A DNA stretch of 38,919 nucleotides. Source: Clostridia bacterium. GTDB taxonomy: Bacteria > Bacillota > Clostridia > RGIG6154. The notes below the pieces were generated by a model. That model did not search any database. It was given only the letters and a program-made list of their open reading frames with translations, and was not told the DNA's origin. Made by a program: the position numbers and the translations under genes. Location of the stretch: assembly GCA_017409875.1 (NCBI GenBank), contig JAFQRW010000008.1, positions 1-38,919 on the forward strand, read 5' to 3'. Positions 1 to 38,919 of the stretch are shown one piece after another (the first letter of the stretch is position 1; each line of letters opens with the position of its first letter).

Positions 1-668
1 ACAGCGGTCTTCTGCATTGTGCAGATTGCGAACAAAAGCTTTACTTTGTCAGAGGCAAAACACTAAAACCATCAGCGTTTCATTTCATATGCAGCAGGTA
101 CAGAAAACACAAAGGCGAAGAACAATGTACACCACATTCAATACGAGAGGTTGTTCTGGACGAAATCATTCTTGAAGAAATCAGAAGAATTACATACTAT
201 GTCAGAACAAAGACTAAAGAATTCGCAGAATTCATAAATCAAAAAAGCTCCGCTGAAAGCCGAAAAGAATTGTCGGCAAAGTCAGCAGAACTTGGAAGAC
301 TCAAAAAGCGTAAGAATGAGTTGGAATCCCTGTTCAAAAGACTGTATGAAGATAATGTATTCCGTCGAATTACAGACGATCAATTTCAGATGCTATCCGG
401 TAGTTACATAGCAGAGCAAAAGGATATAGATTTGCGAATTCCGGAGTTGGAAGATGAGATTGAAACAATTAAATCTACAACAACAAACACGGATAAGTTT
501 ATTGCACTTGCTAAAAAGTATGTGCATATACAAGAACTAACACCTGAAATTCTGTTGACCTTTGTATCCAAAATCGTTATACATGAACGAAGTGAAAAAT
601 GGTCGAAAAGTGCAACACAGCAAATAGATATATACTTCACTCACATAGGAAATGCATATGCAATTTAA
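1..668 (+). CDS. Serine site-specific recombinase, C-terminal part (cut by window start)
   Basis: The open frame runs from base 3 without a start, so the catalytic N-terminus lies outside the window. The visible ~221 residues begin with a zinc-ribbon pattern (HCADC, then two further cysteines in FICSR and EEQCTP). This is followed by a long helical, charged region typical of the coiled-coil tail of large serine recombinases, and a short hydrophobic/basic end. This is the recombinase zinc beta-ribbon plus C-terminal layout found in Clostridia prophages and conjugative elements. The gene points towards a tRNA pair that starts about 110 bases downstream, which suggests the edge of an integrated element. 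The family call is fairly secure. The type of element and its attachment site cannot be seen. Confidence 0.8.
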   Translation, partial: SGLLHCADCEQKLYFVRGKTLKPSAFHFICSRYRKHKGEEQCTPHSIREVVLDEIILEEIRRITYYVRTKTKEFAEFINQKSSAESRKELSAKSAELGRLKKRKNELESLFKRLYEDNVFRRITDDQFQMLSGSYIAEQKDIDLRIPELEDEIETIKSTTTNTDKFIALAKKYVHIQELTPEILLTFVSKIVIHERSEKWSKSATQQIDIYFTHIGNAYAI

Positions 669-680
669 GGCAAAGGAAAA

Positions 681-706
681 GGGTGAACAGCCTAAACTGT
701 TCACCC
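681..706. repeat. Inverted repeat after the recombinase gene
   Basis: GGGTGAACAG and CTGTTCACCC form a perfect 10-bp stem around the six-base loop CCTAAA, starting 12 bases after the recombinase stop. There is no T-run, so it is not a classical terminator by itself. It may be a transcript 3'-end hairpin or a protein-binding palindrome of the mobile element. Confidence 0.5.
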
Positions 707-750
707 AACTTCCGCACCGTTACAAGTATTTCACTAAACATCCCTTAGAG

Positions 751-774
751 AAACACCCCAAAGGGTGTTTTTTG
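751..774 (+). terminator. Rho-independent terminator after recombinase
   Basis: AAACACCC (751-758) pairs with GGGTGTTT (763-770) around CAAA, and T-rich sequence continues on the plus strand. It ends transcription from the recombinase before the oppositely oriented tRNA-Val. Confidence 0.65.
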
Positions 775-779
775 TTTGG

Positions 780-852
780 TGGGAACAATAGGGCTCGAAC
801 CTATGACCCTCTGCTTGTAAGGCAGATGCTCTCCCAGCTGAGCTATGCTCCC
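780..852 (-). tRNA. tRNA-Val (anticodon TAC)
   Basis: Read on the minus strand, a full cloverleaf is seen. The acceptor GGGAGCA pairs with TGTTCCC (one G-T), D-arm GCTC/GAGC, anticodon stem CTGC/GCAG with loop CTTACAA (anticodon TAC), T-arm with GGTTCGAGCC. The discriminator base is A and no CCA is encoded. It is the second gene of a Met-Val pair driven from 959-987. Confidence 0.93.
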
Positions 853-855
853 ATA

Positions 856-932
856 TGGTAGCGGCGAGTGGACTTGAACCACCGACCTAACGGGTATGAA
901 CCGTTTGCTCTAGCCAACTGAGCTACACCGCC
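856..932 (-). tRNA. tRNA-Met, elongator type (anticodon CAT)
   Basis: On the minus strand the acceptor GGCGGTG pairs with CGCCGCT (two G-T pairs), followed by A and an encoded CCA. The anticodon stem AACGG/CCGTT encloses TTCATAC, giving anticodon CAT. It lacks the three G-C pairs of an initiator anticodon stem and has a paired first base, so initiator tRNA is unlikely. The alternative is tRNA-Ile with a modified CAT anticodon, which sequence alone does not exclude. Confidence 0.88.
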
Positions 933-958
933 ATATTTTTGCCAAATCAGCAATAAAT

Positions 959-987
959 ATTATAGCAAACAAATGTATCTTTGTCAA
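959..987 (-). promoter_or_regulatory. Consensus sigma-A promoter for tRNA-Met/tRNA-Val
   Basis: On the minus strand TTGACA (982-987) and TATAAT (959-964) are separated by exactly 17 bases. Both hexamers are perfect consensus, as expected for a strongly expressed stable-RNA unit. Confidence 0.85.
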
Positions 988-994
988 TAGTTTT

Positions 995-1765
995 TTAGAA
1001 AAATTTTGACTGTTCGTCAATTCTCACATTAGCTCCATTTTTAAACGGGTTTATCAAATTGTTATTTGAAATTACACCGTTATCTAACATAGAGTAGGCA
1101 GACAAATGGTCAACAATAACAGAGTCTAATAAAAACTTTTTCATGCCTATGAGTGCATTTAATAAACGTTCAGTGCTTTCAATATCCCGAGGGGATGGGA
1201 AAGTGTTTCCCGAGGTGTGGTTGTGCCCTAAAACAACATAGTAAGCCTTAAACAGTATTGCAGACTGAACTATTTTATCAATATAAATTCCGGTTGAATC
1301 AATACCGCCCTCTGACAATTTTTCATACTTAATAAGACGCTTTGACTTGTCTAAGTAAAGCGCATAAGCACACTCATATTTATTACCCATGCAAAGAGCC
1401 TGAAAATATTCTATAATCTGACTTGTGCTTTCAAATACAGGCTTTGGCTTTAGCGTACCTAAAAGGTATCTTTTTGTAACGGCTAAAAAAGATGCTAAAT
1501 GAAGGGCAGTTACTTTGCCAATTCCGTCAACCTGCATTAGCTCGTAAGCAGACGCCTCTAAAACATTGTTAAAACTCCCGAACTTGTCAATCAGTTTATG
1601 TGCAAGCGAGTTGGTATCTCCCTGAGGTACGCTTTGAAACAACAAAAACTCCAAAAGCTCATGGTCAAGCATAGAGTCAAAGGTGGTGTTAGAAAGCAGC
1701 TTTTCACGAACACGGCTTCTGTGCCCTTGATGTATGTTGGTTTTTGCAAGTTTGTTGTTTTCCAC
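995..1765 (-). CDS. radC: RadC-like JAB/MPN domain protein
   Basis: The 256-residue product has the RadC-family N-terminus (HQGHRSRVREKLL), a helix-hairpin-helix (VDGIGKVTA, about 79-87) and a C-terminal JAB/MPN metal-binding motif: H181, H183, S185-G186 and D194 in HNHTSG....PSPRD. The family was named for a supposed repair role that has not held up, and the biochemical function is unsettled. The start is GTG with AAGGGG seven or so bases upstream. The gene is alone on the minus strand downstream of the RHH gene, from which a hairpin separates it. Confidence 0.85.
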   Translation of the reverse strand: MENNKLAKTNIHQGHRSRVREKLLSNTTFDSMLDHELLEFLLFQSVPQGDTNSLAHKLIDKFGSFNNVLEASAYELMQVDGIGKVTALHLASFLAVTKRYLLGTLKPKPVFESTSQIIEYFQALCMGNKYECAYALYLDKSKRLIKYEKLSEGGIDSTGIYIDKIVQSAILFKAYYVVLGHNHTSGNTFPSPRDIESTERLLNALIGMKKFLLDSVIVDHLSAYSMLDNGVISNNNLINPFKNGANVRIDEQSKFF

Positions 1766-1799
1766 AAGTTTTCACCCCTTAGACTGTATTTTACCACAA

Positions 1800-1827
1800 A
1801 ATAAGCCGTTTTTCAACACGGCTTATT
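1800..1827 (-). terminator. Hairpin at the end of the RHH gene
   Basis: AATAAGCCGT (1800-1809) and ACGGCTTATT (1818-1827) form a 10-bp stem with an 8-base loop. The stop codon of the small RHH gene sits inside the hairpin. The following minus-strand sequence is T-rich, so a terminator between the RHH gene and radC is likely. Confidence 0.55.
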
Positions 1828-2001
1828 GTTGTCATCTTTATTTTGTTGCATATTATCAATAGCATACTCACAGCATTGAATAACAAAACTGTTTAGCGAA
1901 ACATTCTCATTTTGTGCAATTATTGACATTTTTTCAATCAGGTTTTTAGGAAATCTTAAAGTTTTGTTAACAGTTTCCTGTGTGCGTCGCACTTTAAACA
2001 T
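1813..2001 (-). CDS. Small ribbon-helix-helix (CopG/Arc-like) protein
   Basis: The 62-residue protein begins with a basic strand-like segment (VNKTLRFPKNL) followed by two helices (IEKMSIIAQNENVS and LNSFVIQCCEYAIDNM), the fold expected of Arc/CopG ribbon-helix-helix DNA-binding proteins. The C-terminus is a short charged tail. No toxin gene is adjacent, since the downstream neighbour is radC, so an antitoxin role is not supported. It could be an autoregulator or part of a larger regulatory system. The target is unknown. Confidence 0.65.
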   Translation of the reverse strand: MFKVRRTQETVNKTLRFPKNLIEKMSIIAQNENVSLNSFVIQCCEYAIDNMQQNKDDNNKPC

Positions 2002-2134
2002 TTAAATCACATCCTCATACTTATTATAAAGCAATTTAGCAATGAAATACATACGCGATATTTGCATCATAATCAATAGTGCATTTTGCATACATATGTG
2101 CTCAATTTTATGTGTAATAATAAAACTGTTTTTT

Positions 2135-2167
2135 ATACAAAAAAACCACACCAGAAGGTGTGGTTTT
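2135..2167 (-). terminator. Terminator after hinT
   Basis: On the minus strand an 11-bp stem (AAAACCACACC / GGTGTGGTTTT, loop of four at 2153-2156) is followed by a run of T, directly after the hinT stop at 2171. Confidence 0.85.
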
Positions 2168-2170
2168 GAA

Positions 2171-2521
<351 letters not shown>

Positions 2522-5161
2522 TTAATTTATCATACCTTCAACAAGTGCTTGTACAGCTTTAATAGCATCAGCTATTTTTGATGCATCTTTTCCGCCACCA
2601 CGTGCTAAGTCTGGCTTACCGCCACCGCTACCGCCTGCGATTTTTGTAATTTCTTTAATAATGTTTCCTGCATGAATACCTTTTGAAAGTGCATCTTTGT
2701 TTGCCATTGCGATAAAGCTGATTTTATCATCTTTTTCTGATGCTAAAGCGATAACTCCAGCACCGTTTAATTTGTCTTTTAACTTGTCTCCCATAACAGC
2801 AAGGTCATTTGCTGCCAGTGAAGGAACTGCCGATGCAATAACTTTAACACCGTTTATATCAACTGCTGATGCTAAAATGTCGTCTACCATACCGCCTGCA
2901 AGTTTTGATGTGAGTTCATCGATTTTCTTGCCTGCATCTTTAAGCTCTGTAATTACAGATGCCGCTTTTGCATCAATTTCATTAATATTTGATTTTAATA
3001 TTTCAGCAGTTTTTGTAATCAAAGCGTCTTTTTGAGCAATGTAATCTAAAACGCCCTTGCCTGTAATAGCCTCAATTCTTCTTACGCCTGCAGCAACACC
3101 GTTTTCTGAAATAATTTTAAACAAGCCGCAAACAGAGGTGTTTGAAATATGAGTACCGCCGCAAAATTCAATGGAAAAATCGCCCATAGAAACAACACGC
3201 ACTACATCGCCGTATTTCTCGCCAAACTGTGCTGCGGCACCAAGTTTTTTAGCCTCGTCTATTGGCAATTCCTGAACATTAATCTCCATAGCGTCTAAAA
3301 TAGCTGTGTTTACTATTTCTTCTACTGCTTTTATTTCATCTTGCGTCATAGCCTCAAAATGTGAAAAGTCAAAACGAAGTCTGTCGGCAGAAACAAACGA
3401 GCCTGCCTGTGCAACGTGTGAACCTAATACATCTTTAAGTGCCTTGTGAAGCAAATGTGTAGCACTGTGGTTTCTTGAAACAGCAGCTCTGTTTTTAGAA
3501 TCAACAGTAAGCGTAACATTGTCATTTAAAGCAAATGTGCCATTTTGAACTTCGACTTCGTGAAGGTATATTCCATCTGCGGTCTTTTTGGTGTATATAA
3601 CCTTTGCCTTGGCATCAGAAGAAGAAATTGTACCAATATCGCCAACCTGACCGCCCATTTCAGCATAAAATGGAGTGCTTTTTGTAACAATAATACCGCT
3701 TTGACCACATTCTATTGAAGATGAAATTTCCCCCTCATTAACTATACCCAAAATATTGCTGTCAATAGTTAATGTGTTATAGCCGACAAACTCAGTTGCG
3801 CCTTTTGCAAGCTCAAAATTGTAAACGGCATCGCCGTCCCAGCTTGAACCGTCTGCACGTGCATCACGGGCAGTTTTTTTCTGTTCCTGCATAGCTCTGT
3901 TAAAGCCGTCAACATCAACTTCTAAGCCTTGTTCGCCTGCCATTTCTATAGTAAGGTCAAGAGGGAAACCGTAAGTATCGTGAAGCTTAAATGCCTCATC
4001 ACTGCTTAAAGTTTTTCTGCCTGCTTTTTTTGCCTCATTAATATATTCTGTCAAAACCATAATGCCGTTGTCAATGGTAACGTCAAAACGTTCTTCTTCG
4101 ATTTTAATAATCTTTTTAATGTAATCTCTTTTTTCCTCAAGCTCAGGATAAGCACATTTTGAACAGTCAATAACAGTATCGGCAATTTCATTCAAAAACT
4201 GTCTGTTAATATTAAGAAGTTTTCCGTGACGAGCGGCTCTTCTTAAAAGCCTTCTTAAAACATAGCCTCTTCCTTCGTTTGAAGGAATTACACCGTCTGA
4301 TACCATCATAACTGTGCTTCTGATATGGTCGCTGATTACACGGAGTGAAATATCTTTCTTTTCATCTTTCTTATATTCAAGATTTGCAATTTTGCAGATA
4401 TGTTTAATTACATCCTGAACAGTGTCAACCTCAAACAGGTTGTCCACGCCCTGCATAACAACTGCTAAGCGCTCTAAACCCATACCTGTATCAATGTTAG
4501 GATTGGGAAGTCTGTTGTAATTGCCGTCTTCGTCTTTGTCAAACTGAGTAAATACAAGGTTCCATACTTCCATAAAACGGTCACATTCGCAGCCAACACC
4601 GCAATTTTCACTTCCGCAACCGTATTTTTCGCCTCTGTCAAAATAAATTTCTGAGCAAGGACCGCAAGGTCCTGTGCCATGTTCCCAGAAGTTATCTTCT
4701 TTGCCAAGCTTAACAATATGAGAAGGGTCAACTCCCACATGGTTTATCCATATATCTCTTGCCTCGTCATCTTCTTCATATACTGAAACCCAAAGCTTGT
4801 CTTCAGGAATTTCCATAATCTTTGTAAAAAATTCCCACGCCCAGGAGGTAGCTTCTTTTTTAAAGTAATCACCAAAAGAGAAGTTACCCAGCATTTCAAA
4901 ATAAGTGCCATGGCGGGCAGTTTTACCTACGTTTTCAATGTCACCCGTTCTTATACATTTCTGACAGGTAGTAACACGCCTTTTAGGAGCAGTTTCAGGG
5001 TTTTGAAACCATGCCTTCATAGGCGCCATACCTGAATTTATTAAAAGTAAGCTTGCGTCGTTTTTAGGCACAAGTGAAAAGCTGTCCAATCTTAAACAGT
5101 CTTTTGATTCAAAAAAGCTTAAAAACTTTTCTCTTATTTCGTTTAATCCGGTATATTTCAT
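2522..5161 (-). CDS. alaS: Alanyl-tRNA synthetase
   Basis: The 879-residue cytoplasmic enzyme charges tRNA-Ala. The class II catalytic core is at the N-terminus (motif regions around NSGMAPMKAWF and RHGTYFEMLGNFSFGDYF), followed by the tRNA-recognition domain. The editing domain has zinc ligands H565 and H569 (HSATH) and C667 and H671 (CGGTH). The C-terminus is the DHHA1/C-Ala region with a glycine-rich GGSGGGKPDLARGGG stretch. A four-cysteine cluster near residues 180-190 (CGSENCGVGCECD) is a variant insertion. The leader from the predicted promoter is only about 25-35 bases, so T-box control is not possible from that promoter. It is co-directional with hinT. Confidence 0.97.
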   Translation of the reverse strand: MKYTGLNEIREKFLSFFESKDCLRLDSFSLVPKNDASLLLINSGMAPMKAWFQNPETAPKRRVTTCQKCIRTGDIENVGKTARHGTYFEMLGNFSFGDYFKKEATSWAWEFFTKIMEIPEDKLWVSVYEEDDEARDIWINHVGVDPSHIVKLGKEDNFWEHGTGPCGPCSEIYFDRGEKYGCGSENCGVGCECDRFMEVWNLVFTQFDKDEDGNYNRLPNPNIDTGMGLERLAVVMQGVDNLFEVDTVQDVIKHICKIANLEYKKDEKKDISLRVISDHIRSTVMMVSDGVIPSNEGRGYVLRRLLRRAARHGKLLNINRQFLNEIADTVIDCSKCAYPELEEKRDYIKKIIKIEEERFDVTIDNGIMVLTEYINEAKKAGRKTLSSDEAFKLHDTYGFPLDLTIEMAGEQGLEVDVDGFNRAMQEQKKTARDARADGSSWDGDAVYNFELAKGATEFVGYNTLTIDSNILGIVNEGEISSSIECGQSGIIVTKSTPFYAEMGGQVGDIGTISSSDAKAKVIYTKKTADGIYLHEVEVQNGTFALNDNVTLTVDSKNRAAVSRNHSATHLLHKALKDVLGSHVAQAGSFVSADRLRFDFSHFEAMTQDEIKAVEEIVNTAILDAMEINVQELPIDEAKKLGAAAQFGEKYGDVVRVVSMGDFSIEFCGGTHISNTSVCGLFKIISENGVAAGVRRIEAITGKGVLDYIAQKDALITKTAEILKSNINEIDAKAASVITELKDAGKKIDELTSKLAGGMVDDILASAVDINGVKVIASAVPSLAANDLAVMGDKLKDKLNGAGVIALASEKDDKISFIAMANKDALSKGIHAGNIIKEITKIAGGSGGGKPDLARGGGKDASKIADAIKAVQALVEGMIN

Positions 5162-5194
5162 TGCCTCAACTCCATAAATACATACTTACAGTAA

Positions 5195-5223
5195 AGTATA
5201 TCATTTTTGATAGCAAATGTCAA
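5195..5223 (-). promoter_or_regulatory. Sigma-A promoter for alaS-hinT
   Basis: On the minus strand TTGACA (5218-5223) and TATACT (5195-5200) have a 17-base spacer, just upstream of the alaS start at 5161. Confidence 0.8.
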
Positions 5224-5252
5224 AATATTTTCAGGAATTTAATTAAAAAGTA

Positions 5253-5281
5253 TTGATTTTTTTTAATGTTTGTTGTATACT
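5253..5281 (+). promoter_or_regulatory. Sigma-A promoter for the tRNA-like RNA / tRNA-Glu unit
   Basis: TTGATT (5253-5258) and TATACT (5276-5281) are separated by 17 bases. It lies back to back with the alaS promoter and about 70 bases before the tRNA-like sequence. No other plus-strand promoter is evident before tRNA-Glu, so both RNAs probably share it. Confidence 0.65.
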
Positions 5282-5306
5282 TAACGAGTGCAGAATTGTG
5301 ATAAAT

Positions 5307-5327
5307 AAAAATCGCTCCGCGATTTTT
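5307..5327. repeat. Small hairpin in the leader of the tRNA-like RNA
   Basis: AAAAATCGC and GCGATTTTT form a perfect 9-bp stem around TCC, lying between the promoter and the tRNA-like element. Its T-rich right arm makes it resemble a weak terminator or attenuator. It could instead be a small dispersed palindrome. Confidence 0.5.
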
Positions 5328-5353
5328 GACCCCAATTATTCATTTACTGATAA

Positions 5354-5538
5354 GGCTCTATCGTCTAATGGTTAGGACTTTGGCCCCAAGAGGCCGGAAT
5401 AGGGGTGTCCGCGCAGCGACCGCCGCCGGTGGCGGAAAAAGGGAGCGCGCAAGGGCTGTGCCGCGGTCGGAAAATCGAGCGGAAGCGGAAAGATTTTCCG
5501 GGTACCGCAAACGGGTAGAATCCCGGATGAGAACCCCA
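5354..5538 (+). ncRNA. tRNA-Glu-derived, GC-rich structured RNA (unrecognised)
   Basis: The first 26 or so bases (acceptor 5' strand, D-arm) are identical to the tRNA-Glu gene at 5565, and a 15-base block around GGCCGGAATAGGGGT is shared again. The anticodon arm between them has diverged (TTTGGCC / GGCCGGA stem, six-base loop CCAAGA, no U33). After AGGGGT a segment of about 130 bases follows that is about 65% GC by hand count, in an otherwise AT-rich window. Possible stems are GGGGT 5402-5406 with ACCCC 5533-5537; GCGCAGC 5411-5417 with GCTGTGC 5455-5461; CGACCG 5417-5422 with CGGTCG 5464-5469; CCGCC 5423-5427 with GGCGG 5431-5435; CGGAAAATC 5468-5476 with GATTTTCCG 5492-5500; CCGGG 5498-5502 with CCCGG 5522-5526. 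Some of these compete or cross. Near the 3' end CGGG-TAGAAT-CCCG resembles a T-arm, then AGAACC and CCA. It may be a dedicated ncRNA or a tRNA gene broken by an insertion. I do not recognise the family. Confidence 0.5.
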
Positions 5539-5564
5539 CAAAAGAACATAAAAAATAAATATAA

Positions 5565-5639
5565 GGCTCTATCGTCTAATGGTTAGGACACGGCCCTCTC
5601 AAGGCCGGAATAGGGGTTCGAATCCCCTTAGAGTCACCA
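5565..5639 (+). tRNA. tRNA-Glu (anticodon CTC)
   Basis: A full cloverleaf is seen: acceptor GGCTCTA pairs with TAGAGTC, anticodon stem CGGCC/GGCCG with loop CTCTCAA (anticodon CTC), T-arm AGGGG/CCCCT with loop TTCGAAT, discriminator A and encoded CCA. It lies 26 bases after the tRNA-like RNA and directly before a strong terminator. Confidence 0.95.
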
Positions 5640-5674
5640 AAATAAAAAAGTGCCTTCTGGCACTTTTTTATTTT
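5639..5674. terminator. Strong bidirectional terminator
   Basis: AAAATAAAAAAGTGCC (5639-5654) and GGCACTTTTTTATTTT (5659-5674) form a perfect 16-bp stem around TTCT. T-rich arms on both strands let it serve tRNA-Glu on plus and mtaB on minus. Confidence 0.9.
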
Positions 5675-5675
5675 G

Positions 5676-5692
5676 CTAAGGGGATTCGAACC
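5676..5692 (-). repeat. Inverted 17-base copy of the tRNA-Glu T-arm
   Basis: The 17 bases are the exact reverse complement of 5615-5631, which covers the T-loop and the start of the acceptor 3' strand of tRNA-Glu. The two copies flank the terminator hairpin, making a larger interrupted palindrome. Such a tRNA 3' fragment is what a past integration event would leave, but no integrase remains here. Confidence 0.6.
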
Positions 5693-5704
5693 TTGATATA
5701 AGAA

Positions 5705-6985
5705 TTAATTAACAATTATATCTTTCGTTAAAGTTACATCAACAATTTTGTGTGAAATATCTGTATCAGATTTTATGCGAACAGTGATATAATTAGGCGT
5801 ATAGCCTTCGTAAATATCAGGTGAAACTTCACGTTCAAACAAAACAGGATAAGTATTGCCAATAACAGAGTTATAAAAATCCTGCTTTGTTATATTTGCG
5901 ATTGCAGACATTCTTTTTACTCTGATATCCTTAACGCTTTTTTCAATCTGCCCATCCATAGCTGCGGCTTTTGTACCTTCTCTTATGGAATATGGGAAAA
6001 CGTGAACATGAGAAAAACCAATGGTTTTAGCAAACGTCAAAGACTTCTCAAATTCCTCATCTGTTTCACCGGGAAAACCTACAATTATGTCAGTCGTTAT
6101 TCCTGCATCAGGGAAAAACTTTCTGATTAAATCAATGGCATTTTGGTATTCTTTGGTAGTATATCTGCGGTTCATTCTTTTTAAAACGCTGTCGCATCCG
6201 CTTTGAAGTGATAAGTGAAATGACGGGCAAAATTTGCCTGTGTTTTTTACCCGGGTGAGAAAATCTTCGGTTATGATTACAGGCTCTAAAGAACCAAGCC
6301 TTATTCTTTTTATACTGTCTTGCTTTGCAGCAAGTTCAATTACGTCGATAAGGCTGACATCACTTTTAAAATCTTTGCCAAAGGCTGCTACTTGTATTCC
6401 GGTTAAAACAATCTCTTTAAAATTGTTTTCGCCAAGTTTTTTAAGTTCTGAGTAGATTTCCTCCATATTTCGGCTTCTTACCGGACCTCTTACATAAGGA
6501 ATTATGCAGTAAGAGCAAAATCTGTCACAGCCGTCTTCAATTTTAAGCATAGCACGGGCTTTGTTCTGATAGGTTGTAAGTGGAGTTTCTTCGAACTCAC
6601 GATGGTTTTTTAAGTCTTCAACCATTACCACCTGAGTTTTTTGTTTAATGAAGCTTTCTACTGCCTCAACAATTTTGCCTTTCATACCGGTACCCAAAAT
6701 TATATCGGCCTCTTTTAACGTCTGACCTTCTTTAATTAAATACTGGGCATAACATCCTGCCAGAACGGTAATTGCATCAGGATTTTGCCTTTTTGCACGG
6801 CGTACTGCCTGACGTGTTTTTTTGTCGCCTGTCCCCGTTACCGTGCAGGAATTTATGACATATATATCGCATATTTCACTAAAATCACAAAGTGTATAAC
6901 CATTTTTTAAGAAACATTCGCTCATTGCCTCTGTTTCATATTGGTTTACTCTGCATCCTAATGTAAAAAAGCTGACTTTTTTCAA
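5705..6985 (-). CDS. mtaB: tRNA-t6A37 methylthiotransferase MtaB
   Basis: This radical-SAM enzyme adds a methylthio group to t6A at position 37 of ANN-decoding tRNAs, giving ms2t6A. The UPF0004 domain carries three cluster cysteines (C11 in TLGCRVNQYE, C47 in NSCTVT, C78 in LAGCYAQ). The radical SAM CxxxCxxC is C153-C157-C160 (GCDRFCSYC), and a TRAM-like C-terminus follows. I chose the TTG start at 6985 because AGGGGG lies at good spacing and the conserved KKVSFFTLGC follows at once. The in-frame ATG at 7018 has no ribosome site. The product is 426 residues. Confidence 0.92.
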   Translation of the reverse strand: MKKVSFFTLGCRVNQYETEAMSECFLKNGYTLCDFSEICDIYVINSCTVTGTGDKKTRQAVRRAKRQNPDAITVLAGCYAQYLIKEGQTLKEADIILGTGMKGKIVEAVESFIKQKTQVVMVEDLKNHREFEETPLTTYQNKARAMLKIEDGCDRFCSYCIIPYVRGPVRSRNMEEIYSELKKLGENNFKEIVLTGIQVAAFGKDFKSDVSLIDVIELAAKQDSIKRIRLGSLEPVIITEDFLTRVKNTGKFCPSFHLSLQSGCDSVLKRMNRRYTTKEYQNAIDLIRKFFPDAGITTDIIVGFPGETDEEFEKSLTFAKTIGFSHVHVFPYSIREGTKAAAMDGQIEKSVKDIRVKRMSAIANITKQDFYNSVIGNTYPVLFEREVSPDIYEGYTPNYITVRIKSDTDISHKIVDVTLTKDIIVN

Positions 6986-7025
6986 TACTAATATCCCCCT
7001 GTATGTAAAATTTTTCATAAAATAA

Positions 7026-7054
7026 TTGACTATTTTACCAAATTGATGTATTAT
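7026..7054 (+). promoter_or_regulatory. Sigma-A promoter for the HPr-like gene
   Basis: TTGACT (7026-7031), 17-base spacer, TATTAT (7049-7054), followed by AAAAGGAGG and the ATG at 7081. Confidence 0.75.
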
Positions 7055-7080
7055 ATATAAAAAAAGGAGGTAACTAAATT

Positions 7081-7311
7081 ATGAAAAACTTTAATATTAT
7101 GCTTCATTCAATCAATGACGTAAAAACATTTGTAAACGCTGTTAACAAATATGATTTTGATGTTGACCTTACATCAGGCAGATACGTAGTTGATGCAAAA
7201 TCAATTATGGGTATCTTTTCACTTGATTTGTCAAAACCTATCAAAGTAGAAGTTTATTCCGAAGATGTGGGTGCATTTATGGATGAAATGAAACCCTTTA
7301 TCATTGATTAA
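7081..7311 (+). CDS. HPr-like protein without the HARP phospho-site
   Basis: This 76-residue protein aligns with HPr of the phosphotransferase system through NKYDFDVDL and the regulatory-serine region KSIMGIFSLDL (Ser41, equivalent to HPr Ser46). The catalytic His-Ala-Arg-Pro signature is absent: the region reads LHSINDVKTFVN, with no Arg-Pro. A lone His at 9 is near but not properly placed. It is also a little shorter than the usual 85-88 residues. It therefore probably does not carry phosphate from enzyme I, and a regulatory or structural role is inferred. It is monocistronic, with its own promoter and terminator. Confidence 0.8.
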   Translation: MKNFNIMLHSINDVKTFVNAVNKYDFDVDLTSGRYVVDAKSIMGIFSLDLSKPIKVEVYSEDVGAFMDEMKPFIID

Positions 7312-7323
7312 TATAAAATTGTT

Positions 7324-7351
7324 GAAGCCTTTTTTAAAGGCTTCTTTTTTT
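7324..7351 (+). terminator. Terminator after the HPr-like gene
   Basis: GAAGCCTTT pairs with AAAGGCTTC (9 bp, loop TTT), followed by seven T. Confidence 0.9.
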
Positions 7352-7373
7352 CGCAAATATTTTACATATACAG

Positions 7374-7404
7374 TATAGCATAAACATAAAAAATGTGCTA
7401 TAAT
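7374..7404 (+). promoter_or_regulatory. -10 element within a spaced inverted repeat
   Basis: TATAAT at 7399-7404 is a good -10 for the DUF4364 gene at 7447, but no strong -35 is seen. The palindrome TATAGCA (7374-7380) / TGCTATA (7396-7402) overlaps it and could be an operator. Confidence 0.35.
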
Positions 7405-7446
7405 ATAATTGAAATTTTTAAGAATTTTTTATAAAGGGGTCAGCAA

Positions 7447-8022
7447 ATGAAAAGTTTGGAGTTTTCGTTTGAAAATAAGAGTGATATAAAGCTGCTTATA
7501 ATGTATGTTTTGTCTCAGGCAAAGACTGTGGCAAAACAGGAATACTTAAATAAGAATTTCTTTTCAGATTTTATTATGGAAAGCGTGAAAATCAGTTATT
7601 TCGATTTACACGACACAATTTTTACCCTTGCAGAAGAGGGATACATTTTTATGTTTGTGAAAAACCATAAAGATATTTTGGAAATCACACCAAAAGGACT
7701 GGAAACCGTAGATTACTTTTTTAAATATATCCCCCTTTCCATTAGGGACAGAATTGATGAGTGCATTTACGATAAAATAATGGAGCATAAAGAAAAAGAA
7801 TCTGTAGAGGTTGATTACTGGAAAGAAAACGAAAAATGCTATACATCAACACTTAGAATTTTTGATGATGAACAAAAGGCAATGCAGTTTACAATTTCAT
7901 TTCCTGATGCATCGCACGCCCAAAAGCTCATGAAAATGTTTAAAAAAGAGCCACAGGAGTTTTATAAAAAATTCATTGAAATTTGTTCTGACGCTATAGA
8001 CAGGTGCGATGATGAAGAGTAA
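7447..8022 (+). CDS. DUF4364 family protein
   Basis: The 191-residue protein matches the DUF4364 family of Clostridia: an N-terminal winged-helix-like segment (about 10-90, containing SDIKLLIMYVLSQA and ITPKGLETVDYF) and a C-terminal alpha/beta part ending in an acidic tail. The family is thought to be regulatory but its target is unknown. GGGG lies six to nine bases before the ATG. Its 3' end overlaps the start of the hydrolase gene, so translation is probably coupled. It heads the cluster DUF4364, hydrolase, DUF3006, alarmone synthetase. Confidence 0.75.
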   Translation: MKSLEFSFENKSDIKLLIMYVLSQAKTVAKQEYLNKNFFSDFIMESVKISYFDLHDTIFTLAEEGYIFMFVKNHKDILEITPKGLETVDYFFKYIPLSIRDRIDECIYDKIMEHKEKESVEVDYWKENEKCYTSTLRIFDDEQKAMQFTISFPDASHAQKLMKMFKKEPQEFYKKFIEICSDAIDRCDDEE

Positions 8023-8872
8023 AAAAACGCTTGTTATACTGGCAGTTTTATTTATTATTTCGTTTGCTTATACTAAATTTACACAAAATGATGCAAAGCA
8101 TGTAGGCTATGAAATACCATCTGAAAATTTAACAGTGTCGTTTTTAGATGTAGGACAAGGAGACAGCGAGTTTATACAGTTGCCTAACGGAGAGTGTATG
8201 TTAATTGACGCATCTACTCAGGATATGGGGAACGAAATTGTTGATTATATAAAAAACAGAGGTTACAAAAAGATAGACTATGTAGTTGCAACCCATCCGC
8301 ACGCAGACCATATCGGAGGGTTAAAGCAGGTGCTTAATAGTTTTGAGATAGGAACTGTCTATATGACACAAGCTGTTACTACCACAAAAACATATACAGA
8401 CTTGCTATATGCAATACAGGATAAGAATATTAAACTTCAAAAAGCAAAAATGGGAACCGGGTTTTCGGTAGAGCAAGTAAAAATTGAGTTTTTAAGTCCC
8501 GTAAGTGATAATTACGAGGACCTTAATAACTGGTCGGCGGTTGTGAAAATAACGTTTGGCGAAACTGAATTTTTATTTACAGGCGATGCGGAAGAATTTG
8601 TAGAGCGTCAGCTCATAAATAGAGGTGCCGATGTAAAGGCAGATGTTTTAAAAGTGGCACATCACGGATCTAACACCTCATCTTCTTTGAAGTTTTTGAA
8701 AAGGTGCCAGCCAGAAATTGCTGTAATTGAGTGCGGTAAGGATAATGAGTACGGGCATCCGCATAACGAGGTTTTAGAGCGTATTGAAAGTGTGGGCGCA
8801 AAGATTTACCGAACAGATTTAGACGGTGATATTGTTATAACATCAAATGGTACGGAGGTAACAAAATTATGA
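8009..8872 (+). CDS. ComEC/Rec2-like metallo-beta-lactamase fold hydrolase, membrane-anchored
   Basis: The protein has about 287 residues with a single N-terminal membrane segment (TLVILAVLFIISFAYT) followed by a metallo-beta-lactamase domain. Motifs visible are FLDVGQGDS, the metal site HPHADHIGG, and VAHHGSNTSSS, all typical of the C-terminal domain of ComEC. The channel part of ComEC is absent. Such stand-alone proteins are predicted extracellular phosphodiesterase- or nuclease-like hydrolases, but the substrate is unproven. Two ATGs are possible (8009 and 8012), and the second has better spacing to AGGTG. DUF3006 follows with a 4-base ATGA overlap, a common pairing. Confidence 0.85.
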   Translation: MMKSKKTLVILAVLFIISFAYTKFTQNDAKHVGYEIPSENLTVSFLDVGQGDSEFIQLPNGECMLIDASTQDMGNEIVDYIKNRGYKKIDYVVATHPHADHIGGLKQVLNSFEIGTVYMTQAVTTTKTYTDLLYAIQDKNIKLQKAKMGTGFSVEQVKIEFLSPVSDNYEDLNNWSAVVKITFGETEFLFTGDAEEFVERQLINRGADVKADVLKVAHHGSNTSSSLKFLKRCQPEIAVIECGKDNEYGHPHNEVLERIESVGAKIYRTDLDGDIVITSNGTEVTKL

Positions 8873-9075
8873 GTTTTACAGTTGATCGCTTTGAGGCAGA
8901 ATTTGCTGTAGTTATAACAGATGACGGAAGTTCTTATAACATACCCAAAGCGCTGTTACCTGAAGATGCAAAAGAGGGCAGTGTGATTAACATATCTTTA
9001 GATAAAAGAAAAACAGAGCAGAAAAAACAAGAGGTAAAAAACTTATTAAACAGTTTGTTTGACGAAACGGAGTGA
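8869..9075 (+). CDS. DUF3006 family protein
   Basis: The 68-residue protein has the DUF3006 pattern: FTVDRFE at the start, then EFAVVITDDGSSYNIPKALLP and a basic, helical C-terminus rich in lysine. Members are habitually encoded right after ComEC-like hydrolases, as here (ATGA overlap), which suggests a shared function. No catalytic residues are evident. Confidence 0.8.
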   Translation: MSFTVDRFEAEFAVVITDDGSSYNIPKALLPEDAKEGSVINISLDKRKTEQKKQEVKNLLNSLFDETE

Positions 9076-9079
9076 TAAT

Positions 9080-9748
9080 ATGCAACAACTAAACACCTCT
9101 ATTATCGGCAACCGTCAGATTCCTAAAAATGTGGACGAGTTTTTTGAGGGAGCAAAAGAATTCAGGAATTTAATGATGATGTATAACTGCGCAATCAAGG
9201 AAGTTACAACAAAGTTTGACGTCTTAAATGATGATATGGCAGTAAGATATAAAAGAAATCCTATTGAGGTTGTAAAGTCGAGGATTAAAAATCCCGAAAG
9301 CATTGTAAAAAAGCTTATCAGGAGAAATCTTCCGGTTACATTAAACTCAGTTTCCGAGCATCTTAATGACGTTGCAGGAGTAAGAGTAATTTGCTCATTT
9401 GTAGATGATATTTACAGGGTAAGAGATATATTTTTAAAGCAGGATGATGTAACACTCATTGAAGAAAAAGACTATATAAAAAAGCCAAAGGAAAACGGAT
9501 ACAGAAGCTATCATATGATTGTAGAAGTACCTGTATTTTTTGCAGACGAAAAAGTGCCTATAAGGGTAGAAGTGCAGTTTAGAACCATCGCAATGGATTT
9601 CTGGGCATCTTTGGAGCATCAGATGAAATACAAAAAAGAAATTTCCAATGAACAAGAAGTAATAAAAAGATTAAGAGAATGTGCAGAAATAATCGCACAA
9701 ACCGACCTTGAAATGCAAAGAATAAATGATATGATAAATGAGCCCTAA
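9080..9748 (+). CDS. relQ: Small alarmone synthetase, RelQ/YjbM type
   Basis: The 222-residue protein consists of a RelA/SpoT nucleotidyltransferase domain without hydrolase or regulatory domains, the layout of small alarmone synthetases that make (p)ppGpp from GTP or GDP and ATP. The visible core is LNDVAGVRVICSFVDDIYRV, YIKKPKENGYRSYHM and IRVEVQFRTIAMDFWASLEHQ, with a helical C-terminus as in RelQ. The ATG at 9080 is preceded by GGAG at seven bases. An upstream in-frame TTG inside the DUF3006 gene is less likely. It is last in the cluster, followed by a palindromic repeat and terminator. Confidence 0.88.
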   Translation: MQQLNTSIIGNRQIPKNVDEFFEGAKEFRNLMMMYNCAIKEVTTKFDVLNDDMAVRYKRNPIEVVKSRIKNPESIVKKLIRRNLPVTLNSVSEHLNDVAGVRVICSFVDDIYRVRDIFLKQDDVTLIEEKDYIKKPKENGYRSYHMIVEVPVFFADEKVPIRVEVQFRTIAMDFWASLEHQMKYKKEISNEQEVIKRLRECAEIIAQTDLEMQRINDMINEP

Positions 9749-9800
9749 TGGGCTCAATGTGAAATTGTCATTTCACATTGGATTTGCAAATTTGTACGCT
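9740..9800 (+). repeat. Palindromic repeat element, copy 1
   Basis: The element starts with a short hairpin GAGCCC-TAAT-GGGCTC at 9740-9755 that includes the relQ stop. The core at 9755-9800 has an 11-bp stem (CAATGTGAAAT / ATTTCACATTG, loop TGTC) followed by GATTTGCAAATTTGTACGCT. The core matches 34287-34332 on the other strand over the same 46-base length, with paired stem changes. Confidence 0.7.
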
Positions 9801-9823
9801 TCGTCGAAACGTTCTATATAGCT

Positions 9824-9861
9824 AATGGCAATGGATAAAATCCATTGCCATTATTTTTATT
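9824..9861 (+). terminator. Terminator after relQ
   Basis: AATGGCAATGGAT (9824-9836) and ATCCATTGCCATT (9840-9852) form a 13-bp stem around AAA, followed by ATTTTTATT. It forms the distal end of the palindromic region. Confidence 0.75.
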
Positions 9862-9874
9862 CGCGACTGTTCTG

Positions 9875-10498
9875 TTATCTATCAATGCCTGCCATAAGTT
9901 TTACTGCCCTTTGCCATGCGGTGCGTTCTTCTTTTGTTAAGGCTTCTTCTTTAAAGCGGTAGTCAAATTTCCTCTTGATTTCATCAAGGCATTCTAATGC
10001 GTGGGTGAGATTTTTCTTTTGAACATAATCTAATTTTTCAATTAATGCGTTATCTTTTGTCATTGTTTTTAAAATGTTTAAGTGAGGTTTGCAAAGGCAG
10101 GTGTTTGTTTCATCAAACTTTTGGACAAACTCGTCAGACTCTTTAAAAAAGTCTAAAAATGCCTTTAAAAAGCTTTCATTTGCCTCTTTTTCAAGGTCGC
10201 AGATTAAACAGCCTTGCTTTTTCTTTTTGTCGGAATTTTTAAGATAATCTGTTATTAAATCTGCATAAATTATACTATGCCCTAACGGGTCGCCGTGATT
10301 TAGCATAGCTATTGCGTGTTCTTTACAAAAACCGCCGTAATCACGTATAATTTTTCTCATTTTGCGGTCGTTTACACATTCGTAAAAGAAGTTGTCTATA
10401 AACTTATTAAGCCAGTTTTTGTGCATAATGCAAATGGGGCAGTCGTCTTGCTCAAAGTATTCCAAGTAATCGTAATATTTTTGTGTTTTATAAAGCAT
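9875..10498 (-). CDS. DUF6062-like cysteine/histidine-rich protein
   Basis: The protein has 207 residues. It contains two repeats of a CxxC ... CxxH arrangement: C20PIC with FCKEH near residue 58, then C96LIC with LCKPH near 134. This spacing suggests two metal-binding sites, probably zinc. The rest is helical and charged, with no signal peptide. I assign it to the DUF6062 family from this pattern. The function is unknown. It lies downstream of the SLH gene on the same strand, separated by a hairpin. Confidence 0.65.
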   Translation of the reverse strand: MLYKTQKYYDYLEYFEQDDCPICIMHKNWLNKFIDNFFYECVNDRKMRKIIRDYGGFCKEHAIAMLNHGDPLGHSIIYADLITDYLKNSDKKKKQGCLICDLEKEANESFLKAFLDFFKESDEFVQKFDETNTCLCKPHLNILKTMTKDNALIEKLDYVQKKNLTHALECLDEIKRKFDYRFKEEALTKEERTAWQRAVKLMAGIDR

Positions 10499-10519
10499 AA
10501 ATAAGCTCCTTTAAATAAA

Positions 10520-10547
10520 GCGGCAACAGGTGCATGCCTGTTGCCGC
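10520..10547 (-). terminator. Hairpin after the SLH gene
   Basis: GCGGCAACAGG and CCTGTTGCCGC form an 11-bp GC-rich stem with a 6-base loop. On minus it is followed by TTTATTT, a modest T-run, so partial readthrough into the DUF6062 gene is possible. Confidence 0.65.
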
Positions 10548-10562
10548 AAGCTTTTGATAGTA

Positions 10563-12383
10563 TTATTCTTTAGGGAGAATAACAATTGAGATAGCTTCTG
10601 ATGTAAATCCGTTAGATGAAATAACGGCTGTAATCAGGTCACCTTCTTTAATAGCAGAAAGTGTTCTTGATTTTTGTGTTTCTCCGTCAATAATAGTTGC
10701 GTTTTTCTTAACAAATACCTGTCTTGACTGACCTGTTGCTGTTTCTGTAACCTGAATTAAATAGTAGTTAGTGTCAACGTAATCAACAGTACCTACAACG
10801 TTTAATGTATCAGGAGTTGCAACAGAGCTTACTTCAATTTTTGTAATTGTTGTGCTTTCCATTTTAACCTTTGCACTGTATCCGAGTCTTAAACCATAAA
10901 CATCGGACGGCTCACCGTTAACAGTAACTTCAAGACCTGAGGTGTCAAGCGCACATTCAAGAACACCGGAGGAGGTGTTAATCTTAATTGTTGGGGTAGC
11001 AGAAATAACAATTTCCTTAATAGTACCCTCTACAGTTTTTGTTGAGCTTGTAGCACTCACTGAACTGATTTGGTTGTATGTAAGTGTGAGGTTTACTCTG
11101 TCGCCAACCATAAGGTCTACGGCAGTAGCATTAGAGTTATTTCTTCTTACTGAAACTGTTTTTGCCATTTCAAAGCTTTGGGTTGTATTGTTTGAAAGCG
11201 TAATGACGATTTGTGATGGGTCGCCGTAAGTAAAGCTCTTTATAATACCACTTACAGTTTTGGATTTGTTTTCAGCAACAACTTTGATGCCTTTTCCGTT
11301 TTTAACAGTAACACTTATATAACATTCTTTCTGAAGCTGTGAGTATGTAGAAGATACACCGTTTATAGTAATAGTGCAATCATCAGCTAAAGTAATAACC
11401 TGTGATTTTGAGCCATCAGGTGATTTTACTGTAATTCTTTTAACTGTAGTAGATGATGAAGAACCTGAATATATACCTGAAATCTCTTCATCGGGGATGT
11501 GTGTTAAAAATTCAACAACCGAGACGTTGGATTTGTTTGATACTACATTAATTTTAAAACCTGGTGCCACACTGTCAATGTTGGCAGCCAGCTCGCCGTC
11601 AAGACGAAGAGGAGTATCACTTAAAATATTAACTGTTTTTGATACACCGCTTGCATCGGCATATGTAACAGAATTTGTGATTTTATTAACATCTGTAACA
11701 GTTCCGATTGAGTGGGTTGTTCCAAGGTATTCCATTGCACGGTGAAGCATTACTGCCATCTGAGCACGTGTAACTTCAAAGCTTGGATTAAATTTATTAT
11801 CTTCCATGCCCTGCATTAAACCGGTTGTTTCACAGAATTCAACATAAGATTTGGCAGTAGCGGGAATAGAAGAAGAATCTTCATAAGATAAAACAGGCAT
11901 GGTGTTTGCTTTTGCAGTAGCCTCTCCGCCTGCTATCTTTGTAAGAATAATAGCAGCTTCATATCTTTTAAGCGGAGTAGAACCTAATTTGTTTCCTACA
12001 AAGTTTCTAAGCTCGGAAGATGTGTAAATTCCTTTGTATAACAAATATGCAAGGTTTTTCTCGTAAGCTGTGTATCCTAAAACGTTAACATCTGCATAGT
12101 GCGCTTCGTATGCGGCATCAACAAATTCTGAAAGAGAGCTTTCAGATGCGCCTGCAATTCTTGAAACCAACAAAAGAGAATCAACACGGGTAACAGAATT
12201 TTCAGGACGGAAAGTGCCGTCTTCAAAACCTGCAATAATCTTTTTATTGGCCATCTGTTCAATCTGTTCATAAGCCCAGGAATATTTTGTGCTGCTTACA
12301 TCAGGAAAAGATGCAGCTGATGCAGCGACTGCCGTAAAGGCAAGAACAAAACATAAAACTATTGAAAAAAACCGTTTGTTCAT
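10563..12383 (-). CDS. S-layer homology (SLH) domain surface protein
   Basis: The 606-residue secreted protein has a signal peptide (hydrophobic FFSIVLCFVLAFTAVAA, cut near ASA). Three SLH repeats occupy about residues 25-220 (FPDV...WAYEQIEQM, an FVGNKLGSTPLKRYEAA repeat, and YVEFCETTGLMQG...VTRAQMAVML). SLH repeats bind pyruvylated wall polymers. The remaining ~380 residues are rich in Ser/Thr/Val and form repeated beta-type modules with recurring G-T-V/I-K-x-I patterns. No enzymatic motif is seen. The ATG at 12383 follows TTTGGAGG at 7-8 bases; an in-frame TTG further upstream overlaps this ribosome site and was rejected. Confidence 0.9.
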   Translation of the reverse strand: MNKRFFSIVLCFVLAFTAVAASAASFPDVSSTKYSWAYEQIEQMANKKIIAGFEDGTFRPENSVTRVDSLLLVSRIAGASESSLSEFVDAAYEAHYADVNVLGYTAYEKNLAYLLYKGIYTSSELRNFVGNKLGSTPLKRYEAAIILTKIAGGEATAKANTMPVLSYEDSSSIPATAKSYVEFCETTGLMQGMEDNKFNPSFEVTRAQMAVMLHRAMEYLGTTHSIGTVTDVNKITNSVTYADASGVSKTVNILSDTPLRLDGELAANIDSVAPGFKINVVSNKSNVSVVEFLTHIPDEEISGIYSGSSSSTTVKRITVKSPDGSKSQVITLADDCTITINGVSSTYSQLQKECYISVTVKNGKGIKVVAENKSKTVSGIIKSFTYGDPSQIVITLSNNTTQSFEMAKTVSVRRNNSNATAVDLMVGDRVNLTLTYNQISSVSATSSTKTVEGTIKEIVISATPTIKINTSSGVLECALDTSGLEVTVNGEPSDVYGLRLGYSAKVKMESTTITKIEVSSVATPDTLNVVGTVDYVDTNYYLIQVTETATGQSRQVFVKKNATIIDGETQKSRTLSAIKEGDLITAVISSNGFTSEAISIVILPKE

Positions 12384-12422
12384 TTTATAAACCTCCAAAT
12401 TTATAGTTCATAATACAATTAT

Positions 12423-12451
12423 ATAATACCATATATTGTGGTTTATGGCAA
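12423..12451 (-). promoter_or_regulatory. Sigma-A promoter for the SLH gene
   Basis: On minus TTGCCA (12446-12451), 17-base spacer, TATTAT (12423-12428). Confidence 0.7.
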
Positions 12452-12484
12452 TAGATTTTTTATAAAATTTTTAAATTTCTTTTT

Positions 12485-12515
12485 GTATATAACAGGTATT
12501 ATATGGGAAAAATTA
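12485..12515 (+). promoter_or_regulatory. Sigma-F/sigma-G-type promoter for the spoIIQ-like gene
   Basis: GTATA (12485-12489) and GGAAAAATTA (12506-12515) with a 16-base spacer match the forespore pattern GYATA ... GGNNANANT. The position is 30 bases before the ATG at 12545. Confidence 0.65.
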
Positions 12516-12544
12516 TACTAAAAAGCAAATGAGAGGTGTAATAA

Positions 12545-13201
12545 ATGAAAAAACTGTTTAAAAGCAGGTGGTTGTACGTTTTTCTGTTTGTTACGGCATG
12601 CCTTTTGATGGCAAACGTTTTTATGACCGCAATGATTAAAAGAAATATAAATAACGAAAGAAGCATTACGTCTGAACATAAGGTTATAGATACAAAAACT
12701 GTGTACAAACAGCCCCAAAACGAGGTTTCAAATACTGTTATGGTTGAAGAAGAGATAAAGCAGCCAGAAACAGAGATTGAGGAACAAACAGATGACGGGT
12801 TTACTGTTCCTGTTGAAGGAGATATATTAAACGCATTTTCAGGAAATGATTTGGTTTATTCAGTAACCCTTAAAGAGTACAGAGTTCATAAAGGGATAGA
12901 TATTAAAGCACCAATACTTTCTAAGGTGTATGCCACAGCAAACGGGGTTGTAGAAAGCATAAAAAAAGACAGTCTTATGGGCATTTCGATGATTATTGAC
13001 CACCAAAACGGATTTAAATCGGTTTATTCAAATCTTTCGTCAACCGATATGGTAAAGCAAGGGCAAAGCGTAAAAAAAGGCGAAATAATAAATGGCGTGG
13101 GAGATACGGCTTTAATAGAAACAGGTATTGATGCACATCTTCATTTTGAACTTATAAAAGACGGTGTGCAGGTTAATCCCGAAGAATATTTTAATGAATA
13201 A
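12545..13201 (+). CDS. spoIIQ: Membrane-anchored M23 peptidase, SpoIIQ candidate
   Basis: The 218-residue protein has one N-terminal membrane segment (WLYVFLFVTACLLMANVF), an acidic Gln/Glu-rich linker, and a C-terminal LytM/M23 domain starting near FTVPVEGDILNAF. Both zinc motifs are intact: HKGID and HLHFEL. SpoIIQ is a forespore membrane protein that pairs with SpoIIIAH across the engulfment gap. Size, topology, divergent monocistronic position and a sigma-F-like promoter all fit. Unlike the Bacillus subtilis protein, which has lost a metal ligand, this one looks catalytically competent, as described in some clostridia. The alternative is a vegetative M23 endopeptidase. Confidence 0.7.
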   Translation: MKKLFKSRWLYVFLFVTACLLMANVFMTAMIKRNINNERSITSEHKVIDTKTVYKQPQNEVSNTVMVEEEIKQPETEIEEQTDDGFTVPVEGDILNAFSGNDLVYSVTLKEYRVHKGIDIKAPILSKVYATANGVVESIKKDSLMGISMIIDHQNGFKSVYSNLSSTDMVKQGQSVKKGEIINGVGDTALIETGIDAHLHFELIKDGVQVNPEEYFNE

Positions 13202-13226
13202 AAAATCCGCCATTGGCGGATTTTTT
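13202..13226. terminator. Bidirectional terminator between spoIIQ-like and LCP genes
   Basis: AAAATCCGCC pairs with GGCGGATTTT around ATT, with T-runs on both sides. The two flanking genes converge on it. Confidence 0.88.
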
Positions 13227-13234
13227 CTTATATT

Positions 13235-14098
13235 TTAGTAGAAGTTTTCAACAAATATCTTGCTTACATCCTCGCGGTTTAAAATGACAAAATTGCCTGC
13301 AAGGGAATATGGAAGCTCAATATTGTTAAACTCGGGGTTTTCCATTTTTGAAATCATCACTGCATAGTCTTTTACTTCAGCAAGGCTTAAACTTGATTTG
13401 ATATTTCTGTTAACGGCAGCGTAAACTTTAGGAACATTTGCTATATATTTAGCATTTGCTTTTTGCTCAAAAACTGCCTGCATAAACTCACGCTGAACTT
13501 TGGTTCTTTGAATATCACCAAGGGGGTAACTTCTGAAACGTAAAAGCTGAAGACTTTTGTCACCGTTTAAAAGCTGCTGACCTTTTTTTAAGTTAATGTA
13601 AAGGTCTTGTTCGGGGTCTTGGTAAAACATATTCTGGGGAACATAAAAATCAACACCGCCTAAAGCGTCTATTACGTCTTCAACGGCCTTAAAGCTAAAT
13701 GTTACATAGTCGTGAACCTGAAGACCTGTAAGCTCTTTTAATTCCTGAATAACTGTGCTTTCACCGCCGTAAGCCATAGCCTCTGTGATTTTAATATAGC
13801 TTCCTCTTACATTTACTCTCGTGTCACGGGGTATAGATGTGCAGCTTACAGCCTGATTTTTTGTTGAAACAGAAAAAATCATAATAACGTCTGAATGAAG
13901 CCCGCTTTTATCAGTACCCATAACAACAATGTTTTTTGTTTGGTTTGGTACAGCCTTGTCAAGTTCTGCGATTTCCTCTCCTAAACCTAAGTTTGAATTA
14001 TAAATGTATATAAAGCCGACTGTAATAAAAAGAGTCAGCAATAATATTGTGGAGAATGAAAAGGAAATAATAAATCTTTTGATGTTCACTGCTTGCAC
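13235..14098 (-). CDS. LytR-CpsA-Psr (LCP) family protein 1
   Basis: The protein has 287 residues: a short cytoplasmic start, one membrane helix (about 10-32) and an extracytoplasmic LCP domain. Conserved pieces are NIVVMGTDKSGLHSDVIM, SIPRDTRV, GGVDFYVPQ and LRFRSYPLGDIQRTKVQREF, whose arginines bind the polyprenyl pyrophosphate. LCP enzymes transfer wall polymers from the lipid carrier to peptidoglycan. A close paralogue lies at 33279-34139. The start is GTG at 14098 after AAAGG, with rather short spacing. It lies downstream of the tRNA-Tyr terminator, so it needs readthrough or its own weak promoter. Confidence 0.88.
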   Translation of the reverse strand: MQAVNIKRFIISFSFSTILLLTLFITVGFIYIYNSNLGLGEEIAELDKAVPNQTKNIVVMGTDKSGLHSDVIMIFSVSTKNQAVSCTSIPRDTRVNVRGSYIKITEAMAYGGESTVIQELKELTGLQVHDYVTFSFKAVEDVIDALGGVDFYVPQNMFYQDPEQDLYINLKKGQQLLNGDKSLQLLRFRSYPLGDIQRTKVQREFMQAVFEQKANAKYIANVPKVYAAVNRNIKSSLSLAEVKDYAVMISKMENPEFNNIELPYSLAGNFVILNREDVSKIFVENFY

Positions 14099-14118
14099 AT
14101 AACCTTTCGTAAGAAATT

Positions 14119-14149
14119 AAAAAAGCACTTCTTTTTGAAGTGCTTTTTT
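14119..14149. terminator. Terminator after tRNA-Thr/tRNA-Tyr
   Basis: AAAAAAGCACTTC (14119-14131) pairs perfectly with GAAGTGCTTTTTT (14137-14149), a 13-bp stem with T-rich arms on both strands. Confidence 0.88.
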
Positions 14150-14150
14150 C

Positions 14151-14235
14151 TGGTGGGAGAGGGTGGATTCGAACCACCGAAGGCATAGCCAGCAGATTTA
14201 CAGTCTGTCCCCTTTGGCCACTCGGGAACTCTCCC
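14151..14235 (-). tRNA. tRNA-Tyr (anticodon GTA)
   Basis: This 85-base minus-strand tRNA has acceptor GGGAGAG / CTCTCCC, discriminator A and encoded CCA. The anticodon loop CTGTAAA gives GTA. The long variable arm expected of tRNA-Tyr is present. Confidence 0.94.
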
Positions 14236-14242
14236 AAATTAA

Positions 14243-14318
14243 TGGAGCTGGTGATGGGACTCGAACCCGCAACCTGCTGATTACAAATCAGCTGCTCTGC
14301 CAATTGAGCTACACCAGC
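14243..14318 (-). tRNA. tRNA-Thr (anticodon TGT)
   Basis: On the minus strand the acceptor GCTGGTG pairs with CACCAGC, discriminator T, CCA encoded. The anticodon stem CTGAT/ATCAG encloses TTTGTAA, giving TGT. Confidence 0.94.
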
Positions 14319-14377
14319 TTTTTAACAACTTGAAAAATGCACTTTTTAACTTGCGCTTTTTTCAAATCGCAAGATAT

Positions 14378-14406
14378 ATTGTAATACATTCTAAGGTATT
14401 TGTCAA
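14378..14406 (-). promoter_or_regulatory. Sigma-A promoter for tRNA-Thr/tRNA-Tyr
   Basis: On minus TTGACA (14401-14406), 17-base spacer, TACAAT (14378-14383). The leader of about 50 bases before tRNA-Thr carries no gene. Confidence 0.82.
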
Positions 14407-14440
14407 TACCTTTTTTAAAAAACTTTTAATTTTTTCATAA

Positions 14441-15598
14441 CTATTTTAAAGCATCAATTGCCGCTTTAAGCTGCAAATCGTGCTCGATTGGAATTTCCTT
14501 TACAGGTACATCCAAATATTTTTCATCAAGATACACTTCAATATCAGGTTTTACACCGCTGCCGTCAATTTTTTTGCCGCTTGGCGAATAAAAATGACCT
14601 ACGGTAAGCTTGACACCGCTGTTGTCTTTAAAAGAAAACGTGCTTTGAATAGATCCTTTCCCAAAAGTGTTAAGTCCTACAATTTTTGCTCTGCCATGGT
14701 CTTTTAAAGCGGCTGAAAAAATTTCTGATGCACTGGCGCTATGCTGATTTACAAGTACGCAAACAGGAGTTTTGAGTAAAAATTCGTCAGTAAGTCCTGT
14801 TTTGTTATCAGCTGTTGCAAAATATTCAGTTTCATCAGATTTGTATTTTGCGGTAACAATCAAGCTGTCATTTATAAACAGGTCTATAGTTTTAATTGCA
14901 ATATCCATATAACCGCCGGGGTTATCACGAAGGTCAATAATCAGTTTTTTGCTGTCTTTTAAATTTAAAAGTGCATCTGTGAGTTCTTTGTCGGTATCGA
15001 GGTCGAAAGAAGATACTCTTATATAACCGATATCATTTTCAAGTGTTTTATAAGATACTGTGTGGATGCTGATAGGTTCGCGTACTATTTCAAATTCAAG
15101 CTCTTTGCCGTCACGTTCAATTTTTACTGTAACTGAAGTGCCATTTTCTCCCTGAAGCCTGTGTGAAACTTCAGTAAGTGTGCTGCCGCGTGAGGGAATG
15201 CCTGCTACTTCGGTTATAATATCTCCGATTTTAAGTCCTGCTTTCTGAGCCGGAGAAGCGTCGTAAACTTCTACGATAACAGCTTTTTTGTTAATTTGCT
15301 GAATAGAAGCGCCAATACCTGAATATTCTCCCGAAAGAGAGTTTTCAAAATGGTCAAACCCGTATTCAGAAGGTATATACATGGAATGTTGGTCTTCAAG
15401 AGCTGCAACTATACCACCTTTTGCACCTTCGTTTATAACGCTTTGCTCAACATCTTCAATATAATAGTTTTTTATCAAAAATCTGAGTAAAAATTCAGAA
15501 CCACCAAAGTTTATAAGAGTCAAAGAGAAGGTAATTAAAGCGGATATAGCTGCAACACAGACATATTTTAAAATTGTTTTAAGTTTTTTAAGTTCCAA
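14441..15598 (-). CDS. ctpA: S41 carboxy-terminal processing protease (CtpA/CtpB)
   Basis: The 385-residue serine protease has an N-terminal membrane helix (CVAAISALITFSLTLI), a PDZ domain (about 88-165, SGIGASIQQ ... AGLKIGDIITEVAG) and the S41 catalytic domain. The nucleophile is S289 in HSASASEIF and the general-base lysine is K314 in FGKGSIQS. RDNPGG near 224-229 is also typical. The start is TTG at 15598 after GGAGG. It ends the ftsE-ftsX-PcsB-like cluster, a known neighbourhood in Firmicutes. A sporulation role as CtpB is possible but cannot be separated from housekeeping CtpA here. Confidence 0.92.
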   Translation of the reverse strand: MELKKLKTILKYVCVAAISALITFSLTLINFGGSEFLLRFLIKNYYIEDVEQSVINEGAKGGIVAALEDQHSMYIPSEYGFDHFENSLSGEYSGIGASIQQINKKAVIVEVYDASPAQKAGLKIGDIITEVAGIPSRGSTLTEVSHRLQGENGTSVTVKIERDGKELEFEIVREPISIHTVSYKTLENDIGYIRVSSFDLDTDKELTDALLNLKDSKKLIIDLRDNPGGYMDIAIKTIDLFINDSLIVTAKYKSDETEYFATADNKTGLTDEFLLKTPVCVLVNQHSASASEIFSAALKDHGRAKIVGLNTFGKGSIQSTFSFKDNSGVKLTVGHFYSPSGKKIDGSGVKPDIEVYLDEKYLDVPVKEIPIEHDLQLKAAIDALK

Positions 15599-15611
15599 AA
15601 TTAAGCCTCCG

Positions 15612-15644
15612 AAAGAATAAAATTGTCCTGTAATTTTATTCTTT
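15612..15644. repeat. AT-rich hairpin between PcsB-like gene and ctpA
   Basis: AAAGAATAAAATT (15612-15624) and AATTTTATTCTTT (15632-15644) form a 13-bp stem. It sits between the stop of the M23 gene and the ribosome site of ctpA. It may act as a leaky terminator or processing site that lowers ctpA expression relative to upstream genes. Confidence 0.5.
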
Positions 15645-15646
15645 TT

Positions 15647-16804
15647 TTATCTAAGATATGCCATAGGGTCAGTGCAAGAGCCGTTAATCATAACTTCAAA
15701 ATGACAGTGCGGACCTGTTGAAAATCCCGTGCTTCCGACTTTTGCAATAGTTTGTCCTCGGGTAACCTGCTGACCTGCCGAAACAAACAAAGTTGTATTG
15801 TGAGCATAAAGGGTGCTCAGACCGTTACCATGATTAATTACAATATAATTTCCGTAAGCATTGTTGTACTGTGCGGTTACAACCAAACCGTCCTCTGCAG
15901 CAACTACTGTTGCGTTCATAGGAGCGGCAAAGTCAACGCCCGTATGGAGTTTATATACCTTTAAAGTGGGATGAATACGATAGCCGTAAGGACTGGTGAT
16001 AGTTGTATACCCCGGAGCAGGCCATGCGAGCTTTCCACCGGAATAGCTGGCTCCGCCCGAGCCGGAATTTTTAACGGCAGCGGAAATTTGTGCTTTTAAG
16101 GCAGCCTCCTGACGTTCAAATTCAGCGTATGCTTTTTTATATGCCTCAATATCATTTTCAAGCTTGGAAATTGTGCTGTCCAAATCAGATTTTAAGCCTT
16201 TTAATTCATTTCTTTTTGAAATAACAGCTTCTTGGTTTTGTTCATATTTTTCTTTTTCAAGTTCAATGGCGGTTTTAGCATCCTCGATACTTGTTTTGGT
16301 TGCTAATAAGTTATCATACATATTATTATCGTAATTAAGGAGCTGTTTTATGAGTTCAACATAAGAAAAAACATCAGAAAAATTTTCTCCCGAAAATAAT
16401 AGTGATATGTATGACGAGGAATTATCTTCGTACATTGTTCGAAGCCTTAATTTCATGGTCTCGTACTGATTTTCTGCCTTTTCTTCAGCCAACGCCAGTT
16501 CTTCTTCTTTTTGAGCAATGCGGGAAAGAGCGTCGTCAATATCTTTTTGAATGTCATCTATTTCAGATTGAGCAACATCAATCTTTTTCTCAATAGAGCT
16601 TTTTTCGTCTAAAAAGCCTTGCTGCTTTTGTTTTGCTTCGTTAATTTTTTGTTGTTGCTCGTTTTTCTTTTTGGAAACGGCATCTATCTGACCTTGAGTG
16701 GGGGCAGCAGATGCTATGAATGGTATAATTATAGACGATAGAGTTATTCCGACAAAACATACTAAAACGATGATTGTAACAATCTTTTTTAGTGTTAAAT
16801 TCAT
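15647..16804 (-). CDS. PcsB/EnvC-like M23 peptidoglycan hydrolase with coiled coil
   Basis: The 385-residue secreted protein has a signal segment (IVTIIVLVCFVGITLSSIIIPF), a long heptad-rich coiled coil (about 35-240, rich in K/E/Q), a Gly/Ser linker, and a C-terminal LytM domain with HTGVD and HCHFEV zinc motifs. This is the architecture of the hydrolase that FtsEX activates through its coiled coil (EnvC or PcsB/CwlO types). It follows ftsX directly. ATG at 16804 is preferred over the upstream TTG because spacing from GGAGG is better. Confidence 0.88.
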   Translation of the reverse strand: MNLTLKKIVTIIVLVCFVGITLSSIIIPFIASAAPTQGQIDAVSKKKNEQQQKINEAKQKQQGFLDEKSSIEKKIDVAQSEIDDIQKDIDDALSRIAQKEEELALAEEKAENQYETMKLRLRTMYEDNSSSYISLLFSGENFSDVFSYVELIKQLLNYDNNMYDNLLATKTSIEDAKTAIELEKEKYEQNQEAVISKRNELKGLKSDLDSTISKLENDIEAYKKAYAEFERQEAALKAQISAAVKNSGSGGASYSGGKLAWPAPGYTTITSPYGYRIHPTLKVYKLHTGVDFAAPMNATVVAAEDGLVVTAQYNNAYGNYIVINHGNGLSTLYAHNTTLFVSAGQQVTRGQTIAKVGSTGFSTGPHCHFEVMINGSCTDPMAYLR

Positions 16805-16822
16805 ATTCAAAACTCCTCCGAA

Positions 16823-17704
16823 TCAAACTTTAAGATGCTTTCTTATTGAGAAGATACTTCCAACAGAGCCGATTACTACGCCAACAATTACAAAAGACAA
16901 AGCAAGCGGCAACCATACTGAACTAAAAGGAAGCAACGTAAGCATTGGGATTGAAATGCTTTTTGATATACTAAAGTATGCAATCCACATAACTAAAAAA
17001 CAAATAACTGCGCCATATATTCCAATAATAATTCCCTCAATTACAAAGGGCCATCTTATAAACCAGTCTGTAGCACCTACATACTTCATTATGCTTATTT
17101 CTCTTCTGCGCGCATAAACTGAGATTTTTACTGAGTTTGAAACAATAAATGCAGAAATTATAAGAAGCATTGCCATAAGCCACAGACTTGCTGCTTTTAT
17201 GGAGTCAACCACTTTAACTATAAGTGTTGCAGACTCCTGAAAATCGGTTATATTTTCAATGCCGTCTAATTTTTCGAGTGCGTTTATAACAGTTTTTGTT
17301 TCATTCAAGTCAGAAAGTGTTATTTTATACGAATTTCTGAAAGGATTGTCATTTTCTAAGCCATCTAAAATATTTGCTTTTTCTTTAAGCTTTATGCGCA
17401 TTTCCTCAAAAATTTGTGTCTTTGTATATTTTTCAATTTCTTCAACAGATTCAAGTTTTAAAATTTCGCTGCCCAAAGCATCATATTCTTCGGCTGAAAG
17501 CTCGTCAGATATAAACACCTGAATTTGACAGCTTCTTGAAAAGTCGTCTGCCCAATGGTTAACATTTAAAGTAAGCAGAATGAAAATGCCCAGAATAAAA
17601 AGAGCTGCAAATGTGGTGGTAACAGAAGCTATGCTCATAAGCTTGTTCTGACGAAAGCTTTTTGAAGCCTGTTTTATGTAATAATTAAAATTGTTAATTC
17701 TCAT
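16823..17704 (-). CDS. ftsX: Cell-division ABC transporter permease FtsX
   Basis: The 293-residue protein has a cytoplasmic start, a first membrane helix (LMSIASVTTTFAALFILGIF), an extracellular domain of about 110 residues, then three more helices, which is the FtsX layout. The extracellular domain contacts the wall hydrolase encoded next. The start ATGAGAATT at 17704 overlaps the end of ftsE by 11 bases, so translation is coupled. Confidence 0.93.
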   Translation of the reverse strand: MRINNFNYYIKQASKSFRQNKLMSIASVTTTFAALFILGIFILLTLNVNHWADDFSRSCQIQVFISDELSAEEYDALGSEILKLESVEEIEKYTKTQIFEEMRIKLKEKANILDGLENDNPFRNSYKITLSDLNETKTVINALEKLDGIENITDFQESATLIVKVVDSIKAASLWLMAMLLIISAFIVSNSVKISVYARRREISIMKYVGATDWFIRWPFVIEGIIIGIYGAVICFLVMWIAYFSISKSISIPMLTLLPFSSVWLPLALSFVIVGVVIGSVGSIFSIRKHLKV

Positions 17705-18380
17705 AGCCGTACACACCCTTCTCTTCGTCTCTGACAATAGTACCGTTTTCTATGGCGATAACACGTTTTTGCATATCGTCAACAATTTCTTTTGCGTGTG
17801 TTGCAACTATAACAGTAGTGCCTTTTTTGTTGATTTCGTTTAAAAGCTCCATAATTTCGTGAGCAGTTTCGGGGTCTAAGTTACCTGTAGGCTCATCGGC
17901 GACTAAAATAGACGGATTGTTTATAATTGCTCTTGCAATGGCAACACGCTGTTTTTCACCGCCGGAAAGCTGAGAGGGATATGCCTTGGCACGGCTTTGG
18001 AGTCCCACCTGATTTAAAATAATCGGTATTTTTTTTCTTTTAAGCCTTTTTGACGCACCTACTATAGTCATTGCAAATTCAACATTTTCATAAACCGTCA
18101 TATCTTCTAAAAGTCTGAAATCCTGAAATACAACGCCAAGAGCGCGTCTGAAATAAGGGATGTCTTTGTGCTTTAAGGTTGCGATGTTTGTGTTGTTCAT
18201 TATAAACTCGCCCTCAGACGGCACGGTTTCACGCAAGAACATTTTAATAAGGGTGGATTTACCTGCCCCTGATGCACCTACCAAAAACACAAATTCACCT
18301 TTATCTATTATAAAATTAACATTTTTTAAAACTTCGTTTCCTTCTTCGTATCTCTTGCCGACATTTCGTGCAATAATCAA
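17694..18380 (-). CDS. ftsE: Cell-division ATP-binding protein FtsE
   Basis: The 228-residue ABC ATPase shows Walker A GASGAGKST, signature LSGGEKQRVAIARAI, Walker B ILVADEPTGNLDP and the H-loop VATHAKEIV. With FtsX it forms an ABC-type complex that uses ATP to activate a peptidoglycan hydrolase rather than to transport. The start is TTG at 18380, with AGGAG eight bases upstream. The regulator gene ends 11 bases before it. Confidence 0.95.
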   Translation of the reverse strand: MIIARNVGKRYEEGNEVLKNVNFIIDKGEFVFLVGASGAGKSTLIKMFLRETVPSEGEFIMNNTNIATLKHKDIPYFRRALGVVFQDFRLLEDMTVYENVEFAMTIVGASKRLKRKKIPIILNQVGLQSRAKAYPSQLSGGEKQRVAIARAIINNPSILVADEPTGNLDPETAHEIMELLNEINKKGTTVIVATHAKEIVDDMQKRVIAIENGTIVRDEEKGVYGYEN

Positions 18381-18391
18381 AAAATCAACTC

Positions 18392-19432
18392 CTAATTGCC
18401 TCTGGAGGCTCTTAAATACTTTTGAATCAGCATTGCGATTTTAAAAAGCAATGCATCATCAAATTTTCTTACATCAAGACCTGTCAAATCCTGAATTCTG
18501 TCAAGTCTGTATACTAAAGTGTTTCTGTGGATATAAAGTTCTCTGGCTGTAAGCGAAATGTTTAAGTTATAGTCAAAGAAACACTGAACGGTGGCCATGG
18601 TGTCTTCGTCAAGCTCTTTTAAGACATTTTCATTTAACACTTCATTTAAAAATGCTTTGCATTTTTCAACAGGCGCTGATGTAATAAGTCTGCTTATTCC
18701 AAGCGTCATATACGAGTAAATTCTGCTTCTGTTTTCAAACACACTGCCGATATTGAGTGCGTTGATAGCAGTTTTGTATGAACGGCTTAAAGTTTTAAGA
18801 TTTGTGCTTGGAGCACCTATTGCAATGGTTGGCTGCTCTACAAGTTCTGTCATAATACCTGTTGAAATCTGGTTTGCAATCTGCATAAGCCTTGATGATT
18901 GAGGTTCAGATTTAAAATGTCTTATAAATACAATTTCATCAGAATCGTTAGGGAATATGTAATCATTTTCTCTTGCGGGCGCAACCTCTCTTATTATTTT
19001 AAGAGCCATAGGAATATTTTTGCTTGAAAGTTTAATAACAAAAACTATTCTTAAAAGGTCGACCGGAATTTCAAGGCTTGGTGCTTTCCAGTAAGCTTCT
19101 TCCAGGTCGCCGCTTATTAACTGTTTGAAAAAATATTCAGAGTCAACCAATACTCTGCTGTTGGCTGAAAGCGCATTTATTGCCGCCCTTACCGCAGGAA
19201 CTGTGATTTTAGCAAAATCTGCAGAGCCTTCTACAAACAGAGAAAAACGCACGCTTACATCATCACTTAAAGAAAATGAGTAGTAAACAAAATCAAGGTC
19301 TTTAAGCTTTAAGCCTATTAAATTCTTTTTGTTTGATGCAACAACAATATTATGATTGTCATAAAGCCCAATACGGTTGTCAAAACTGTTTGTTAGCAAA
19401 TCAAAATACTTTTGATAAAGTGAAATTGACAT
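18392..19432 (-). CDS. PucR/CdaR-type helix-turn-helix regulator
   Basis: The 346-residue protein ends in the PucR C-terminal helix-turn-helix (NISLTARELYIHRNTLVYRL followed by DLTGLDVRKFDDALLF). The middle resembles the GGDEF-like domain of CdaR regulators. The N-terminal ~100 residues contain no recognised ligand domain. It lies directly upstream of ftsE on the same strand behind its own promoter, so it may be co-transcribed with and influence the division and wall-hydrolase genes. CdaR in Escherichia coli senses sugar diacids, but no such catabolic genes are near. Confidence 0.8.
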   Translation of the reverse strand: MSISLYQKYFDLLTNSFDNRIGLYDNHNIVVASNKKNLIGLKLKDLDFVYYSFSLSDDVSVRFSLFVEGSADFAKITVPAVRAAINALSANSRVLVDSEYFFKQLISGDLEEAYWKAPSLEIPVDLLRIVFVIKLSSKNIPMALKIIREVAPARENDYIFPNDSDEIVFIRHFKSEPQSSRLMQIANQISTGIMTELVEQPTIAIGAPSTNLKTLSRSYKTAINALNIGSVFENRSRIYSYMTLGISRLITSAPVEKCKAFLNEVLNENVLKELDEDTMATVQCFFDYNLNISLTARELYIHRNTLVYRLDRIQDLTGLDVRKFDDALLFKIAMLIQKYLRASRGN

Positions 19433-19488
19433 AATCCACCGCCGTTTAATTCTTTATTTTGTATGTCATACACATATAGTCACTATAT

Positions 19489-19517
19489 ATCATAACACAA
19501 AATGATTGTAAATGCAA
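19489..19517 (-). promoter_or_regulatory. Sigma-A promoter for the regulator-ftsEX cluster
   Basis: On minus TTGCAT (19512-19517), 17-base spacer, TATGAT (19489-19494). Confidence 0.65.
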
Positions 19518-19567
19518 AGAAATATACCAAAAAAACAAAAAATTTCGTATTTTTTTCACAAAATACA

Positions 19568-19594
19568 ATACCGGCATCTGCCTGATGCCGGTAT
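19568..19594 (-). terminator. Terminator after lgt
   Basis: ATACCGGCATC and GATGCCGGTAT form an 11-bp stem with a five-base loop. On minus it is followed by TGTATTTTG. Confidence 0.75.
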
Positions 19595-19600
19595 AAATAC

Positions 19601-20392
19601 TTACTTATTCAATTTTGGTTTGTTTTTCAGGTCATAAAAAATGAAAATAACACCAAGTAAAAGTGTAGCTAAAGCTACAAGCTGTGAAATTCTGAAAGGA
19701 CCTAAGTACAAGCTGTCAGTCCTTAAGCCTTCAATAAAAAATCTGCCAAGTCCATACCATATAAGATACGAATAAAAGGTAAGTCCGCTGAATTTTTTAT
19801 TTTTGTTTATAAAAAGTAAAATGAAAACGCCTATTAAATTCCAAAGACTTTCATATAAAAATGTGGGATGAACAAAAATAAGCTCACCATTTTCAAAAAT
19901 TCCCATTTTCCACGGAAGAGAGGTTTGAAAGCCATAAGCCTCTTTGTTTACAAAGTTGCCCCATCTGCCTATCGCCTGACCTGAAATAACACCAATTATG
20001 CAAACATCAAAAACTTTTTTCCAGTCAAGCTTTTTTGCCCTGCAATATATGTAAGCGGTAACTGCAGCACCTATTACAGCGCCGTATATAGCAATTCCGC
20101 CCTCCCATATCGCAAAGATTTTAATAGGGTTTTGCCTGTATTCGGAAAATGAAAAAATAACGTAGTAAAGACGAGCGCAAACTATTGCAGCAGGCGCACC
20201 AAAAACAACGATATCTAAAACTGTGTCCTGGCTGACAGAGTCTTTTTTGGCAATATAAGAGCTTATGAGATATCCCATAACTAAAGCAAAAGCTATAATT
20301 ATCCCATACCAGTAAACCTCTTTTGTGCCTATGTCGAAAGCAACGGGGTTAATATTAAGCTCAAGACCGAAAATAGAAACATAATTATTCAT
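19601..20392 (-). CDS. lgt: Prolipoprotein diacylglyceryl transferase Lgt
   Basis: The 263-residue polytopic membrane enzyme transfers diacylglycerol from phosphatidylglycerol to the lipobox cysteine of prolipoproteins. The Lgt signature is seen as GRWGNFVNKEAYG, and YYVIFSFSEYRQNP and GLRTDSLYLG are further conserved loops. About seven hydrophobic helices are present. ATG at 20392 was chosen with AGAG eight bases upstream; a GTG at 20401 overlaps the previous stop and is less likely. It is last in the M16 pair operon. A substrate, the lipoprotein at 32845, lies in the same window. Confidence 0.95.
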   Translation of the reverse strand: MNNYVSIFGLELNINPVAFDIGTKEVYWYGIIIAFALVMGYLISSYIAKKDSVSQDTVLDIVVFGAPAAIVCARLYYVIFSFSEYRQNPIKIFAIWEGGIAIYGAVIGAAVTAYIYCRAKKLDWKKVFDVCIIGVISGQAIGRWGNFVNKEAYGFQTSLPWKMGIFENGELIFVHPTFLYESLWNLIGVFILLFINKNKKFSGLTFYSYLIWYGLGRFFIEGLRTDSLYLGPFRISQLVALATLLLGVIFIFYDLKNKPKLNK

Positions 20393-20397
20393 AACAA

Positions 20398-21690
20398 TCA
20401 CTCTTTTGGCATAATGGTTGAAAGCACACTGTTTTCTTTTTTCATTGAACGTATATATTTTATTGCATCACTTACAGTAATTACATCAAACATCTTTAAT
20501 GTATTGTAAATATTATAGCTGTGGAAATGTGCGTCAATCATATTTCTTGCAGTTGTTTCAACATTGTTGAATTCTTTTATAAAGTCAGCTTTTAAGATAT
20601 TAAGCTGACGTTTAAATATGCGTTCAGGGATGCCATTTTTTGCAGTTTCCTCAATAGTTTTCAGGACTTCTTCATAAACCTTTTTTGGGTTTTCGCTTTC
20701 TCCCGAAATAAGAGTGTGGCTGAATTCTGCCTCTAAAGTGTATTCAAGGTCAAAACTGTCGTTAATCAGACCTGATTCATAATGCTTGTTATAAAAATCA
20801 CTGCTTCTGCCAAACATTATTTCAAGACAAGCATTGCCTAAAATTTCTTTGAAAATAAATGTGTCGCTGTTAAATCCGTTCAGATTATCCTTAAAACCTA
20901 TGTTAAAAAGAGGCATACTTACAGAAAGCTTTTGCGAAACCTTTTGTTTTAACACATTTTCAGGCTCTTCATCGTAGCTTACTTCTACTTGCTTTGCGGG
21001 TTTTATGTCAGTTAAAAGACTGTTTGCGTAATTCGCCGTTTCAAACGGGTCAACATCTCCGCATATTGAAAGCACCATGTTAGATGCGTTGTAAAAGGTG
21101 TCGTAGCAGTCATAAAGCATCTGGCTTGTTATTTTTGAAATGCTTTCCACAGAGCCTGCAATATCACGTTTTACAGGCAATGTGTGGTACATTCCGTCCA
21201 ACAGATTAAAGTAAACACGCCAACCGGGGTGATCTAAATACATATTTATTTCCTGGCCTATAATACCCTGCTCTTTCTGAACGTTTTGAGGAGTAAAATA
21301 AGGAGTTTGCATCAAATCAGTAAGAATTTTAAGATTTTCTTCAAATTTGTCTGTGCAAGTGAAGTAATAGGCAGTGTTGGTAAACGAAGTAAAGGCATTG
21401 GCATTTGCACCCGTTTTAGCATATTTTGCAAACGCATCTCCCGTTTCACTTTCAAAAAGCTTGTGCTCTAAAAAATGGGCAACGCCGTCAGGAATTTCGG
21501 TAAATTCTTTTTCGCCTTCTTTTTTGAAACGGTTTTTTAAAGAGCCGTATTTAACGCCAAACATTGCGCACTTTTTATAAAAACCCGGCTTTGGAGTAAT
21601 GTAAATACTCATTCCGCAGTCTGATTTGAATATATATGTTTCTTCATTTAAAAGTTTGTTTTCAAGAATTAAATAATCCATATTGCTCAT
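20398..21690 (-). CDS. ymfH: M16 zinc peptidase, YmfH-like active partner
   Basis: The 430-residue protein has the inverted zinc motif HFLEH (from GVAHFLEHKLFE) and the downstream glutamate in GIIGQEINMYLDHPGW, so it is likely catalytic. It is the size of a two-domain M16 subunit, and the neighbour upstream encodes the partner lacking the motif. ATG at 21690 is best placed behind the GGAG of AAAGGAGATG; earlier in-frame ATGs overlap that site. The upstream stop ends at 21692. In Bacillus the ymfF-ymfH pair is a conserved peptidase of poorly known substrate. Confidence 0.88.
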   Translation of the reverse strand: MSNMDYLILENKLLNEETYIFKSDCGMSIYITPKPGFYKKCAMFGVKYGSLKNRFKKEGEKEFTEIPDGVAHFLEHKLFESETGDAFAKYAKTGANANAFTSFTNTAYYFTCTDKFEENLKILTDLMQTPYFTPQNVQKEQGIIGQEINMYLDHPGWRVYFNLLDGMYHTLPVKRDIAGSVESISKITSQMLYDCYDTFYNASNMVLSICGDVDPFETANYANSLLTDIKPAKQVEVSYDEEPENVLKQKVSQKLSVSMPLFNIGFKDNLNGFNSDTFIFKEILGNACLEIMFGRSSDFYNKHYESGLINDSFDLEYTLEAEFSHTLISGESENPKKVYEEVLKTIEETAKNGIPERIFKRQLNILKADFIKEFNNVETTARNMIDAHFHSYNIYNTLKMFDVITVSDAIKYIRSMKKENSVLSTIMPKE

Positions 21691-21691
21691 A

Positions 21692-22954
21692 TTACTCATC
21701 TCCTTTCAAGAAAAAGACAGTATCTAAAACAACAGTTTTTGCGGCATCTATAATATCCTGCCTTGTTACTGCATTAATTTTTTTCACAGAGTCTTCTAAA
21801 GACATATTAAGGCCTGAAACAATGCCGCCAAAACAAAATTCCTCCATTACCGACATTGAGTCTTTTGCTGCATTATGGCTTCCTGTAATGGCAAGGATTG
21901 ATGCTGAAATTTCTTCATCGGTAAAGCTTCCGCTCTTTATATCATCGAGCTGTTTTAAAACTTCTTTAAGAGTAATTTCATACTTGTCAAATTCAATACC
22001 GCAGTTTACAATTACAAGCCCTCTGTGACCGTCATAGCCGGAGTTTGCATAATAGGCAAGCGAAAGCTTTTCTCTTACATTTAAGAACAGCTTTGAGTGA
22101 GGACTGCCGCCAAAAAGATTGTTAAACACAGCCATTGCAAAATAAAGGTTATGATTTGCAGTAACTTCTGTTTTAAAGCCGATTGAAAGCTTTCCTTGAG
22201 TAATGTCGCTTGTTTCTGAGATGTATTTTACGTCTTCATTGTACTTGCCAAAGGGCTTATTTGTATATCCTGAGGATGAAACTTCTATTTCTTCAAATGC
22301 CTCTTTTATAACATCTGTGATATATTCTTTATCGCACTTACCGCTTACAAAGATATCAACAGTGCTTGAAGATAAAAGTTTTTTGTAATATTCATAGAGT
22401 TCTTTGGCAGTGATTTTCTTGATATCATCAATGCTGCCGAATTCAAAAATACCAAAAGTTTCGTCTTTGTACATTTCTTCTATAAGACGTTTTTTTGCGT
22501 ATTCTTTTTTGTCGTTTATAACACTTTCAATAAACTGGATAAGATTGATTTTTTCTCTTTCAACGTAGTCGGTATCAAAAAACTCATCGTTTGGAAGATA
22601 AGGGTTAAAAATCATTTGCTTTGCCAAAGCACAAAGCTTTGAAAACGGTTTTAAATCGGGAGCCATAGAGTCACAGATTGTTGAAAATCTCATTGATACA
22701 ACCTGGTTTGCACCTTTTTTCTTTACAGCATAGCTTGCAGAAGCACCGTACAAGTCGTCTAAGTAGGTGTTTAAGTAGCTTGACTTGGGATATCTGTTAC
22801 ACCCTCTGCGCAAAACAGCAGGTATTAATGCGTTGTATGACGCTTCAGGATTTTGAAGCGGGCGTGAAAAATTAAAGGTTAAAAGAGAGGTTTTAAACCT
22901 TTCGCCTTCAATAAAATGAATGTTTACACCGTTTTTTATATTAACTGTTTGCAA
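21692..22954 (-). CDS. ymfF: M16 family protein, YmfF-like non-catalytic partner
   Basis: The roughly 420-residue M16-fold protein lacks HxxEH: the corresponding region reads YNALIPAVLRRG. It still has the family patterns RFKTSLLTFNFSRPL, SREKLSLAY-like (REKLSLAYYANSGYDG) and two-domain length. It is the expected inactive half of a heterodimer with the following gene. TTG at 22954 is chosen because GGAG lies eight bases upstream. The in-frame ATG at 22972 has no ribosome site and would place that SD inside the gene. Confidence 0.85.
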   Translation of the reverse strand: MQTVNIKNGVNIHFIEGERFKTSLLTFNFSRPLQNPEASYNALIPAVLRRGCNRYPKSSYLNTYLDDLYGASASYAVKKKGANQVVSMRFSTICDSMAPDLKPFSKLCALAKQMIFNPYLPNDEFFDTDYVEREKINLIQFIESVINDKKEYAKKRLIEEMYKDETFGIFEFGSIDDIKKITAKELYEYYKKLLSSSTVDIFVSGKCDKEYITDVIKEAFEEIEVSSSGYTNKPFGKYNEDVKYISETSDITQGKLSIGFKTEVTANHNLYFAMAVFNNLFGGSPHSKLFLNVREKLSLAYYANSGYDGHRGLVIVNCGIEFDKYEITLKEVLKQLDDIKSGSFTDEEISASILAITGSHNAAKDSMSVMEEFCFGGIVSGLNMSLEDSVKKINAVTRQDIIDAAKTVVLDTVFFLKGDE

Positions 22955-23041
22955 AGCAAAAACTCCAATCATATTTTTGTTAAATAGTATACCACGAATT
23001 TATAAAAAAAGCCATACCTAAAATTAATAATAAAAAAAGAG

Positions 23042-23070
23042 TTGCAAAATAAATTGAAAAATAGTATAAT
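23042..23070 (+). promoter_or_regulatory. Sigma-A promoter for the XRE regulator
   Basis: TTGCAA (23042-23047), 17-base spacer, TATAAT (23065-23070), followed by GGGGGG and the GTG start at 23093. Confidence 0.78.
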
Positions 23071-23092
23071 TTGTTTAAAAGGGGGGAAATTT

Positions 23093-23689
23093 GTGATATC
23101 TGAAAAAATAAAAAACTTAAGAAAAAGCAAATCGCTTACGCAAGAAGAGATGGCGCAAATCTTAGGTTGCTCGGTTGCCTCTGTTTCGGGATATGAAACA
23201 GGCAAAACAGAAGTTCCACGTACGGTGATAAAAATATATGAAGAGTATTTTAATTGCCCCTTTGAATATTTTTTTGACGATGATGTTCCTCTTATGGAAA
23301 CACCTGAGATATTACAAAAAAAATCGTACAGATTTAAGCTTAAGGTAATAAAAGATTTAACGCGTCCGGTTGCCGGAAATAATATTTACAAGGAGATTAA
23401 CCACATTGAGTTTGACCAGCCGTACGGACGAGTAGCATGGTTAGTGCCTGACACGGTTGAAGAAACAATAGTTATATTGATTGTGGATGCAATCCCCAGA
23501 GAGGGAGAAAAAGTTGCAGTAATTACAGATGACGGACAAAGCAAACTTGGTTATTATTACATTGATGAAAACCATAACGTGTGCATAAAATCAAAGCCAA
23601 AGGGATGCAAGGGCATAAGAAATCTTAAAGTTGACTTAAAAAAAGGCGGCAGAATTTACGGAATTGTTGAAGCAACATATACAAAATAA
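23093..23689 (+). CDS. XRE-family helix-turn-helix regulator
   Basis: The protein has 198 residues from GTG behind a strong GGGGGG site. The N-terminal ~60 residues are a Cro/C1-type HTH (IKNLRKSKSLTQEEMAQILG, then CSVASVSGYETGK). The C-terminal ~130 residues are beta-rich, ending GGRIYGIVEATYTK, which recalls the LexA/C1-type S24 fold (GEKVAVITDDGQSKLGYYY). No clear Ser-Lys self-cleavage dyad was found, so it may be a fold relative without autoproteolysis. Its target may be itself or the divergent M16-lgt operon. Confidence 0.8.
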   Translation: MISEKIKNLRKSKSLTQEEMAQILGCSVASVSGYETGKTEVPRTVIKIYEEYFNCPFEYFFDDDVPLMETPEILQKKSYRFKLKVIKDLTRPVAGNNIYKEINHIEFDQPYGRVAWLVPDTVEETIVILIVDAIPREGEKVAVITDDGQSKLGYYYIDENHNVCIKSKPKGCKGIRNLKVDLKKGGRIYGIVEATYTK

Positions 23690-23718
23690 AAAGAAGATGG
23701 CGTGCCATCTTCTTTTTT
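23686..23718. terminator. Bidirectional terminator between XRE gene and murC
   Basis: AAAAAGAAGATGGC pairs with GCCATCTTCTTTTT around GT. The two genes converge here. Confidence 0.88.
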
Positions 23719-23721
23719 TGA

Positions 23722-25092
23722 TTAGATCAATTTTTCACCGATTTTATAAACAGGGCCTGCGCCTACTGTCATAATAAGTTCATCGCCTGAGCAGGTCTTT
23801 TTTATATGTTCAGCAACATCGTCGAAGTCTTTGATATATTTAGCGTCACAGCCAGTTTTGACCATAATATCAACCAAATCCTTTGAAGAAACCGTGCCAT
23901 CATCAATTTCACGTGCGGCATATATGTCAGTAACAATAACACGGTCGGCAAGTGACAGGCTTTGTGCAAACTCTCCTAAAAGAGCTTTTGTCCTTGTGTA
24001 AGTGTGTGGCTGGAATATGGCAGTTACTTTTTTATGACCAAAATTTTTTGCAGTCTTGATTGCGGCAACAATTTCGGTTGGATGGTGAGCGTAATCGTCA
24101 ACTATTGTACAGCCTTTGTATTCGCCTTTTATTTCAAAACGGCGGTCAGTTCCTTTAAAATTTTCAAGTCCATTTTTAACAGAAACCGCATCGCATCCTG
24201 TATCCAAACACATTGCAGCGGCAGCAAGACTGTTTAAAACATTATGTTTTCCCGGAACGCTTAAGGTGATGCTGCAAAGCTTTACACCAAATGCGATAAG
24301 GTCATAAGAGGCAAATCCGTTTTTGTCAAACACAACATTTTTTGCCTGAACATCAAAATCCTCACCAATTCCGAATGTAATAATGTTGCATTTTAAATCT
24401 TTGGTTGCCTTTATAGTGTTTTTGTCAGCACCGTTTACAATTAAACTTCCGCTTTCAGGAACAAGCTGTGCAAATTTTTTGAATGCACTTATAATGTGGT
24501 CAATATCTTTGAAATAGTCGAGATGATCTGCATCGACATTAAGTATTATAGCTTTTTTGGGGAAAAACTCCAAAAAGCTTTCAACATACTCACACGCTTC
24601 GGTAACAAATATTTCGCTTGAGCCGATTTTAAGGTTTCCGCCAAGTGCTTTAACCTCTCCGCCAACCAACACGGTGGGGTCTTTTTGTGCTTCAAGCATA
24701 ATTGAAGATACCATTGAGGTGGTTGTGGTTTTGCCGTGAGTTCCTGCAATACAACACGGGCAACCGTAAGCTTTCATAAGCTCGCCTAAAAACACGCTTC
24801 TTTCAACTACTTTTTTTGCTTGTTTCACAGCCTCAATGTATTCGGGATTGTCTTTTGAAATAGCAGCAGTGTAAACAACCAAATCAGGTGAATTTATGTT
24901 TTTTTCACTTTGCCCGATAAAAACTTCAATTCCGTTTTCCTGAAGCTTTTTTGTTATATGAGTTTCGATTATATCGCTGCCTGATACTTTGTATCCGCCG
25001 TGCTTTACAATTAATGCAAGCGACGACATACTTATTCCGCCGATTCCTATAAAATGAATATATTTTCCCGGAGATAAATCAAATATTTTCAA
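23722..25092 (-). CDS. murC: UDP-N-acetylmuramate--L-alanine ligase MurC
   Basis: The 456-residue cytoplasmic ligase adds L-alanine to UDP-MurNAc using ATP, the first peptide step of peptidoglycan synthesis. The N-terminal Rossmann domain begins KYIHFIGIGGISMS, the ATP loop is GTHGKTTTTSM, the catalytic metal region is NVDADHLDYF, and the C-terminal domain has DDYAHHPTEI and FQPHTYTRT. TTG at 25092 with AGGAGG at nine bases upstream gives the normal length; longer frames have implausible hydrophobic N-terminal extensions. Confidence 0.95.
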   Translation of the reverse strand: MKIFDLSPGKYIHFIGIGGISMSSLALIVKHGGYKVSGSDIIETHITKKLQENGIEVFIGQSEKNINSPDLVVYTAAISKDNPEYIEAVKQAKKVVERSVFLGELMKAYGCPCCIAGTHGKTTTTSMVSSIMLEAQKDPTVLVGGEVKALGGNLKIGSSEIFVTEACEYVESFLEFFPKKAIILNVDADHLDYFKDIDHIISAFKKFAQLVPESGSLIVNGADKNTIKATKDLKCNIITFGIGEDFDVQAKNVVFDKNGFASYDLIAFGVKLCSITLSVPGKHNVLNSLAAAAMCLDTGCDAVSVKNGLENFKGTDRRFEIKGEYKGCTIVDDYAHHPTEIVAAIKTAKNFGHKKVTAIFQPHTYTRTKALLGEFAQSLSLADRVIVTDIYAAREIDDGTVSSKDLVDIMVKTGCDAKYIKDFDDVAEHIKKTCSGDELIMTVGAGPVYKIGEKLI

Positions 25093-25149
25093 AATTTCCT
25101 TCCTCCTAATGACAGGAATTAGTATATGTAAAATTGTTCTTTCTATTTT

Positions 25150-25178
25150 AATATAGCAGAAAATGTTAGCTTTTTCAA
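25150..25178 (-). promoter_or_regulatory. Sigma-A promoter for murC
   Basis: On minus TTGAAA (25173-25178), 17-base spacer, TATATT (25150-25155). Confidence 0.65.
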
Positions 25179-25357
25179 TAAAAAACCAAAAAAATAATAA
25201 AAATCCCTTGATTTTTTTCCCTAACAATAATATAATTACTCTATTAAGCGTTTTGTTATATGAAATAGGAATTTGTTTCTGCTATTATCAATATACATAA
25301 AATTTTGCAGATGGTTACTTTTTCAGATAAGCAAAAGAAAAAATACGGAGGAACAAA

Positions 25358-26563
25358 ATGATTAATGTAGCTGTTTTGGGCTTTGGTGTTGTTGGTTCGG
25401 GTGTTGTTGAGCTGATTGAAAAAAATGCCGAAACTATAAATAAGGGCCTTAAAGAACAAATCAAGGTTAAAAAAATCCTTGACATAAGAGATTTTGAAGG
25501 CCATAAATATCAAGACCTTTTTACAAAGGATTTTGACGAGATTTTAAATGACGATGAAATCAGCATTGTTATCGAAACAATCGGCGGAAAAGAGCCTGCG
25601 AGAACATTTACCGAAAAAGCACTCAAAAAGGGAAAAAGTGTTGTTACCTCAAACAAAGAGCTTGTTGCAGCCTTTGGAAGTGAGCTTATGGTAACAGCAA
25701 AAGAAAATAATTCATATTATATGTTTGAGGCTTCGGTTGGCGGGGCAATCCCTGTTTTAAGACCTTTAGGTACTTGTTTGGCAGCAAATAATATCACAGA
25801 TATATGGGGTATCTTAAATGGTACAACCAATTACATTTTAACCAGAATGTTTGAAGGCGGTGCGTCTTTTGAGGATGCTTTAAAAGAGGCACAGCAAAAA
25901 GGCTATGCAGAGCGTGACCCTTCAGCCGACGTTGAAGGTCATGATACAATGAGAAAAATTGCAATTTTAATGGCTATTGCATCAGGATATGAAACAAATT
26001 GTGATAAAATAATGACAGAAGGCATTACATCAATAAAACAAGAAGATGTGAAAATTTTAGATAAAGCAGGTTATGCAATCAGATTGATAGGTCACGGAAA
26101 AGTGTGTGACAAAAAAGTTTTTGCACGTGTAAGCCCTATGGTTATCAGTAAAAATCATCCTTTGGCAGGAGTTAAGGATGTGTTTAATGCAGTAATGGTT
26201 ATGGGCGATGCAACTGACGAGGTAATGTTTTATGGCAAAGGGGCAGGAAAGTTCCCCACAGCAAGCGCAGTTGTTGCCGATGTTATAGATATTGCCAAGT
26301 TTAATGGGAATCCGCCTAAATATTCTTGGGAAAAACCTGATGCTGATATGATGATTGACATTGAAGATACTTCGTCAATGTTTTATGTAAGAGCAACAGG
26401 AATAACCAAACAGGATTTTGATGTTTTAGAAATTATTTCTGAACAAAATGGTGAAATTGCTTTTATTACCTCAGAAATGAATGAAAAAGCGTTTATAGCA
26501 GCTAAAAAACAACTTGAGTTAAAAGGCGCAGAGTTTAAGGCTGTAATAAGAAAATTATTGTAG
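25358..26563 (+). CDS. hom: Homoserine dehydrogenase
   Basis: The 401-residue enzyme reduces aspartate semialdehyde to homoserine in the threonine/methionine branch. The NAD(P) loop is VLGFGVVGSGVVELI, the substrate signature region is GILNGTTNYILTRM with YAERDPSADVEGHD, and a C-terminal ACT domain follows (FYVRATGITKQDFDVLEIIS). It starts at ATG with CGGAGG upstream. lysC follows after 14 bases, so both enzymes of the aspartate pathway are co-transcribed. No lysine riboswitch or T-box structure was recognised in the 130-base leader. Confidence 0.95.
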   Translation: MINVAVLGFGVVGSGVVELIEKNAETINKGLKEQIKVKKILDIRDFEGHKYQDLFTKDFDEILNDDEISIVIETIGGKEPARTFTEKALKKGKSVVTSNKELVAAFGSELMVTAKENNSYYMFEASVGGAIPVLRPLGTCLAANNITDIWGILNGTTNYILTRMFEGGASFEDALKEAQQKGYAERDPSADVEGHDTMRKIAILMAIASGYETNCDKIMTEGITSIKQEDVKILDKAGYAIRLIGHGKVCDKKVFARVSPMVISKNHPLAGVKDVFNAVMVMGDATDEVMFYGKGAGKFPTASAVVADVIDIAKFNGNPPKYSWEKPDADMMIDIEDTSSMFYVRATGITKQDFDVLEIISEQNGEIAFITSEMNEKAFIAAKKQLELKGAEFKAVIRKLL

Positions 26564-26577
26564 AAAGTGGTGTTAAT

Positions 26578-27789
26578 ATGGGTTTGGTAGTTCAGAAATT
26601 CGGAGGCTCTTCGGTTGCAGATGCTAAAAAAGTTATGAATGTTGCCGAAAGAGTTACCGACGAATATAAAAAGGGCAATAACGTAGTAGTTGTTGTTTCA
26701 GCACAGGGTGACACAACAGACGAATTGATTGAAAAAGCAAACGAAATCAATCCTAATCACTCAAAAAGAGAAATGGATATGCTCCTTTCAACAGGTGAGC
26801 AGATTTCAATTTCACTTCTTGCAATGGCAATCGAAAAGTTAGGTTTTCCTGTTATTTCACTCACAGGCTGGCAGGTTGGAATGAAAACTGACAGTAACTA
26901 TTCTCAGGCAAGAATTCGTAAAATTGATACTGAAAGAATTTGTATGGAGCTTGATAAGAAGAATATTGTTGTTGTTGCAGGCTTTCAGGGAATTAATAAA
27001 TATGATGATATTACAACTTTGGGCAGAGGTGGTTCTGACACTACAGCAGTAGCTTTAGCTGCAGCACTTCACGCTGATATCTGTGAAATTTATACAGATG
27101 TTGACGGTGTTTATACCACAGACCCAAGAATTGTAAAAGATGCAGTTAAGCTTAGTGAAATCTCTTATGATGAAATGTTAGAGCTTGCATCGCTCGGAGC
27201 AAATGTGCTTCACAACCGCTCAGTAGAAATGGCAAAAAAATATAATGTAAATTTAGAAGTTAAATCAAGTTTTCAAAGAGTACCTGGAACAGTTGTTAAG
27301 GAGGAAGTAGATATGGAAAAGATGTTGGTTAGAGGTGTAGCACGTGATAACGACGTTGCAAGAATTGCTGTTATTGGTTTGAAGGACGAACCGGGTACAG
27401 CGTTTAAGATTTTCTCGCTTCTTTCCAAGAGCAAAATAAATGTTGATATCATTTTGCAGTCAATCGGAAGAGAAAACACAAAAGATATTTCATTTACAGT
27501 TACTGAAGGTAATCTTAATAAAGCTCTTGAAATTTTGGAACAAAACAAAGACCTTATCGGTTACAAAGATATTTCCAGCTCAACAAATCTTTCAAAGGTT
27601 TCTATTGTTGGTGCAGGCATGGTAAACAATCCGGGCGTTGCATCAAAAATGTTTGAAGCGCTTTTTGAAAGTTCAATCAACATTCACATGATTTCAACGT
27701 CTGAACTTAAAGTGTCAGTTTTAGTTGACAGAGATGTGGCTGAACGTGCTGTAAAAGCAATTCACGATAAATTTGATTTTACAAACTAA
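26578..27789 (+). CDS. lysC: Aspartate kinase, with probable internal beta-subunit start
   Basis: The 403-residue enzyme phosphorylates aspartate, the first step to lysine, threonine and methionine. The kinase domain begins VQKFGGSSVADAKKV and contains GRGGSDTTAVALAAAL, and two ACT domains occupy about 260-400 (IAVIGLKDEPGTAFKIF, then VSIVGAGMVNNPGVASKMFE). An internal ATG at residue 246 with a perfect SD suggests a second product, as in Bacillus subtilis aspartokinase II. It is coupled with hom. Confidence 0.95.
   Translation: MGLVVQKFGGSSVADAKKVMNVAERVTDEYKKGNNVVVVVSAQGDTTDELIEKANEINPNHSKREMDMLLSTGEQISISLLAMAIEKLGFPVISLTGWQVGMKTDSNYSQARIRKIDTERICMELDKKNIVVVAGFQGINKYDDITTLGRGGSDTTAVALAAALHADICEIYTDVDGVYTTDPRIVKDAVKLSEISYDEMLELASLGANVLHNRSVEMAKKYNVNLEVKSSFQRVPGTVVKEEVDMEKMLVRGVARDNDVARIAVIGLKDEPGTAFKIFSLLSKSKINVDIILQSIGRENTKDISFTVTEGNLNKALEILEQNKDLIGYKDISSSTNLSKVSIVGAGMVNNPGVASKMFEALFESSINIHMISTSELKVSVLVDRDVAERAVKAIHDKFDFTN
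27298..27315 (+). promoter_or_regulatory. Internal ribosome binding site in lysC
   Basis: AAGGAGG (27298-27304), eight bases, then ATG (27313-27315) in frame at codon 246. A start here would make a 158-residue ACT-only subunit. The B. subtilis lysC beta subunit begins at codon 246 in the same way. Confidence 0.7.
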
Positions 27790-27826
27790 TAAAACATTAA
27801 AATTTATACCGAAAGGATAAAATGCA

Positions 27827-30460
27827 ATGAGTAAGCTTTGGCATATTGCCACAAAAGATGAGATAGAAGATAACCTCAATACTGATTTTGAACGTGGTAT
27901 GACAAACGAGTTTGCACAGAGCAAGTTAAACCGGCGTATCAGGGGCAGTAAGCCAATAGCTGAAAATGTACCCAAGGCTGCGCTGTCGTACTTCAGCACT
28001 GTGATGGCGGCTTTGCTTGTAATCCTTTCGGTTATTTTTATGTTTAAAGACCCCGTCTTAGGAACAACTGTTGTGGTTTTGGTGCTGATTTCAGAAATTC
28101 TTGGCTTTGCGCAGGACATTGTTTCATACAAAACAGAGCACAAAATCAAGAAAATTCTCAAACCCAAAGCAGTAGTTATAAGAGACGGAAAGCAAAAAAA
28201 TATACAAAGAGATGAAATCGTAGAGGGCGATATTGTTGTTTTGTCCAAAGGCGATGTTGTACCTTGCGACGGAAGAATTACATATTGTGAGAATTTAGAA
28301 GTTGACCAAAAATGCGTTACGGGAATATCTGAAAACGTAGCAAAAAGCGAAGACGCAGAGCTTAGCGAAGATACTCAAATAAAAGACCAGTCAAATATGC
28401 TTTTTGCAGGAAGCGTTGTGGTTTCCGGAAATTGCAGGATTGTGGCTTGCAGAACCGGTGAAAATACAGTTTTGGCAACTCTTGATGATGGAACTTCGGT
28501 TGCTTTGGAAAAGTCATATATGCAGGATAAACTATGCGAGGTTTCAAAAGTTCTTTCCTGCTTTACATTCATACTTTTAGCAGTTATACTTCTGATTGGC
28601 ATATTATCAGGCACAGATATGTATAATACTGCGATGCTTTGCCTTGCACTCGGTGCGGTTTTGGTGCCATCAAAATTACCTGCCGTAATTTCTTGCGTAG
28701 TCAATAAAGGTATGCTCAAAATGGCACAGCACGGCAGTATTGTAAAAAATCAGGCAACCTTAGAAAAGCTCGCACTTTGCGATGTTGTAATTACAGGTAA
28801 AACAGGAATTGTTACTCAAAGCAGTGCAAGTGTTTTTGGAGTGATTTCAACACAAGGTAGCTTAGAACTCAAAGATGATTCTTTAGGTGTACCGCAAAAA
28901 AGCATTTTAAGAATTATTTTAGAATTTGCTTCAGTATGCACACAACCGGCTGAAGATAAAAGCATTTCAGAAGAGCAGGCAGTAGATAAAGCCGTTTTAA
29001 ATGCTGCCAAGCAGCTTGGAGCAGATGTAAATAAGGTTGAAATTGCAAAAAGATTTCTGCTTGATATGAACAAAAAAGCAATGACAGTTTGTGCATCAGT
29101 ACAAGACGGCTACAGAATTATCTCAAAAGGCGATGTAAACGAAGTTATAAAGCATTGCACACACGCAGTTTCAAGCACCAGCATCAATGAAATGACAGAC
29201 GAATTAAAAGAAGATTTGATTAAACAATATAAAGAATTATCTCAAAACGGATTTAAGGCAGTTGCAGTTGCATATAAAGACAGCGATGTATTAACAGATG
29301 AAATTGAGGCAGAAAAAGACCTCGTTTTCTTAGGAATTGTTGTAATTGAAAACAATGTAAGAGATGATTCTGTCGAAGCAATTAATGAGCTTGTGTCAGC
29401 AGGCATCAGACCTGTTATGCTCACATACGATAATGCTTTTCTTTCTGAGTATATCGCAAGACAAAGCGGTATTATGAAAGACAATGATATAGTTGTTACA
29501 GGTGATGAGCTTTTAAATATGCAAGACAGTGAGTTAGATGAAAAAATTGATAATATCGCTGTTTTTGCAGAGCTTAAGCCTTGCGATAAAGTAAGAATTG
29601 CTCAAAGCCTGAAAAGAAAAGGCAAAACAGTTTGCGTGATATCGGCAAGCTCGTATGACAAAGACACTTTGGAAATAGCAGATATATCAGCATCTGAAAA
29701 AGATGGTGCGGAAGTAAACGAATTTAAATCAGATGTTGTTACTGACGGAACACTTCTTGGGTTGGTTAATGCTATGAAGAAGGCGCAAATGATTTATCTT
29801 GATGCAAGAAAATCCATAAGATTTATGGTATCAAACGCAGCAGCACAAATGCTTTTTGTTCTCTTTGCAATGCTTCTTACAAGCAGTCTGCCTCTTGTTG
29901 CAACTCAAGTTTTGGTAATTGGTATTTTAACAACAGGATTTATACCTTTTGTGTTGCCGTTTGGCGGAGACTGGGACAAGCACAAACTTAAAAATGTTAA
30001 ACAAAACAACAGTATTTTTCTTAAAATGTGGCCGAGAATTCTTTCTACGGGAGTGCTTTTGGCACTCTTGGCGCTTGTTGTTTTCATAAGAACAAATTAT
30101 TTTGTATCCGCTCAGTCAGACCTTGCAGCTTATACAAGAGCACAGACCACGGTATTTTTATTCTTTGTTTTGTACGCAGTGTTTGGAGCTATCTATTTAA
30201 GAAAAAATGCGATTACACTCAAAGAAGGAAAAACAGAACTGGTTTGCCTTGCAGTTTTTGCTGTTGGTTGTTTGGCTGCGGTTGTTTTGTTACTTACAAT
30301 TCCCATACTTAAAAATCTGTTTGGATTTGGCGATGTAAGTACCTTTTTTGCAATAATTTTTGCATTAATTCCTTTAGCTGTAAAGGCTTTGGAAGATGTT
30401 TTGAAAAATATATCTTTAAGAGCAAAAAAGACGGAGGCTATTAATGGAACAGACATTTAA
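27827..30460 (+). CDS. P-type ATPase-fold protein with all catalytic motifs degenerate
   Basis: The 877-residue membrane protein has the length, helix pattern (two pairs before and about six helices after the cytoplasmic loops) and domain order of P2-type cation pumps. However, the phosphorylation motif DKTGT reads GKTGI (G324 for Asp), the actuator TGE reads TGI (I167 for Glu), TGD reads TYD (534), and the hinge TGDGVND reads ISASSYD (605-611). The PEGLP turn of helix 4 reads PSKLP. The KG loop of the nucleotide domain (SKGDVNEV) is kept. Hydrolysis and pumping are therefore not expected. The frame is intact and codon use is normal, so it is not a decaying pseudogene. It lies 37 bases after lysC and overlaps rlmB by 17 bases. 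The role is unknown; a binding, sensing or scaffold function is inferred. Confidence 0.85.
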   Translation: MSKLWHIATKDEIEDNLNTDFERGMTNEFAQSKLNRRIRGSKPIAENVPKAALSYFSTVMAALLVILSVIFMFKDPVLGTTVVVLVLISEILGFAQDIVSYKTEHKIKKILKPKAVVIRDGKQKNIQRDEIVEGDIVVLSKGDVVPCDGRITYCENLEVDQKCVTGISENVAKSEDAELSEDTQIKDQSNMLFAGSVVVSGNCRIVACRTGENTVLATLDDGTSVALEKSYMQDKLCEVSKVLSCFTFILLAVILLIGILSGTDMYNTAMLCLALGAVLVPSKLPAVISCVVNKGMLKMAQHGSIVKNQATLEKLALCDVVITGKTGIVTQSSASVFGVISTQGSLELKDDSLGVPQKSILRIILEFASVCTQPAEDKSISEEQAVDKAVLNAAKQLGADVNKVEIAKRFLLDMNKKAMTVCASVQDGYRIISKGDVNEVIKHCTHAVSSTSINEMTDELKEDLIKQYKELSQNGFKAVAVAYKDSDVLTDEIEAEKDLVFLGIVVIENNVRDDSVEAINELVSAGIRPVMLTYDNAFLSEYIARQSGIMKDNDIVVTGDELLNMQDSELDEKIDNIAVFAELKPCDKVRIAQSLKRKGKTVCVISASSYDKDTLEIADISASEKDGAEVNEFKSDVVTDGTLLGLVNAMKKAQMIYLDARKSIRFMVSNAAAQMLFVLFAMLLTSSLPLVATQVLVIGILTTGFIPFVLPFGGDWDKHKLKNVKQNNSIFLKMWPRILSTGVLLALLALVVFIRTNYFVSAQSDLAAYTRAQTTVFLFFVLYAVFGAIYLRKNAITLKEGKTELVCLAVFAVGCLAAVVLLLTIPILKNLFGFGDVSTFFAIIFALIPLAVKALEDVLKNISLRAKKTEAINGTDI

Positions 30461-31181
30461 AATTGAGGGAAGAAACCCTGTTATAGAGGCAATTAAGTCA
30501 GGCAGAAGCATTGATAAAATTTATATTTTAAAAGGCGAATTAAACGGTTCGATTATAAAAATAAAAGCAATGGCAAGGGATAAAAAAATCCCCGTTGTTG
30601 AAATTGACAAAAAAAAGTTTTCTGATATGTCCGACATTTCTGCAAGTCAGGGAGTTATAGCAAGTGTTTCACCTGTTGACTATGTTGATGTTGAGGATAT
30701 TATAAAAATTGCAGAAAATAAAAACGAGCCGCTTTTTGTAGTTTTGCTTGATGAAATTGAAGACCCGCACAATTTAGGTGCTATTATAAGAACTGCAAAT
30801 GCAGCAGGTGCTCACGGAGTTATTATTCCAAAGCACAGAAGTGCGTATATCACTGCAACGGTTGCAAAAACAGCGGCAGGCGCTTGCTTTTACACTCCTG
30901 TTGCAAAGGTTACAAACCTTGTAAACACCATGAAAAAGTTAAAGGATTACGGCGTGTGGTTTTATGGGGCTGATATGAACGGCGAAAAAGATATTTTTGA
31001 AACTTCATTTTCAGGCAAAATAGGAATTGTAATAGGAAACGAGGGCAAGGGAATAAGCCCTACTGTTAAAAAAGAATGCGATTTTATGGTAAATATTCCA
31101 ATGATGGGTGAAGTAGAATCGCTTAATGCATCGGTAAGTGCAGGAATATTTATGTACAGCGCACTTAAAAGCAGACGATAA
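30444..31181 (+). CDS. rlmB: 23S rRNA 2'-O-methyltransferase RlmB-like (SpoU family)
   Basis: The 245-residue SPOUT methyltransferase has an N-terminal substrate-binding domain (EGRNPVIEAIKSGR) and the three SpoU motifs: DEIEDPHNLGAIIRTANA, IVIGNEGKGIS and IPMMGEVESLNASVSAGI. RlmB methylates G2251 of 23S rRNA in Escherichia coli; in Firmicutes some close relatives modify other RNA guanosines, so the exact site is less certain. The ATG follows GGAGG inside the end of the ATPase-like gene, which indicates translational coupling. Confidence 0.9.
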   Translation: MEQTFKIEGRNPVIEAIKSGRSIDKIYILKGELNGSIIKIKAMARDKKIPVVEIDKKKFSDMSDISASQGVIASVSPVDYVDVEDIIKIAENKNEPLFVVLLDEIEDPHNLGAIIRTANAAGAHGVIIPKHRSAYITATVAKTAAGACFYTPVAKVTNLVNTMKKLKDYGVWFYGADMNGEKDIFETSFSGKIGIVIGNEGKGISPTVKKECDFMVNIPMMGEVESLNASVSAGIFMYSALKSRR

Positions 31182-31194
31182 GGAGGAGTAAAAA

Positions 31195-31464
31195 ATGAAA
31201 GCCGTAGTAACAGTAATCGGTGTCGATAAAGCAGGCATTATAGCAAGAATAAGCACAAAGCTCTATGAAAAAGGAGTTAATATTTTAGATATTACCCAGA
31301 CTATCATGGGAGATATTTTTACTATGATTATGCTGGTAGATGTTAAAACAAAAGAAACTTCATTTTCTGAACTTGTTACAGAAATGAAAGCACTTGGCGA
31401 GGAAATTGGTGTTGAAGTAACAGTAACACGTGAAGAAATTTATAAATCAATGCACAGAATTTAA
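31195..31464 (+). CDS. ACT domain protein, UPF0237 family
   Basis: This 89-residue protein is a single ACT domain ([23 protein letters not shown], then [19 protein letters not shown]). It belongs to the UPF0237 family, small ligand-binding proteins without an enzyme partner in the same chain. It is followed after 11 bases by the UPF0210 gene, a conserved pairing, which suggests it senses a small molecule for that protein. The ligand is unknown. Confidence 0.9.
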
Positions 31465-31475
31465 GGGGTGAAGAT

Positions 31476-32834
31476 ATGCTGGATACATACGAAATTCTTG
31501 AAACTATCAAGATGATAAAAAAAGAAAATCTTGATATAAGAACTATTACAATGGGCATATCACTCGTAGACTGCAGTAGCGAGAGTGTAAAAAAAACATG
31601 CGAAAACATTTATAACAAAATAACAAAATATGCAAAAGACCTTGTGAAAACAGGTGAGGACATTGAAAAAGAGTACGGAATACCGATTATAAACAAAAGA
31701 ATTTCGGTAACACCGATATCACTTCTTACACCTGTAAATAAAAAAGAAGATTATGTTGAATATGCAAAGACACTTGACAAGGCAGCAAATGATTTAGGAG
31801 TGAATTTTATCGGCGGATACTCTGCGCTTGTTCAAAAAGGGTATACAGATAAAGAAAAAATGTTTATTGACTCAATTCCAATGGCGCTGTCTGTTACATC
31901 AAGGCTTTGTTCGTCTGTAAATATAGGAAGCACCAAAGCGGGCATAAATATGGACGCTGTTTACCATGTAGGCAAGGCGATAAAAGAGTGTGCTGAGCTT
32001 ACCAAGGATAACAATGCAATGGCGTGCGCAAAATTTGTTGTGTTTTGCAATGCAGTTGAAGATAATCCGTTTATGGCAGGCGCTTTTCATGGTGTTTCTG
32101 AAGGCGAATGTGTGATAAATGTAGGCGTAAGCGGTCCCGGTGTTGTTAAATGCGAGATTGAGAAATATCCTGATGCAGACTTTTTAGCACTTGCTGAAAT
32201 TATTAAAAAGACTGCTTTTAAAATAACAAGAGTAGGACAGATGGTAGCAAAAGAGGCGGCAAAAAGACTTAATGTGCCTTTTGGTATTGTTGACCTTTCA
32301 CTCGCACCAACTCCTGCAGTAGGTGATAGCGTTGCACATATTTTAGAGCAGATGGGGCTTGAAAAATGCGGAACGCATGGAACTACTGCGGCTTTAGCGC
32401 TTTTAAATGATGCGGTAAAAAAAGGCGGGGTTATGGCGTCAAGCTCGGTTGGCGGTCTTTCAGGTGCATTTATACCTGTAAGCGAAGATGCAGGTATGAT
32501 TGATGCCGCAAAATGCGGTGCGCTTAGCCTTTCAAAACTTGAGGCTATGACATGTGTATGCTCAGTGGGACTTGATATGATTGCAGTTCCCGGAGATACA
32601 TCTGCAGAAACAATTTCTGCAATTATCGCAGATGAAGCGGCTATCGGGATGATAAATCAAAAGACAACTGCGGTAAGAATAATTCCGGCACCCGGCACAA
32701 AAAAAGGCGATATGGTAAAGTTTGGCGGACTGTTGGGAGAGGCACCTGTTATGGAAGTTTTGCCCTTTAGTGCAGAAAAATTTGTAAAGCGTGGCGGCAG
32801 AATTCCGGCACCTATTCATAGTCTGAAAAATTAG
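31476..32834 (+). CDS. UPF0210 (DUF711) family protein
   Basis: This 452-residue protein belongs to UPF0210/DUF711, a PFL-like fold family of unknown activity. Typical stretches are [32 protein letters not shown] and [20 protein letters not shown], with a conserved Gly/Cys-rich centre. The length is normal. The start is ATG with AGGGGTG upstream. It is always near the ACT gene that precedes it. A catalytic role is suspected by fold only. Confidence 0.9.
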
Positions 32835-32844
32835 GAGAATAAAT

Positions 32845-33261
32845 ATGAAAAAGATAGCAGTGTTAATGTGTTTGATGCTTGTGCTTTGCACTGCATGCGG
32901 GGAAAAAGAAAACAAAGACAATCAACCTCCGCAGCAGCAAGACACCAATCGGGTTCAAGAGGTTGCACAAGACATAAGTGAAAACATTACAAAAGACCCA
33001 ATGAGTGTTGAAAAGAGTGATATTGATAAAGCAAAAGAAAGTGCTTTACAAATGGAAAAAGAGCTTAAAGACCAGGTAGGAAAAGTTAAAGACGAAGATG
33101 TTGAGCAGTTTCAAAATCGTCAGGTTTCTGTAGAGCTTTTAAAGCAAGGCTTAGATGCTTTGGAAAAAGCTAAAGCAGACGGAGACCAAGAGGCAATAAT
33201 AAAAGCTCAGACTCAGATAGAAATGGCTAAGTCTTTGTGGGATTTTGTGCAGGAAGAGTAG
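32845..33261 (+). CDS. Small lipoprotein of unknown function
   Basis: The 138-residue protein has an N-terminal signal (KKIAVLMCLMLVLC) ending in the lipobox LCTAC, with C18 or so as the lipidated residue. The rest is hydrophilic, with a Gln/Asn/Pro linker and a helical Glu/Lys/Gln-rich C-terminus without cysteines. It would be modified by the Lgt encoded at 19601. It lies between UPF0210 and the LCP gene and is probably co-transcribed, so a cell-surface role alongside LCP is likely. Confidence 0.78.
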   Translation: MKKIAVLMCLMLVLCTACGEKENKDNQPPQQQDTNRVQEVAQDISENITKDPMSVEKSDIDKAKESALQMEKELKDQVGKVKDEDVEQFQNRQVSVELLKQGLDALEKAKADGDQEAIIKAQTQIEMAKSLWDFVQEE

Positions 33262-33278
33262 TATAGAAGGTGCTTTGA

Positions 33279-34139
33279 TTGAATACAAAAAAGTTTTTTA
33301 AGACATTTATTACATTTACATCGTTGTTTATTGTAATAATTGCAGCAATTTTATTTGGTAAGTTTTATTATCAGGATATTGGCTCAGGTGAAAAAATACA
33401 AGCCCTTGATGAATACCAAAGAGGCTCAAGAAGAAATATTTTGGTGATGGGTACCGACAAAAGCGGACTAAGGTCAGACGTAATGATGGTTTTTTCTTTT
33501 TCTGAAAAGGAAAAGAATATAAATTCGGTATCAATTCCAAGGGATACCAGAATTAACTATGGCGGCGGTTACCAGAAAATTAATGTTGCACTTGCATTAG
33601 GCGGCGAGGAGCTTGCCATCCAAAAGGTAAAAGAGATAACGGGCATACCGATACATGAGTATGTAAAGGTTAATTTTCAAGCCGTAAGCGACATTGTAGA
33701 TGCGGTAGGCGGTGTTGAATTTTTTGTTCCGCAGAATATGAATTACCGTGACCCATATCAGGATTTGGTTATTGATTTGGATAAGGGCAAGCAGGTTTTA
33801 GACGGTGACAAGGCACTTCAGCTTTTAAGGTTCAGACAGTATCCTATGGGAGACCTTCAAAGAATTGAAGTTCAGCAGGACTTTATAAAAGAGGCGTTTA
33901 AGCAAAAAGCAAAGGTTAAATATATAGCAAAAGCGGGAAAAATCTATTCTGCAGTTGAGGAAAATATTAACACCAGCCTTTCGCTTTCAGATGTTACAAA
34001 GCTTGCAAAAACGGTTAAAGCAAAAGGCGTCAGTGCAATTAATTCTTATGAGCTTCCAACATATATGTCACAAACAGGAATATATGTAAGAATAGATCAA
34101 AATAAAATACAAAGCTTTGTTCAGGAGCATTTTATGTAA
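33279..34139 (+). CDS. LytR-CpsA-Psr (LCP) family protein 2
   Basis: The protein has 286 residues with one N-terminal membrane helix (FITFTSLFIVIIAAILF) and an extracytoplasmic LCP domain. Motifs are RNILVMGTDKSGLRSDVMMV, SIPRDTRINYGG, GGVEFFVPQNMNYRDPYQD and LRFRQYPMGDLQRIEVQQDF. It closely resembles LCP protein 1 at 13235 in length and motif sequence, so it is a duplicate with probably overlapping wall-polymer transfer activity. The start is TTG at 33279, six bases after AAGGTG. A strong terminator ends this run of genes. Confidence 0.88.
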   Translation: MNTKKFFKTFITFTSLFIVIIAAILFGKFYYQDIGSGEKIQALDEYQRGSRRNILVMGTDKSGLRSDVMMVFSFSEKEKNINSVSIPRDTRINYGGGYQKINVALALGGEELAIQKVKEITGIPIHEYVKVNFQAVSDIVDAVGGVEFFVPQNMNYRDPYQDLVIDLDKGKQVLDGDKALQLLRFRQYPMGDLQRIEVQQDFIKEAFKQKAKVKYIAKAGKIYSAVEENINTSLSLSDVTKLAKTVKAKGVSAINSYELPTYMSQTGIYVRIDQNKIQSFVQEHFM

Positions 34140-34140
34140 A

Positions 34141-34176
34141 GTAAAAAAAGTCAGGCAATAGCCTGACTTTTTTTAC
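34141..34176. terminator. Terminator after LCP 2
   Basis: GTAAAAAAAGTCAGGC (34141-34156) and GCCTGACTTTTTTTAC (34161-34176) form a 16-bp stem around AATA. It works on both strands. Confidence 0.9.
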
Positions 34177-34202
34177 TCTCCCATCTGCTTTCTTAAAATG
34201 TT
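34173..34202 (-). pseudogene. Duplicated 3' tail of spoVT
   Basis: On minus the codons for I-L-R-K-Q-M-G-E-stop match the end of spoVT (F-L-G-K-Q-M-E-E-stop, 34348-34374) with 23 of 27 bases identical, including the stop codon. It has no start or upstream frame. The palindromic repeat element lies between the two copies. Confidence 0.55.
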
Positions 34203-34208
34203 TAAATA

Positions 34209-34241
34209 ATCAAAAGTCAGGGCGTGTACCTGACTTTTGAT
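34209..34241. repeat. 13-bp hairpin in the spoVT downstream region
   Basis: ATCAAAAGTCAGG pairs with CCTGACTTTTGAT around a 7-base loop. The stem shares AAAGTCAGG with the terminator at 34141, so the terminator may have been duplicated along with the spoVT tail. Confidence 0.6.
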
Positions 34242-34286
34242 ACCGATAAATTTGAATGTGACGATTGCAAATCGGCACATTGCGCG

Positions 34287-34346
34287 AGCATACAAATTTG
34301 CAAAATCAATGCGGAATTATCATTCCGCATTGAAGGCCTATTGGCC
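34287..34346 (-). repeat. Palindromic repeat element, copy 2
   Basis: Read on minus, the core 34287-34332 has an 11-bp stem (CAATGCGGAAT / ATTCCGCATTG, loop GATA) followed by ATTTTGCAAATTTGTATGCT. Next to it, just after the spoVT stop, is a small GGCC-TATT-GGCC hairpin (34335-34346). Layout and sequence match copy 1 after relQ. Confidence 0.7.
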
Positions 34347-34347
34347 G

Positions 34348-34893
34348 TTATTCTTCCATCTGCTTTCCTAAAAACGATGCAGCAGACTGAGACAGTTTAA
34401 GCTCAATATCGCTCATAACCTGGGGTTGCTCGGGAGAGAAAAATATAACACTTCCTATAACGTCACCGTCAGAAATTATTGGCGTTAAAATGCTTATTGA
34501 ATATTTATCAACATTTTCGGCAAAGGTATACTTTCTGTCTTCGGGATGCTTTAACTCATACGAGATTCTGTCTCTTAAAAAGTTTTCAACATCAGAGGAT
34601 ACTTTTCTTTCCAAAAGCTCTTTTTTTGGAGCTCCTGAAACTGCGATTATTACATCTCTGTCAGTAATGCACACAGCGTGTCCGCTTATTTTTGAAAGTA
34701 TCTCTGCATATTGAACGGCAAAGTTCCCAAGTTCTCCTATGGGAGAATATTTTTTAAAAATCACTTCGCCGTCTTTATCTGTAAATATCTCTAAGGGGTC
34801 ACCCTCTCTTATTCTCATAGTGCGTCTTATTTCCTTTGGTATAACAACACGGCCAAGGTCGTCTATTCTTCTTACAATTCCTGTTGCTTTCAT
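34348..34893 (-). CDS. spoVT: Stage V sporulation protein T
   Basis: The 181-residue forespore regulator has an N-terminal AbrB-type swapped-hairpin DNA-binding domain (ATGIVRRIDDLGRVVIPKEI, with RRTMRIREGDPLEIF) and a C-terminal GAF-like domain (about 60-180). This full-length two-domain form is SpoVT, which adjusts sigma-G-dependent genes late in spore formation. The length is normal. It lies directly downstream of sigG on the same strand behind a sigma-G-like promoter. Confidence 0.95.
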   Translation of the reverse strand: MKATGIVRRIDDLGRVVIPKEIRRTMRIREGDPLEIFTDKDGEVIFKKYSPIGELGNFAVQYAEILSKISGHAVCITDRDVIIAVSGAPKKELLERKVSSDVENFLRDRISYELKHPEDRKYTFAENVDKYSISILTPIISDGDVIGSVIFFSPEQPQVMSDIELKLSQSAASFLGKQMEE

Positions 34894-34930
34894 AACATGA
34901 TTGCTCCTTATAAATTAAATTTACAAACCA

Positions 34931-34959
34931 TATTATGTGCATGCTCCCATTATTTATCC
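34931..34959 (-). promoter_or_regulatory. Sigma-G-type promoter for spoVT
   Basis: On minus GGATA (34955-34959) and CATAATA (34931-34937) with a 17-base spacer. CATAATA fits the forespore -10 exactly, and the -35 has one mismatch to GMATR. Known spoVT genes are sigma-G dependent. Confidence 0.55.
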
Positions 34960-34979
34960 AATGAAATTGTTGGAAAATT

Positions 34980-35756
34980 CTAATCAAAGCTTTTTTTAAT
35001 TCGCTCTATTGCGTTTTTTTCAAGGCGTGAAACCTGAGCCTGTGAGATACCTATTTCTCCGGCTACTTCCATCTGTGTACGACCTTGAAAAAATCTTAAA
35101 TTTATTATGTTTTTTTCGCGGTCTGAGAGCTTTGAAATGGCTTCTCTTAAAGAAATTTCTTCAATCCAGTTTTCATCCAAGCTTTTTTTATCGCTTACCT
35201 GATCCATAACAAACAAGGTGTCTGTGCCGTCTGAAAATACGGGCTCGTATAAAGATATCGGGTCTTGGATTGCATCAAGTGCAGTTGTTACCTGCTTTGG
35301 TTCTAACTCCATTTTTTGTGCTATTTGTTCTATTGTAGGCTCTGCTCCACTTTCACGCAGTATAGCTTCTTTTGCTTGAAGCGCTTTGTATGCAATATCT
35401 TTAAGTGAACGTGAAACACGTATAGAATTATAATCTCTTAAATATCTTCTTATTTCTCCGATTATCATAGGTACGGCGTAAGTAGAAAATTTTACACCGA
35501 CAGAAAGGTCAAAATTTTTAATAGCTTTCATTAATCCCACACAACCTACTTGAAACAAATCATCAGCGTTTTCGCCTCTGGAGTTAAATTTTTGTATTAC
35601 ACTTAAAACAAGGCGCAGATTGCCCACAATAAATTTATTGCGGGCATCTTCATCGCCTTGTTTGATTTTTATTAAAAGTTCTTCTTTTTCTTTTCCTGAT
35701 AAAACAGGAAGTTTTGAAGTGTTAACTCCGCATATTTCAACCTTATTAGTAATCAT
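34980..35756 (-). CDS. sigG: RNA polymerase sporulation sigma factor SigG
   Basis: The 258-residue sigma-70 family factor directs late forespore transcription. Region 2 (GNLRLVLSVIQKFNSRGENADDLFQVGCVGLMKAIKNF in part) is near 45-85, the sigma-F/G-type segment MIIGEIRRYLRDYNSIRVSRS follows, and region 4 ends MEVAGEIGISQAQVSRLEKNAI. The N-terminal NKVEICGVNTSKLPVL is the SigG-specific start that separates it from SigF. AGGAGG lies seven bases before the ATG. The gene sits between dpaAB and spoVT. Confidence 0.96.
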   Translation of the reverse strand: MITNKVEICGVNTSKLPVLSGKEKEELLIKIKQGDEDARNKFIVGNLRLVLSVIQKFNSRGENADDLFQVGCVGLMKAIKNFDLSVGVKFSTYAVPMIIGEIRRYLRDYNSIRVSRSLKDIAYKALQAKEAILRESGAEPTIEQIAQKMELEPKQVTTALDAIQDPISLYEPVFSDGTDTLFVMDQVSDKKSLDENWIEEISLREAISKLSDREKNIINLRFFQGRTQMEVAGEIGISQAQVSRLEKNAIERIKKSFD

Positions 35757-35787
35757 TATAATGCCTCCTAAAGGTTATTTACAGTTA

Positions 35788-35817
35788 AATTGTTCCCTGA
35801 AATGCGGGGCATTATAC
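35788..35817 (-). promoter_or_regulatory. Sigma-F-type promoter for sigG
   Basis: On minus GTATA (35813-35817), 15 bases, GGGAACAATT (35788-35797), matching GYATA and GGNNANANT. It overlaps the dpaB stop. sigG is a sigma-F target in Bacillus. Confidence 0.6.
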
Positions 35818-36390
35818 TAATATTGGTTGTATTTGTTTTCCCTCTAAAGATAAAACTAATGTATCGGTAATTAAACTCATATCAGAAACTAAAGATGTTT
35901 CTTTTTTTAAAAAATCGTCCTGACCGAAAGGAACAAAATAAATTCCTTTGGTGTTTAAAAGCATCCCTATATTTTTTGCAGAGCCTGAAAGTCCGTCGTT
36001 GGTTGAAATTGCAATAATAACAGGAATTTTATTTCTTAAAGATGCTTTAGCCGCCATTGTAACCGATGTATCAGTAATCCCGTTTGCGATTTTTGAGGCG
36101 GTGTTTCCTGTGCATGGTGCAATTATTAAGGCATCAATTATTTTTTTTGGACCAATGGGTTCTGCCTCTGGGATTGTAGTGATTATATTGTTTCCCGTAA
36201 TATTAAAAACTTTGCTGGCAAGTTCTTCTTTTTGGGTAAAACGCGTATCAGTATTATAAACAATCGGCGAAAAAATCGGTATAACACTTTTAGCCTTTTT
36301 TGTTAAAAGTTCAAGCTGGGGGATAACCTTTGCTATTGTGCAAAACGAGCCTGTTACCGCAAAGCCGATATTAAGATTTTTAAGTTCCAT
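35812..36390 (-). CDS. dpaB: Dipicolinate synthase subunit B (SpoVFB)
   Basis: The 192-residue flavoprotein-like subunit starts NLNIGFAVTGSFCTIAKVIPQLE, with APCTGNTASKIANGITD in the middle, typical of DpaB. With DpaA it makes dipicolinic acid from dihydrodipicolinate in the mother cell, which fills the spore core. It overlaps dpaA by 11 bases. Confidence 0.94.
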   Translation of the reverse strand: MELKNLNIGFAVTGSFCTIAKVIPQLELLTKKAKSVIPIFSPIVYNTDTRFTQKEELASKVFNITGNNIITTIPEAEPIGPKKIIDALIIAPCTGNTASKIANGITDTSVTMAAKASLRNKIPVIIAISTNDGLSGSAKNIGMLLNTKGIYFVPFGQDDFLKKETSLVSDMSLITDTLVLSLEGKQIQPILV

Positions 36391-37237
36391 TTATCCTCCT
36401 TTCCTCAATGAAAGAACATATACAGTTTATTATAATTTCGGAGGAAGTTTTAGGTGCAATTATACCGGGAAGCCCAAGTGCATGGATAAAATTCAGCTTA
36501 AGAGATTTTGCACTTTCAAAATCACACCCACCGGGTTTTGATGCCAAATCTATTATCAAAGCATCTTTTTTTACATTTAAAAGATTTTTTTGGTCTAAAA
36601 TCAAGGAGGGGACAGTGTTAAAAATAATATCTGCCTTATTTAAACAACTGGACATATCGTATATATTCTGAGTATCAAAGCCAAGAGATTTGGCGGTTGC
36701 AAGCGCCTCAGGACTTCTTGCTGCAACAGTAACTAAAGCCCCTATTCCTGAAAGCATTTTTGCAAGCACTTTTCCTATTCTGCCAAATCCTAAAATCAGG
36801 CAACTGCTCCCGCAAAGCGTAAAATCAGTACGCTCCAATGCAATTTTTATTGCACCTTCAGCACTGGGAACGGCATTTAATATTTCAAATTCATTGGTAT
36901 AATAGTCTATTAAGTTTATCCCGTGCTGTCTTGCAAGGATGTTTAAGTTTTCGTTTGCTTTGCCTGAAAGCACAGTTACATTTTTGTCAAGAACTGAAAA
37001 AATGTCTTTTAAATCAACATTTTCAGCACAATTTATCATTGTGCTTAAAGGCTTGCAGGCAGGAAGCGGCAAGATTAAAAATTCACAGTTTTTCACACAT
37101 TCAAAAGGTGTAGGCTTTGTGTTTTCAAGCCCTAAAACACCGTAAACCTCTACCCGAAAATCTGTTTTCAAGCGGTCTGCGAGATGCATAAACCGTGTAT
37201 CACCAAACAAAATAGCGATTTTACCTGATTTATCCAT
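36380..37237 (-). CDS. dpaA: Dipicolinate synthase subunit A (SpoVFA)
   Basis: The 285-residue subunit has an N-terminal catalytic half (KIAILFGDTRFMHLADRL) and a Rossmann NAD(P) domain CLILGFGRIGKVLAKMLSG, the DpaA layout. It is first in the dpaA-dpaB pair. AAGGAGG lies nine bases before the ATG. A CATATTATA sequence (37260-37268, minus) just upstream fits a mother-cell sigma-E/K -10, but no matching -35 is clear. Confidence 0.94.
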   Translation of the reverse strand: MDKSGKIAILFGDTRFMHLADRLKTDFRVEVYGVLGLENTKPTPFECVKNCEFLILPLPACKPLSTMINCAENVDLKDIFSVLDKNVTVLSGKANENLNILARQHGINLIDYYTNEFEILNAVPSAEGAIKIALERTDFTLCGSSCLILGFGRIGKVLAKMLSGIGALVTVAARSPEALATAKSLGFDTQNIYDMSSCLNKADIIFNTVPSLILDQKNLLNVKKDALIIDLASKPGGCDFESAKSLKLNFIHALGLPGIIAPKTSSEIIINCICSFIEERRINGT

Positions 37238-37307
37238 TAATAAAGCCCTCCTTACGTTATATAATATGTAAAAAAATAAGGATTGAAACTTGTCTGCTTT
37301 TTTGGAA

Positions 37308-37341
37308 AATAAAAAAACAGCAGGTAATAAGCCTGCTGTTA
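37308..37341 (-). terminator. Terminator after ychF
   Basis: On minus AACAGCAGG pairs with CCTGCTGTT (9 bp, 7-base loop), followed by TTTTT. Confidence 0.85.
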
Positions 37342-37353
37342 TAAATCTTTAAT

Positions 37354-38451
37354 TTATACGTTAAATCTGAAGAGGATAATGTCACCGTCTTTTACAACGT
37401 ATTCTTTGCCCTCTGAACGCACAAGACCTTTTTCCTTTGCTGCCGCCATAGAGCCGTTTGAGATTAAATCGTCGTAAGATACAACTTCTGCTCTGATAAA
37501 TCCGCGTTCAAAGTCTGTGTGGATTTTGCCTGCTGCCTGAGGTGCTTTTGTGCCATTGGTAATTGTCCATGCTCTTGTTTCGTCAGCCCCTGATGTAAGA
37601 TAGCTTATAAGCCCCAAAAGCTCATAACTTTTTTTGATAAGTCTGTCAAGACCTGATTCATTTAAATTCATTTCAGCAAGGAAAAGCTCCTTTTCGTCAG
37701 GTTCTAAGGTTGAGATTTCTTCTTCAATTCTGGCAGATATAGGAAGAATTTGTGCATTTTCTTTGGAAGCAATTTGAGAGAGCTGCTGTACCATCTGATT
37801 GTTTTCAATGCCGTTTACAAAATCGTCTTCCGAAACGTTTGCTGCATATATTACAGGCTTTCTCGTAAGAAGTGAAACCTCTTTCAAAATATCTTTTTCT
37901 TCATCGGTAAATTCAAGAGTTCTTGTTGCATTTCCTGCCTCTAAAGTTTCTTTAATTCTTTCCATTAAAGCAATTTCAGAAAGATATTTTTTCTCACCTG
38001 ATTTTGACATTTTTTTTGCTTTTTCAAGTCTTTTTTCAACGATTTCAATATCTGCAAAAATAAGCTCAAAATTTATTGTTTCAACATCGCGAAGAGCATC
38101 AACACTGCCTTCAACGTGGATAATGTTAGTGTCTTCAAAGCAACGTACAACATGAATTATTGCATCAACTTCCCTTATGTGTGACAAAAACTTATTTCCA
38201 AGTCCTTCGCCACGGCTTGCACCTTTTACAAGACCTGCAATATCAACAAATTCGATTGCTGCAGGGGTAACTTTTGCTGAATTGTACATATTTGCCAGAA
38301 CATTTAATCTTTCATCAGGAACGTCGACAATTCCCACATTAGGCTCGATTGTGCAAAAGGGGTAGTTAGCAGACTGTGCGCCTGCTTTTGTTATCGCGTT
38401 GAACAAAGTGCTTTTGCCGACATTCGGCAAGCCCACTATACCAAGTTTCAT
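37354..38451 (-). CDS. ychF: YchF/OLA1 ribosome-associated ATPase
   Basis: The 365-residue P-loop protein has G1 GLPNVGKST, G3 DIAGLVKGASRGEGLGN, the YchF-type G4 variant NVSE that favours ATP, a coiled-coil insertion (about 130-200), and a C-terminal TGS domain ending KDGDIILFRFNV. It associates with ribosomes and regulates translation or stress responses in other bacteria. Start ATG at 38451 with AAGGAAGG upstream. It is monocistronic. Confidence 0.95.
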   Translation of the reverse strand: MKLGIVGLPNVGKSTLFNAITKAGAQSANYPFCTIEPNVGIVDVPDERLNVLANMYNSAKVTPAAIEFVDIAGLVKGASRGEGLGNKFLSHIREVDAIIHVVRCFEDTNIIHVEGSVDALRDVETINFELIFADIEIVEKRLEKAKKMSKSGEKKYLSEIALMERIKETLEAGNATRTLEFTDEEKDILKEVSLLTRKPVIYAANVSEDDFVNGIENNQMVQQLSQIASKENAQILPISARIEEEISTLEPDEKELFLAEMNLNESGLDRLIKKSYELLGLISYLTSGADETRAWTITNGTKAPQAAGKIHTDFERGFIRAEVVSYDDLISNGSMAAAKEKGLVRSEGKEYVVKDGDIILFRFNV

Positions 38452-38488
38452 AATTTATATTCCTTCCTTTAAGGTAAATTTTTTTAAT

Positions 38489-38538
38489 AGTATACTACAA
38501 AATTTAGTATTGTGCAATAGCAAAATTGGTGATATACT
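38489..38538. promoter_or_regulatory. Overlapping divergent promoters, ychF and response regulator
   Basis: Minus strand: TTGCAC (38512-38517), 17 bases, TATACT (38489-38494) for ychF. Plus strand: TTGTGC (38510-38515), 17 bases, TATACT (38533-38538) for the response regulator. The two -35 boxes overlap, so the promoters may interfere. Confidence 0.68.
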
Positions 38539-38569
38539 GTTAATATATCTTGAAAAAGGGGGAATTTTG

Positions 38570-38919
38570 ATGAACGATGTAACTCTTTTGGTTGCTACAG
38601 GCGATTTTGGTTTAACATCTTTTGTAAAAAGTGTGTTTATGACGAAGGATTATTCAGTTATTTCAGCGACAAGCGGTCTTAACTCTATAAATCTGTTCAA
38701 AAATGAAACCCCGTCGGCAGTGATTTTGGATATAGGAATTTCGGACTGTGATGCGCTTTCCGTAATGAGAGAAATTACAAGAGTCAGTGATATCCCCGTT
38801 ATATGTGTGAGCAAAAAGGAAGATGTTTTAGATAAGGTTCTGTATCTTGAAATGGGGGCAGACGATTTTATTGTTATGCCGTGTGATGCAAGAGAATTTC
38901 AGGGGCGTTTGCGCACAGT
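38570..38919 (+). CDS. Response regulator receiver protein, atypical (cut by window end)
   Basis: The ATG at 38570 lies seven bases after GGGGGAA and opens a receiver domain that continues past the window. The phospho-acceptor D54 (VILDIGIS) and hydrophobic core are kept. The conserved Lys of the last motif is replaced by Met (GADDFIVMP), and the acidic pair after strand 1 is reduced (VATGDFG). It may signal without, or with weak, phosphorylation. The visible part ends near the start of a probable DNA-binding domain, so the family is likely OmpR-type. Confidence 0.75.
   Translation, partial: MNDVTLLVATGDFGLTSFVKSVFMTKDYSVISATSGLNSINLFKNETPSAVILDIGISDCDALSVMREITRVSDIPVICVSKKEDVLDKVLYLEMGADDFIVMPCDAREFQGRLRT

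Follow-up and report, generated by a model that had tools for sequence, protein, structure and literature searches.

The att sites of phages and ICEs lie at tRNA T-loops, where an intact tRNA is left by duplication of its 5' or 3' part. REP and REPIN sequences, with RAYT (TnpA-REP), are short ORF-less hairpin repeats, considered to be mobile in the form of single-stranded DNA (PMC3116915, PMC8266576). Single-strand transposition is also the mode of the IS200/IS605-type elements, such as IS608 and ISDra2, in which insertion is strand-specific, takes place 3' of a short target and involves structured ends (PMC6006769). Amongst retrotransposons, Ty1/Ty3 and the Dictyostelium TRE elements, whose host genomes are compact, find safe sites close to tRNA genes (PMC5911963, PMC5006619).

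Below, we describe a segment (positions 5354–5538) of a 38,919-nt stretch of DNA from a Clostridia bacterium (contig JAFQRW010000008.1), here called the window. With a probability of about 0.7, we take its core (5407–5514) to be one copy of a mobile element that is non-autonomous, short (about 110–120 nt) and without an ORF, and that enters single-stranded hairpin loops. The family is referred to as R1, the covariance model of one of its hairpins, P2. Like REP and REPIN sequences, R1 elements are short, ORF-less, dispersed, intergenic and hairpin-folding. They differ in their length of about 110–120 nt, in having two hairpins with tandem G-A steps, the second of which (P3) is exchangeable, and in the absence of a constant GTAG; at the hairpin foot, GTAG is found in the M2 subtype alone, most copies starting with GGGGA, GGTGA or GGGGAG. 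They also nest in other hairpins and in tRNA loops, and are not associated with the Y1 transposase family, which is present in 24 of 34 carriers and 24 of 39 non-carriers. Their resemblance to the IS200/IS605-type elements would lie in insertion on one strand, directly after a short target, and in structured ends, with no target duplication seen; in contrast to those elements, R1 has no transposase, prefers hairpin loops, has TGG or TRGG as its target and apparently replaces one target base at insertion. The element would work like a REP/REPIN or an IS200/IS605-type element, yet fails on the constant GTAG and on co-occurrence with a transposase. The use of tRNA-gene surroundings recalls Ty1/Ty3 and TRE, although those are large, coding and inserted at fixed distances, whereas R1 is a bacterial, non-coding element of about 110 nt found inside the loops of partial tRNAs. 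As at the att sites, an intact tRNA is preserved, but neither integrase nor ORF is present and D and anticodon loops are used as well.

Anatomy of the segment upstream of tRNA-Glu

A preliminary description, made from the sequence of the window, took the segment for a tRNA-Glu-like RNA fused to a GC-rich folded domain, in the general manner of tmRNA. The anatomy is real, but the segment is not a tRNA-like gene with a function of its own. Its features, with their neighbours, are as follows.

5253–5281, plus strand: promoter-like site belonging to the tRNA-Glu unit (TTGATT-17-TATACT), here 5' of the element; from a scan
5354–5406, plus strand: partial copy of tRNA-Glu (t1–t53), anticodon loop CCAAGA, without 3' acceptor strand; from alignment to 5565–5639
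5407–5514, plus strand: core element of the R1 family, about 110 nt, inserted in the T arm; from the full-core alignment A2
5411–5450, plus strand: hairpin P2, which has a tandem G-A step, with 5411–5414 and 5416–5417 paired to 5445–5450, and 5420–5421 to 5441–5442
5423–5440, plus strand: further part of P2, with 5423–5427 paired to 5431–5435 and bulge AAAAA at 5436–5440
5456–5514, plus strand: hairpin P3 (module M1), with its base 5456–5459 paired to 5511–5514, and GCGGT 5463–5467 to ACCGC 5504–5508
5469–5503, plus strand: upper part of P3, with 5469–5476 paired to 5492–5499 and a bulge near 5501–5503
5515–5539, plus strand: 3' flank, comprising the T-arm remnant TAGAATCCC and GAACCCC, complementary to GGGGT at 5402–5406; from sequence
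5540–5564: spacer, 25 nt, AT-rich, too short for a promoter
5565–5639, plus strand: intact tRNA-Glu(CUC); from ARAGORN and Rfam
5676–5692, minus strand: antisense 17-nt copy of tRNA-Glu t51–t67, behind the terminator

The 5' part is, as had been proposed, a copy of the downstream tRNA-Glu: its first 25 nt are identical (5354–5378), and over 5354–5406 the differences from t1–t53 are confined to the anticodon arm, where a stem is retained and the 6-nt loop CCAAGA replaces CTCTCAA. Partial tRNA copies with a kept anticodon stem and a replaced loop are seen repeatedly (CCAAGA, window 5378–5400; TAACACAA and CGGACAA, L002; L183). The insert was also correctly described as GC-rich (66.7%, against 36.5% for the whole window); R1 matches it at 5411–5452 with 51.3 bits, and the left border of the core is ambiguous within 5404–5407. 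The reading of its 3' end as a T arm followed by CCA did not survive: CGGG is the core's own 3' end, TAGAATCCC is the remnant of the T arm, and the 3' acceptor strand is absent. Similar remnants accompany two other copies in the same genome (L002, L003).

An upstream promoter had been proposed, and a promoter-like site does lie at 5253–5281, in a scan that found 2 such sites against 1.2 expected by chance; a similar sequence stands 5' of tRNA-Glu in a same-family genome without the element (L189). Since the 25-nt spacer cannot fit a promoter, the element is likely to be co-transcribed with tRNA-Glu, judging from the sequence. The intact tRNA-Glu(CUC) is the sole CUC copy amongst the 34 tRNAs read from this genome. 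The 17-nt antisense copy behind its terminator is possibly the remnant of a downstream-type unit (see below), occupied counterparts of which occur at other tRNAs; antisense copies of at least 12 nt accompany 20 of the 92 tRNAs in the fetched loci. Together with the end of tRNA-Glu, the antisense T-arm and acceptor copy forms a long palindrome.

It should be noted that ARAGORN and Rfam call a tRNA only at 5565, and none at 5354–5538. A tRNA or tRNA-like gene is rejected on this ground, on the missing 3' acceptor strand and on the 6-nt loop. The comparison with tmRNA is accurate in so far as a tRNA part, the tRNA-Glu copy, is joined to a large structured insert, and fails in that the insert is a separate, dispersed element with various hosts; the window segment has no tag ORF, no acceptor closure and no match in ARAGORN or to the covariance model (RF00023), while the same tools detect a real tmRNA in L002/L007. 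That no known family matches is borne out by Rfam 15 (including raiA, introns and ribozymes), in which no core from the window and 15 loci exceeded the gathering threshold; a group I or group II intron is rejected on the same search. The element is therefore outside tRNA, tmRNA and every Rfam family, and the open-access literature, which is a part of the whole, yielded no earlier description of the R1 repeat.

Conserved fold and distribution of the R1 family

The folding energy of the segment alone is unremarkable (z −1.14), and the case therefore rests on its relatives. P2 was derived from covariation over 103 sequences together with the fold of the window copy, and P3 from covariation over 59. 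The fold is real and covaries very strongly. In P2, 96.2% of cells are paired against 78.8% after shuffling, with a covariation score of 0.431 against 0.123; the hairpin has a CGCYGCC-KGK-GGCRG tip and a bulge of five bases as well as tandem G-A/A-G steps. For the full M1 cores (n = 59, 25 pairs) the corresponding values are 93.8% against 74.0% and 0.495 against 0.147, both sides having changed in 18 of the 25 pairs; the two-pair base of P3 covaries too (TG/CA, GT/AC, TT/AA, GG/CC). P3 can be exchanged, at least four other modules being found in its place. The preliminary description had drawn crossing stems (5411–5416/5456–5461 and 5417–5422/5464–5469), for which the covariation score is 0.069 against 0.086 in shuffles; the fold that the aligned sequences conserve is one of two nested hairpins on one junction.

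G-T occupies 15 of the 831 paired cells in the core stems, against 176 expected, and A-C also 15, whereas G-T makes up 8.0% in the stems of tRNAs from the fetched loci (p 1.3e-11). This G-U test speaks against a structured regulatory RNA. Because G-T is tolerated no better than A-C, the stems favour folded single-stranded DNA over RNA, and because the G-A steps are invariant, the tRNA-sense strand would be the folded one. The stems thus look as if they had been selected as DNA, although the scarcity of G-T could in part reflect a copying process that restores complementarity. Covariation confined to Watson–Crick pairs offers a simple way to separate DNA folds from RNA folds in screens for 'structured RNA'.

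The window copy is one of four in its genome, the others lying next to tRNA-Arg(ACG), 3' of tRNA-Ser(GCT) and 5' of tRNA-Leu(UAG). A pattern made from these copies matches at least 119 stretches of GTDB genomes, the matches listed being nearly all from gut or rumen Oscillospiraceae and Ruminococcus-like MAGs, and also five IMG/VR contigs. The R1 model finds copies in 44 of the 291 genomes sampled from the class, up to 10 per genome. Beyond these, an Elusimicrobia MAG has seven copies, some of them behind tRNA-Glu and tRNA-Thr and three in tandem behind tRNA-Gly, and the cultured gut species Vescimonas fastidiosa has 36 R1 matches in 861 kb. At least 13 kinds of tRNA adjoin copies of the element. 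Exact tandem duplications of it occur in L184, and copies lie directly behind the stop codon of guaA in R. flavefaciens (two) and in two genomes of another genus, one with a single copy and the other with a tandem array of about five (L174, L175, L282). The recurrence at guaA in distant genera could mean function or old inheritance.

Occupied and empty insertion sites

Two same-family genomes (G003, G004) have the promoter followed by an intact tRNA-Glu(CUC), with nothing between. The preliminary description had held that either a lack of homologues with the stems or a plain tRNA-Glu at this place in all relatives would mark a single broken tRNA gene; the outcome is mixed, in that homologues do retain the stems and close relatives have the plain tRNA-Glu, a combination that fits what mobile insertion predicts. 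The element is dispersed with sharp borders. In one MAG, two copies share 94.8% identity over exactly 115 bp and have flanks that are unrelated; in G287, one stretch, nested in another insert, occurs both behind tRNA-Arg and behind tRNA-Gln, with 96% identity over 159 bp.

Occupied and empty hairpin loops are found together on one replicon, pMM35_01 of V. fastidiosa MM35 (NZ_AP023416.1), of which 861 kb were searched with R1 and 800 kb read for copies. These 800 kb have 24 copies of exactly 116 nt in repeats, with a mean identity of 93.8%. Twenty of them sit in the four-base loop of the hairpin GCGGGCCGATG-TRGG-CATCGGCCCCT, of which about 60 empty copies are present in the same 800 kb; the other four follow TGG in a second repeat, GTCATTGCGAG...CGTGG^CAATCCG (the caret marking the insertion), which also has empty copies. 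Insertion is always on the strand whose loop bears GG, 3' of TGG or TRGG, and no tRNA is involved in these hairpins. Occupied and empty hairpins compared show neither terminal inverted repeats nor target-site duplication, and a classical DDE MITE is accordingly rejected. This 861-kb 'plasmid' (L330–L369) bears mutS2 and rimP-nusA-infB, and may be a chromid or a part of the chromosome; two further abundant hairpin repeats are found on it.

At tRNA genes, the element sits within partial copies of the tRNA, interrupting a D, an anticodon or a T loop. The upstream layout (45 copies, including that of the window) consists of the 5' part of the tRNA, usually exactly from t1, followed by the core; a short remainder and a leader separate this from the intact tRNA. 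The break falls in the D-loop in 30, the anticodon loop in 9 and the T-loop region in 3, and in most copies 9 nt 5' of a conserved CGASC. In the downstream layout (33 copies), the intact tRNA and its terminator are usually followed by an antisense copy of the tRNA's 3' part, after which come the core and a sense 3' part that usually runs to the 3' end of the tRNA. Tested directly, a flush host stem adjoining the core was not significant overall, with tRNA loci no higher than shuffles and a weak signal elsewhere; the evidence for loop insertion at tRNAs is therefore where the copies map on the intact tRNA.

There is a strong preference for one strand. An intact tRNA lies no more than 450 nt from 90 distinct copies, 85 of which are on the tRNA strand (p 8e-20), whereas away from tRNAs the orientation relative to neighbouring ORFs, called crudely, is about even; a bias of replication strand behind the co-orientation with tRNAs is unsupported on the same crude calls. 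In the IS200/IS605-style test, TGG or TRGG precedes the insert in the repeat hairpins, the D-loops (TGG) and the tRNA-Pro anticodon loop (TTTGGG), all of which obey the GG-strand rule, and this rule alone would explain much of the tRNA strand bias. T-loop copies differ, that of the window included, in following the TGG rule less cleanly.

Proposed mechanism, alternatives and further inserts

We suggest that the folded plus strand of the element enters exposed G-rich hairpin loops, usually directly 3' of a G-rich triplet (TGG/TRGG) and always on the GG-bearing strand. tRNA genes would be favoured in that their D, anticodon and T arms are abundant, exposed hairpins, and they would be tolerant sites in that a partial duplication spares one intact tRNA while RNase P or a terminator removes the remainder. 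In the window, the tRNA-Glu copy that stands between the promoter and the intact tRNA comprises the 5' part, and the element would have entered it at the T arm. As to what moves it, neighbouring ORFs compared between copies include no recurring one, and an autonomous version with an ORF is rejected on that ground; reverse transcriptase, like the Y1 transposase, is unassociated (14 of 34 carriers, 16 of 39 non-carriers). It is conceivable, and we put it forward tentatively, that R1 represents a new class of mobile DNA that reads structure rather than sequence, in which one folded single strand, about 115 nt long, inserts into the loop of another, nests recursively (a hairpin inside a hairpin, an element inside an element) and swaps its domains. 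Its main landing sites would be tRNA genes, in two bacterial phyla or more, and it would be moved by an enzyme of host or phage that has so far no known connection with elements of this sort.

Alternatively, the insert might be a functional cis-acting RNA of tRNA operons that controls how the neighbouring tRNA, or an mRNA upstream such as that of guaA, is transcribed, processed or degraded. The sense orientation at tRNA loci (85 of 90), the position between promoter and tRNA, the recurrence behind guaA and the conserved fold would all suit such an RNA. We nevertheless think it unlikely, in that the tRNA differs between species, the same locus is empty in same-family genomes, orientation to ORFs is about even away from tRNAs, tRNA-free hairpin repeats bear the element and the stems show no G-U preference. 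The even orientation also tells against an invader at the RNA level, a ribozyme or an RNA of intron type that would enter RNA hairpin loops by reverse splicing and then be copied into DNA again; loop insertion on a strict strand and modular, conserved, RNA-like motifs are what such an invader would give, yet the pair statistics fit DNA, Rfam gives no intron or ribozyme family and reverse transcriptase is unlinked, which makes it very improbable.

We give equally little credence to a single-stranded recombination site, like integron attC, at which a tyrosine recombinase shuffles small cassettes at tRNA genes. Tandem units with shared arms and different cores (L061), the exact tandem duplications of L184 and the recurrence of tRNA-site integrases nearby point that way, but such integrases are expected beside tRNAs regardless, and the 116-nt copies in repeat hairpins come without a cassette. 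As for a one-off decayed duplication of tRNA-Glu with an unrelated GC-rich insert, the partial tRNA copy, its altered anticodon loop and the ordinary folding energy would agree with it, but the well over 100 related copies with covarying stems already refute it, and the chance left to it is negligible.

If the element is mobile as a folded single strand, the R1 family, to which the interest attaches rather than to the single window copy, would account for repeats that are strewn around the tRNA genes of Clostridia from gut and rumen, often at contig ends of their assemblies. It makes a testable question of whether a hairpin loop is itself an insertion target, and as V. fastidiosa bears occupied and empty loops together, the enzyme and the chemistry can be sought directly.

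R1 is not the only insert at these loci. A screen for partial copies, covering the tRNAs of the window's genome and part of those of G287, found further inserts that are not R1. A second structured type, about 170 nt long, lies behind tRNA terminators in the window's genome, at tRNA-Ala (L214), tRNA-Lys (L219) and tRNA-Thr (L210), and is seen also in L040, L080, L158 and L002; Rfam finds no family for it in the loci scanned. It has a terminator-like P2 (TTAA-AAAAC..GTTTTTA), a strand-swapped M1-like module and a terminal sense acceptor with CCA, and in L245 and L254 it contains a nested R1. In L061, two tandem downstream units behind tRNA-Thr have the same arms and terminator and different cores, in a cassette-like arrangement.
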